A DNA stretch of 64,000 nucleotides. Origin: Lampris incognitus (taxonomy: Eukaryota > Chordata > Actinopteri > Lampriformes > Lampridae). The notes beneath the pieces were generated by a model, which searched no databases, was not told the origin of the DNA, and saw nothing but the letters and a program-made list of their open reading frames with translations. The position numbers and the translations under genes were made by a program. The stretch spans positions 102,814,806 to 102,878,805 of the forward strand of contig NC_079212.1 of assembly GCF_029633865.1 (NCBI RefSeq), given 5' to 3'. Shown in pieces: positions 1-64,000 of this stretch (positions within the stretch are counted from its first letter, which is position 1; each line of letters begins with the position of its first letter).

Positions 1-235
1 ACCCTTTTGATGCACAGCACACCTATAATCACGACATAACTTATCATGCTGAGTTAACCAACAAATTGGTCATGACAACTGACTTTCCAAATCAGACTGA
101 GTTTGCACTTATATTGGCTGGTTGCACTGGATAGTCACAATATTAACACTACTAGAAGAACCCCGCTACAATGTAGCGGTTTGGTTATCCACCCGTCTAA
201 ATCTCCCTCTTCATCCTGCCAGCTAACCGCCTTCC
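1..235. other. Unassigned AT-rich sequence
   Basis: No gene, RNA or recognised repeat is visible here before the tandem repeat block begins. Confidence 0.5.
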
Positions 236-760
236 CCCTGCCCCTAAATCCCCCCCCCCCACTCCAACTCCCTCCCCCCAAATGCTCAGAATCATCTGAA
301 ATGCCGAGAAAAGTGGTTTACTCCCCCACTCCAACTCCCTCCCCCCAAATGCTCAGAATCATCTGAAATGCCGAGAAAAGTGGTTTTTAGCCATTTTTAG
401 AAAATGCATATTTTGCATAATTATTATAATTATTTTAATTTCTGTAATTTTTCTGGTCCTCTCTTGAACAATACCTACCACCTCCAAAAAAAAAATTAGG
501 ATCATAAGTGCATTTTTGCAAAAATGCATTTATTTTGCATAACGCCAAAACATTTCTAAGTCCCAGAAAATGTCTTATATAGGTGAAAAAATCAAAGATG
601 CTCAGAAAAGTGGTTTTTAGCCATTTTTAGAAAAATGCATATTTTGCATATTTATGCATAATTATGCATAATTTTAACTTTCTGGGATTTTCCCCGTACT
701 CTCTGAGACAATACCTACCACCTCCAAAAAGAATTAGGATCATAAATGCTTTAGTTTTCG
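236..760. repeat. Direct repeats rich in TTTTGCATA
   Basis: A 64-65 bp unit (CCACTCCAACTCCCTCCCC followed by AAATGCTCAGAATCATCTG) occurs twice in tandem at about 256-385. A longer unit with GTGGTTTTTAGCCATTTTTA, ATGCATATTTTGCATA and AATACCTACCACCTCCAAAA occurs at about 375-520 and again at 604-752. The block is non-coding; the short reading frame across it is a translation of the repeat. It may be a degenerate mobile element or minisatellite; the family is not recognised. Confidence 0.65.
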
Positions 761-1460
761 GTCCCGCTATCTACACTAACACCACACACACACACATTCC
801 GAAAATATGAGTAGATATGGCCAACACTAGGTGGACATCCCTCCCAATGAGTGGATTTGGCTATTTCAGCCTCAAACGTTGCTGGTAATTGCATAAAATC
901 AAGCACACAGCCATGTAGTCTTTATTAGGTCTTCACGATATATCATTTCAGCATCGTCATCGCGATATGCGCATGCACAATAGTCACATTGCAATACGTG
1001 CACTGTGAAGTAAGGTAAATTAACTCAAACTCATGGTACAACTTTTTGCTGCTTGACACAAAATGAAAACTCGCACGGTTCTCATTTTCCATGACTAATC
1101 TATAATAAAAGTCTGTCTGATAACATTACTCCGATTTCGCTCAATTTGGACAAATGACACATCGTGTTCGTCTGCTTCTCAGCTAGTGATGCATGGCTCA
1201 CAGTTAAACCGTGGGCACCACAGTTATTCCATGGATTGGGCAGAAAAGTAAAAATTAACATTATGAGTAATAGCAGATGCGTTGCTGGTGGGTGAAATAA
1301 TACATCTTTAATGACAAAAATGTGTTACATTCTTTAAAATGTGAACATATTTTAAGTTTTGTTTTTCATCAGGCACGATTTAGCAGACTAGACTGCCATT
1401 GCGCCAATTGTGGTATCCATTTGTCTTAAGCAGCAATGGGGGCAACAAAGAGCCGAGAGA
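761..1460. other. Intergenic or intronic sequence
   Basis: No open frame, RNA gene or mobile-element signature is convincing here. It may be intron sequence of tma7, because the N-terminal tma7 exons lie upstream of 1594 and were not found in the window. Confidence 0.4.
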
Positions 1461-1562
1461 GGGGCACCCCGGTGGCTCACCTGGTAGAGCGCATACCACA
1501 TAAGGCTTATTCCTTACCGCAGTGGCCTGGGTTCAAATCTGGCTCGGGCCCTTTGCTGCATG
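1461..1562 (+). repeat. tRNA-derived SINE, GGTAGAGCGCAT family
   Basis: The segment has a tRNA-like A box (TGGCTCACCTGGTAGAGCG) and B box (GGGTTCAAATC), then GGGCCCTTTGCTGCATG. A second copy with the same order is at 59886-60010. It lies about 30 bp upstream of the tma7 splice acceptor at 1593, so it sits inside a tma7 intron. A real tRNA gene is unlikely because the anticodon region is expanded and no clean acceptor stem is seen. Confidence 0.7.
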
Positions 1563-1593
1563 AACTTTAAACTTGCTGCCCGTTCGTCTGCAG

Positions 1594-2540
1594 GAGCAGC
1601 TGGCTTACAAGCAGAAGCAAAAAGAAGACCAGAAGGCTCTGGATGCCATGAAGGCCAAGGCTTCAGGAAAGGGACCTCTTTGTAAGCTATAACCCAAACC
1701 GAGTCCATGCTTTTCTCCTTCATTCTACGCACACACACCCAATGCTGACCCCAACACATAACTAATCAGTCCAAAAAAGAACCATGTAGTGTCATTTATT
1801 GTTTCACTGAGTTAGTTCAACTTTGCCGAAATCTATGTCTTTGGAACTTAAGCCTTTATAAGGTCCTATGGATAAGATGGAGCAAGCTAATATATTATTT
1901 CATGTTGGCAGCAGCACTTTAAAGTCAGATTTTGCATTGACAGAGAGCCAGTGGAGGGAGGCTAGGGTGGGTGTGTAAACTGATAAGACTTGCTAGTTTT
2001 AGTCAAGATTCTAGCAGCAGCAGCAGTGAGTAGCATCTGGGGGTTCCTGCTGTTAGTATGTGGCAAACTGAATAAAAGGACATTGCATTAATATTGTCTA
2101 AATGAAACAAAAAAGCTAATAGCACAGCATCAGCAGTCAGTTGGATAGAATGAATTTTAGCAGTGTTGAAATGTGGCAAAAGAGCAGTCTTGGTGATTTC
2201 TCTGTGTAACTCAAAAGAAAGTCATACTTTTTAATCAAGGAACTCTGGGAAATGAAACTAATTAAGATTCAAAGTGAATGTGTCAATCTGAAGCTGATGT
2301 TGGCTAAGTAACCAGCATTTCGCTTGTATTTCCAACATTGAAAATTGACCCAATCTAACACAAAATGACTGCCACCACAAAGTTAACAGTTTGTAAGCCT
2401 ACTTAATGTTACAACTGTCTTGGTTCTTGTTTATCACTATTACATGTGCTAAAATGACTGTGGAGTTTCTCTCTCTTCTCACTCTCAATTCCTTCCCCCT
2501 TTTAGCGGGCGGTGGTATCAAGAAATCAACCAAGAAGTAA
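1594..2540 (+). CDS. tma7: Translation machinery-associated protein 7, 3' coding exons
   Basis: TMA7 (also CCDC72) is a small, lysine-rich ribosome-associated protein of about 64 residues. Two coding exons are visible. 1594-1681 follows a pyrimidine-rich CTGCAG acceptor, reads EQLAYKQKQKEDQKAL and later KASGKGPL, and ends at a GTAAGC donor. 2506-2540 follows TTTTAG, is in matching phase (one base plus two), reads GGGIKKSTKK and ends in TAA. The KQKQKE repeat and the C-terminal GGIKKSxKK are diagnostic of the family. The N-terminal lysine-rich exons are not found in 1-1593, so they lie outside the window or are very short. A SINE sits just upstream of the first exon. The 3' UTR runs to a poly(A) signal at 3093. 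The assignment rests on remembered family sequence; the frame and splice logic are read directly. Confidence 0.88.
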
Positions 2541-3092
2541 AATCAGAATTTCAAGATAACTGTTTGCTGCTGACTCCCAGATCCCTCTGTTTGTGCCCCG
2601 AATGATGGCTGTTTCATCACCAGTTTGTGTTGCTAAAATTAACATCCCGTGTTCTGTATGTCTTTCCAGACCACAGTCCGGGAAAAATATGGAAAATTAG
2701 TTTCATGATTTCCAAGACGAATGTTTGGCAATACACCAAACTGATGAGCGCAAAAATCTTGGTCAGGCCCAATATATGTATGTCACTGCATAGAATAAAA
2801 ATATAGGCCTATTGTCATTTTGTATTCTATAGTAATTGCTGTCTTGGGTAATAATCTTAATTTTTATTTTAGAATGGTGCAACCAAGTTATGTTTCCTAC
2901 CTACTATAAGCAGACATTTAACATGAGCAAATTGTCAGTCTAGTAACGAAATGCTCGGTATGTAATGTTGACATTGAAAGTATATGGGAACTTGGATCTC
3001 TGCTATGTTTTTGGGTCCATGTAAAGCTTCTAGTAGTAGAAACATAAATCACCTTTTTTTTCCTTCTTCAGTTCTGTTAAGAGGGAGGTGTC

Positions 3093-3098
3093 AATAAA
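3093..3098 (+). terminator. Poly(A) signal of tma7
   Basis: AATAAA is followed within about 20 bp by a T/GT-rich stretch (AGTTTTTGTAATT), 550 bp after the tma7 stop codon. It is the first good signal downstream in the right orientation. Confidence 0.6.
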
Positions 3099-3390
3099 GT
3101 TTTTGTAATTATCACTTGGTACTGTGTATTTTTTTTACATTTTTTTTTGGAATCTGTAAGGGGTAGCATATACCGGTGGCGCCATGACTTATTGTCATCC
3201 ATACATTTTCACAAGCGCTGCCCACAGAATAAGATAATGATATCATACTTATTCTACATTGACCACAGTATTATTTATAGAGTATTATCATGAGATATTG
3301 ACAATGTTAAAACACTTTAAATGTTTGCTGTAGTTAAACAATTTCCAAAATGCAAAAAAACCCCAACTTACCAGCAGAGAAAAACAAAGG

Positions 3391-3391
<1 letters not shown>

Positions 3392-3442
<51 letters not shown>
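3392..3442. repeat. (GT)n(TA)n microsatellite
   Basis: A compound dinucleotide run ends exactly at the TA target site of the adjoining Tc1 element, so the element may have inserted into the TA tract. Confidence 0.9.
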
Positions 3443-3445
<3 letters not shown>

Positions 3446-5073
3446 TGCATCCGGAAAGTATTCACACCCCTTCACTTTCCCCACATTTTGTTATGTTACA
3501 GCCTTATTCCAAAATGGATTAAATTCCTTTTTTTCTCGTCAATCTAGATGCAATACCCCATAATGACAAAGCTAAAAAGGTTTTGTAGAAATTTTTGCAA
3601 ATTTATTAAAAATAAAAAACTGAAATATTGCATGTACATAAGTATTCACACCTTTTACTCAGTACTTGGTTGAGGCACGCTTGGCAGCGATTACAGCCTC
3701 AAGTTTTCTTGGGTATGAAGCTACAAGCTTGGCACACCTATATTTGGGGTATTTCTCCCATTCTTCTCTGCAGATCCTCTCGAGCTCTAAGGTTAGATGG
3801 GGAGCGTCACTGCACAGCTATTTTCAGGTCTTTCCAGAGATGTTCAATGGGGTTCAAGTCTGGGCTCTGGCTGGGCCACTCAAGGACATTCACAGACTTG
3901 TCCCAAAGCCACTCCTTCGTTGTCTTGGCTGTGTGCTTAGGGTCGTTGTCGTGTTGAAAGGTAAACCTTCGCCCCAGTCTGAGGTCCTGAGCGCTCTGGA
4001 GCAGGTTTTCATCAAGGATCTCTCTGTACTTTGCTCCATTCATCTTTCCCTTGATCCTGACTAGTCTCCCTGTTCCTGCTGCTGAAAAACATACCCACAG
4101 CATGATGCTGCCACCACCATGCTTCACTGTAGGGATGGTATTAGCAAGGTGATGAGAGGTGCCTGGTTTCCTCCAGATGTGACGTTTGGTGTTCAGGCCA
4201 GAGTTCAATCTTGGTTTCATCAGACCAGAGAATCTTGTTTCTCATGGTCTGAGAGTCCTTTAGGTGCTTTCTGGCAAACTCCAAGTGGGCTGTCATGTGC
4301 TTTTTACTGAGCAGAGGCTTCCGTCTGGCCAAACTACCATAAAGGCCTGATTGGTGGAGTGCTGCAGAGGTGGTTGTCCTTCTGGAAGGTTCTCCCATCT
4401 CCACAGAGGAACGCTGGAGCTCTGTCAGTGACCATCAGGTTCTTGGTCACCTCCCTGACCAAGGCCCTTCTCCCCTGATTGCTCAGTTTGGCTGGGCGGC
4501 CAGCTCTAGGAAGAGTCCTGGTGGATTCAAACTTCTTCCATTTACGAAAGATGGAGACCACTGTGCTCTTCGGGACCTTCAAAGCTGTAGAAATTTTTTT
4601 GTACCCTTCCCCAGATCTGTGCCTCGATACAATCCTGTCTCGGAGGTCCACAGACAATTCCTTTGACTTCATGGCTTGGTTTCTGCTCTGACATGCATTG
4701 TCAACAGTGAGACCTTATATAGACAGGTGTATGCCTTTCCAAATCATGCCCGATTAATTGAATTTACTACGGGTGGACTCAAATCAAGATGTAGAAACAC
4801 CTCAAGGATGATCAGTGGAAACAGGATGAACCTGAGCTCAATTTTGAGTGTCACAGCAAAGGGTGTGAATACTTATGTACATGCAATATTTCAGTTTTTT
4901 ATTTTTAATAAATTTGCAAAAAATTCTACAAAACTTTTTTCACTTTGTCATTATGGGGTATTGTGTGTAGATTGATGAGAAAAAAAAAGGAATTTAATCC
5001 ATTTTGGAATAAGGCTGTAACATAACAAAATGTGGGGAAAGTGAAGGGGTGTGAATACTTTCCGGATGCACTG
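3443..5073 (-). mobile_element. Tc1/mariner element, 1631 bp, decayed
   Basis: The ends are CAGTGCATCCGGAAAGTATT and its exact complement, and TA dinucleotides flank both sides. The terminal inverted repeats are long (about 210 bp each, roughly 3443-3655 and 4860-5073) and still largely identical. The interior carries a broken transposase gene on the minus strand. This arrangement fits a fish Tc1 family with long inverted repeats. It can only move if transposase is supplied by another copy. Confidence 0.93.
3807..4672 (-). pseudogene. Tc1 transposase pseudogene
   Basis: Minus-strand Tc1 transposase split over three frames. The first block (4672 to about 4334) starts MKSKELSVDLRDRIVSRH and holds the paired-type helix-turn-helix with SGEGYKKIS and a GRPAKLS motif. 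A middle block reads LLSKKHMTAHLEFARKHL. The last block (4220-3807) carries [24 protein letters not shown] (second Asp) and [11 protein letters not shown] (Glu), the DD34E signature. At least two frameshifts separate the blocks, so no full-length enzyme can be made. Confidence 0.9.
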
Positions 5074-5392
5074 TATATATATGCTCTTTAGCCCTTACAG
5101 TAGCCTATCTGTATCTTGCTAACAACTCCCTCTCGAGTGATTACAGTAACGAATATTATCGGGGTTCTCTGATCCTTTAACTTCCTACTTCTATTTCTTA
5201 TACTACATTTAATACTGGTAATCTAATAACTGAATCTTATTCTACTGCTGCACTTCTTGTACGTCACTCTGGAAAATAGTGTCATTCCTGAAATAAAAAG
5301 GGGGTTAAAATGTAAAAGGACACTTTCTCAAGAGCTCCTAGCTGGCTTGAGAGTTCACTGGAACATCATCCACAGCTTCTAATGGCTTTAGG
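5074..5392. other. Intergenic sequence
   Basis: AT-rich flank between the Tc1 element and the exon-like segment at 5393. No gene or repeat is recognised. It would be the 3' UTR region of the minus-strand exon, but no clear minus-strand AATAAA is seen. Confidence 0.4.
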
Positions 5393-5568
5393 TTAAAATT
5401 GATCAGTGGGGATGTGCGACTGCTTGGCCAGTTTAGCGCGGAGAATCTGGATCTCCAGACTGAGCTTCTCTCTTTCCAGCAGTAGGTTTCCTCTTTTAAG
5501 CTCCACCAAGTCTGCATCCTGACCTGGAAGGCCGGAGACGGGCTTATACCGCTGCTGCTGTGCAAACA
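5393..5568 (-). CDS. Possible terminal exon, coiled-coil protein
   Basis: On the minus strand a strong acceptor (TTGCTCTCTCCTCAG) precedes an open segment reading VFAQQQRYKPVSGLPGQDAD, then LVELKRGNLLLEREKLSLEI and QILRAKLAKQSHIPTDQF, ending in TAA at 5393-5395. The heptad pattern of leucines and charged residues predicts a coiled coil. C-terminal exons of this kind occur in Myb/SANT-like proteins, many derived from Harbinger transposons, but no SANT domain is visible upstream, where repeats begin. The gene is not identified. It may be a relic exon. The good acceptor and clean frame to a stop are the main support. Confidence 0.42.
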
Positions 5569-5775
5569 CTGAGGAGAGAGCAAGAAATCAAAATGAGTGA
5601 ACACAATGGTTTCCGTCCAGAATGACACGTTCTGTCGTCTTTATGCAGAGGCAGCGTTGGGGTGGGGGTGAGGGGCTTGGAGGGGCTGAAACCCCTCCAG
5701 GAAAGGCCATAGCACCCCCGAGAAATTTTGTAAATTCTTCACGCATTTCATTTTTTTTCCCTTGAATAAACTTAA

Positions 5776-6142
5776 TTGTTCGACCATGTGACATTATCTG
5801 GTCGTCACACAGCTAAACAATTCATTTTATTCAGTGGAAAAAATGAAAAGTGTGAAGAAGTTACAAAATACATTCATTCATTCGTTTTCCAAGCCGCTTG
5901 TCACGATAAGGGTCGTGAGGCACTGGAGCCTATCTCAGTGCACATTGGGCGCAAGGCGGGGAAACACCCTGGACAGGTCGCCAGTCCATCGCAGACATTA
6001 ATAAATTAATTTACAATATGAATTAATTGTAAATTAAATTAACTGAATTGATTGTTCGACTGTGTGACATTATCTGGTCGTCACACAGTCGAACAATTCA
6101 TTTTATTCAGTGAAAAAAATGTGTGAAGAAGTTACACTATAA
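5776..6142. repeat. Two ~90-bp direct repeats, each with a hairpin
   Basis: About 90 bp with the order GTTCGACnnTGTGACATTA, TCTGGTCGTCACACAG, CAATTCATTTTATTCAGTG and GTGTGAAGAAGTTACA occurs at 5776-5868 and again at 6052-6142. In the second copy TTGTTCGACTGTGTGAC (6052-6068) and its perfect complement (6080-6096) form a 17-bp stem with an 11-nt loop. A SINE-type fragment lies between the copies. The repeat is probably a small non-autonomous element or its duplicated end. Confidence 0.7.
5869..6000 (-). repeat. Truncated SINE/LINE tail (ATTC-repeat family)
   Basis: It reads CATTCATTCATTCG, CCAAGCCGCTTGTCACG, ACTGGAGCCTATCTCAG and GACAGGTCGCCAGTCCATC. The same order is found in the V-SINE-like unit at 8966-9317 and in the fragment at 61066-61203, so this is a 3'-end fragment of that family in reverse orientation. 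Confidence 0.65.
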
Positions 6143-6189
6143 ATTAATAAATCAATTTACAATATAAATTAATTGTACATTAAGTTAAT

Positions 6190-7260
6190 AGAATTTATTT
6201 ATTTTATTTTTGACACGCTGCATTGCTGCGTGCTTGACTGACATCTCGGAGTGGATGGCGACACACCACCTGAAGCTCAGTCTGGACAAGACAGAGCTAA
6301 TGTTCCTCCCGGGGAAAGGTTGCCTGCACCGAGACCTGGCCATCACCACTGACAACACTGTGGTGACGCCAACTCGGACTGCGAGGAATCTGGGGGTGAT
6401 CCTGGACGACCAACTGTCGTTTGCTGCAAATGTTGCATCGGTTGCTCGCTCCATCAGATTTCTCCTCTATAACATCAGGAGGATTCGCCCATTCCTCACC
6501 GACGAGACGGCACAGGTGCTCATCCAGGCTCTGGTCATCTCTGGACTACGGCAACTCCCTCCTTGCTGGTGCCCCGGCGTCGGTCATCAGACCTCTGGAG
6601 CTTGTTCAGAAAGCTGCAGCTCGTCTGGTGTTCAACCGCGCTAAGTTCTCCCACACAACTCCCCTTCTCATGTCTGTTGTGTTGAGTAATCTAGTTACCC
6701 TATATTACATTGAGTTCTATACTGCCAACCGTTAGAGGGCACTGTATTCTTAGGTCACTAGTAACAGTAGGTTAGGTTGACTCTTTGAATGTTGTAGTTA
6801 GTTGCTGCTGAGAACCTGTCAGAGCATGTTGGAAGCTAACGGTCTGCCTTGCAATTCTTTTAGTAAAGTTTATTAAGCAATACGTCGTGTGGTTATTCTA
6901 CCAAAGAATATAACAATGTCCCTACACTGGCTCTCAGTAGCTGCTCGCATCCAGTTTAAGACTCTGGTGCTCGCCTACAGGGCAGTGAAAGGAGCAGCTC
7001 CTCCCTATCTCCAGGCCATGGTCAAGTCCTACACCCCCGACCGACCACTTCGCTCTGCTGCCTCAGCACGCCTGGTTGCCCCGTCGCTCAGAGACCCCTG
7101 CTGCTGATCGACCCGGTCACGGGTCTTTCTGTCCTGGCCCCACAGTGGTGGAATGAACTCCCCACTGATGTCAGGACAGCGGAGTCGCTGCCCATCTTTC
7201 GGCGCAGGTTGAAAACTCACCTCTTCAAGAACTACTACCCTGTTACTTGCTCTTAGCACT
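6190..7260 (+). mobile_element. L2/CR1-like LINE fragment, split by a solo LTR
   Basis: The C-terminal part of a Jockey-superfamily reverse transcriptase ORF. It reads DISEWMATHHLKLSLDKTEL, NLGVILDDQLSF and IRRIRPFLTDETAQVLIQAL, then after a frameshift YGNSLLAGAP and ELVQKAAARLVFNRAKFSHT. A 241-bp solo LTR interrupts it at 6675. Coding resumes at 6921 with LHWLSVAARIQFKTLVLAYR and PPYLQAMVKSYTPDRPLRSA. The 5' part (endonuclease and catalytic motifs) is missing, as usual for 5'-truncated insertions. It is non-functional. Confidence 0.88.
6675..6915. mobile_element. Solo LTR, 241 bp, 5-bp target duplication
   Basis: The segment starts TGTTGTGTTGAG, ends GAATATAACA (short TGTT/AACA inverted ends) and is flanked by the direct repeat ATGTC at 6670-6674 and 6916-6920. 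No internal retrotransposon sequence is present. Removing the LTR and one ATGTC makes the flanking LINE reading continuous. A 5-bp duplication fits an LTR retrotransposon of the Gypsy, Bel/Pao or Copia type; the family cannot be told from an LTR alone. Confidence 0.85.
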
Positions 7261-7406
7261 TATTGTATTCACTCATTAAAAAAACAAAAACAAAAAAAAT
7301 CTATTTCTTGCACTTTTACTGTAAAAGCGCAAGAAAGAGATTTTTTTTTTAATGAGTGAATACAAGAAGTGCTAAGAACAAGTAACAGGGTAGTAGTTCT
7401 TAAAGA
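7221..7406. repeat. Large inverted repeat of the LINE 3' end
   Basis: The LINE tail running from AAGAACTACTACCCTGTTAC through TTAGCACTTATTGTATTCAC reappears in reverse complement at about 7347-7406. The two arms of about 60 bp are separated by a poly(A)/poly(T)-rich centre. Either two tails inserted in opposite directions or one tail was copied back during integration. Confidence 0.8.
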
Positions 7407-7514
7407 GGTGAGTCAGATAAATTGAGAAAAGAAATCAGTAATGACGTGAGGAAGGCAGAGTATTTTGCACTCATGGTCGACTAGAGTAAAGGCGTGAGTA
7501 AAGAAAGAGCACAT

Positions 7515-8883
7515 TTCTGCCGTGGTACGTTATTTGAGCAAAGAGGCTTTGTACGGATTGGATGCGGACTCCCTTCTGAACAGCATCATAAATACTGTCA
7601 GTCAGTGCAACAGTGATCTCAGTGCACGTACCGGGCAGTGTTATGACGGCGCGGCCGTAATGTCAGGATGTAACAGTGGGGTGCAAGAAAAGCTTCGTGA
7701 AGAGGTGCCACAAGCACTTTACATACACTGCCATGCTCATAGGCTTAATCCCGTGTTGGTGGATTGCGTAAACAATGTGAAAACTGCAGCTGAGTTTTTC
7801 GAAACGGTGCAAATGCTGTATAATTTTTTCCCCCTCTGGGTCAATTGTGCATGATATCTTTATGAAAAAGCAGAAAGAACTTGAACCGAAAGCGTAGCCC
7901 GTAGAGTTTAAGAAGTTATCCGACACATGCCGGACATGCCAGTATTCCGCACTCTGTGCCATCAAGAAAGCTCTTCCATCCATCCGAGCTACCCTGCTAG
8001 ACACGATCGATCAGTTGAACCCACGCAGGAAGGCCGAGGCAAGGGCTATACGTGCTGTCATAGACGAGCAGTTTGTCCTGCATCTGGCTCTCTTTGAAGA
8101 TCTGTTCAGGTGACTAAATTCATGTCTGATCAGCTGCTGTCACCCGAGCCTGATCTAGCATCGGTGAGAGACCTGGCCCAGTCTGTAATCACTGCCATCT
8201 CCGAAAAACTCACAGAGGATTCATGGAAAAATATTAGACAGCGAGCAGAGGACCTGTGTCTGAAGGCTAGCATCACTGCACAGAACCCCCCGCATGAGGA
8301 AAGACAGGCCCAACCACCTTGACACTTGGAGGGTTTTGTAGTCGAGGCTCCAATAGAGAGAAGGCATGACACCATGGATGACATGCGAAAGCACTCGTTC
8401 TATCCTGTTATTGACAGACTCTTAAGTGAAATGAAGATCTGCTTTTCAGCAGAAGCAAATGATGTGCTGATGGGTGTGACAGCCCTGAGCCATAAACACA
8501 CACATTTTCTTAACAAACAATCTATACTGCCAATGTCCCGGTATTATGGAATCAATGATGAGAACTTGGCTGCAGAGTTACACCAGGTCCACCGGCTGCT
8601 GCAAAGAAAAGAAGCACCATGGAGTTCCTGTCACTTACGAGCCCATACAAGGACGCCTGTATGGACTTGTTGATACACTGATATGTATATCAGTAACGCT
8701 TCCCGTGTCATCAGCAAGCTGCGAGTGGAGTTTCTCTTGCCTCCAGTGTTTAAAAACATACCTGAGGAACAGGACACCCGGAACAGTTACTTGGCATTGT
8801 TGGCCATAAACACCAGGAAGTCATTGACGCCTTTGCCAACAATCAAAATAACAGACACATTGTTCTTCTATGAAGACACCTAA
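7515..8883 (+). pseudogene. hAT transposase-derived pseudogene (ZMYM1-like)
   Basis: The plus strand carries a broken hAT-type transposase reading like fish ZMYM1/DUF4371 proteins. In order: LSARTGQCYDGAAVMSGCNS, VPQALYIHCHAHRLNPVLVD, a frameshift near 7840, LDTIDQLNPRRKAEARAI in another frame, TKFMSDQLLSPEPDLASV, a stop at about 8322, LEGFVVEAPIERRHDT, and the C-terminal dimerisation region with SASCEWSFSCLQCLKTYLRN and IDAFANNQNN in different frames. The N-terminal zinc-finger part is missing. No terminal inverted repeats or 8-bp duplication were identified, so the element borders are unknown. Confidence 0.85.
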
Positions 8884-8965
8884 TGGTGAGTGACTGTCTT
8901 ATAATGGCACTGCATTACTAGGCCAGGTATTGCCATAAAGCAGTTATTCTCATGCTTCACCATTC

Positions 8966-9068
8966 CATTCCATCCATTATTCGAACCACTTATCCTGCTC
9001 TCAGGGTCGCGGGGATGCTGGAGCCTATCCCAGCAGTCATTGGGTGGCAGGCCATCACACAGGGGCGA

Positions 9069-9116
<48 letters not shown>

Positions 9117-9317
9117 GGCAATTTAGTATGTCCGATTCACCTGACCTACATGTCTTTGGACTGTGGGAGGAAACCGAAGCACCCGGAGGAAACCCACACA
9201 GACATGGAGAGAACATGCAAAGAGGACGACCCCCAAGGTTGGACTACCCTGGGGCTCGAACCCAGGACCTTATTGCTGTGAGGTGACTGCGCTAACCACT
9301 GCGCCACCGTGCCACCC
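8966..9317 (-). repeat. V-SINE-like element, reverse orientation
   Basis: Read on the minus strand it starts with a tRNA-like head (GGTGGCGCAGTGGTTAGCGC, then GGTCCTGGGTTCGAGCC). The conserved central V-SINE segment follows (GTTTCCTCCGGGTGCTTCGG, then ACAGTCCAAAGACATGTAGG), and then an expanded (TG)n run. It ends in the tail CCAGCATCCCCGCGACCC. Similar tails occur at 5869 and 61066 and another full copy is at 20785. A (CA)n tract inside the element is at 9069-9114. Confidence 0.85.
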
Positions 9318-9797
9318 TGCTTCACCATTATTGTTTGTTTATATTCTGTAAGTTATTCTATGTGCTGTGCAGTCATTACTTACTAGGGAGCTGGCAGCAT
9401 AATTTATAATATACCTGGAGATGTATGTTATGCTAGGCGTCCAATGGTTCGTTACGGTTTTTGGGACATTGGAGAGAAATGGCAGCCACGTTATGTTATA
9501 TCCCTCCAATTAAGTCACACTCCAACTGAGCACACCAATAAAAATCAACTGGCGCTGCCATTGTCTTTATGCACGCTTAATAATCCAGGTAAGAAAATCA
9601 GAGGTTGAATCCGTTCATGTGGATCGCAGGTAACAGCAGGATCTGTTGTCGTTACCTGCATAATAACCCACCATTAAGTAAACCCTATTTTGAAAAATGT
9701 GATAAGCAAGTAACATCTGGCACCCCATGTTTATACACAACTCGTAAATAAACCTGCTTTTGGCAGGAGACAAACTTTCATTTAGAGGTTTCATCTA
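9318..9797. other. Intergenic sequence 3' of dnase1l4
   Basis: No gene or known repeat recognised. It separates the V-SINE from the 3' end of the minus-strand DNase gene. Confidence 0.4.
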
Positions 9798-9803
9798 TTT
9801 ATT
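9798..9803 (-). terminator. Candidate poly(A) signal of dnase1l4
   Basis: The minus strand reads AATAAA here, 100 bp after the dnase1l4 stop codon at 9903-9905. No other good signal lies closer. Confidence 0.5.
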
Positions 9804-9902
9804 TTTTTTAAACTTGTTGCCCTTTGATGTCTGCCTGGTGATGATAATGATGAGCAGAGATCACATACAAGGTGCATGACAAGAAGACAAAACAAAGATT
9901 AC

Positions 9903-11654
9903 TTAACTAAAGGGATGTAAACTGAAATGTTCAAAATGGAATTTGCAGAAATCATATAAATGCTGAGGATGAGAAGTGTTCTGCTGGTTACCATCGTATC
10001 CATCTGTTTGATTTGTGTGCTTCATCTCCACCTCCACAGGATAATGGTCACTGACTTTCAGTGCCTGAAAAAGAGCCTAGAGTCACTGACAGATCCACTG
10101 ACTGACTGACTGACTGATTTTCAACGGCTGCTTAACAAATCGATCAATCCAGGTAAAATCGACTTTTTCTGACCTTGGACAGTAAAGTTAACTTTTTTTT
10201 GAGGGGGCTTTTTTTCTCCCCAATTGTATCCGGCCAATTACCCCACTCTTCCAAGCCGTCCCAGTCGCTCCACCTCCCTCTGCCGATCCGGGGAGGGCTG
10301 CAGACTACCACATGTCTCCTTCGATACATGTTGAGTCGCCAGCCGTTTCTTTTCACCTGACAGTGAGGAGTTTCGCTGGGGGGGATGTAGCGCGTGGGAG
10401 GATCACTCTACCCCGCCCCCCCCGGACAGGCACCCCGACCAACCAGAGGAGGTACTAGTGCAGCGACCAGGACACATACCCACATCCGGCTTCCCACCCG
10501 CAAACACAGCCAATTGTGTCTGTAGGGACGCCCGACAAAGCCGGAGGTAACACGGGGATTCGAACCGTCGATCCCCATGTTGGCCCCTGGATGCCCAGTA
10601 GAGTTAACTTTTGATGAGATAGACAATTCTCTGGCAGTTATAAAAAGTTCCATCACCTAATGCTGGCCGATAAGGAAAAACATTATCAAAGGATTGGACA
10701 GTGGATGGATGGATTGAAATATCATGATATCTGCTTACATATTCAAAAATACCATATCTAAGAGTCCAGGTGAATTTTATCCCATTGAACTCTTTGGTAT
10801 TATGAAGTATAATTATATGTATAATTAATATATATAAATGTCCGTGTGTGTATAATCATATATCATATGAAGTATAGATTAGTGGTGGTTGAAGTGAGTT
10901 ACCCCCTTCAACGTGAATCACTCTGGGTGTCTAGAAAAGCGCTATATAAATGTAATGATGATGATGATGATGATTATTATTATTATATCAAACAAAACGA
11001 GTTCCCTGAAATATTCCCTCAAATTATTCGGACCTTATCGAGTGGAAAATTTTAGGTGCTAGATTCAAGTTATCCTTAATTTAGACAACAAATTGTGTAT
11101 TATATGACAATATCTGAATATCATCACAATTCAATATCACTGAAAGATGATAAATGACAATATTGATGCTACAAAAACATGCCAACCAAGATGCTTCTGG
11201 TATAAAATAAAATTATGGTCAAGAGGTCAGTTTGTTTCAGTGAAAAACACAGGTTTACTATATTATGTCCTTTGAAGTCACTTTGGTGGTAATTGCAGAT
11301 TTCTTGTTGAATTTTATGTCTAAACACAGAATTTACCTGTCCCTCAGTGAGTCCATATGCCATCTGGAAGTTGAAGGGCTTAGCTGAGTTTGGCACAATA
11401 GCTTCCACCATGTCGTCTCCATAGACCACTATTCTGCAGAGACCGACCCAAGACAGAGCCAGTCACATGCACAGTTAAAAGGTTAGCATTTTCCCCCCCA
11501 TTTATTTTGGTCCAAACTACCCTTTCACTAACTGAACTCAAAAGATAGGTTAATTTTTTTTAAACTCAGGCCTCATTAAGCATCATTCAGAATAGTACAA
11601 AATAAATAAATAAATGTTTGCTTCAGTACTGAGGAACCAATTTGCAAAATCTGT

Positions 11655-11705
<51 letters not shown>

Positions 11706-14700
11706 TGTTTGAGAAAGTGCTAAGCGCCAAGTAAAATTCAATCCCTGGATTAAGAATAGCACAAGCAACCAATACTAAAGTTTAGGGCCTTAATATCCTG
11801 AAAATATTACCGCAACTCCAGAACGAACATGTTAGAGCACACAGCTAGAAAAAGACAAACAGTAGCATGTAGAGACAGAATTTCTATCCTGTAAGATAAA
11901 ACTAATTTGGTGCAGTTAAGAGGAAGATGCAGAGATTTCTGACCTTATGCAGTGTTGCTTCTTGGGATGTGTGCACGCGTGTGTTATTACCTATCATACG
12001 TGTGGTCATTTCTAGTGCTGGCAGTGGTGTCCACGTCATCTCCAATCAGCCAGTGGAAGTTCTTGTCTTTACGGATACGGAGGTCCCGCATGTCTTTCTT
12101 AGAGAGGTAGGAGCCATCCGCATTGAAGTCCCCCAGGATCATTATGTTCTACCAAAACAAGACAGCAGAGCGGCAACATGTGCGATTTATTAGCACACCT
12201 TCAGACAAGGTAAGTCTAGTCTGAGATCACCTCGTGTGGTGTTAGGTTGGAAATAAAACCGAGTACATAACTGAACATCAGTGGTCTAGACGGTATATTG
12301 GTTGAACATCATTATTTTAGAGGGAATCGTAACCTCCTGGAAAGCAAGCTATGAGTCATTATAATGAACCCTCGGTTTTCAAGAATGCATTCTAGATCAG
12401 TTGTATTCGATTATGTGCCGTGTGGAGCCATGTGTATGCAGGTTTTCTTTCCAGCCCAACACTAACACTTAAGTGGTTTCACTTGCTACCACACCTTCAA
12501 CCAGGCGAGGGAGGACTAGCTAGTGAAAACAGCTGGTGTAGTGCTGAGTTGGAAGGAAAACCTGCATACACATGGTCCTCCGTGGTGCAAAATTAGATAC
12601 CTCTGATCTAGATCATTGTACAGTTGTGGAATATGTTGGATCCTATGCTGTGGATCATCTTAAACCCCCGAGAGAACATTCACAGTGTTGTAAAACACAG
12701 GATGCTAGATCAATGACGTTCTCTGGCACATGAAGCGTCATTGTTAACGCTGTAGGAAGAAGACAGCCTGCTCATCACTACTTAGACCGATGTATTTAGA
12801 GTTGTTTTCAATCATCCTCATGTAATTGTCACTGTACAAATTGATTTTTAGGGAATAGCATGTTATTCTCAGCTAAAGCTGGGTATCTATCTTTCACCAA
12901 AAATGTCAACAAAACTACCTCTTTGTATCTTGTATTAAAAAGAATATACTGGGGCATCTGGGTGGCGTAGCGGTCTATTCTGTTGCCTATGAACGTGGGG
13001 ATCGCCGGTTCGAATCCCCGTGTTACCTCTAGCTTGGTCAGGTGTCCCTACAGACACAATTGGCCGTGTCTGTGGGTGGGGAGCCTGATGTGGGTATGTG
13101 TCCTGGTTGCTGCACTAGCGCCTCCTCTGGTCGGTCAGGGCACCTGTTCAGGGGGGAGGAGGAACTGGGGGGAATAGCGTGATCCTCCAACGCGCCACGT
13201 CCCCCTAGCGAAACTCCTTACTGTCAGGTGAAAAGAAGCGGCTGGTGACTCCACATGTATCGGAGGAGGCATGTGGTAGACTACAGCCTTCCCCGGATCA
13301 GCAGAGGGTGGAGCAGTGACTGGGACAGCTCGGAAGATTGGGGTAATTGGCCAGATGCAATTGGGGAGAAAAGGGGGGGGGGGGGATCCAATCCATAAAA
13401 AAAAAAAGTATATACAGGACCTGTCAGTGTAGAGCTGAAGACTTTGTGCCATTAATCCGAATAGCTTCTTCAGTTCTGCTTTTCAATGGGAAAATCATGG
13501 TGCTTGAGGAGCGATGTCACGCTCAGAGGGTACCAAAAGCAAAGCATCTTCAGAGCGGGTGTCCTTATGCACATCCTCTTTCATCAGAAGCAGCAGCTTC
13601 GCCGGAGGTCCAAATGCTGGGATTTCTCCATCGGAAATCCCAAATGGAGAAGCGGTTTGGATGAATGGCGAAAAGTCTTCAACTCTGCAGTGTCAAGTCC
13701 AGTTGAGTGTTTCATATATTTGATTTTTTTTTAGCAATATATTTATTAGTTTTCATTTTTACAGCAAGTAGATGATAGATGGATACATTATGAAATTCAT
13801 AAGAAGAAAAAAGTACTAAACAATAAAAACAAACAAACCAGAAACACAGCTCAGATTCATACACAACCCCAGCAGCTACAATGATAATGTGCAATCAGGA
13901 AAACCCCTGCAGCATGATGGCAGAGACACCAGGCTCTTTGTAGTCCAGATAGGGTTCCCAAATTTTTATAAAATTGGTCTGTTTTTGAATGTGATATGCA
14001 TGTAAGATACTCTAATGGCACTAAATCAGACAGCACTCTCGGCAAGCCTTGAACGGTTGGTACATTTTCATTAATCCACTGCAATAAAATGCTCTTCCTT
14101 GCAGCATAAGTAATCATGCAGTACAATCTCTTATTGTTTTCTAATGTTACATATCTGCTTTGGAGGCCCAGGATGAGGGACAATGGGTCTGTCTCTAGTT
14201 CCAAACCCAGTATTTTGTTTTCTATTTCAGATAGCACACTGGACCTTTGCAGCTTATGGAATGACCAAAGACAATGAGTTAGAGTACCAATTTCTGTCTT
14301 GCATTTAAGGCACATGGGTGAAAGAGTAGGCTTGAAATGATCTCTGCGATTAGGGGATATGTAAATTCTGTGCATAATCTTAAACTGTATTGCTCTGGTA
14401 TGATTGCCATATATGCGATTTTGATATATTTCCTGTGTGCCCAATGTGAAACAGAACACATATGATGGCTGGTGCATCTGTATAATTGATCCTCACATCA
14501 GTCCTCCACTTCCTCTTGACATCCTGGAAGACGTCATACAGCTCATCCAACTCCCTGTCTGAGTCATCTGGCTTAGTGTGGACCGGAATCAGCACCAGGT
14601 CCTTCAAGACTGGTCCAGGGATACACACACACAAATGCACATTGATAGATATGCAGAGAGATGGGAAAAATACATATTCACATCCAGGTATGACGCACAC

Positions 14701-15085
14701 ACAGATACATAAAAAGATAGACAGGAAGGCCGGCATATAGAGAAATTCACACACAACCAAGTAGTAGGCGGATACAGTCACACAAACCTAATGCATATAT
14801 ATATATATATATTCACAGAAACACACAAAAAATGATAACACACAGAGGCAGACTCACAGAGAGAAAGCCACACAAACTAACTAATTTAATATAATTATGT
14901 GGTGCAAGAATGGTATCTTAAGTACTGGAGATAAACCATACCTTATATATAATACACAATATATATTGTGTATTATATACGTATAAGGTAAGAAAGAAAG
15001 GAAAAAGGAAAGTAAGGCAAGCTGTATGCATTAGTTGTAGGTATAGTATGGGAGAGATAGACAAACATGGGCATTATAGATAAGA

Positions 15086-15137
<52 letters not shown>

Positions 15138-15234
15138 ATGTATGTATATATAGCAGCTGATGAGTGCGAGACACATGAAACAGGCCTGTACTGCTATGCA
15201 TTAAAACTTTTTTCCCTGCATCTGTATTGATTTT

Positions 15235-15305
<71 letters not shown>

Positions 15306-15453
15306 AGATGTGTACAAACACATGTAGTGTTGCATACCAGTACAAGGACATTTGAATCGGAGGATGTAGGGATCTCTGGCAAAAATATCTTCTTTCTCAG
15401 TGGCCTGGTCATCGAATTGGTATGTGCCAACCAAATCTACCAGGTCATCCCTT

Positions 15454-15509
<56 letters not shown>

Positions 15510-16387
15510 TGCAAGTGTTTGTATTGTCGTGTGTTCCTCCCAACCCAGCTTGCCAGCTGCCTCACTAATACTCAACATCTTAATTTTACTCCTATAGTTT
15601 GATTTGAGGACTAGCTTCTTTTGATTTATTGCTATTTCTTATATGTTGTCTGTAGTTGCACGTCAAACAGTTGCTTTTGGCAACTGTTAGCTTGTCTGCG
15701 CTGCAGTTACAGTGCAATAACATAGAAAGCCACTAAAATATGATGCCATCGTCTTTGCAGATGCATATGTGGAAAGCGAATTTACATTTTCACTGGGTGT
15801 GTGCCAGAAATGCTGAGGTTCTGTGAGAGGCCCCTTGACAAAGTTTTAAGAAAATGCTGTGCCAGTGCATAAATAAGGCTGCTGTGCTGTACTGTACCGA
15901 GAACCGATTTTAGCCATGGACCCTTTCACACCATTTCACCGCATTCACCGCCACATACTATTGCCACATTTTAGATATGAAAAGGGTAAATGAAAACATT
16001 ATTGGTGGGGATGCAGATACACTAATAATTTGTGTCTACTGAGGACCCATTTTTCAGACCCGCTGCAATTCAACCAATGGCCAGTGTCCAAGTCTTATTT
16101 CTAGAATTAACGATCAACTGGTAGTCAGACAAATTATTCAAGACATCTACAGTCATGCTTATTTTTTCTTAATACTGTGGAGTCTCTTGTTAAGTTGTTA
16201 GTTACTCCTCATGAGCCTCAGCTGTAGAGAGACAGAGTTCACCTGTAGAGGAACATGTACTGCTCCTTGTAGCACGTCCTGCCCAGACGAGAGCTGATCT
16301 TCAGACTGTAGTGGTGCTGCTCTGCACTGGCTCTTTACACGCACACACACACACACACATACACACAGACAGACAGACAGGCAGGTA

Positions 16388-16435
<48 letters not shown>

Positions 16436-16646
16436 GGCAGGTAGACAGACTCGCAGACACACAGGCAAACAGACAAATTAACACACAGGCATACATACAG
16501 ACAAATTAACATAGACACACAGACAGGCAGACAGATACAGACAGACAGGCAGGTAGACACACACAGACACACACAGACATACACAAACACACAGGCAGGC
16601 AGACAGACAAATTAACACACAGACAGACAGACAGACAGACAAATTA

Positions 16647-16677
<31 letters not shown>

Positions 16678-16820
16678 AGTTAACACACAGGCACACATAC
16701 AGACAAATTAACATAGACACACAGACAGGCAGACAGATACAGACAGACAGGCAGGTAGACACACACAGACACACACAGACATACACAGACACACAGGCAG
16801 GCAGACAGACAAATTAACAC

Positions 16821-16873
<53 letters not shown>

Positions 16874-17780
16874 TTAACAGACAGACAGAGACATACATAC
16901 AGACAGACAGGCAGGCAAACAGACAGACAGACAGACAGACAGACAAATTAAAACACAGGCACACAGACAGACAGATATTAACACAGACAGAAAAACAGAA
17001 AGATAGACAAATTAACTCACAGGCACACAGACAGACAGACAAATTAACACAGAGGGACAGAAGTGAAGACACAAGAGGGTTTAGAGACAGACTGAAGTCA
17101 AATTAAGCCACATTCATTTCCGACTTGCTTTTCAAAAACACCTTTCGTCACAAATGATTTTCAGAGTACCAGCACATAAACAATAAAGACAAAACCAGAC
17201 ATATTACAAATACAGCCTTATCATATGAGACTTAATGAGACAGACAGCTTAGTTGTTGGTCAACGCATAGCAGTTTGTATGTATTTTTTTTGGGTCATTG
17301 CTGAAAATGATGATAATATTGACAGAACAGACACTGGTCTTACTTGTTTAGGGCATCGAGGAAGATTTTGACCGATTCACCGCTAATGTCCACCACCTCC
17401 ATAATCACAATGATGTCATACCGAGATACTATCTGATGGTGAGACAGAAATGGGGGGTAAGAGTGATAGAAGAGACAAGTACAAGATACTATTTGTGTGG
17501 AACCATTAACACAGCAACAGGTGGAAGGTATACAGAGAGAAGAGCAGGGAAATGCAGAGGACGATGACAACGAGAGGCAAGACAAGACTAGGTGTCCAAC
17601 ATTTGTCTGATATTTCAGTGGAATTTGAATTTGACAAGCCTGAAGCAAAGAAGGAATACATGACGGCAGTATGTGAGGTGACGGTTATCCATACCTTTAC
17701 CAGAATAGCAAGCACAGCTGGGTCTGACACTTTGGAGATCCCAAACCTCTGGATGTTAAACGATGCTATTTTCATGGCAG
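9903..17780 (-). CDS. dnase1l4: Deoxyribonuclease I-like 4, complete eight-exon gene
   Basis: A Ca/Mg-dependent endonuclease of the DNase I family. The start is ATG at 17775-17773 and the stop TAA at 9905-9903. Coding exons: 17695-17775, 17344-17432, 16243-16332, 15338-15450, 14497-14609, 11991-12148, 11337-11433 and 9903-10064. All junctions are GT-AG and the phases agree, giving 903 nt or 300 residues. Family motifs appear in order: [20 protein letters not shown] (catalytic Glu); [11 protein letters not shown] (second Glu); VLIPVHTKP (His); [10 protein letters not shown] (Asp, Asn); [14 protein letters not shown] (Asp); and SDHYPVEVE (the Asp-His pair). There is no signal peptide; dnase1l4-type proteins in fish start this way, which suggests an intracellular enzyme. 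An acceptor 5 nt before the ATG means a non-coding 5' exon lies upstream. Introns carry SINEs, an L1 remnant, a MITE and long TG/CA runs next to three acceptors. The tail after VEVE (about 40 residues) is longer than usual for the family. Confidence 0.95.
10197..10601 (-). repeat. tRNA-derived SINE (GTAGCGG family), 11-bp TSD
   Basis: A reverse-oriented copy whose minus strand holds the B box GGTTCGAATCCCCGTGTTAC, GTCCCTACAGACACAATTGG, GTGAAAAGAAACGGCTGGCG and a tail ending in GGATACAATTGGGGAGAAAA. AGTTAACTTTT flanks it at 10186-10196 and 10602-10612. It lies in the last intron of dnase1l4. Confidence 0.88.
11652..11710. repeat. (TG)n microsatellite
   Basis: A long GT run in the dnase1l4 intron between exons 6 and 7. 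Confidence 0.9.
12391..12612. mobile_element. Palindromic MITE, about 222 bp
   Basis: Inverted ends start TCTAGATCAG (12391) and end CTGATCTAGA (12612). The arms of about 70 bp share CATGTGTATGCAGGTTTTC and a GTTGGRAGGAAAACCTGCAT-like core. There is no coding capacity. It lies in the dnase1l4 intron between exons 5 and 6. The superfamily is unclear because no definite target duplication was identified. Confidence 0.72.
12951..13405 (+). repeat. tRNA-derived SINE (GTAGCGG family)
   Basis: A nearly complete forward copy. The tRNA-like head has GGTGGCGTAGCGGTCTATTC and CGGTTCGAATCCCCGTGTTA; the body has GACACAATTGGCCGTGTCTG and GCATGTGGTAGACTACAGCC; the tail is a G-run and then A-rich. The flanks AGAATATAC and AGTATATAC are an imperfect target duplication. 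It is intronic in dnase1l4. Confidence 0.88.
13735..14480 (-). mobile_element. 5'-truncated L1-like LINE (ORF2 C-terminus)
   Basis: The minus strand encodes the C-terminal part of an L1-type ORF2, including [40 protein letters not shown] (the CCHC-like region) and [20 protein letters not shown]. The 5' end is truncated and small indels are present near the 3' end. It lies in the dnase1l4 intron between exons 5 and 6, in the same orientation as the gene, and ends only about 20 bp from the exon 5 donor. Confidence 0.82.
15087..15152. repeat. (TA)n(TG)n(TATG)n microsatellite
   Basis: A compound run in intron 4 of dnase1l4. The sequence after it (GACACATGAAACAGGCCTGT then ACTGCTATGCATTAAA) recurs next to the microsatellite at 58320-58506, so the tract probably sits inside a small mobile element of that family. 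Confidence 0.85.
15237..15304. repeat. (CA)n microsatellite
   Basis: A CA run about 35 bp from the donor of dnase1l4 exon 4 (on the minus strand it reads TG). It is translated in all frames as cysteine/valine strings and is not coding. Confidence 0.9.
15457..15507. repeat. (CA)n microsatellite at a splice acceptor
   Basis: On the minus strand this is (TG)25 followed by TTTGAAG and then exon 4 of dnase1l4. It takes the place of the usual polypyrimidine tract. Confidence 0.9.
16338..17060. repeat. CAGA/CACA minisatellite with ~200-bp higher-order unit
   Basis: About 720 bp of degenerate CAGACAGA, CACACA and GACAAATTAACA units. A longer block (ACATACAGACAAATTAACAT then AGACACACAGACAGGCAGAC) occurs near 16490 and again near 16690, giving a repeat of about 200 bp. 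The array begins within 6 bp of the acceptor of dnase1l4 exon 3. The long cysteine-rich reading frames across it are artefacts of the repeat. Confidence 0.9.
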
Positions 17781-18246
17781 CTGCAGAACATTAGGACAAC
17801 AGGTCAACAGTGTTTTAATGAAAACGGTTAAGTTTTTCTTGTGTGTGTCTGTGTGCTTGGGTTTAAACATGTGTGTTTTACTGTGTTTATGCTTCCGCGC
17901 CGTATCTCTAAGATGATAGTTAGCATACTACTATAAAACCCGCTGAGACAGACAACTTGCCCGAGGAAATGCTATTTATGGTTTACTACATGCTGTGGAG
18001 ACATTCTTGGCAGTGTGTTCCTGATTTAATGTTATGGGCATGTGTTTGCCATGTCTTCCTGGAAACATTAATATGATAGAATATTTGGGTTGACTGAGCA
18101 TGTAAGCCTTTTCATCAGCAACATGTAGTCACAGGGCTCCGCTGCTGTTGACTGGGAGCTGTCCAGTTCAACTGTCCAGATGGTTTCTGGGGGTTGACCT
18201 GGACTACCGCTGTCTCTTATTGATCCGATTCAACGTTCTGTGATTT

Positions 18247-18439
18247 TCTTTCTTTTTTCGGGGGCTTTTTTCTCCCCAATTGTACTTGGTCAATTACCCA
18301 ATTCTTCTGAGCTGCCCCGGTCTCTGCTACACCCCCTCTGCCGATCCAGGGAGGGCTGCAGACTACCACGTCTCCTCCGACACATGTGGAGTCACCAGCT
18401 GCCTCTTTTCGGGTGTCCCTACAGACATAATTGGCCTTG
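18247..18439 (-). repeat. Truncated tRNA-derived SINE (GTAGCGG family)
   Basis: It carries the 3' half of the family in reverse (CTCCCCAATTGTACTTGGTC, then AGGGCTGCAGACTACCACG), joined to a short piece of the forward body (GGTGTCCCTACAGACATAAT). Two copies recombined or one inserted into the other. Confidence 0.75.
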
Positions 18440-18862
18440 TCTTTTTTCTTTTGGATTTTTCTCCCTTTTTTCTCCCTAATTGTACTTGGCCAATTACCCT
18501 ATTTTCCGAGCTATCCTGGTCGCTGCTCCACCCCCTCTGCTGATCAGCGAGGGCCTCCTCCAATACATGTGGAGTCGCCGGCCGCTTCTTTTCACCTGAT
18601 AGTGAGGAGTTTCGCCAGGGGGACGTAGCGCGTGGGAGGGTCATGCCCGATTCCCCCTCCCCCTGAACAGGCACCCCGACTGACCAGAGGTGCTAGTGCA
18701 GCGAACAGGACTCATACCCACACCTGGCTTCCCACCTGCAGACACAGCCAACTGTGCCTGTAGGGATGCCCAACCAAGCTGGAGGTAACACGGGGATTCA
18801 AACCACCGATCCTCGTGTTGGTAAGCAAGGGAATAGACCGCCACGCTACCTGGACACAGACT
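18440..18862 (-). repeat. tRNA-derived SINE (GTAGCGG family), full copy
   Basis: A reverse copy from the tail (TCTCCCTAATTGTACTTGGC) to the tRNA-like head (minus-strand GGTAGCGTGGCGGTCTATTC). It directly abuts the truncated copy at 18247. Confidence 0.85.
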
Positions 18863-19023
18863 TAAATATGAAAGGATTAGCATTTTCTCTCACAGCAAGC
18901 TGTCAACCTTCATTTATCATCTACCTTCTACTGCTCAGTGCCAATGACTTCATTTTTGCCAAATCTGTCCATCTAGACGGAAAGGGTACTGTTTTATCAC
19001 CCCCATTTATGTGTCTCTCTCAG

Positions 19024-19025
<2 letters not shown>

Positions 19026-19086
<61 letters not shown>
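19026..19086. repeat. (CA)n microsatellite
   Basis: About 30 CA units with no coding context. Confidence 0.9.
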
Positions 19087-19090
<4 letters not shown>

Positions 19091-20784
19091 TTCCCTGTAG
19101 GCTACGAGCCCTCATTCATTGTGCAGTACCGCCAGGGGCTGATCTTGCGATCTAATTGGAGCATTTTAACAGCTGCATTCCTCTAGTTATTGGGAATTTT
19201 GCGGGGAAAATGGGAGGAAATGACCTCCGGTCCCCGCAGTTTAGTCTCTAAAACGTTGGTGTTTAAGTCTAAGCCAATGCAATATTATCACATGTGCGTA
19301 CTATAGAGACCTATCATTTCCTAAATGTCTTATCTTGTTTACTAAATTTAAGGTTCTCTTTGTTTTGTGTCATATGCTATTACGTGGCGTTTCATGTGAG
19401 CTACCCATTAACTCCTTGCACGTGAGTTTAATCAAAAAATAAAAAAGATGTGAAGGAACCTAGTTATTTTATGTTATGTAACCTAGACCGAGACTAAATG
19501 CGAATAGACTAAATCTGTTGGTAATGTGTCATTGTTTTTAACAAAACAGTATTCACACCGATAAGACTTCCATGCATGATGACTCCCCCATTACACCCCA
19601 TTATCTTGCCATCATTTGATTTACAGGCATCGTTGAAGTTTTATCACAGGCATGTAAAGGTCCCCAAGAGGCCTCCTCCACTGACATTTACTTTTCAATG
19701 GTTCATGAAAAGGGATAAATCTCATATGCCATATCGCTGTCGAAACATGCAGACAGGAAGCCGATGCGGTCTAAAGGGACATTTTACTTTGCCATCAGCA
19801 TTTAAATTTGGGCATTACGTTCCTTTGTTCTGCGTGTGTCCTATAGAACAAGATGCCATTTTTGATTAGCAAAATGACAAGCAAACAAGCAAAGATCAGA
19901 GCCACAGCATGCAGACAAATGATGCAACACAAAGTCTTATCTTACATTTGCCATCCAGTCTAATCTACTGGGAGATGAGAAAGATATGTGGTGCGTGGGT
20001 GTTGAGTAATTTTATTGAAGAGAGAACATTTGCGGTGATAACGGAGAACAACTGCTCAATCAACATCCTTTCACCTTCGGGGATTTCAGAAGCATTATCA
20101 GACTCAGAATTTGAATCTGTTCCATCACCAAGAAGGTTTTCACATAGAAATCCAGCTGCACATGACAAAGTGCCGGCAGATAGGGAAGTCGGTCTTATGG
20201 TGGGGGAAAAAAAACTTGGCAGGAGGGATATCAGCACAGCGCTGATGTTTGAGACGACGTTTGAATCAAAGAGCAGGAAGACAAAGACAGGGAAGACAGA
20301 GAGCCCTCTTCCAAAGAGTTTTGGATGTTTTGATGTCGGCCATGACAACAGAAGCTGAAGAGTAATGTGATGTGATAAGAGAAGAAGGCACCAGAAGGTG
20401 CACGTTGTAGTTTTGATAGGCCAAATGGCAGATTCCACAGGGACAAATGGGAATTGGCCGTGTGTATGGGTACCATACTTGGATGACATGTAAAGTGAGG
20501 TGCCAGTTATGATTAGTGATATACTACAGGACCTTTTGGCCAAGTCTCACCCTGGCCATCATCCCATCCTGTTAGATTGATAGACTCCTTGGCACTCCCA
20601 TGACCAGTATCTGACCAGGAAGTGACCAAAGAATCAGATGTTCTCAAGATTGAAAATACAAATGTTATGAAAAGTGAAAATAAATCATGTTTTGAACCAC
20701 TAACTGTTAAAACTGCTTCAGAGCAGCCAGCCCTTGCTTGAGTTAACAGAAAACTGCTAATCCACGATGAGGGTCAATTTAAGT
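19087..20784. other. Unassigned sequence with unrecognised open frames
   Basis: Open frames of 97-192 codons cross this stretch on both strands. One minus-strand frame has an acidic stretch (GTDSNSESDNASEIPEGE), like the N-terminus of some piggyBac-derived proteins. No catalytic motif, inverted repeat or splice structure supports that. Treated as unknown, possibly a degraded DNA transposon. Confidence 0.3.
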
Positions 20785-21127
20785 AGCTCTGCGGTGGCCC
20801 AGTGGTTAGCACTGTTGCCTCACAACAAGAAGGTCCTGGGTTCGAACCCAGGCCGTCCCAGGTCCTTTCTGTGTGGAGTTTGTATGTCCTCCCCGTGTCT
20901 GCGTGGGTTGTCTCCGGGTGCTCTGGTTTCCTCCCGCCATCAAAAAGACATGCATGTTAGGGTTAATATTCCTGCCTGTGCCCCTGAGTAAGGCAATGGA
21001 AAGAAGAACTGGAGTTGGTTCCCGGGTGCTGCAGCTTCCCACTGCTCCTATACCATAGAATGGGTTAAATGCAGAGGACAAATTCATTGTAACCAAACAA
21101 CTGTGCAATGACAAAATAAAGCAGCGT
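20785..21127 (+). repeat. V-SINE, complete
   Basis: The tRNA-like head has GGTGGCCCAGTGGTTAGCAC and GGTCCTGGGTTCGAACCCA. The conserved central domain follows (GTGTGGAGTTTGTATGTCC, TCTGCGTGGGTTGTCTCCGG, TTTCCTCCCGCCATCAAAAA), and the tail ends in CAATGACAAAATAAAG. This is the standard V-SINE order. Confidence 0.88.
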
Positions 21128-21258
21128 TCTTTCTTTCTCTTTGAATGACCCTCATGGAAGAAACAGTTGGTAAAACAGGTCTCTCTTCTTCATAGTCACG
21201 TAACCACCTGTCTTCCTTTTATGCTTAATCAATGGATCATATTTATCCAAATAACAGA

Positions 21259-21697
21259 TTTACGGGCATCCGGGTTGCATAGCGGTCTATTCTGTTGCCT
21301 ACCAACACGGGGATCGCCAGTTCGAATCCCCGTGTTACCTCTGGCTTGGTTGGGCATCCCTACAGACACAATTGGCCGTGTCTGCAGGTGGGAAGCCGGA
21401 TGTGGGTACGTGTCCTGGTCGCTGCACTGGCGCCTCCTCTGGTCGGTTGGGGCGCCTGTTCGGGGGGGGGGGGACTGGGGGGAATAGCGTGATCCTTCCA
21501 TGCGCTGCATCCCCCTGGTGAAAGTCCTCACTGTCAGGTGAAAAGAAGTGGCTGGTGACTCCACATGTATCGGAGGAGGCATGTGGTAGTCTGCAGCCCT
21601 CCCTGGATCGGCAGAGGGGGTGGAGCAGTGACCGGGACGGCTCGGAAGAGTGGGGTAATTGGCCAAATGCAATTGGGGTGAAAAAAAAGGGGGGGGA
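21259..21697 (+). repeat. tRNA-derived SINE (GTAGCGG family), 11-bp TSD
   Basis: A full forward copy: the head contains ATAGCGGTCTATTCTGTTGC and AGTTCGAATCCCCGTG, and the tail contains AATTGGGGTG followed by A- and G-runs. CAAATAACAGA flanks it at 21248-21258 and 21698-21708. Confidence 0.9.
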
Positions 21698-21708
21698 CAA
21701 ATAACAGA

Positions 21709-22461
21709 GGTACATGTTTTCTGTACAACTGACATCTTGTCCAAGTTTAGACATGCTGTAGGAAAACAAGGGCTGCAGCTTAAACGCAGGAACAGCTCAT
21801 GCAGAAGACCGGAGGCCATTGGAAAGACATGACAATCTGAACATCTCATAAATTTGATTTGTGATGCACTTTATCCCATAAATCACTAAAGGATCATTTT
21901 CTTGTTTTTTGTCAATGCTTTTTTTTTTTGGTGTGGTTTAAAAGACTTACATGCTATGATTACTCTCCGAAGGCTAACCTTATATGCTGAAAAAATGTTT
22001 CAATAAAAGATGTTAAATCAGTTTATTTTTTGTTGTAAATGCATTATTATTAACAGTAGTAGCAGTTATAATGGTAATTTCATACACACTGGACTTATAT
22101 ATATTTCTCTGTTTGTGTGCACATTTGCTTCCTTGGCGTGCTCATGGATAAAGATGGCCGACACAGCATTGATGTCAGTGTTTCTATATGCTTACATGTA
22201 CGGTAACAGTCACAAGTGAGACTTTGTGCTATAAGAATAAAAAGCAACTTGTTAAGGAAAATGAAAACTGCCACCTATGAAATGCACAGTTTTACTGATA
22301 GCAGAAAAGGGAAATAAAACGGAAATGAGAAAAAAAAACTACATTGCTCCTCCAAAGTGCATAGCAGCACATCTTTCATTCTCAGTCATGTCTTTCACAG
22401 GAGATTTAGTTTATTATCAGATCAGCTTCTTAAATGCATCAGAATAAACTATGAGAAGCAT
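21709..22461. other. Intergenic sequence
   Basis: AT-rich; no gene or repeat recognised. Confidence 0.4.
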
Positions 22462-22810
22462 TTCTTTCTCTCCAGTTGTACTTGGCCAGTTACTCCCATT
22501 TTCTGAGCTGTCCTGATCCCTGCCCCCCGCTGATCCGGGGAGGGCTGCAGACTTACCACGTCTCCTCCGATACATGTGGAGTCGCCAGCCACTTCTTTTC
22601 ACCTGACAGTGAGGAGTTTCACCAGGGGGACGTAGCGTGTGGGAGGATCACGCTATCCCCCCCCCCCCCGGTTGCCCCCCCTCCCCCGAACAGGGGCCCC
22701 GACCGACCAGAGAAGGTACTATTGCAGTGACCAGGACACATACCCACATCTGGCTTCCAGATACGGCCAATCGTGTCTGTAGGAACACCCGACCAAGCAC
22801 TGCAGGTAAC
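22462..22810 (-). repeat. tRNA-derived SINE (GTAGCGG family), head missing
   Basis: The reverse copy contains TCTCCAGTTGTACTTGGCCA, CGTCTCCTCCGATACATGTG and CCAATCGTGTCTGTAGGAAC. It ends near TGCAGGTAAC without the tRNA-like head. Confidence 0.82.
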
Positions 22811-23635
22811 AATGACAAGCATTTTATGGTCATGAAAAACATATTTACATGCACAAGCGATTGAAGAAGATGACTGACTGGTTTACCCTGTCTGACTGAA
22901 ATGACCTCAGGGAAATGAAGAACAACTTGTACTGTTAAGCAAATTTAGTCTATTCTACCAAAGTAAAGCTTGAAAAACATGTCTGGCACCTCTGATAACC
23001 CTACCAAGACCAACTGGAGGGCCTCCCAATATGCGTGGATGGAGCTCAGTGAGCAGCACAGTTGAAATGTCATTGGCATCACAAAGGCCTTTACAGTCAC
23101 AGTAGTGCACATTGACAGGAGATTCACAATTTTTACATCCCTCTTACCAAAGTACATGTACTGTCTGATGGTTTTCACAAAAGTAGAGGAGGAATACTAA
23201 ACCAGTTTTGTGGTTCAAATTGCGTGTGGATGAGTTCATGTGCATGCATACCTGTGTGTGTGTGTGTGTGTGTGTGTTGAAAACCAATACCCATTGCATG
23301 ACTACCCTTGAAATCTCTGTAAGAATATGATGTATGGTCAGTCCCAAGCTGTTAAGGGAACATTTAAAATCAAAATTGCCTTAACAGAAAGCAGATGAGG
23401 GCTGACAGGAAGTTCACCACGCCATGAAAGCTATGGAACCATCAGACCTTTTTTTTTGTTCCCACGAACCCTACTAGTTAGTGGGTAACAAAACAGAATA
23501 TATGTGTTTCAGGGACAGCTTGTTTAAATATGGGCAGGCATGTGTGTGTGTGTGTTTGTGCGTGTTTGTGTGTGTAGCCTCTGAATGCTTGTGTCTCACA
23601 AGCTGAATGCCATCACGCAACACGGCAAAAATTAG
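22811..23635. other. Intergenic sequence with short (TG)n
   Basis: A (TG)n run is at about 23253-23278. No gene is seen. Confidence 0.4.
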
Positions 23636-24480
23636 TTGAAACAAGTTAAAATTGTTAGAGCAAGACTCACTGTCATTCTGGACAGCACATTATCTTTTGG
23701 AGCCCACATCAACAATGTTACTCGGTCTGCATACTTCCACCTACGCAATATTAATCGTCTTCGGCCGTCACTTACACCTAAAAGCACAGCCATACTCACT
23801 CACACCCAGGTTACATCCCGTATTGACTACTGTAATTCTATCCTCTTTGGTCTTCCCCTCAAGTGTCTTCATAAGCTTCAATTGGTCCAGAATTCAGCTG
23901 CCCGCAGCATTACCAGAACTCCTTCCATAGATCATATCACTCCTGTTCTTCAGCAGCTGTACTGGCTCCCTGTTATATACCGTATTGACTTCAAGATCCT
24001 GCTCCTCACTTTTAAGGCCCTTAATAACCTAGCTCCTTCATATCTTTCTGAACTCCTTCATATCCACACGCCCTCCCGCACTCTCAGATCTTGACTACCA
24101 TGGGGTCTAGAGCCTTTAGTCGTTCTACCCCCGCCTATGGAACTCTCTCCCACAAGACATTCACAACACGGACTCTCTTTCAATCTTCAAATCCCATCTC
24201 AAAACACACCTTTTCAAGCTGGCATATTCAGTCTGATCCACGCTTCATTGAGTTTTGTGCAGATGATGATTTTATACTTATCTGTTGTGTTAACTCTTCA
24301 TTGTCTAGCCTGCTTTGTTTTGATTTTATGTTGGCTGATACAGTGCTGCTTGTTTTTTTACTGTGCTCTGTAATGTGTCCTTGAGTGCTCTGAAAGGCGC
24401 CCACAAATAAAATGTATTATTATTATTATTATTATTAATAGTAATAATAATAATAATTATTATTATTGTTATTAAAACAG
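23636..24480 (+). mobile_element. 5'-truncated L2-type LINE
   Basis: It encodes the C-terminal reverse transcriptase region: [80 protein letters not shown] and [21 protein letters not shown] stop at about 24092 precedes an out-of-frame end. The 3' end is GAAAGGCGCCCACAAATAAA and then an (ATT)n run, the typical L2 tail. The endonuclease and catalytic motifs are missing. Confidence 0.88.
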
Positions 24481-24892
24481 GATCTGAGTCTCATTGGAGC
24501 ACAGTGAGTTGAACCAAATCAAACAGAATTGAAATGAATCCTTTATGTACCCAAACTCAGCCAATGTTAATAATACCTTACGGCAGGCTCACCTGTTACA
24601 CCGCAAAAGTGTTGCCAATGCATCTCTTGTGGTCGACATCTGCACAAGTTGGAATATGCTCAAAAATGCCTGTCTTAATCCTCTTCCCGGCCGGAATCCT
24701 GTCCCCTCTGGTGGGCTCAGGGGGATTACTATTACCTTCGTCTTTGTCTAACTGCCTTTTACTGTTGATTAACGGTGGCTTTTAAGGTACTCTGCTGGTT
24801 AATGTGATCTCCTGATGAGATTGTCTGCAAGCTCATTGTCCTCCAAGACTCTTCCCATGGTTAAGTTACTCAGCAGTAGGACCACATGGCAG

Positions 24893-25004
<112 letters not shown>

Positions 25005-25171
25005 ATCTTTGCACGTATAGACACATACATTAAATGTATTTTGTAGCATCTGATTCTTTCCCTAGTAACATGTGTCTCATGACAGTGGCCCAGCTAGTGG
25101 GTATCTACATTGTTTAGCCAAGACATGATAAGACATGATCAGTAGATGGCTGATCTCTGGTTGCACATTGC

Positions 25172-25435
25172 TATTCTGTTACTCTTGTCTACTTTACGTT
25201 TTCAACACCTATTACATGTCCGCCCTGGAAGAGGGATCCCTACTCTGTTGCTCTTTCTGAGCTTTCTCCTACTTTTTTCTCCCCTGATGAGGTTATTCTT
25301 GTGCAGTTTTCTGTCAACTGAGTCGAGGGTCCGAGGAGAGGGGGTGTTGCACATTCCACTGATTGTAAAGCCCATTAGGAGTACTTTGTGATTTTGGGCT
25401 ATACAAATAAATTTGACTTGAATCGACTTGGAAAA
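25172..25435 (+). repeat. Fish LINE/SINE 3' tail
   Basis: It reads TGTCCGCCCTGGAAGAGGGA, TCCCTACTCTGTTGCTCTTT, GATTGTAAAGCCCATTAGGA and TTTTGGGCTATACAAATAAA. It shares this order with 26757-27008. I recognise it as a common teleost retroelement 3' end but cannot name the family safely. Confidence 0.65.
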
Positions 25436-26021
25436 AATATATATAACAAAACAAAACATATTCTGACAGAAATTAATGCCATGGCAAGATGTTTGTGTTA
25501 ATTCAGGTTTTTTTTTTTTTTTGTTCCTTAACTGGCAAGTTCGCTTTCAAGATGTAATGTTGGAAAAAAAATATTCTGGTAAATAACAGCCTATTTCCTT
25601 CACTCTACAACAAAGCAGAGTTCAGTTTGTAAAGCCATTACAGTTTTATCTACCAAAAAAAATGTAAAATACTAGCTATCCTTTAACTTATCTTCTTTTT
25701 TCTTTTGTTTTGTTATTTCCATCCTCCTGCATTACATTGGTTTAACCAGCCATGTCCAGCTGTACAAACACCCAGGTGTTCACAAAATAGGGGCAGAAAC
25801 AGACTTGAATAAAGGATGGTGAAGCAGCTCAGATGTAAACTTTACTGGTTCACTTCAGGTTTTACTCAGTCCTTGTGATGCAGTTGCATAGACAAAAACT
25901 GTGTTTTCAACTCGGCACAAAGACAGGAAGAATTCAAGGTGTGTAAACACACTGCAATCACAGACAAACAGTCACAGACAGACAAAGATGTCTCCTGCAT
26001 GACAGTTTAGTTGTTACTCAC

Positions 26022-26262
26022 CAGTCTATGAGAGACCTGAGAGAGAAAGAGAAAGCCAGCCGTCCTCTTCGTTAAGTCAAGGTGAGACTTGCTGAGTTGA
26101 GTTCCGTTTGTCTGTTTGCACAAATGACAGATTTACTTTCAGAAAGAGAGGGAGAAAGCCCTGTGTATTTCACCATAGAGCCTCTGAGTCTGCTGGCGCC
26201 ACCAGGGACATTCTTTATGGGATGTCCCCTTGCAATGTGTTTGGTTGAACGGGAGCCAATGA
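26022..26262 (-). promoter_or_regulatory. Possible promoter and 5' non-coding exon
   Basis: On the minus strand there is a good donor (CATAGACTG then GTGAGTAAC at 26021), a TATA-like CATAAAG at about 26214-26220 and a CCAAT box (plus-strand GAGCCAATGAG, about 26251-26261) some 40 bp upstream of it. dnase1l4 needs an upstream 5' exon on this strand, and this is the best candidate seen between 17.8 and 27 kb. It is only a pattern match; the intron would be 8.2 kb. Confidence 0.3.
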
Positions 26263-26330
26263 GAAAGGTGCGAGGACCAAAGCGCAAAAAGACCATAACA
26301 TCAACCCCCCGCCTTCCTAAATATTTCCTG

Positions 26331-26331
26331 C

Positions 26332-26421
<90 letters not shown>
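26331..26421. repeat. (GT)n(GA)n microsatellite
   Basis: A compound dinucleotide run ending in GGGAGGGAGG. The arginine/glutamate open frame over it is spurious. Confidence 0.92.
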
Positions 26422-26427
<6 letters not shown>

Positions 26428-26756
26428 AGGGAGCGAGAGAGTGTGTCTGGTTCAATTTACTCAGTTTTTCATTATCAAAAATTACAACAAAATTCAAAAA
26501 CAAAAAAAAACAAGGTATTCAGAACCAAAGAATTCTCTCTGACTGAACACAGCACATCCTGCATGCCCCAGGTGTTCACAAAAAACTTTTGTCTTTTTTG
26601 TCAGTCTGTAAAAACCAAACTCCACTCTGAGCTGGTCTGCCAGCAGCCCAGCTAGCATCAGAACCACGTCTTCTGACCCCTTGCCCCTCACACGTTTTTT
26701 TTTCTTGTTCATAAATTGTATAATTCCATTACAATTCTGTTACTCATCTTTCAGTG

Positions 26757-27008
26757 TTGTATTGTATAAATTGTGTAAACACAACACCATTGCATGTCTG
26801 TCCGTCTTGGGAGAGAGATCCCTCCTCTGTTGCTCTCCCTGAGGTTTGTTCCTACTTTTTCTCCCTGTTAAAGGTTTTTTTTTTTTTTTTTTAGGGAGTT
26901 GTTCCTTATTGGTTGCGAGGATCTAAGGATGGGATGTTGTGTTGCCCCTTGAGGCAAATTTGTAATTTGTGATCTTGGGCTACACACATAAAATTGACTT
27001 GACTTTTC
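26757..27008 (+). repeat. Fish LINE/SINE 3' tail, second copy
   Basis: Same order as 25172-25435: ATGTCTGTCCGTCTTGGGAG, TCCCTCCTCTGTTGCTCTCC, GTGATCTTGGGCTACACACA, and the end ATAAAATTGACTTGAC. A long T-run lies inside. Confidence 0.68.
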
Positions 27009-27840
27009 CAAATAGCTAATTTGGCCAGTCCTGAAATGAAATTCATCAATGTGTGTACAGTTTTTCTTTGCAGAGTAATGTGGACCATAGATAAAGAGAC
27101 AAAAAGAAAATCTTTCTCCTAAGCCCTGAAACCATGTCTGTAGAAGGCTGAACAGTCTGACCAGTCTGGAGCACTGGATAAACAGATGGTATATTGTTTC
27201 TGTCTGCAAGCAGAAAGGACAGCCATCCCCTGTGCCAGGATTGAGGTGCACCAGATACCTTTATGTAGCTATGGCCCCATGTACAATCCTCCACTGGATG
27301 TCAATCATCCGTTTTGTTAGCAGGAGGTTTGTACAGGGACTGCCAACAGCCCCTCGGGGATGATCCCACACCAAAAAACTCAGTCCATCTCGACACCTTC
27401 ACCCCTGCCAGGGAGTGTAAGTTTGAAACCTTCACACTGATATAATAGGCTGTTTTTTCCCCCCTAGAGTCTCAAAATCTCCCAACTCTAGGGTCTTTAG
27501 AGACAACAGGATGTCCTCCTTATCTCGCCACTGTCCCACATCAGGGGAGACAGCCAGGGAAAGAAAGACATACTCATATTCATCATCCCATTGGTCAGAT
27601 AGAGTACAATCCTCAGCAAACGCTCTGAGGGCTTCTGGCACGGAAGCACAGACCTCCACCAGCCTGAGCAGCAGTCTATTGGATCTGATGTTGAGCAGTT
27701 CAGCTAGATGGGGGATGGATGACTTCATGAGATGACCCAGCTTAACACAGCCAGCCTCTCTGTCTGGATCTCAGCTTAACAGAAGACAAAACCTGAGAGA
27801 TGATGAAACTGTTTCCAAACAAGGGCTCCTCAAAGAGCCA
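27009..27840 (-). mobile_element. Tx1/L1-like LINE remnant (ORF2 C-terminus)
   Basis: The minus strand reads SSIPHLAELLNIRSNRLLLR, VEVCASVPEALRAFAEDCTL and then, after a break, IQWRIVHGAIAT-like sequence, HLNPGTGDGCPFCLQTETIY (zinc-knuckle-like region), LVRLFSLLQTWFQGLG and MNFISGLAKLAIWKSQ. It is a 5'-truncated, frameshifted ORF2 end. Confidence 0.8.
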
Positions 27841-27921
27841 CATCCCTGGTGTCATCACAGCTTCCTGATGGAACGTTAAAACCTGTCAGACCAGTTAAAT
27901 CCATGGACTGGGGCTGAAGCA

Positions 27922-27925
<4 letters not shown>

Positions 27926-27980
<55 letters not shown>

Positions 27981-27990
27981 TAGGGTAAAA
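27926..27990. repeat. (GA)n microsatellite
   Basis: An imperfect GA run with one AAAG interruption. Confidence 0.9.
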
Positions 27991-28114
27991 TGTGTGCATG
28001 AATATGCAAAACAACCTTTGTGTGTGTGAGAAAACGACTGCTGAGACACAGGGGTGTCTGCATGTGAAAGAGATGAAAGACATGAAACAGTAAGAGAATG
28101 AAAATGTGTATGTA

Positions 28115-29732
28115 CACTACCGTTCAAAAGTTTGGGGTCACCCAAACAATTTTGTGTTTTCCATGAAAAGTCACACTTATTCACCACCATATGTTGTGAA
28201 ATGAATAGAAAATAGAGTCAAGACATTGACAAGGTTAGAAATAATGATTTGTATTTGAAATAAGATTTTTTTTACATCAAACTTTGCTTTCGTCAAAGAA
28301 TCCTTCATTTGCAGCAATTACAGCATTGCAGACCTTTGGCATTCTAGCTGTTAATTTGTTGAGGTAATCTGGAGAAATTGCACCCCACGCTTCCAGAAGC
28401 AGCTCCCACAAGTTGGATTGGTTGGATGGGCACTTCTTGCGTACCATACGGTCAAGCTGCTCCCACAACAGCTCAATGGGGTTCAGATCTGGTGACTGCG
28501 CTGGCCACTCCATTACCGATAGAATACCAGCTGCCTGCTTCTGCTCTAAATAGTTCTTGCACAATTTGGAGGTGTGTTTAGGGTCATTGTCCTGTTGTAG
28601 GATGAAATTGGCTCCAATCAAGCGCTGTCCACTGGGTATGGCATGGCGTTGCAAAATGGAGTGATAGCCTTCCTTATTCAGAATCCCTTTTACCCTGTAC
28701 AAATCTCCCACCTTACCAGCACCAAAGCAACCCCAGACCATCACATTACCTCCACCATGCTTAACAGATGGCGTCAGGCATTCTTCCAGCATCTTTTCAT
28801 TTGTTCTGCGTCTCACAAACGTTCTTCTTTGTGATCCAAACACCTCAAACTTGGATTCATCCGTCCACAACACTTTTTTCCAGTCTTCCTCTGTCCAATG
28901 TCTGTGTTCTTTTGCCCATCTTAATCTTTTTCTTTTATTGGTCAGTCTCAGATATGGCTTTTTCTTTGCCACTCTGCCCTGAAGCCCAGAATCCCGCAGC
29001 CGCCTCTTCACTGTAGATGTTGACACTGGTGTTTTGCGGGTACTATTTAATGAAGATGCCAGTTGGGGACCTGTGAGGCATCTGTTTCTCAAACTAGAGA
29101 CTCTAATGTACTTATCTTCTTGCTCAGTTGTGCAACGCGGCCTCCATCTTCTTTTTCTACTCTGGTTAGAGCCTGTTTGTGCTGTCCTCTGAAGGGAGTA
29201 GTACACACCGGTGTAGGAAATCTTCAATTTCTTAGCAATTTCTCGCATGGAATAGCCTTCATTTCTAAGAACAAGAATAGACTGTCGAGTTTCAGATGAA
29301 AGTTCTCTTTTTCTGGCCATTTTGAGCGTTTAATTGACCCCACAAATGTGATGCTCCAGAAACTCAATCTGCTCAAAGGAAGGTCAGTTTTGTAGCTTCT
29401 GTAACGAGCTAAACTGTTTTCAGATGTGTGAACATGATTGCACAAGGGTTTTCTAATCATCAATTAGCCTTCTGAGCCAATGAGCAAACACATTGTACCA
29501 TTAGAACACTGGAGTGATAGTTGCTTGAAATGGGCCTCTATACACCTATGTAGATATTGCACCAAAAACCAGACATTTGCAGCTAGAATAGTCATTTACC
29601 ACATTAGCAATGTATAGAGTGTATTTCTTTAAAGTTAAGACTAGTTTAAAGTTATCTTCATTGAAAAGTACAGTGCTTTTCCTTCAAAAATATGGACATT
29701 TCAATGTGACCCCAAACTTTTGAACGGTAGTG
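28115..29732 (-). mobile_element. Intact Tc1-like transposon, 1618 bp
   Basis: The ends are CACTACCGTTCAAAAGTTTG and its complement; about 27 bp of terminal inverted repeat are perfect and a TA flanks each end (28113-28114 and 29733-29734). A single uninterrupted transposase gene fills the interior on the minus strand. Outer repeats, TA sites and an open transposase gene are all present, so it could be active or only recently silenced. Confidence 0.95.
28277..29320 (-). CDS. Tc1 transposase, full length (347 aa)
   Basis: Cut-and-paste transposase that binds the terminal repeats and inserts at TA. It starts MARKRELSSETRQSILVLRN. Residues 1-60 form the first paired-type helix-turn-helix (MREIAKKLKISYTGVYYSLQ). 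A basic linker, RKRRWRPR, resembles the GRPR hook with W for G. The second helix-turn-helix follows (TSTVKRRLRDSGLQGRVAKK). The catalytic domain has VLWTDESKFEVFG (Asp), LQQDNDPKHTSK (Asp) and [15 protein letters not shown] (Glu), giving DD34E. Length and every landmark are as expected for the family, with no internal stop. The stop codon is at 28277-28279. Whether it is transcribed cannot be told from sequence. Confidence 0.95.
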   Translation of the reverse strand: MARKRELSSETRQSILVLRNEGYSMREIAKKLKISYTGVYYSLQRTAQTGSNQSRKRRWRPRCTTEQEDKYIRVSSLRNRCLTGPQLASSLNSTRKTPVSTSTVKRRLRDSGLQGRVAKKKPYLRLTNKRKRLRWAKEHRHWTEEDWKKVLWTDESKFEVFGSQRRTFVRRRTNEKMLEECLTPSVKHGGGNVMVWGCFGAGKVGDLYRVKGILNKEGYHSILQRHAIPSGQRLIGANFILQQDNDPKHTSKLCKNYLEQKQAAGILSVMEWPAQSPDLNPIELLWEQLDRMVRKKCPSNQSNLWELLLEAWGAISPDYLNKLTARMPKVCNAVIAANEGFFDESKV

Positions 29733-30159
29733 TATGTGCATGTAAGATGGAAAGGAACAGTTAAATAGCATACACGTATGCATGTTTATGAGAAAAAAAC
29801 GGTTAGAGAGAGACAGAAAGGGAGAAATATGTTTGTTTGTTCTTGGCAGTCCTTCTGAAGGGGCCGAAGAAGGTGAAACCAGTTAAACCCACCAGTAAAG
29901 GCTCTGAAACATTGTCCATCCTGTAACAATTCATAAGAGCCAGACCCAACCCAGTGGTCTAGAGTCTAGACTGTGAACTGTAAATCTTCCTCTGAGATTG
30001 TGTGGTGAGCACGAGGCTAGTGACTGAGCTGTGGTTCGAGACAGTATTCATGGGTTTCACGTCATGAGTGGTGCGTCACATCACCATCTTGAGGACCAAC
30101 GGATGCCAAGATGCCTTCGATCTGTTGTGCTGTGGGTTGTGACCACAAAAAGTCACAAA
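29733..30159. other. Intergenic sequence
   Basis: No gene or known element recognised between the Tc1 element and the L2 tail. Confidence 0.4.
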
Positions 30160-30259
30160 CAAATGTATATTTTATCTGTTTATGTATGATGTCCTTGAAA
30201 GGCGTCTTCAAATAAAATCTATTATTATTTATTATTATTATTACTATGTATATATACAT
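30160..30259 (+). repeat. L2-type LINE 3' tail
   Basis: GTCCTTGAAAGGCGTCTTCA then AATAAAATCTATTATT and an (ATT)n run form a typical L2 3' end. The RTE element inserted just beyond this tail, and the target copy ACTATGTATATATACAT follows at 30243-30259. Confidence 0.65.
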
Positions 30260-33200
30260 AACCCAGCCACTGAGGATGCACAAGCCAGTGCATCCTTAGT
30301 GCCGGTCCCAAGCCCGGACAAATGGGGAGGGTTGCGTCAGGAAGGGCATCCGGCGTAAAATCTTTGCCAAATCAAATATGCGGATCATAAATAAGACTTA
30401 CATACCGGATCGGTCGAGGCCCGGGTTACCAACGACCGCCACCGGTACTGTTAACCAGCAGGGTGTCGGTGGAAACTATGCTACTGTTGGGCGAAGGAGA
30501 AGGAGAGGGGGAAAGCATGTCCAGAGGCAGCTAGAGAGGAGGAAGGGTAGGCATGTGGAGGTGAGAGTTGGAACTTTGAAAGTTGGCACTATGACTGGTA
30601 AAGGGAGAGAGCTGGCTGACATGATGGAAAGAAGAAAGGTAGGCATACTGTGTGTGCAAGAGACCAGGTGGAAGGGGAGTAAGGCCAGGAGTATCGGAGG
30701 TGGGTTCAAACTCTTCTACCATGGTGTGAATGGGAGGAGTAATGGGGTAGGGGTAATTCTGAAGGAAGAGTATGTCAAGAGCGTGCTGGAGGTGAAGAGA
30801 GTGTCAGACAGAGTGATGAGTATGAAGCTGGAAATTGAAGGTTTATTGCTGAATGTTATCAGCGCATATGCCCCGCAAGTTGGGTGTGAGATGGATGAAA
30901 AAGAAGAATTCTGGAGTGAGTTGGACGACATGGTGGAGAGAGTACCCAAGGAGGAGAGAGTGGTGATTGGAGCGGACTTCAATGGACATGTTGGTGAAGG
31001 GAACAGAGGTGATGAGGAGGTGATGGGAAGGTATGGAGTCAAGAAGAGAAATGTGGAAGGACAGATGGTGGTCGATTTTGCGAAAAGGATGGAAATGGCT
31101 GTGGTGAATACATATTTCAAGAAGAGGGAGGAACACAGGGTGACATACAAGAGTGGAGGAAAGTGCACACAGGTGGACTATATCTTATGTAGAAGGCACC
31201 ATCTAAAAGGGATTGGAGACTGCAAGGTGGTGACAGGGGAGAACGTAGCTAGGCAGCATCGGATGGTGGTCTGTAGGATGACTTTGGAGACCAAGAGGAA
31301 GCGAGTGAAGACACAGCCGAAGATCAAATGGTGGAAGTTGAAGAAGGAAGACTGTTGTGTGGAGTTCAGGCAGGAGTTAAGACAGGCACTGGGTGGTAGT
31401 GAAGAGTTGCCAGATGGCTGGACAACCACTGCAGAAATAGTGAGGGAGACAGCTAGGAAGGTACTTGGTGTGTCATCAGGACAGAGGAAGGAAGACAAGG
31501 AGACTTGGTGGTGGAATGAGGAAGTACAGCAAATTATACAGAGGAAAAGGTTGGCAAAGAAGAAGTGGGATAGTAAGAGAGATGAAGAAAGTAGACAGGA
31601 GTAGAAGGAGATGCAGCATAAAGCAAAGAGAGAGGTGGCAAAGGCAAAGGAAAAGGCGTATGGTGAGTTGTATGACAGATTAGACACTAAGGAAGGAGAA
31701 AAGGACTTGTACCGATTGGCTAGACAGAGGGACCAAGCTGCAAAGGATGTGCAGCAAGTTAGGGCGATCAAGGATAGAGATGGAAATGTGCTGACAAGCG
31801 AGGAGAGTGTGCTAAGAAGGTGGAAGGAATACTTTGAGGGGCTGATGAATGAAGAAAATGAGAGAGAGAGAAGGTTGGATGATATAGGGATAGTGAATCA
31901 GGAAGTTCAGCGGATTAGCAAGGAGGAAGTGAGGGCAGCTATGAAGAGGATGAAGAGTGGAAAGGCAGTTGGTCCTGATGACATACCTGTGGAGGCATGG
32001 AGATGTTTAGGAGAGATGGCAGTGGAGTTTTTAACTAGATTGTTTAACACAATCCTGGAAAGTGAGAGGATGCCTGAGGAGTGGAGAAGAAGCATACTGG
32101 TACCAATTTTCAAGAACAAGGGCAATGTGCAGAACTGTAACAACTACGGAGGTATAAAGTTGATCAGCCACAGCATGAAGATTTGGGAAAGAGTAATAGA
32201 AGCTAGGTTAAGAGGAGAGGTGACGATCAGCAAGCAGCAGTATGGTTTCATGCCACGAAAGAGCACCACAGATGCGATGTTTGCTTTGAGAATGTTGATT
32301 GAGAAGTATAGAGAAGGCCAGAAAGAGTTGCATTGTGTCTTTGTAGATTTAGAGAAAGCTTATGACAGAGTGCCGAGAGAGGAGGTGTGGTATTGTATGA
32401 GGAAGTCAGGAGTTGCAGAGAAGTAGGTAGGAGTGGTGCAGGATATGTATGAGGGAAGTGTGACAATGGTGAGGTGTGCGGTTGGAATGACAGATGGGTT
32501 CAAGGTGGAAGTCGGATTACATCAAGGATCGGCTCTGAGCCCTTTCTTGTTTGCAATGGTGATGGACAGGTTGACGGACAAGATCAGGCAGGAGTCTCCA
32601 TGGACGATGATGTTCGCGGATGACATTGTGATCTGTAGCGAGAGTAGGGTGCAGGTTGAGGAGAGCCTGGAGAGGTGGAGGTATGCACTGGAGAGAAGAG
32701 GAATGAAAGTCAGTAGGAGCAAGACGGAATACCTATGCGTGAATGAGAGAGAGGACAGTGGAATGGTCAGGATGCAAGGAGTGGAGGTGACAAAGGTATT
32801 TGAGTTTAAATACTTGGGGTCAACTGTCCAAAGTAATGGGGAGTGCAGTAGAGAGGTGAAAAAGAGAGTGCAGGCAGGTTGGAGTGGGTGGAGAAGTGTG
32901 TCAGGAGTGATTTGCGACAGAAGGGTATCAGCAAGAGTTAAAGGGAAATTTTACAAGATGGTTGTGAGACCAGCTATGTTATATGGTTTGGAGACAGTGG
33001 CACTGACGAAAAGACAGGAGGCGGAGCTGGAGGTGGCAGAGTTGAAGATGCTAAGATTTTCACTGGGAGTAACGAAGAAGGACAGGATTAGGAACGATTA
33101 TATTAGATGGACCGCTCAGTTTGGACGGTTTGGAGACAAAGCAAGAGAGGCAAGATTGAGCTGGCTTGGACATGTGTGGAGGAGAGATGCTGAGTATATT

Positions 33201-33396
33201 GGGAGAAGGATGCTGAATATGGAGCTGCCAGGGAAGAGGAGAAGAGGAAGGCCAAAGAGGGGGTTTATGGATGTGGTTAGGGAAGACATGCAGGTGGTTG
33301 GTGTGACAGAGGAAGACGCAGAAGACAGGAAGAAATGGAAACGGATGATCCGCTGTGGCGACCCCTAACGGGAGCAGCCGAAAGTAGTAGTAGTAG
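30260..33396 (+). mobile_element. Full-length RTE-type LINE, 17-bp target duplication
   Basis: The direct repeat ACTATGTATATATACAT lies immediately before (30243-30259) and after (33397-33413) this 3137-bp unit. It has a GC-rich 5' leader (GGGCATCCGGCGTAAAATC, CCGGATCGGTCGAGGCCCGG), one long reading frame with endonuclease and reverse transcriptase, a very short 3' UTR (ACGGGAGCAGCCGAAAG) and a (TAG)n tail. A perfect 17-bp duplication means the insertion is young and both borders are exact. Confidence 0.95.
30378..33368 (+). pseudogene. RTE endonuclease-reverse transcriptase, two in-frame TAG
   Basis: One frame runs 2991 nt, broken only by TAG at 31602-31604 and TAG at 32424-32426. Part one is an APE-type endonuclease: VGILCVQETRWKGSKARS, VISAYAPQVG, VVIGADFNGHVG (catalytic Asp/Asn) and KCTQVDYILCRR. 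Part two holds RT fingers: KSGKAVGPDDIPVEAW, YGFMPRKSTTDAMFALRMLI and CVFVDLEKAYDRVPREEVWY (catalytic Asp). Part three has LHQGSALSPFLFAMVMD, MFADDIVIC (the catalytic Asp pair, M-F-A-D-D) and a C-terminal LSWLGHVWRRD motif. Fish models labelled craniofacial development protein 2-like are often this protein. It is nearly intact: two point changes restored would give one frame, but as it stands no full product is made. Confidence 0.92.
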
Positions 33397-34039
33397 ACTA
33401 TGTATATATACATGCTGTAAATATTATTCATTCATATCTTAATGGTTGACATAGGCCTACCTCGAAGTCTTCATGGTGATCTTGCATCATCGTTTTATAA
33501 GTCTGCCTTGCTCTTTCTTCATTCACTTGACCCTATCTGTGAAAAAAATTAAAAACAAAATATAATGTAAACATGTCTGAATGAAGTGAATGAAGTTTAC
33601 TGCCCATCAGCATTTACCTACAGGTGTTGCATGCAGACCACAAAACCTGTAAATGCCTTAACTTATAATTTGTTTGCAATCTGCCCCTCCTCATTGACTT
33701 ATATAGCACAGTCAAACAGGTTAATTCGTGGTAAGGAATAACGCAAACCAAAACTTCCCCATGTTTACTTGTGCTTTATTCTATGTACCTTGTTGCCTCA
33801 GTGGAGAACTGAGAAGAGCGTGGATAGCAAATCCTTTTGATCAAGGATACAGGTCTGTTTGCCTTTGCTGCCTCCTGGAATACTGACGCTGTGACTCTCC
33901 CTGCCCTCTGATCAAACCATAGCCTACTTTTACTCTGCTCCCTCGACTCCTCCTCAACTACCAAACACTAGAAAATTGTAAGTTGGTTAGTAGTTAGCTT
34001 GTCATGAATAGACTACGCGCACAACTGCAGGCAAAAGGT

Positions 34040-34268
34040 AGAGGCTAGTTATGGAGTAGAGAACAGTCAAATGAGCATGTGCGAAATGCCTCTACCATGC
34101 CTCCACACGCCCCGCGTAGCATCCAGGCGCTAGGATTCTAGGAAGACCCTCCCCTACTCTGCGTCTGATTAGCTAACTTTAACCCTAACCTACCCAAACA
34201 ACAGAGGCAACGAGTACTTGCGCATGCTCAGTTGACCGTTCTCTGCATCAATCGGAACTAGCCTCTAC
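34040..34268. mobile_element. MITE with ~48-bp inverted ends
   Basis: The left end, GTAGAGGCTAGTTATGGAGT then AGAGAACAGTCAAATGAGCA, matches the complement of the right end, which reads GTAGAGGCTAGTTCCGATTG then AGAGAACGGTCAACTGAGCA. There is no coding capacity. It lies between exons B and C of the SWIM/YqaJ gene. Confidence 0.7.
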
Positions 34269-34284
34269 CGTAGGCAAAACTCGA

Positions 34285-34440
34285 GTACTTCCTGGCGGAA
34301 GTTCACATATGGGTTTCCTGTCAATTACGATTGGATGAAGTAATTAATCAGCTGTGCTGCACACCTGAGATTAATCACTTCATCCAATAGTGTTTCAACA
34401 GGAAACCCATATGTGAGCTTCCACAAGGAAGTACTGGAGC
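34285..34440. mobile_element. Foldback MITE, about 155 bp
   Basis: The left arm (GTACTTCCTGGCGGAAGTTC, CATATGGGTTTCCTGT, ATTGGATGAAGTAATTAATC) pairs with the right arm over about 65 bp, with a short loop around CTGTGCTGCACACC. A related but divergent piece (TAGTGTTTCACAGGAAACC, TTCCTCCAGGAAGTACTGG) is at 44520-44576, so the family also occurs inside the big transposon. Confidence 0.75.
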
Positions 34441-36269
34441 TGAACTACAGTTGTACACCTAGTCTATTCAACTGCACAGATATAAATAACAGTACAAATA
34501 ATTAGTAATGAATTTCAACTGAACAGAGAACTCAATATTAACACCCTCCTGTTAGCGAGTGGTCTATAGGCCACCGATGTCAGGTAGTTATTGGTGTCAG
34601 TCAATCATTTACGGAAGGTGAGTAATGGTGCCAGAGCGCCGTGGTCTCTTGCTTGTTATGTTTACCTGTTGCTGTGTCAGATGTAGGTTATCAAAACCTT
34701 GGTACTCTCAGCCAGTAGCATGGGCATGTCCATCTGTAGACAGGCGTTTGAATACAATGTTGACAGAGGAGTGGGCAGATCCAGCTGCATCACCTTTGGT
34801 ATGTACCTGCAGTAGTGGAAGATCAGTTATGACTTTCGTATTCATCAATAATGTTGCACTTGATATAGGTGTAGTTAATTTTAATGACTTTGTGAACTTA
34901 CATATTTAATAAAATGTATTAGTTGACTCATTGAGTAAATACACTTAGTTACATTTCACTACTAATTATTACCTGTTGGAATGGCCTGGAATGACAGAAA
35001 GGATGGCATTTTTCTTTGGCTTGGACTCTTGCGTTTCACTGTGATGAAGCATCTCAAAAAACATCATGCACTCTTCTTCTGATGGTTTTATATCGGGAAA
35101 AGCAGGGCCTTGAACCTGACAGGGGTCTTCTTTAGGAGTATGACTAAAATTGATGTTGCGGATTTCTGCATATTGGACCTCTTGAACAGACTGCATACTT
35201 GGCTGGGCCCATTCACAGGGTTTCTCGGTGCAAGCCTGCCCACTCCTGATATCAACAGCAGCCAAAACACAATACATCAGAGCTGATGCATGAGAGCATA
35301 CTTTTCCTAAACCTGCCTTGCAGGTACAATGAGCCATCAGCACAGTCCCATCCTCCTGTACTGCAATCCAGGGGTGTGTTGGGGTCACATTAAGGCTTTG
35401 GGAATGCAACACCTACAATTTACAACAAAAGTAAAGCTAGCAAACTACATAGCTGGCTAGATTAAGACAGTTTGAGACTGAAAAATGCATAAACGTTATT
35501 CTGTGCAACTAGCTAGCCATATCAAAATAGCGTTAGCCAAAAAGCTAAACTGTTGTAGCCTATTTTCATTAGCTAGCTAACGTTAGCTAACTAACGTTAG
35601 CTAGCTGGCTACCGCGTTAGCTTCATAGCCTTGTAACAAGACAGTATTGTTGCAAGGCTAGCTAGCTTCATAGATGTGTCCTGTGCACTGATGCTAATAT
35701 GACATTTATCAACAGACTGTCACTTACCATTCCTGTAAAGACGAACAGTCTTTTCGTTTTTACATGATTCATTTTGACGTCCTTTACCCATCCTGCAGTG
35801 AAGTAGCGGTAGGCTTCAGTGCTTTTGAAGGCTTTCAGGGCTTCACCTGAGTATGGCGAGGGATTGTGGACGGGGTACACGTAAACGTCGTGAAACGTAA
35901 AATTAGGAAGATCTATAGCAGACTGAAGTGGGGTTAATTGGTCTTTGGATAGAAGATAAGGATCCAATTCTAAAAACTCGATTTTTGCAGATAACGCTGC
36001 TTCCCCTCCGTGGTTAAGTGAGCGATTCTGGACAGAGCCAGCTTTCAAACTTCCCGGGGACCGCGGTCCTCAAGATGGCGCTCATAGCAACAAAAACCAC
36101 GTGACTGAAACCCATGACTACCAGACGGTGAGACTGAAAAAACCATGGGTAGATGGTAGCTTGTAACTTCATCTAGCAATGTCACAGGTCTCTGTCATAG
36201 ACGTGCTACTCACTGTAAATTGTTTTCTGTGAAGTTCATCGTGGTAAATGCATTTGTTAAAAGAACGGA

Positions 36270-36482
36270 TGTCATGTACCGGTTTGGCATGTAAGGGCAC
36301 CCGTATGTATGTGACGTCACCTGTTGATGTGGGGAGAAGCGCGACGAATATTGTTCGGGCAGTCTTGCAATACGGTGGAATAAAGCAAGCCACGTTAGGC
36401 ATTGTGTAATAACGGTGTGCCTAATCATTTATAATTAATGACACCTAAATAAGCATATAGGTGGGAATAACAGATCAGAACA
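36270..36482 (+). repeat. 5' LTR, 213 bp
   Basis: It starts TGTCATGTACCGG and ends CAGATCAGAACA. By eye it is identical to the 3' LTR at 41148-41360. It contains a CRE-like TGACGTCA and AATAAAG, which would serve as the poly(A) signal in the 3' copy. Confidence 0.93.
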
Positions 36483-36590
36483 ATGGCGACGAGTGATGTA
36501 CCGAGCCTAAGCTAAGTGATGAGCTAAAGTTCGTAACGTTTAGTTAGATCTGAAGTGTAGCTAACGGTTGTAGCTAGCTAGCGCGGCAGC

Positions 36591-37353
36591 ATGGAAAAGA
36601 CAGCATGCGTACCGGCGTTTGATTGCTACTCCGACCCGACGACTTTGGGGCCCTGGTGGACAAGATGGCTAATGTCATTTGAACTGTTTGCTGATGGGAA
36701 AGGTCTGATCATCGATGATAACACCGAGGATGCAGTGAAGCAGCGCCGGAGAGAACTTATTTTGCATCACGCAGGTCCAGACACTCAGGACATCTTTTCA
36801 ACTCTGGACGGCACTGGAGAGGTGACTATTTTTGATGCCGCTGTTGCAGCTTTGAACAGATATTTCGTGCCTCAAGTAAATGCTACATTCGCCCGCCAGA
36901 CATTTCAGAAAATCTCTCAGAATCAGGGGGAGACAGTACAACAATTCGCTACACGCTTGAGACGTGCGGCAAAAGACTGCGGTTTCGGTGGAGACAGACG
37001 ATCAGATTAGAGATGCAATTGTAAGCAAATGCACGTCAAGTTATATTCGCCGTACACTCCTCGAGGAGCGTGGTTTGGTGCTTGCTCGCGCTCTCGAGCT
37101 GGCGGCACAGTGTGAGCAAATTGAAGAACAAATGGCGGAGATGTCTGTGAGGGAGGGGAAAGCAGAGGCGACTGTGAGTCGTGTCTCACAGAAAGGAGGG
37201 AAATATCAGAAGAGAGGACAAGGGAGACCGGGCGCGGATAGAGGAAAAACGGACAAAATGGACAAAACGTGTTTTAGATGTGGACATTCAGACCACTTTG
37301 GGAAAGACCCCAATTGTCCCGCGCGCGGCCAAACGTCGCAAATGCAATGGTAG
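36591..37353 (+). pseudogene. gag-like gene, frameshifted
   Basis: The capsid-like part starts with ATG at 36591 and has WWTRWLMSFELFADGKG and TFARQTFQKISQNQGETVQQ. A frame change near 36995 (about two bases missing against the expected reading) leads into ALELAAQCEQIEEQMAEMSV and one zinc knuckle, CFRCGHSDHFGKDPNC. A second knuckle-like C-x-H-x-C continues in another frame after 37345. Retroelement gag proteins package the RNA; this one is disrupted. Confidence 0.85.
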
Positions 37354-40300
37354 AGACCATTTCGCAAAGCAATGCAAAACAAAAGGTGCAACAGGAAAGG
37401 AAAAAGTGCATAAAATAGAGATAGAAGAACATGATTATGCCTTTGTATTGAGTAATACAAACAAGTCAGATAGGCTCAACATAAATGTGGGAGGAGTTAG
37501 CTTGAAGATGCTTGTCGACTCCGGGGCTACTTGCAATGTGATAGACGAAATTAAAGGGGCGTTCACATGCAAAGTAAAAATAGGAGAACGCTGTGAACAA
37601 GCAGAATTCATAGTAATCAGAGGTGATGGAGAACCACTACTAGGAAAAGAGTTGGCCATGAAACTAGGTGTACTGAAAATAGGTGCCAACATATCAGCCG
37701 TCAGAGACATGAACCAATCACTTCAACAGCAGTACCCGACTGTATTTCAGGGGGTAGGGAAGCTGAAAACAAAACAGATAAAGCTACACATAGACCCATA
37801 GGTGACACCAGTAGCACAGCCACTCAGGCGTATACCCTTCAACCTACGGGCGCCTGTGGAGGCCAAGATAAAAGAGCTCCTAGATCTAGACATAATAGAA
37901 CCGGTCGATGGACCAACACCATGGGTAAATCCAGTGGTCATCGTGCCCAAGGCAAACTCAGAAATAAGACTGTGTTTAGACATGCGACAGGCAAACCTTG
38001 CCATCATCAGAGAGAGATATCCAATACCCACTGTGGATGGGCTACTACAAGGGATGAATGGATCGGTGGTGTTTAGTAAACTGGACTTAAAGTGGGGCTA
38101 CCACCAACTTGAAATGACCCCAGAATCACGCGGAATCACCACATTCGCCATCCACAACAGAGTCTACAGATACAAGAGACTCATCTTTGGCGTGTCTTCC
38201 GCCAGCGAACAGTACCAGCATGAAATCGCCGCTGCACTGGCTGGTATAGAAGGTGTGGAGAACATCTCAGATGATGTCATAGTCCACGCTAAGGATGAGG
38301 AGACACATAACGAGCGACTACACACAGTCATGAGGAGACTGGAGGAGTGCGGACTGACGCTAAACCCTGCCAAGTGTCAGTTCAACATGGATCGACTGAT
38401 TTTCATGGGAATCCTGCTGTCTGAAAAAGGAATCGGTCCTACAGAGGAGAGAGTGAGAGCCATGAGCGAGGCGAGAGAGCCGGAAAACGCATCGGAGGTG
38501 AGAAGCTTCCTCGGGCTCGTAAGTTACAGCAGCAGATTCATTCCACAGTTTGCAACAGTGTCAGAGCCGCTGCGACGCCTGACAAGAAAAGACACTCCGT
38601 TTGAATTCGGTCCAGAACAGAAACAAGCGTTTGAGGCGCTGAAAGAGGGCTTAGCCAAAGCAGGGACACTAGCCTACTTTAACAAAGATGCACCGACCAA
38701 AATCATTGCAGATGCTAGTCCAGTGGGATTAGGAGCAGTGTTAGTACAGACCCAGAATGGAGAAAATGTTCCCATTTGTTATGTCAGTCGTGGTCTAACC
38801 GACTGTGAACACAGGTATTCTCAGACAGAGAAAGGCCTTAGGTCTGGTATTGGCATGTGAAAGGTTACACCCATACATCTATGGTAGACGATTTGACTTG
38901 GTTACAGACCACAAACCTCTTGAATCTATCTACAGCCCACGCTCGAAACCATGCGCTCGTATAGAGTGATGGGTCCTAAGGTTACAGCCTTATGATTTTA
39001 AAGTAGTACATATCTCGGGCAAAAAGAACATAGCAGACCCACTATCATGTCTGCTGGGGAACAGCTCATTGAAACAGAAACATGCACACGGATCCGACGA
39101 GTACGTGAGATTCGTTGCAGTGAGTGCCACACCCAGAGCATTGACAACCCGCGAGGTGGAGGAGGCATCAGCCCACGACGAGGAGCTGATCGAGGTGCGT
39201 AAAGCTATTGAGAGTGGACACTTTGAGAAGTGCGCAGCATATGCTGCGGTGGCTAGTGAGTTATGTGTAATAGGACAGTTGGTTCTACGTGGAACGCGTA
39301 TTGTGCTGCCACAAGTACTGCGGGCAACGCACTCTCTCACTAGCACACGAAGGACACTTAGGAATTGTCGGAACTAAACAGCACCTCAGGAGCAAAGTCT
39401 GGCGGCCAACAATGGACAGAGCAGCCGAGAGACATTGTAGGTCATGCCACGGATGCCAAGTTGTTGCTCGGCCAGACGCACCGGAACCGTTAAGACCAAC
39501 AGAGTTACCAGAGGGGCCCTGGCAAGATATTGCCATTGACTTACTCGGACCCCTGCCGACAGGTGACTCGATTCTGGTTGGTAGTTGATTACTACAGCCG
39601 CTACTATGAGTATGTCGTGTTCAAGTCCACAACCACGTCAAAAGTGATAAACAGTATAGAGACAATCTTCAGTCGACATGGACTTCCCGTCACACTGAAG
39701 TCGGACCAGGGTCCTCAGTTCAAATCAGAGGAGTTCAGTGAGTACTGTGACACCAACGGAATCAAGCATGTGAAAACAACGCCACGATGGGCGCAGGCGA
39801 ACGGCGAGGTAGAACGTCAAAATGCCTCGCTGATGAAGAGGATTCGCATCGCTGTTTCAGATGGACTCAATTGGAAGTGAGAACTTAGAAAGTATGTGAC
39901 AATATACCGGAGCATCGATCACGCGACCACAGGGAAGAGTCCCGCGGAGTTGCTCTTCAAAAGAAAGATGAGGGGGAAGCTGCTAAGCATCACAGCAGCA
40001 CACGCTGATCTGGAGGTAAGAGACAGAGATGCAGAACAGAAAGGACAATCAAAGATCTATGCAGACGAACGGCGTCACGCCAGGTACTCGGATGTCAATG
40101 TCGGGTGACACGGTCCTGGTGAGACAAGAAAGGACTGATAAACTGACAACACTATTCAACACAACGCCACACAAGGTGGTGAGCAAATCAGGAAACCAAG
40201 TTGTCGTCGAATCTCCAACCGGAGCCAGATACACCCGGAACACAACATTCGTGAAGCGATACACCAGTACTCAGGGGACACCTGCCGGAGCAGAAGCATC

Positions 40301-40448
40301 ACAGGATGCCGAGGACTGCACATCAAACAGAGAGACACTGGGTGCTCAAAACGCAGAGTGGAGCAACACCAGCAATCACACCCCGGGGGCAGACAGGCCT
40401 CCAAGAAAGAGACGCTTGCCATCGAGGCTGGCAGATGATTTGACATAA
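37354..40448 (+). pseudogene. pol-like gene: protease, RT, RNase H, integrase, broken
   Basis: Protease: LKMLVDSGATCNVID (active-site D-S-G). A TAG at 37799-37801 separates it from the reverse transcriptase: PWVNPVVIVPKANSEIRLCL, VFSKLDLKWGYHQLEM (Asp) and VENISDDVIVHAKD, where Ser-Asp-Asp replaces the usual Leu/Val-Asp-Asp. RNase H: KIIADASPVGLGAVLVQ, then a frameshift near 38840. Integrase: zinc-binding CRSCHGCQVVARPDAP; core VVDYYSRYYEYVVF, LKSDQGPQFKSEEF and WAQANGEVERQNASLMKRI (D, D, E). The C-terminal domain follows a further stop at about 39878. Six or more breaks make it non-functional. Confidence 0.9.
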
Positions 40449-40672
40449 GACTGGAGAAATGTAAAAAAAAAAACTAAAAAAAACTTGGTTCAAGTTCAGT
40501 GACGATTGTTGTTTGATGATGCAAATGTGAAATTAACATGTTAAAAGGTCTTATATGTTTACAGACTGTTCATAAGTGAATATGTGTTAATGGAGAATTA
40601 ATACATGGTTCTAATTAAGGTGAAAGCATACAGAATATGTGGTATGTGTTTTGGTTAGGAATGTTTTGATAC

Positions 40673-41063
40673 GGTCCGCGGTGGTGTAGCGGTCTAAGCA
40701 TCGGCTCTGTGTCGATGCAGTTGCCCACTGGGGACTGGGGTTCGCGCCCCGGTCTCGTCAGATCCGACTATGGCCGGACTCGACGAAGCAGCGATCATTG
40801 GCAACGCTGTCTTCGGGAGGGGGGCGGAGTTGGCTTGTGTTCGTCACGTGAATGCGTCTCTGTGTGTGTCGGAAAAACAGTGGTTCGGCTTGGAGTCGCC
40901 TTGTCACGAAAGTGGCGAGGCGGTCTCCTTCGTGACTGCCGGCCGGAGAGATGCAGTTGGCGAACGCATACAGTGCGAGGGTGGGTGTTTGAATTAAAAT
41001 AGGGATCGATTGGCCACTAAATTGGGAGAAAAAGGGAAAAATCAGAAATAAATTTATAAAAAA
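40673..41063 (+). repeat. tRNA-derived SINE of a second family, 16-bp TSD
   Basis: The head GGTGGTGTAGCGGTCTAAGC and GGGGTTCGCGCCCCGGTCTC gives A and B boxes. The body is unlike the other SINEs here (GACTCGACGAAGCAGCGATC), but the tail GGCCACTAAATTGGGAGAAA is similar. AGGAATGTTTTGATAC flanks it at 40657-40672 and 41064-41079. It is inserted in the 3' non-coding part of the Gypsy-like element. Confidence 0.9.
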
Positions 41064-41147
41064 AGGAATGTTTTGATACTGTCATTATATGGGTTCATAT
41101 TTTTTAATTGAAAATAACCTGAAGTTTATTTCCCAGAAAAGGACGGA

Positions 41148-41360
41148 TGTCATGTACCGGTTTGGCATGTAAGGGCACCCGTATGTATGTGACGTCACCT
41201 GTTGATGTGGGGAGAAGCGCGACGAATATTGTTCGGGCAGTCTTGCAATACGGTGGAATAAAGCAAGCCACGTTAGGCATTGTGTAATAACGGTGTGCCT
41301 AATCATTTATAATTAATGACACCTAAATAAGCATATAGGTGGGAATAACAGATCAGAACA
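41148..41360 (+). repeat. 3' LTR, 213 bp
   Basis: Same length as the 5' LTR and, as read by eye, the same sequence. The Penelope-like insertion begins 25 bp downstream. Confidence 0.93.
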
Positions 41361-41438
41361 AAGTTTCTGGTTGAATCTGATTCAGTCCAAAGGAGTTGAA
41401 TCGAGTGCAACTGGACTTGGTATATATCCGTGAAGACG

Positions 41439-41468
41439 TTTCGCCTCTCATCCAAGAGGCTTCCTCAG
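41439..41468 (-). ncRNA. Hammerhead-ribozyme-like core in Penelope 3' end
   Basis: On the minus strand CTGAGGA is followed by a perfect 6-bp stem (GCCTCT / AGAGGC, loop TGGATG) and GAAA. This matches the conserved CUGANGA - stem II - GAAA core. Penelope elements are known to carry hammerhead motifs. A GTC triplet lies downstream, but I could not pair stems I and III convincingly, so activity is uncertain. An identical core is at 57672-57701. Confidence 0.45.
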
Positions 41469-41734
41469 TTCGTGCCTTTCTGACTAGACCAAGCTAGTCT
41501 GACTGGCTGGTGATGAGACTCAGAATTTATCCTCTAGGAGTCGTTGTCAGAGCTTATTGATATGCGTGGCTCTTTGTGATCCGATGTTTACCAACGCCCG
41601 TCGCTAACAGAGCCATAGATATGAGTGGCTCTTTTGTGTACCGATGTCCAGCCGCGCCCGTCGTTATCGGAGCTATTGATATTCATTTGTTTAGCAGCGA
41701 CGGTCGTTGGGGGTGTTAGGTTCGACTTCATTAT

Positions 41735-42575
41735 TCAGTGGTCATGAGAGTGGTTGGAGCCGTTAGTGACCGACTGTTGTTCTTGGAGGCTAGGCTTCTT
41801 TAGTCTCCTGGGTAGAGATGAAAGGACGGCATTGTAAGTGGGAGATAGGTGGTGTCGCAGACCTCCTCCTCTGTTGAGGGATGGTTTTTCCAGTTTCGCA
41901 TAGATGGCTTCCTTCACCCCTCTTTTAAACCATCTATCTTCTCTGTCCAAAATATGTACGTTGCTGTCCTCGAAGGAGTGTGTCTTCTCCTTTAGGTGTG
42001 GATAGACTGCTGAGTCTTGTCCTGAGGAGTTTGGCCTTCTGTGTTGGGCCATCCGTTTGTGTAGTGGTTGTTTGGTTTCTCCTATGTATAGGTCAGTGTA
42101 ATCCTCATTGCATTGTACAGCATACACCAGATTGCTTTTTTGGGTGTGTGGTACACGGTCTTTGAGATGAACCAGTCTTTGTTGGAGTGTGTTGCTGGGT
42201 TTGAAGTATACCGGGATGCGGCGTTTGTTGAAAATTCTCCCGAGTTTCTCGGAGACCCCAGAAACATACGGGATGACTGTGCTCTTCCTTCTGTTCCTTT
42301 TCTCCTCCTCGCTCACCTGGTTGGTCTTTTTGGAACGTGTTGCAGTTTTCACAAAGGTCCAACTGGGGTAGCCGCAGGTTTTTAAAGCTCCCCTTAGGTG
42401 TTTGTGTTCTTCTCGTTGGGCCTGAGTGCTGCTGGGCACATTGTCAGCTCTGTGTTGCAAAGTTCTGATGACGCTCAGTTTGTGTTCCAGAGGGCGGTGT
42501 GAGTCGAAAAGTAGATATTGGTCTGCGTGTGTAGGTTTCCTGTAAACCCCCATGTGGAGGCCCCTGTCTTCCCCA
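41735..42575 (-). pseudogene. Penelope-like ORF, GIY-YIG half (minus copy)
   Basis: The 3' part of the minus-strand Penelope ORF. It begins inside the reverse transcriptase thumb (MGVYRKPTHADQYLLFDSHR) and ends with the GIY-YIG endonuclease region: LVYAVQCNEDYTDLYIGETK, then QPLHKRMAQHRRPNSSGQDS and REDRWFKRGVKEAIYAKLEK. It is open for 272 codons to the stop at 41735. Its upstream half is 13.3 kb away at 55901-56345, separated by the DNA transposon. The product would be a reverse transcriptase that makes its own nick. The split makes it non-functional. Confidence 0.9.
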
Positions 42576-42719
42576 CACTGTAAACCCGAACAAGTTCCCA
42601 GAACTCAAAAAATGACAATCAGTTGCCTTATTTTTTAAGTTTATAAACTTAAAAGTCAAATGTTTCCAGAACTTAAACGTTTAGATTACCAGGGACTTAT
42701 ACATTTTGATCAATGTTAA

Positions 42720-43440
42720 AGTGATCATAAAGTCAACTCAAATATGTGTAGTTACTCTGACTTAGGTCCCTTTCACACTTGAAAGTCCAAACCAAGGTCT
42801 GAACCAGAGTCTGGTTCTGGTGCTTTCACATCTGTTATTTTATAGTCATTAGGTTCAGGACTTTTGCTTTCATACCAGCGGACCTTGACTTGAACTTTTG
42901 GCTCGTTGTTGCCGCCAGGTGCGCTCGTTGTTGCCAGGCGCGCTCGCTGTTGCTAGGTGTTACTGTTTGTTTTATCACTTCCTATGATTGATCCGAAAGT
43001 CCGAACCTTTGATTTCACGTTAGACATTCATGAACCTTGGTCTGAACCGAGACTACCTCCTGAGCTTGGACCAAAGACCGAGTCTTTGATCCCTGTACCC
43101 TGGTCCAAGAGGTTTCACACCTGGCAATCTGGTTCGGACTTTTCTGGAAAGTCTGAAAGTCCGGACTAAACAACATTAGTGTGAAAGGGCCCTTAAACAT
43201 CCTCAGTTAAAGCAAATCAAATATTTGCAGTTACTCTGTCTTTAACATTTTCAGTTAATGCAACTCAAATATTTGCAGTTAGTGTGGCTTAGTATTTTCA
43301 TTCACTGCTACTCAAATATTTGCAGTTACTCTGGCTTTAACATTTTCAGTTAATGCAACTCCAATATTTGCAGTTACTATGACAAACTATAAGTTCCCAG
43401 AACTCAAAAAATTTGTTGCAACTGATTACGTCAAAATTTG
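42720..43440. repeat. Subterminal repeats of the CMC-like transposon
   Basis: A unit of about 50 bp built on CAACTCAAATATTTGCAGTT, ACTCTGGCTTTAACATTTTC and AGTTAATG occurs at about 42733, 43213, 43262, 43310 and 43358. The first is separated from the others by a MITE insertion. Subterminal arrays in CACTA elements are binding sites for the element's own proteins. Confidence 0.8.
42765..43192. mobile_element. PIF/Harbinger-type MITE, 428 bp, TTA target
   Basis: The ends are GGTCCCTTTCACACTTGAAA and, on the other strand, GGGCCCTTTCACACTAATG. TTA flanks it at 42762-42764 and 43193-43195. Internal blocks of related sequence (AAAGTCCGAACC, GGTCTGAACC) are themselves in inverted arrangement. There is no coding capacity. 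Confidence 0.82.
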
Positions 43441-43586
43441 AGTTCTGAAAACTCGTTCAGATAAAAAAAACGGCACACCACATTATTTTGTAAACCAAGC
43501 TTATTTATTAAGCATAACGGTTTTTTTTAAAACAATAACATTCATAACATTCATGATAACAGATTGGCAATTTCAAGATCTATGGG

Positions 43587-44400
43587 GTCTGTCACATTTT
43601 ACTATAATCTATAAAATTGGATGTTAAACTAAAATTTGGTGACTGCCGGGTCCAGTGCTACGTCACCAAAGTAGGCGGGACTGCTGTGCTCTATTGGACT
43701 CATTTTCAAGGAAGTAAGAGCCATCTGAGCATGACACACACTGACCAGATGCAGTATTTGGTTCAGTAATAAAAATAATAACATCAAAACAATAAAGTTG
43801 AATAACTGGAGACATGTAGGATAGCCTGCATCTTCAGAAATAAGGAAGACACATTCATTTTCTTAGAAGATCGGTGTCACACTTATCTTCCCCACACTGG
43901 ATGCAGCATTTATCAGCAAGATGATCAGTCTGAATGGACTAAGCTCTTTCAGCTACTACAATGTAAGTTTGTATAATGCCCAATTAAAAGAAAAGTCTCA
44001 GTATGTTTTTACATCATCATGTCATTCTTTAGAGTCTGCAGCCTTGGCGACAGTTTACCATCTTGTAGACCAAGTAAAATCTTCTGAATAAATTCAAAAG
44101 GGTTTGTCAGTCCTTTGGGATAACTGAGGTGCAAAGCATAAATGAAACCAAACATTACTACAAAGGCATCACCAAACCTCGGAAGGCTCATCACAGTCTC
44201 GCTTTCAATGACGACTGATACTTTGTCAGGCTGGTAGTGTACGGGACTTGTCTCACTGTCCGTGATGACCGAAAGGAGGGCCACTGGAACATCGCCAATC
44301 TCTGGCCCATCAGGTGACGTAGCACTGGACCCGGCCGTCACCAAAATTTAGTTTAACATCCAATTTTATTGGTTATAGTAAAATGTGACAAACCCCACAT
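43587..44400. repeat. Inverted-repeat-bounded patchwork with transposase pieces
   Basis: Arms of about 80 bp (GTCACATTTTACTATAA, AAAATTGGATGTTAAACTAA, CCGGGTCCAGTGCTACGTC) lie at about 43590-43670 and, inverted, at about 44320-44395. Between them, 43683-43760 matches 48545-48622 and 43822-43905 matches 48968-49066 of the transposase gene, with about 350 bp of coding sequence missing between the two pieces. The rest holds the last exon of the SAMD3-like gene. It looks like a rearranged deletion copy of the element. Confidence 0.7.
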
Positions 44401-44862
44401 TAGATTTTTGTGTTAACTCTGTCTAAACAAAGAAAATAATGTTTTCAGCTCATAAACACCCTTTTTTCTGACTACCGGGTCCCGTTGTACGTCACCAAAG
44501 TAGGCGGGACTGCGGAGCTCTATAGTGTTTCACAGGAAACCAATGTGTACGCTTCCTCCAGGAAGTACTGGAACTGGACTAGAAAGCTCATTTAAATAAT
44601 TCAGCCTTTCTAAATGCAAGACGATCTATTCACCCGTTCATCGTGGACTTTAAAAATCCCAGCAAGAGCCTCTGAGGTCTTCCCCGTTTTGGACGCCTTC
44701 TGTCTGAATAATGTCATAAGTCGAGGAAGATGTCGGTCAAGCTCTGTGTAGAATGTGTTGGGGAGGTTCTGGTTGGGGATCCTTTGGAACTCCGCATACA
44801 CTTACATTTCAAAACAGATGAATAAGAACTAAACTTTCACTTCAAATCACGCAAAATGTTCC

Positions 44863-45174
44863 ATATTGTAGCGGCTGAAGGAAGAGCCACATAAGATGTG
44901 CGCACGGACACACAGACTTATAGGACTATTGTGTGTGTGGTTCGTCTTTCACCAGTTAGAGGCGCCATTGTCAAAGCAGGAAGTTAGTGCAGTGTTGGCG
45001 TGGTTATCGGTGAGTTGTGTAGCTTGTCAACTCATCGATAACCACACCAACACTGCACAACTTCCTGCTTTGACAACGGCACCTCCAACTGGCGCGAGAC
45101 AAACACAACAGTCTCATAAGTCTGTCTCCATGCGCACACGTCTTATGCGGCTCTTCCTTCAGCTGCTACAATAT
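44863..45174. mobile_element. Palindromic MITE, arms ~148 bp
   Basis: The left arm (ATATTGTAGCGGCTGAAGGA, AGCCACATAAGATGTGCGCA, CAAAGCAGGAAGTTAGTGCA) pairs with the right arm nearly to the centre (TGTAGCTTGTC). It lies in an intron of the SAMD3-like gene. There is no coding capacity. Confidence 0.82.
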
Positions 45175-45439
45175 TATGTACGTTTTTATAATGCAAGTTT
45201 TCTAATGTTGAGTTCTCCAATAAAAACAAATAGAACTAGTCTCAGTAGACCAACACCGCCACCTAGTGGTCGGGGTGCATTAAGAAAATATCACATCCTC
45301 CTTTTTCTGAGGTTAATAAAATAACTAATACTAAACAATAATAATGCTAAACAATGCATAAACACAGGTGAGTATTTCCTTCAGGTAACAGGTAAGTACT
45401 ATGTTTTATCATTGTATCTTTTATCTTAGATTGATAGCT

Positions 45440-45625
45440 CTTGTATCTTAGATTACAATTCTTGCACTTTGCCTTCAGCACTTGATTATGCTCCTAGCCA
45501 CCTATTTTAGAAAGAGATACACTTGTAAGTTCTATAAACTAGTAGTACCTTGACTTTTCCTATGTTACAAGTCGCTTTGTATAAAAGCGTCTGATAAATG
45601 ACTAATGTAATGTAAATGTAAAAAG
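45440..45625 (+). repeat. SINE/L2-type 3' tail
   Basis: GTTACAAGTCGCTTTGTATA, AAAGCGTCTGATAAATGACT and AATGTAATGTAAATGTA form the common fish retroelement 3' end with ATGTAA repeats. Confidence 0.7.
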
Positions 45626-46914
45626 TAGGTAACAAAACAGGTCAGTATTCTTTTTCAGTTAACCTCTTAACAATAACCATTACTCTTTTCCCCCCTTTTT
45701 AGGTAAAGCAACAACTAAGTAAATAAACAACATACAATGTACAGTTTAAGATATCCATGATGATTTTATAGGATGCATAATCCTACAAGTCCATCATCAC
45801 TTTAAGAGAGCTCATTACCCTCAGACTCCATTTTGAGAGCAGGCCAAAGGTCCAGGAGCTCGCTCACTGGGGGGCAAGACTTGAGAATCGTCTGTCGGCG
45901 CAGGGCGAATGTGGTCTGCATCAGCTTTTTTTAATTAGGGACAGATCCTTCTCCGTCTTCTCGAGTTCTTCTGCGATCCTCTGCCTCAACTGCTCCAAAC
46001 TTGTGGTATCCTCTCCTTTAGGAGAGTTGGGCAAGTAGTTAACCTCGGCTCGTTTGGGTCTTTTTATGTTCGTATGGGCAGGTTCACTTTCCGGGTGGCT
46101 TCTGCTTCTTTTTCTCCGCATTTACAGTGACCTCCTGACATCCAGCCTGTCTCATCTTGTTCCTGAAGTTGCCCATCTTGAACATGATGCGGTTCTTCCA
46201 TCCATTCCACCCAGTCTCGGATCCTGCTTCTTTCAAGCAGGGGTGTTTGGCCACAAGAGCCTCAGCAGCCATTGACATCTCTAACACTTGGGTAAGCCTT
46301 GAAACTATATATAGTAGATGCGAGCTTGTCTAGAATGTCATGTTTAATGTCTCGTCACCTTAAGGTGTGTGTTGTTCTTCTCAAATTCGGTATTTCCATC
46401 TCCAAGTTTCAGCTCAACATCAAAAGAAAATGTGGGAACTGGAAAAGCTCCATGAGGCCATCTGCTTAAACGTTCTGGAGAAGACACATCTGAAAGTAAT
46501 TCAGTGGATGCTTGAGAGCCGGTGTCTTCAGAAGGCGAGATGTGTACAACAGCTTTTTGTGACAATTCCTCAATGTCAGCAACGGTAGACAGTTTCCCAT
46601 CAAAGTCAGGGTCTTTCTAAAGCAAAGTGAAATCAATGTATAGTTCCATCTGTTCTTTTATGATCCTGAGCAGTGCATTAACAGAAGCTGGTCTTGAACT
46701 GAGTTTTAATTTTCTAGCCCGGTCTTGTTCAACAACGCGAAGGATCATGGGTTCTGGGGTTGCATTTGCCATTGTGCTAATGAAAAGAAGAACTTGGGAT
46801 GTTAAAGGAAAGCAATACCTATAGATAATATTATTCTTAAGGTTAGATAAAATGACAGGAAAAAGATCGCGAAATGCACACACGTTGAAAGCGGCTACTC
46901 AACCTTAGCTGGAC

Positions 46915-49592
46915 TCAGTTCTGTTTAACTTGAATGAACCACTTGGGAGTCAGCAGCAGCGAGCGGTCGATCTTGTATGCAGAGAGTGGGCCTATATCAT
47001 TTAGATCAGACTGCAAATAGATAGACATTGTTAGTGTGGTTGACAGCTCATAGGACTGAAGATGTTCTACATAACAGGAGTCGTAATCACAACACAGAAA
47101 AGAAACCTCCCGATTCACAAGGTAGATGAGTTCTATTTTGCCAATATTAGGCAGTCCACCACTCTCTCCAGCAGAGAGAAACATTCCACAAGCATACTCT
47201 GTGCCATCAATTGTCACCTTTGATGTCTGGTAGATTGTGTCACTAGTTGTTTGTCCTCTAATGCTGACCTGAGCTACTGCTGGTAGAGCTGAAACTAGAA
47301 CAGAGTCAACTCTGGATGCCTGGGTTTTGGGCTTGAAATATGATGGTGCAGCAAGATGATATGCCATCATGTGTTGGTGTCTGACTGCGATCGTCTTCAA
47401 AAATTTTTTGAAGTTTTGTGCATCATGAACCACTTTCTTGAAGAAGCGATGCTTGGCCTCAAACCGCATGGTCCAAACATGCAGCAAGGACCCAAAGCAC
47501 TTCACTAGAGCAGAATAATGCTCCACATAGTGATGTTTAGGACGGAGCCTAAACTCAAGGAAAAACTCTTGTAGTGTCTGTATATGATCATTGATTCTGC
47601 TCTGAAAATACTCCAAGGTTTCATCAGTAAATGAAGGGCACAATGCTAACTCTACCACCTCTTTCAGCTCCATCAAAACTGCCCATGCCGCATCACACTC
47701 TGGTACTACACTGCCCACAAGCAATGGAAGGATTTGGATCAGAGTGGCATTTTCATGCCCATTGCCTCCCATTGTTCCTCGAGAAAGGGATGTTTTGGGA
47801 ATTGGCTGAGGTCTATTCACTTTATCAAGAGTGCTGATATGGGAATGATGAAATCTTCTGGTTCAAATACTCAAAAGTGAAATACTTCAGCCGGATCAAC
47901 TCTTTAATACAAAGAGCAAGCTTCACAGGAACGATGCCTTCTAGAAGATCATGGAGTATGTCTGGAGGAAATCCTGTGATTGGATGGAAGTAATCAAGGG
48001 ACTCGCGCAAGACACAGTCACCTTTAACACCAAGATGGCTGCTCAAAGTGTCATCTCCTTGAACAGTTTGTACGTGCAGGTCATGGCTGGCTTTGGTTCT
48101 CTGAACAAAGTCTCCCTCTGTGACTGAAGCCGTTTGAAACTGTTCACATGTGGCAAGACAGACTCTGCAAACACAGCCTGCTCTAAATGATTCCACAAAG
48201 CCACCAAGTCCATGAGCAGCCAGATTGTCAGCAGAAACACTAAAGATAGTACCTTTGACATTCTGACCAAGACTTTCGATGAAGACACCATCTTGTTCCA
48301 GAGTATGAACATCACGTAGCAGTGGAGCGAGTACAGCTGCATATCCATACGCTTGAAGGTCTGTCACTTTCACCAGCATTGCTAGCTGTATAGTATGTAA
48401 TGCTGATCGGTATTTAGGTGGCACATTTGCAAGAACCCAATATACAGCTGTAAATTTGTGAATCTTGCGTGACGTGCCAAGCGGATTGGCAATTTCAAGA
48501 TCAATGATGTATAGCTGAAGCGGTAGGATGGGGTCCCCCGAAGACAGCAACTCATTTTCAAGGACGTAAGAGCCACCTGAGCATGACACATACTGACCAG
48601 ATGCAGTATTTGGTTCAGTAATCTTGTTAAGGATGTCTGTGTTTTTAAACAACTTTTGAATCATTGGAAGAATGGGAACATACATGCTGGTGTGTCCAGC
48701 TTGTTCCAACTGATACTCCACTGGCATCACACATGGATAGCTGCACTCAATAAAGGTTTTTCTGCGCTTGGATGAAGACAACTCTGCACCTTTCGAGGTA
48801 GATGTAGATAGAATATTGGAGTCCATGACAGCGCCAACAACTTCATTCAGTGTAGACTCTGCAATATTGTGGCCATTTCTCTGCAATATGTCATTAACTG
48901 CCTCCTTGATCAATGGCTGAGATAAAGTGAAGATCTCATTCAAGCGGTCTACTATTTCTTAAATAGCTGTGTTTGAGACATGTAGGATAGCCTGCATCTT
49001 CAGAAATAAGGAAGACATTCATTTTAAGTTGATTTCTTAGAAGATCAGTGTCACACTTATCTTCCCCCACTTCTGTGCTCTGGTTTGGGGATTCGCCATG
49101 CAAATCACAAGTGACATCAGAAGTACTTGCTTGGGGATTCTGGGGGTCCTCAATGACAAGGCCAGGTTGAAAGTCTGATGCAAGACTTGCTTGGTGTTCT
49201 CTACTTTTATGGGTATTGAATGAAGAGTAGAAATTTGTGCTATAGCTACAATCCTTATAAGGGCACGCCACTGTCTCATGATTTTTTAAATGCTTTCTGA
49301 GATGGCGGAAGAGAATGGATTCAAAAAAGGGTTGTTGAAATGTGCATAAGGAGCATTTAAATAACTGAGGCTGACTCAGACTCTGCTCAGCACAACTGCT
49401 AAGTTGTATAGTATGATATCTTGACAAATGTGTACGCTGTGCATCAAGTGTCTGAAATGTACACATGCAATCTGTATAGAGGCATGGCAGAGGGCTAACT
49501 CTGGAGAAGTGGCTGTGCTGCAGTCTATAGTGTCCAAATAACTCCGCTCTTGAAGTAAAAGAAGAAGAGCACATTTTACAATGCCAGGCCAT
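46915..49592 (-). pseudogene. C2H2-finger / tnp2-like transposase of the CMC-like element
   Basis: Likely start ATG at 49592: MAWHCKMCSSSFTSRAELFG, then more C2H2-like fingers (PLPCLYTDCMCTFQTLDAQR, CSLCTFQQPFFESILFRHLR, CPYKDCSYSTNFYSSFNTHK). A frameshift near 49015 and a TAA for an expected Gln (about 48961) follow. The central part reads NEIFTLSQPLIKEAVNDILQ, ECSYPCVMPVEYQLEQAGHT, LPLQLYIIDLEIANPLGTSR and ITGFPPDILHDLLEGIVPVK. An extra T near 47832 shifts the frame. The last part has RLRPKHHYVEHYSALVKCFG and LHVWTMRFEAKHRFFKKV, which resemble the tnp2 transposase block of CACTA elements. Expected job: bind the element ends and cut. In fish these are multi-copy 'uncharacterized' proteins. 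This copy cannot give a full product. Confidence 0.8.
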
Positions 49593-50350
49593 ATTGGAAG
49601 CATCGAGGAGTCCACGCTCACCCAGGCGCATAGGTTCTTGACGGCCTAAGGTGCTATTAGAAATGTTTTTATGCATAAGCATTATTATTATTATTGGTAT
49701 CATACCAGTAGCCGTTTGTCCGACCCCTTCAGCTTCATGATGAAGTCCACCAATCTTTCATTGGCAGACCTGCGGGCTTCTCTTGCACGTTTTGCCATCT
49801 TTGCTGTAGTGGTCATCAAGTAATGTAGAGGAACCTCTAGGGATGTGTGGCAAAGGACAACTTGTGAATTCTAAACCAACCCAGAGTAATTCATCAAATA
49901 TCGTAAAAACACAACACGCAATGACAATGTATGGTCCTTTTTTGTTGTGGCTGTCCTGTAAAGTTTGTCAAATGTCACTTAACCCCCTCTGGTTCCAAGC
50001 CCTCATTATGTTCCTGTAATGTAAGAGAGCAACAAGAAGAGATGATGACTGAAAAATATATTCATTTAACAATGCACTTTTAAACATTAGTTAATAAAGT
50101 GTTTGAAGCACCTGAATGTATCAATGGTTTTGATTATACCGGTAATTAAATTGAATTTCAATCTGACCTGGACGACTTCCGAAAACGTCCGTTTCCGGAG
50201 TCTTGAGAGAGCTGAAGACAGGAGGCAGGTCATCTCTCAGTAGAGCTTTGGACTGCTCTGTCCAGTGGGCAAAAACCTTGCCATGCCTTGAAAAGATGAA
50301 ATCTGAAAAGCCAATTAGACCCTATTCTAGTTCAATGTCTGCAATGGGAC
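49593..50350 (-). other. Gap between transposon genes, with a short exon-like segment
   Basis: 49720-49817 on the minus strand reads MTTTAKMAKRAREARRSANE then RLVDFIMKLKGSDKRLL and a GTATGA donor. At about 50160-50290 an open segment reads FSRHGKVFAHWTEQSKALL and DDLPPVFSSLKTPE. Both could be small exons of the neighbouring transposon genes, but I cannot link them by splice phase. The rest is AT-rich with no signal. Confidence 0.35.
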
Positions 50351-52364
50351 CTTTTCATACTCCGTGTTGAGTACTTTGCTGCTTTTCCTCATCTCCCTCC
50401 CAATCCATGGTGCCCAATTGTCATATGCCGGTTGGACAACAAATGGATTCTGTGAAGAGTCTGCATCAAAAACATTGAAATATCTAATACAGTTCATTCC
50501 GGGGAGACGCAGTCACACCCGATGGGACCTAGTGTATTTTACTCTTTTGACAAACTATATACACTGTGGCACCCCGATCTCCCATCGGCGCTCCACTGGA
50601 CTGCTGATCCACCTTCGGCAACATGGAGAGCGACCTGACCTGGCCTCACAACACTCACTATCAAAAAATCCTCTGCTTATCATGTGTAGATGGACGGATT
50701 CCCAAAATACCTCTATGTTGTGTTCACCTTGGAAGTCATCACTCAGTTGTTTCAGCTCACTAACTGCAATCACCAAATACAACATAAGGCACAAAATATC
50801 CTTTGAGGATGAGTAGTAAGTACATTGTAGTTTATGTGGCACCTACAAAAAAGTAGTTAAAAAGCGATTTACCTAAATAGCACTTTTAGGAAAAACTTAC
50901 CCTCAAAGTTGAACACTGCTTTTCTGTGGAGGTCCATAACCACCACATGGGGGGGTAGAACCCACAGTTTACACATGAGTATGTGTATTCTCTGTTGCAA
51001 AGTGCCTCAAAGTGGCAGTATGCTTGAAAAATTAAGTTGGTGGCTGGAAACCGTTCTTCACACAAAGCCTCCAGAGAGCTGATGACTCTAGACCAGTGTT
51101 TCTCAACCGGGGGTCCGCGGACCCCTAGTGGTCCGTGGTGTAATTGCAAGGGGTCCGTGAAAATAAAATATCTTTTAAAAAAAAGATCCTATGACATTTA
51201 TTGAAATAGGATTATTTTACTCAAATGTGACTGAGACCTTTATCTACCTAAACTATAAAGGGTAACAGGACTTTTTTCTCTAATTACATCTGTTTCACAA
51301 GTGTAATTTATTGTATTTTAATAAGAGATCTCGCTCCCGTTTGCATTGTTAAGTTACTGCATAAAAATTCTGTTGTTACATATATCTGAAAGTGACTGAA
51401 TACATATTCTGTTTTGTTACATATATCTGAAAGTTACTGCATAAGAATTCTGTTTTGTTAACTATATCTAAGTTACAACTGAAAGCTCTTATTTTTGCCC
51501 CAAAGAGTGAATAAATGCTATAATGCAATTTAAAATGCAGTTTCTACTGTTTCTATCAAATTGCAACCCCCCTCCCCCAAGATCAGGTGGAGGGGTCCTC
51601 AGGGTAGATCAAAAATACGCAGGGGGTCCAGGACCCCAAAAAGGTTGAGAACCACTGCTCTAGACACTGACACATGATTCTATGGTAAAAAAAATAAGAC
51701 AGGAAAAGGTTTGAAATGGATGGTATGAATATGCTAAAAACGCAGTACTACCGTAACTAGTAACATCATTCCCTGCAATCACTGTACCTGGTAATGTATT
51801 TATTTAAAAAATGGGCAAATAAATTGCAGATGTGGAATAGGCTGCCAATTTAACTTTGATTAGTGCCGCAGAAACCACAGTACTAGCAGAAAAGGGGCAA
51901 CAGAGAATTTGGAAAATCTTGCGACAATAGTTAGTTGAACAATTTTCAATTGATGAAATCTTTCTGGGTCAATATGGAATAAATGAAGGTCATAACACCT
52001 TGTGTTGTCTGTCATTAACACTGTTTTACACACCTGAAGATTGTGCCTTAGGTAAAGGCAAAGCTGCAGTGTCAGAATAACATGGTCATTGAAATTAAGC
52101 AGACCATCTGTCCATTCCTGATAACGGTAGATCATGTGGCATTCAGTACCCCTTCTATTGTAAGTAGAGATGTCTGTAATGGACATAAGGATATAAATTA
52201 GGACATTAAATCAGCTGTATATGGTTAATCAAACGATTAATGTACATGCACACTGTCCTTTTATAAACTAAAGGATGAATTTAACTTACTTTGGATTACA
52301 CCATTCATGCCAACTATTCTGGCTTTGTCTGTGATGTGCGAGATTTCCTCCAATTTGGGATTGC
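50351..52364 (-). pseudogene. 'HMGXB3-like' cysteine-rich transposon protein, damaged
   Basis: Third minus-strand gene of the CMC-like element. Exons: 52290-52364 (LEEISHITDKARIVGMNGVI); 52034-52173 (GTECHMIYRYQEWTDGLLNF, NDHVILTLQLCLYLRHNLQ); 50901-51679, interrupted by a hAT MITE (SVSRV, then ISSLEALCEERFPATNLIFQ and YCHFEALCNREYTYSCVNCG); 50659-50763 (VSELKQLSDDFQGEHNIEVF); and about 50351-50460 (SSQNPFVVQPAYDNWAPWIG, KVLNTEYEK). Splice phases agree across most junctions. A C-run near 50948 has 7 Cs and shifts the frame before MDLHRKAVFNF. This order matches fish models auto-named HMG domain-containing protein 3-like; no HMG box is visible. Spaced Cys pairs suggest metal binding. Function unknown. 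Confidence 0.72.
51094..51657. mobile_element. hAT MITE, 564 bp, 8-bp TSD
   Basis: It starts CAGTGTTTCTCAACC, ends GGTTGAGAACCACTG and is flanked by CTCTAGAC at 51086-51093 and 51658-51665. It contains GGTCCGCGGACCCCTAGTGG and GGGGGTCCAGGACCCC. It sits inside an exon of the HMGXB3-like gene. Confidence 0.93.
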
Positions 52365-52839
52365 CTTAACAGAGCTTGCATGTCGTTTCAGTTGGAATCA
52401 ACTTTGAAGGGTAATCCTTCGAACCTCAAACAGTATCCATTTTAAACTCAATTAAACTAATTAATTTACACAAATATTTTAATAAGTGCTTAGCTAGCTA
52501 CATGGCCTGCAACAACTACGCAACGAAACATCGCTAGCTAAATGCTTAGAGCCACTTGACATTTCGAATGTATTTTCTCCATATCGGTAAGTTATACCCA
52601 CGCTCGCTGGATTCTTCGATACATTAAGTTTGATAGACAACATTGAATAAAACCTTAGAAAAGAAAACTAACCTTTTAAAGTATCTTCTTACCGCTGTCG
52701 CAGTATCTTCTACTTCTTCTTTCCGTTTTATGGCGGATTGCAATCTTAAAAACAACACGAAGACGATCAACGTCCGGCTTCATGGCAACCGCGGAGGTCA
52801 CGTGTTTTCCTGTCAAATGCGGAGGTGCCTCTTGCGGAG

Positions 52840-54695
52840 GTACGCCATTTTGTCTGCAGCCAGGTGCATCTCGTTTGCGTTGGAATCTATCGGAGTCGCT
52901 CTTAGAACTGAGTAGGTCATTTCGGTCACTTTCTAAAGCACACTCTAAACTAAAAATGGCTAAAGCTAACGCAAAGCTAAAGGCTCTCCAAATGCACGAC
53001 TACTGCGGTCCAGAGAACATGGAGACAAACGCCAAAGGCACAAAAAACACCCTTACATCTCCTGCCAAGTCGCCAGGTCCTCAGAAAAAACAAAAAGGAG
53101 ACGAGGCCACAACTGCTGGAGCCCATGCCGAAGATACCTCGAATGCTGCTATCTTAGCTGCCATCGGTACTCTCCGCAACATGATGGAGGATTTCAAGAC
53201 GGAGTTGAAACAAAACACACTGACCATTGCTAACATCGCAAAAGCGGTCGAGTTTAACTCGGCCGAAATCAAAGAGTGCAAGGATAAAAACAAAGAGTTT
53301 GATGGAGAAATAAAACAACTCCGTGTGAAGAACGCAGAGCTGGAAAAGAGAGCTACAGAACTTAAACGCTACAAGAGAAGATGGAACTTAAGACTTAACG
53401 GCCTGAAAGAAGAAAAGGAGGAGAATACACGACAGCTCGTCGCTGAAATCATCGGGAAGATTGTTCCACACTGGAAGGAGAAGATGGATCTCATCCTGGA
53501 ACAAGTCTTTATTCTTTAAAGATTGGTATGAGGAAAATATATGGTCGATAGTTGATCTAATGGATCCTAGTGGTAATTTATTAAATTATGAAGAATTCCA
53601 GACAAAACATACTTTCAAGCCTTCCAAATCAGACTTTACTAAATTACATAAAGCACTCCCCAAAGAATTTGTATCTCTGATAACAAATATAATGACTCAC
53701 CAACCTATACAGCCACGATTGGTCCCACTGTCAATTCAAGGGTTTTTAATCTTGGACAAAAAAATTAATAATAATTTATTTAGAAACTGTCTCACTGAAA
53801 ACTTATTCCCTGAAAGACAAAACAAAAATGAGATTTTACACAAATTTGATAAAAATTCAATTATTAAATTGAGTACAATGTATCTAACATTTCCTACCCC
53901 CCCCCAAAGCGAAGGAAACACACTTCAAAATTATGAATAACATATATCCCTCCAAATAACTACTTAGATCACGGTTTGGTTTTGACAATAATAATTGTTA
54001 ATTTTGTGAAAATGACATAGAAACTACGGACAATGTATTTTTCTCATGTGGTGTGGCATGTGTGTTCTGGCTTGACATTCACAAATGGATAAAGCAATGG
54101 ATTTTGTCCTTTCCAACTTCAATTTCCAGAGACAATATAACATTTGGTATGATTTTGCAAAACAAAAACGATGAACTCTGTTGTAATGTAATACTCTGCT
54201 TAGCCAAATTCTTTATTCATAAAAATAGATACTTAAAGTCGTCCCCCAAATTTGTTGTTTTTTTAAATGAATTTAGATTATACTTGAAATCTTTAAAGCT
54301 AATGACCGATACAAAAGCAATAAAGATTTATGAGGTGTTAAGACATGTTCCCACTGAATTAGAAGACTGATATCCTTATTAATTCCCCCTTGTATGATGG
54401 ACTATGTTTTATTATTTTCAATTAGTGTATGTCATGTAGTTAAATTTATTATTGTTTGTACCCTTATTTTCATAATACATTACCGTATATTTGTCATGTG
54501 ACATTCAATCTCTATGTACTTCCTGATATACTGTATAGAAATGTTTACATACTGTTCCCTTTGGCACTTTGGATATATCTGTGTATTTTTGGATGGAATG
54601 TATATTTGCCATGTTTGTTTTGTAATGGACTTTTTTCAAGAATCTGTACATGAATATGAACAATGTTCAATATATATATATATATATATATAGAA
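52840..54695 (+). mobile_element. Internally deleted L1-like LINE
   Basis: The 5' part encodes an L1 ORF1-like protein. A Lys-rich N-terminus (MAKANAKLKALQMHDYCGP) is followed by a long coiled coil (NAELEKRATELKRYKRRW) and the start of the RRM-like domain (NLRLNGLKEEKEENTRQLVA). At about 53510 it passes directly into the C-terminal part of ORF2 (IWSIVDLMDPSGNLLNYEEF, PIQPRLVPLSIQGFLILDKK, then CSFCENDIETTDHVFFSCGV-like sequence in another frame, and FWLDIHKWIKQWILSF). The endonuclease and reverse transcriptase are deleted. It ends in a (TA)n run at 54671-54693. It lies within the CMC-like transposon. Confidence 0.82.
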
Positions 54696-55469
54696 AAAAG
54701 TTAACGTTTGACCCCTCTTCTTGTCATAAAGTTAGCTAGCAGCTAACGTTAGACTAGAACGAGCACAACTTGTCGGCTAGCGTAATGCAGCTAATAATAA
54801 CTACCTAACATTCGCACTAACTTTACAGCTAACGTTAGTTAGACCCTCAGAAGACGCTTATTTTTCAGGTAAATGGCTAGATGTAACTAAAGGAGCTGGG
54901 CCTGGGAGTAGGAACGCTGTGTACGCCGGCCTGATTGGGACGGCCTTGGAGCAGGAACGCTATGCACATAAATCTGATTAGGACACGTGCTACACATGCA
55001 AGACAACATGAGGGAAACATGTGACGAAAGGAAACCGAGAAGAAGAAGATCACGCCTGTCTCCGAAAGGAACCACGCATGTTGTAGTATATATCATTATG
55101 TTTTTCCACTGTCGGGCAGACGACTCCCGTTTGCACCGAGGGTACGTCTCCAGCGCTGCTACATTACCTGTGAACTATTTGTTGTGCGCCAATAAAACGA
55201 CACGAACCAGCAAGAAGTCGTCTGAATTCTTATTTGCCTATGTCGACCTGAATCAAAGAACCGGGCGAGCCTTTTGCAAATGCGAAGACTCAACCTAGCT
55301 AACGTTACTACCTGCAGTGTTAACGCACGAGGTTACGGTACCTCCGAGGTATAGCTAGCTGTCTGTCTGCTAGCAATAATCGACGGTACCAAGCTAGCGC
55401 AAATTTGGCAGACGGTCAGCTAAATTAGCTAATGCTGCTAGATTACACTTTTCAGAGGAACGTTGTAGA
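54696..55469. other. Non-coding part of the CMC-like element with CTAACGTTAG motifs
   Basis: Several GCTAACGTTAG-type palindromes occur here, and also at about 35520-35620. A stretch around 54890-55260 (CTGATTGGGACGGCC, then GCCAATAAAACGAC) could be a decayed solo LTR, but borders and duplication were not found. Confidence 0.35.
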
Positions 55470-55680
55470 CTTACCAGATGTTGCTCTTTCTGGTGGTGCC
55501 ACTAAAGACTCACGAACACTCTCTGTGGTGATTGCAGAATGGAAGCACGTGCTTTGTTCGGGCGGGCGCGGGAAACGCTATACCTGCTTCTGATTGGCCA
55601 GTCCTCACTGTCTACTCTCTGATTGGCTATAGGCGCTGCTGCGCTATTGTCGTGCCACGTGATTAGTTAGGCCTAGTCAT
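55470..55680 (-). promoter_or_regulatory. Candidate promoter and first exon of the CMC-like element
   Basis: A strong minus-strand donor (AACATCTG then GTAAGTCTAC) ends a possible non-coding exon at 55475. Upstream, at 55520-55680, are two GATTGGC boxes (inverted CCAAT), a CACGTG E-box and a GC-rich GGGCGGGCGCGGG stretch. It sits 220-430 bp inside the right end and points toward all three genes. Confidence 0.45.
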
Positions 55681-55900
55681 TTTAAGTTTGGCATGAGTAA
55701 TACGTTTAAGCGTTGCTTAATTAATTCAAAAAAATAGTTCAAGTCAATTAAAAATTATGAGTTGAAGTTACTTAAAAAGGAAGAACATGGAAGAACATGT
55801 CACACAAACTTGAAATTTTTAAGTTTGTAGAACTCTGTGAAAACATTGAGTATACCCTACTTCATCTATTAAATTACTTTGAGCATTAGGGTTTAAAGTG

Positions 55901-56350
55901 CAATGTGGATGTCACAGCCCAAGAAGGGTAAACTGTTGTTCTTTACGTCTTCCCTTGTGAACTTAATGTTCTTGTCCACTGAGTTGATGTGTTTGGTAAA
56001 TGCTTGCACCTCTTGTGTTTGGATTTCGACCCATGTGTCGTCCACATATCTGAAGCAGCGCAGAGGTGTTCCTCTGAAGGAGTTCAGGGCCCTGTGTTCT
56101 ACCTCTTCCATATATAAGTTGGCCACAATGGGCAATACTGGTGAGCCCATTGCACAGCCGTGTTTCTGTCTGTAAAACCGGCCCCTGAATTGGAAATATG
56201 TAGTGTTCAGGCAAAGGTCCAGTAGTTGGCAAATCTGGTCTGGGCTGAGGTTGGTCCTATTGTGGAAGGTGTTGTCCCGTAGCAAACGTTGCCTCAAAGT
56301 TTCCAAAGCCTCCATGGTTGGGATGCAGGTGAATAGCGAGGTCACGTCTG
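55901..56350 (-). pseudogene. Penelope-like ORF, reverse transcriptase half (minus copy)
   Basis: The upstream half of the split minus-strand Penelope ORF: VTSLFTCIPTMEALETLRQR, RGRFYRQKHGCAMGSPVLPI, then RYVDDTWVEIQTQ, the catalytic Asp pair, and KFTREDVKNNSLPFLGCDIH. It stops at the right border of the CMC-like element and resumes at 42575. It is 5'-truncated at the junction with the plus-strand copy. Confidence 0.9.
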
Positions 56351-56359
56351 TTATTCAAC

Positions 56360-57405
56360 TTACATATGAATGAGGTAGAACACAGGGCCCTGAATCCTTC
56401 AAAGGAACACCTCTGAGCCACTGGTTCAGATATGTGGACGACACATGGGTCGAAATCCAAACACAAGAGGAGCAAACGTTTACTAAACACATCAACTCAG
56501 TGGACAAGAACATTAAGTTCACAAGGGAAGATGGAAAGAACAACAGTTTGCCCTTCTTGGACTGTGACGTCCACATTGGGGAAGACAGGAGCCTCCACAT
56601 GGGAGTTTACAGGAAACCTACACACACAGACCAATATCTACTTTTCGACTCACACCACCCACTAGAACACAAACTGAGCGTCATCAGAACTTTGCAACAC
56701 AGAGCTGACAATGTGCCCAGCAGCACTCAGGCCCAATGAGAAGAACACAAACACCTGAGGGGAGCTTTAAAAACCTGCGGCTACCCCAGTTGGACCTTTG
56801 TGAAAACTGCAACACGTTCCAAAAAGACCAACCAGGTGAGCGACGAGGAGAAAAGGAACAGAAGGAAGAGCACAGTCATCCCGTGTGTTTCTGGGGTCTC
56901 CGAGAAACTCAGGAGAATTTTCAACAAACACCGCATCCCGGTATACTTAAAACCGAGCAACACACTCCGACAAAGACTGGTTCATCCCAAAGACCGTGTA
57001 CCACACACCCAGAAAAGCAATCTGGTGTATGCTGTACAATGCAATGAGGATTACATAGGAGAAACCAAACAACCACTACACAAACGGATGACCCAACACA
57101 GAAGGCCAAACTCCTCAGGACAAGACTCAGCAGTCTATCCACACCTAAAGGAGAAGACACACTCCTTCGAGGACAGCAACGTACATATTTTGGACAGAGA
57201 AGATAGATGGTTTAAAAGAGGGGTGAAGGAAGCCATCTATGCGAAACTGGAAAAACCATCCCTCAACAGAGGAGGAGGTCTGCGTCACCATCTATCTCCC
57301 ACTTACAATGCCGTCCTTTCATCTCTACCCAGGAGACTCAAGAAGCCTAGCCTCCAAGAACAACAGTCGGTCACTAACGGCTCCAACCACTCTCATGACC
57401 ACTGA
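56360..57405 (+). pseudogene. Penelope-like ORF, plus-strand copy
   Basis: It starts within the reverse transcriptase (YVDDTWVEIQTQEEQTFTKH) and continues without the transposon insertion through LPFLDCDVHIGEDRSLHMGV and YRKPTHTDQYLLFDSHHPLE. TGA at 56737-56739 interrupts the frame. Then come KSNLVYAVQCNEDYIGETKQ (the GIY-YIG region, shorter by the TDL of the other copy) and WFKRGVKEAIYAKLEK, with the stop at 57403. It is 5'-truncated. Confidence 0.9.
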
Positions 57406-57671
57406 ATAATGAAGTCGAAACTAACACCCCCAACGATCGTCGCTGCTAAACAAATGCAAATCAATAGCTCCGATGGCGACGGGCGCGGCTGGACATCGGT
57501 ACACAAAAGAGCCACTCATATCTATGGCTCTGTTAGCGACGGGCGTTGGTAAACATCGGATCACAAAGAGCCACGCATATCAATAAGCTCTGACAACGAC
57601 TCCTAGAGGATAAATTCTGAGTCTCATCACCAGCCAGTCAGACTAGCTTGGTCTAGTCAGAAAGGCACGAA

Positions 57672-57701
57672 CTGAGGAAGCCTCTTGGATGAGAGGCGAA
57701 A
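57672..57701 (+). ncRNA. Hammerhead-ribozyme-like core, plus-strand Penelope copy
   Basis: The same CTGAGGA - 6-bp stem - GAAA core as at 41439-41468, about 90-120 bp before the element's 3' end. Conservation of the paired stem in both copies is consistent with an RNA function, but stems I and III are not established. Confidence 0.45.
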
Positions 57702-57802
57702 CGTCTTCACGGATATATACCAAGTCCAGTTGCACTCGATTCAACTCCTTTGGATAACCATGACCTGGATGAATGGCAACATTCACAGACAATCTGATTC
57801 AG

Positions 57803-58096
57803 CTTGACTCAGTTAAGTCTTTGGTTCTCAAAGAGGATGTCACTTGACAGAAACATCCAGAACATTTTTTCCTGTGCCACCCAACCTGTCTACATTTTCT
57901 GTAGTTTACTTCGTTGATTGATTGTTTAACAACAGAGGATTATGTGTAACCCCATGACAGCATTATGTGTGTTAGACAATATCGTTGATAGAGATATGAA
58001 GTATGCTGTTTGGATCTGATCACTAAAAAGAACAAATTTGTCATTGCAATTGGTTTCTCTCAAAAAGAAATATGCACCAAGTGCATACATGTATAA
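57803..58096. other. Intergenic sequence
   Basis: Flank of the Penelope pair. No gene or repeat recognised. Confidence 0.4.
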
Positions 58097-58260
58097 TCCA
58101 GTGACTCAAGTAAATTCTTTATGTGACAGTACAATCCTGTTTCATGCCATAAGCAATCATCAACTTTCAATAAATTTCACTGATTTAATGACAGCTGTTG
58201 ATTGCTTATGGCATGAAACAGGCTTGTACTGTCACATAAAGAATTTACTCGACTCACTGG
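58097..58260. repeat. Perfect-looking hairpin, ~66-bp arms
   Basis: CCAGTGACTCAAGTAAATTC and TTTATGTGACAGTACAATCC and CATGCCATAAGCAATCATCA pair with the inverted arm at about 58196-58260, with few mismatches and a loop of about 30 nt. It is probably part of a foldback element that also includes the following microsatellite. Confidence 0.8.
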
Positions 58261-58319
58261 ATTATTTTGCTCCTTATTTGTTGAGCACTTTCCCTACTGT
58301 TGAGTGTTTCTTTTAACAG

Positions 58320-58507
<188 letters not shown>

Positions 58508-59079
58508 GTAGGAAAAAAACTTTAATACTTAGCAGTACATGCTTCTTTTGTGCGTGACACATGAAACAGACTTGTATTGCTATGTATTAAAGTTTTTTTC
58601 TACATCGATCTTAATATTCTGCTCCTCATTTGTTGAGCACTTTTATCAATACTGTTGACGGTTTCTGAAAAAAATTCAAATGTTATTAAAAATTAAATTA
58701 GATTAAAATGTTATTCTGCAGCTGTGTTTATCCTGCTATGCTAACATCACAGAGTACCAAGACTGCCCACCATATTTTTAACCTTACATGGTTTTTAACC
58801 TGTAGACGTCAGCCAACTTACAAATATGCTCTAGGGTTTAGTTACTCTTTAAGGTAGTAAAGCTGAGATGTCAAAACATATGTGTTATATCCGGACAGAT
58901 AATGGATAATTTCCTTATCAGTATCTTGTTATCAGTAGCCGTATCGGTATCTTGTTAACAAAGTGTAGAACAATATTTTTTTCATCTCCTGTCTTAGTTA
59001 ATGTAAGATGGAGGCTGTATAATGAGTTTACAAACTTGCTCACATCACGAGTTTCATTTCCTTACTGACGATGCATTTA

Positions 59080-59885
<806 letters not shown>

Positions 59886-60010
59886 GTGCACTAGTGGCTC
59901 ACCTGGTAGAGCGCATACTACATTAGGCTGAGTTCTTACCGCGGCAGCCTGGGTTTGAGTCCAATGGGGGCCCTTTGTTGCATGTCATTTCCTCTGTCTC
60001 TCTCTCGAAT
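59886..60010 (+). repeat. tRNA-derived SINE, GGTAGAGCGCAT family
   Basis: AGTGGCTCACCTGGTAGAGC, GGGTTTGAGTCC and GGGCCCTTTGTTGCATGTCA, then TTTCCTCTGTCTCTCTCTC. Same family as 1461-1562. Confidence 0.75.
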
Positions 60011-60607
60011 ACTACTTAAAAAAAAGTATCAATGAATAGTTTGAAAGCAATAGAAGGGGAAATGTGTAAAAAAAAAAGAGGTTTTATTATACCCTAAATC
60101 ATATTGTTTTAGCAGTAAACATGTCTACATGCCCTATAATTGCATCAGCACATGACATAATTTCAATTTCGGCCAAAATGTCTTCGAAATCGGTTTTAAG
60201 GAAAAATAAAACTGTCGTTGAAACTAAAAAAAGAAATGACCTACGGTCAGGGTCAGATGGGCATCTCCATGGTTTAACCTATGTACCGCATTACCCTTAG
60301 GTAAAGACAAGGCTACGACCGCCTCGATAAACTTCCTCTTTTGCTGCTTTCTTTATGTAAGCATTGAATTTACAGTCTTCTGCCCTTTTAATAATTCTTT
60401 TAATATGCTGCTGTGAAGATTCTGGTCATTTGATGTAGTCCTTTATTAATTGTTTATAATGCATGTGGTGTTTTTTTTGTTTGTTTTTCTTTACTTTCCT
60501 AACCTTGTTTTGAAACACTGCTTTTGGAAAAAAAGCTGTATAAAAATATCTTTATTAAATGTACCATCATTATTGTTGATGTTATTTATCATACAGCTTT
60601 TGTTGCT

Positions 60608-63363
<2,756 letters not shown>

Positions 63364-63644
63364 GTATACCCCATTCATCTTTCCATGTCCCACATTTTCT
63401 CCTTTGGCTGTATGTGATGTCCTGTTGTCCCAGTAAATGGGTGTCTGTATATTTTGGTACCAAGCAGACATAAAGATGTCCCTATATCATCCATATGTGC
63501 TGCTGTGCTGTGTTCCTGTAACACTCATCAGTATATAGTATGGGGGTGTATTAGTCTGTTACAGGTCTTATTGTCCCTGTACAATGTATGTCAGCATGTC
63601 ATGTAACGTGATATTACATCAATTGTTAATATTATTCTGCACAG

Positions 63645-64000
63645 GGCGCCTGGGTGGCATGCTTACCAACACGGGGATCGCCGGTTTGAATCCCTGGTTA
63701 CCTCCGGCTTGGTTGGGCGTCCCTACAGATACAATTGGCTGTGTCTGCGGGTGGAAAGCCGGATGTGGGCATGCGTCCTGGTTGCTGCATTAGCGCCTCC
63801 TCTGATCGGTTGGGGCACCTGTTCGGGGGGAGGGGCAACTGAGGGGAATAGTGTGATCCTCCCATGCACTATGTCCCCCTGGTGAAACTCCTCACTGTCA
63901 GGTGAAAAGAAGCGTCTAGTGACTCCACATGTATGGGAGGAGGCATGTGGTAGTCTGCAGCCCTCCCTGGATCGGCAGAGGGGGTGGAGCAGCAACCGGG
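63645..64000 (+). repeat. tRNA-derived SINE (GTAGCGG family), cut by window end
   Basis: The head GCGCCTGGGTGGCATGCTTA lacks about 18 bases of the usual A-box region; then comes GGTTTGAATCCCTGGTTACC and the standard body to the window edge. It lies in the c1qa intron after 63363. Confidence 0.85.

Follow-up and report, generated by a model that had tools for sequence, protein, structure and literature searches.

Does the 13,325 bp unit at positions 42576-55900 of a 64,000-nucleotide stretch of Lampris incognitus DNA (the window) represent a multi-gene transposon with three genes of its own, or an ordinary element that has been enlarged by others? The borders are exact to the base and the unit is a genuine cut-and-paste transposon copy. 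The class is well known and this member of it is dead, very probably a copy of a CACTA/EnSpm-like (CMC) DNA transposon whose size has been raised by gained sequence, the giant three-gene appearance arising because other mobile elements landed inside the copy.

The element sits in a Penelope-like sequence (RVT_1 profile, E=3.2e-7, over the cut-off; GIY-YIG profile, E=2.5e-4, with 21.7 bits where the cut-off is 22.6) and is bounded by a CA duplication at 42574-42575 on the left and at 55901-55902 on the right. Across the junctions the order is flank ending TTCCCCA, CACTGTAAACCC, the body of the element, GGGTTTAAAGTG, and flank beginning CAATGTGG. The left terminal inverted repeat, CACTGTAAACCC (42576-42587, plus strand; strands are given here for features that have one), is the same, base for base, in each of the other complete copies, four in all; the final 12 bp, GGGTTTAAAGTG, which close the core segment 55296-55900, differ from it by one base, and each 12-bp end occurs once within the window. 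An inverted second Penelope-like copy (56356-57754, plus strand) has no element at 56577/56578. The left flank (41386-42575) aligns to 57754-56577 with 96.7% identity and the right flank (55901-56121) to 56578-56356 with 91.5%, and when the flanks are joined free of the element 73 of 78 ungapped positions are identical to the plus-strand copy, with a single CA. Borders, duplication and empty site are as the original prediction had them.

A genome search yielded four further copies, 6.3-10.7 kb in length, in which the two ends stand in the order seen here (C13, C25, C22 and C27). What the copies have in common is a core of about 7.4 kb that contains parts of two genes. In the window copy it runs over 42576-42764, over 43193-49651, all but 47167-47422 of which is present in at least one of C13, C25, C22, C27 and the left-end locus C12 (no other copy read covers 47167-47422), and then over 54700-54890 and 55296-55900, both present in other copies. 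Since there are separate insertions in the other copies too, such as a retroelement-like frame in C25, the core is defined by sharing only and may include older nested repeats.

One of the coding remnants (46915-49651, minus strand) is a degenerate transposase of CMC type that has C2H2 fingers at its N terminus. It has the D, D, C(2)C, H(3)H and E motifs that mark the CACTA/EnSpm (CMC) group, with the reading broken across three frames: D153 and D244 are followed by CRVC at C264-C267, and HYVEH and RFEAKH are in the next ORF. The same motifs were matched in a relative, L045, that is 39% identical, the catalytic D, D and E being assigned by eye from two-sequence alignments. Matches to family profiles stay below threshold. 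The Transposase_21 (tnp2) profile did not match the window ORFs; L045 gave E=0.0014 and 18.3 bits with it, below the Pfam cut-off of 28.6, and the seven Transposase_21 matches in the genome are all at other loci. An NCBIfam profile search gave one weak match, without meaning, and the 14 matches of L045 to solved structures all lie in its zinc-finger region (best E=0.0016). CACTG-type ends, sought in 9 kb around L045, were not found. The motifs, the CAC..GTG ends and the 2-bp duplication bear out the assignment to CMC/EnSpm with a distant tnp2-like transposase, and the verdict is a degenerate, putatively new member of CACTA/EnSpm (CMC). No paper naming its family was found in a literature search that had most subscription journals, and Repbase, outside its range. 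The description ‘autonomous-type’ does not hold for a transposase divided among three frames; the other matches of at least 88% identity, five in number, are all partial, and four of them are interrupted by internal stops (109 of 274 candidates were scored, so that the list of related transposases is a lower bound).

Downstream of the transposase and on the same, minus, strand are pieces of a second gene. Its C-terminal piece (44009-44347) is near related transposases elsewhere too, 11 of 66 matches (10 loci) being so placed. The broken middle (45835-46348) is similar to L045 in three tblastx pieces of 41-65% identity, L045 having the same gene beside its transposase. The start of this gene is only putative because BLASTP of the presumed start against L045 revealed no similarity.

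About 5.9 kb of the window copy has no counterpart in the other complete copies. It consists of two MITEs, one flanked by TTA and the other lying within a truncated, dispersed CxC4-gene repeat, of that repeat itself, and of LINE fragments and a 0.4-kb insert. The first MITE, with GGTCCCTTTCACAC ends (42765-43192), recurs at no fewer than 39 other places in the genome (40 of 182 candidates scored), and in C13 the sequence is uninterrupted at its site. The truncated repeat (49652-52873, minus strand) contains a CxC4-like exon (profile E=4.3e-5, below the Pfam cut-off; E=9e-4 for two CxC4 exons joined by eye) and a MITE of its own at 51094-51657 with the 8-bp duplication CTCTAGAC. Elsewhere in the genome, matches to it start at window position 49652 or 49653 at 33 or more places (40 of 1,381 candidates scored). 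In all six of the other copies inspected its similarity stops within about 10 bp of 52873 and it continues left past 49652. Its inverted end, sought in L046, gave only short chance matches besides itself. Next to it are LINE fragments (52874-54690, plus strand), a coiled-coil ORF1-like piece at 52874-53497 joined to a 3′ tail at 53498-54690; LINE and ORF1 were named by eye, the LINE profiles matched none of the window ORFs, and the tail is found at 39 or more other places. The CxC4 repeat, the LINE tail and the left MITE are in none of the other four complete copies. The insert of about 0.4 kb (54891-55295) is in the window copy only.

Subterminal repeats at both ends are typical of CACTA/EnSpm (CMC) elements. 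The left array of the window copy (42734-43387, plus strand) has five units of a 48-bp spaced repeat, split by the MITE, and the right side has none, the count allowing up to 9 mismatches of 32. The subterminal repeats of the original prediction stand for the left side. C13, C25, C22 and C27 have units near both ends; at the right-end locus C5b none was found with up to 9 of 32 mismatches.

The history of the copy may have run as follows. The binding sites of an intact transposase would have been the 12-bp ends and the 48-bp subterminal repeats; the DDE site of the enzyme would have cut the element out, and insertion would have been at a staggered 2-bp cut. The recipient of the window copy was the Penelope-like element, the empty-site counterpart of which is nearby. 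After or around that insertion three things would have been added: the MITE close to the left end, the 0.4-kb insert, and a block of 5 kb made up of the truncated CxC4-gene repeat with its own MITE and the LINE pieces. The block occupies the place of about 1 kb of element, right subterminal array included. In this way the copy would have grown from about 7.4 kb to 13.3 kb. The element implies no new mechanism.

How the 5-kb block came to be there admits of a variant. As a whole it is not a nested insertion of the clean kind: 49652-54700 shows no flanking duplication, about 1 kb of the element, including the right subterminal array, is missing there, and the CxC4 repeat is truncated on its left. 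Gap repair with template switching after excision might have taken in the block in one event, as could be read from the missing duplication, the truncated CxC4 copy, the LINE-like piece abutting its end and the replaced 1 kb with the array; yet stepwise insertion and deletion would give the same picture, and the inner MITE is an ordinary insertion with its 8-bp duplication; we regard the single event as possible and somewhat doubtful. Rather less probable is the fuller proposal that in one such event a CACTA element acquired, along with LINE sequence, part of an unrelated repeat that bears a gene, perhaps mobilising it.

The enlarged dead copy can be set against a genuine 13.3-kb multi-gene transposon with the CxC4 gene as standing cargo, which internal deletion has removed from the other copies. 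The exon does lie within the borders and on the transposase strand, and the other four complete copies have one left breakpoint in common, about 49651, as deletion derivatives might show. However, of 97 matches to the CxC4 exon one has a related transposase nearby, the window locus itself (by the same lower-bound list), the repeat ends near 52873 and runs left beyond 49652 in the six other copies inspected, and where it sits in the window copy the other four have subterminal repeats. Genome searches place the exon in another dispersed repeat and it was rejected as a third gene; standing cargo is very unlikely and largely refuted. The three-gene form first proposed for the 13.3 kb is not supported either, as 49652-52873, 53498-54690 and 42765-43192 are dispersed repeats absent from the other complete copies. 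Size and gene number taken from a single copy can reflect nested insertions.

The ends were followed through the genome separately and together. The left 191 bp as query found nine places, with the match starting at base 1 in seven, base 2 in one and base 49 in one, and the right 260 bp found seven, all extending to base 259 or 260; both ends are together at five loci. The left end is without the right at C277, C12, C9 and, in part, C16, with C277 nevertheless having the right-side core up to 55570, and two loci on C5 have the right end without the left. Of the ten ends that the five complete copies have between them, nine read CAC inwards, the exception being GAC at the right of C27. All five have a 2-bp duplication (CA, TA, AA, TA and CA), within the 2-3 bp expected of CMC/CACTA-EnSpm, for which the chance is about 1.3e-6 from window dinucleotides; to set against this, 4 of 20 mismatched left and right flank pairs also agree over 2 bp. 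That agreement, and the one-base difference between the 12-bp ends, might suggest chance sequences around a Penelope-like junction and no mobile unit, a reading refuted by five loci with different flanks, both ends and 2-bp duplications, and by the empty site. Differing borders, or ends never found together, were to have counted against the element, and these five loci answer that. The family is low-copy in its source genome. Annotation can make use of a CMC element whose borders are fixed to the base, which has a 2-bp duplication and an empty site, and which the genome holds in four other complete copies.

Among known systems, Zisupton/KDZ elements, which are CxC4-associated, share with the window element the CxC4-like exon in the block inside its borders, but that exon belongs to a different dispersed repeat, and with Zisupton duplications of 8 bp (PMC12730594) the 2-bp duplication led to rejection of a KDZ/Zisupton identity. 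Plavaka/ESTA and EnSpm of fungi have the same C(2)C, H(3-4)H layout as the window transposase, though Plavaka ends, TGT..ACA or CATCA..TGATG, are unlike those here (PMC12730594), and the match of a window ORF to Pfam Plavaka (E=0.23) is below cut-off. That source counts the C(2)C and H(3)H motifs of a DDE transposase in its definition of the CMC group; the fungal elements share with the window element CA..TG ends, in most of their group, and have duplications of 2-5 bp. SmTRC1 and other animal TRC elements resemble the window element in several respects: 2-bp duplications, as reported for animal CACTA elements, backed by element-free paralogous repeat sites, a Transposase_21-type protein and copies of several sizes (PMC1636069). 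TRC ends begin CCC in that account, in contrast to CACTG, and the window transposase is related to tnp2 only distantly. Nor is the size unusual, 9-14 kb being within what is reported for the class: a mosquito element is 9.2 kb and Rim elements average 14.1 kb (PMC1636069). Teleost CACTA/EnSpm (CMC) elements, such as zebrafish CMC-EnSpm, are like the window element in CAC..GTG ends, short duplication and a DDE transposase that carries the C(2)C and H(3)H motifs, the window copy differing in being broken and swollen by insertions; in zebrafish, 382,820 CMC-EnSpm copies are reported, 4.69% of the genome (PMC4746887).

The unit at 42576-55900 is 13,325 bp long, begins with CACTGTAAACCC, ends with GGGTTTAAAGTG and has CA on either side. 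A second Penelope-like copy matches both sides: 57754-56577 is 96.7% identical to the left flank (41386-42575) and 56578-56356 is 91.5% identical to the right flank (55901-56121), the two matches overlapping by the two duplicated bases. When the element is taken out and the flanks are joined, 73 of 78 positions agree with this copy and there is no gap. With both ends, the CA duplication and the empty site in accord, the borders of the original prediction are correct. ORFs in the flanks match reverse transcriptase (E=3.2e-7) and, slightly under the cut-off, the GIY-YIG domain (E=2.5e-4), a pattern consistent with a Penelope-like element split into two inverted pieces. Directly left of the Penelope-like piece is a 225-bp direct repeat, at 36259-36483 and 41137-41361, 99.6% identical and about 4.9 kb apart.

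Copies were sought in the window's own genome (1.48 Gb), where the unit's left 191 bp has nine matching places and its right 260 bp seven. Both ends are present in the same orientation at five loci: the window, and contigs C13 (9,147 bp, duplication TA), C25 (10,708 bp, AA), C22 (6,252 bp, TA) and C27 (6,781 bp, CA). Each of the five duplications is 2 bp, none being longer, and CAC is read inwards at nine of the ten ends, the exception being GAC at the right end of the C27 copy. Mismatched pairs of left and right flanks, taken as a control, agree over 2 bp in 4 of 20 cases; the support is therefore that of all five duplications with the empty site, and not of the duplications alone. Elsewhere, in 20 kb of sequence at C12 and at C9 there is a left end and no right end, C277 retains the left end and the right-side core up to 55570 and lacks the right end, the left end on C16 is partial, and C5 has two right ends and is not among the nine left-end places.

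Alignment to the copies gives a core, found in at least one other copy, of 42576-42764, 43192-49652, 54700-54890 and 55296-55900, less 47167-47422, which is uncovered (the C27 copy is without it, that on C12 ends before it and the remaining copies begin later). Three stretches of the window, about 5.9 kb in total, are not in the four other complete copies, the remainder being about 7.4 kb. The first, 42765-43192, is a MITE, a small nested element with a TTA duplication, whose uninterrupted target sequence is present in the C13 copy and which is at a minimum of 39 other places (40 of 182 candidates scored); the others are 49652 to about 54700 and an insert at 54891-55295. Other copies bear their own insertions; the one on C25, for instance, contains a long, retroelement-like reading frame. 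The unit's left end carries a spaced repeat of 48 bp in five units (at most 9 mismatches of 32), and such units are close to both ends in the four other complete copies; by the same threshold there are none on the window's right side or in C5b, a right-end locus. Pieces of the transposase (48484-49071) recur at 43562-44523 as a further copy with an internal deletion and with inverted arms of 85 nt (43583-43667 and 44313-44397). This old rearrangement of the element family is present in other copies as well.

Much of the 5-kb block belongs to a dispersed repeat in which there is a CxC4-like exon (E=4.3e-5; 23.8 bits, below the cut-off of 26.9). A query of 49500-52700 gave at least 33 places whose match starts at window 49652 or 49653 (40 of 1,381 candidates scored). 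Boundaries were checked in six other copies, one at the locus L046 and five represented by paired short stretches: similarity to the window breaks off near 52873 in five of the six, and some 10 bp sooner in the one on C12, while all six have common sequence left of 49652. The window's CxC4 repeat is therefore a left-truncated copy with a real right boundary. The matches of the other copies pass over 51094-51657, and CTCTAGAC stands on each side of this stretch, which is thus a MITE that entered the CxC4 repeat later. Within the repeat, 49700-49797 (minus strand) is a short exon-like start whose translation weakly matches the PWWP3A/B C-terminal profile (E=1.3e-4, below the cut-off). More distant, mutually similar CxC4 exons, with about 47-51% identity to the window, are clustered at C30:0.12-1.80 Mb and C18:1.0-2.3 Mb.

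Further right, 53498-54690 is at no fewer than 39 other places (40 of 529 candidates scored). Judged by eye, with no profile match, it was taken for a LINE 3′ tail, and 52874-53497 for a piece of ORF1. The ORF1-like 5′ piece meets the common tail in the same orientation at a sharp junction, 53497/53498, and at C13:39717534-39718760 the same tail adjoins 42 bp from the right end of the CxC4 repeat. The other complete copies have, in the place of the block, about 1 kb that includes the right subterminal array; that the block was captured by gap repair is conceivable, though we consider it rather unlikely.

The minus-strand transposase region consists of three ORFs in different frames. For the middle ORF, 109 of 274 candidates in the genome were scored, giving at least 109 matches. 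Besides the window, five of them are at 88% or more; they lie in the four other complete copies, each is partial and four have internal stops. As the transposase is broken in every complete copy read, the copies look dead or reliant on another source. The remaining matches are more distant relatives, the best among those scored being L045 (C12:44189097, 39%), whose transposase is nearly open with N-terminal C2H2 fingers. Immediately downstream L045 has a second gene, which matches a PB1-like domain under the cut-off (E=7e-4) and to which window 45835-46348 aligns; no alignment to that gene was found for the window's presumed second-gene start. Co-location was counted over all listed transposase (109 of 274 candidates scored), CxC4-exon and C-terminal-piece matches. 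A transposase match is no more than 20 kb away for 11 of the 66 matches to the second gene's C-terminal piece (window 44009-44347), at 10 loci of which five are the unit's own family copies, and for 1 of 97 CxC4-exon matches, the window itself. Against exclusivity, five of the 66, namely that in the window and four on C14, have CxC4 matches nearby. At C14:47.53-47.70 Mb, CxC4-repeat matches and those four are clustered within 20 kb of each other; none of the 109 scored transposase matches is on C14.

The window's transposase ORFs have D153, D244 and CRVC, and the ORF after these has HYVEH and RFEAKH; L045 shares or matches every one of them. With the catalytic residues assigned by eye, they correspond to the D, D, C(2)C, H(3)H and E motifs of the CMC (CACTA/EnSpm) group (PMC12730594). 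Profile evidence is weaker than the motifs, L045 matching Transposase_21 (E=0.0014) and the window Plavaka (E=0.23), each under its cut-off; Transposase_21 has seven matches in the genome, all at other loci. In the literature, animal CACTA elements are reported to have 2-bp duplications, recognized via sites in repeats without the element (PMC1636069), a 3-bp duplication is given for CACTA elements (PMC4158355) and CMC-EnSpm makes up 4.69% of zebrafish (PMC4746887). The unit is a new, degenerate member of an already known kind of element. It would have moved as a DDE cut-and-paste element with cuts staggered by 2 bp, the transposase presumably binding the ends and subterminal repeats. With the transposase in three frames, and the CxC4 block foreign and not in the other complete copies, the large three-gene autonomous form that had been proposed is not supported.

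Related transposase matches, several nearly identical, are spaced 184-247 kb on C25:12.29-13.71 Mb (eight match groups) and 94-508 kb on C6:61.1-63.3 Mb, as if by tandem repetition of large segments or in very large elements. Another related transposase, 32-33% identical to the window, occurs at 13 places with one and the same open frame of 341 aa, on C16, C22, C289, C492, C523, C38, C53, C521, C377, C525, C533 and C522, suggesting a copy recently multiplied or satellite-borne.
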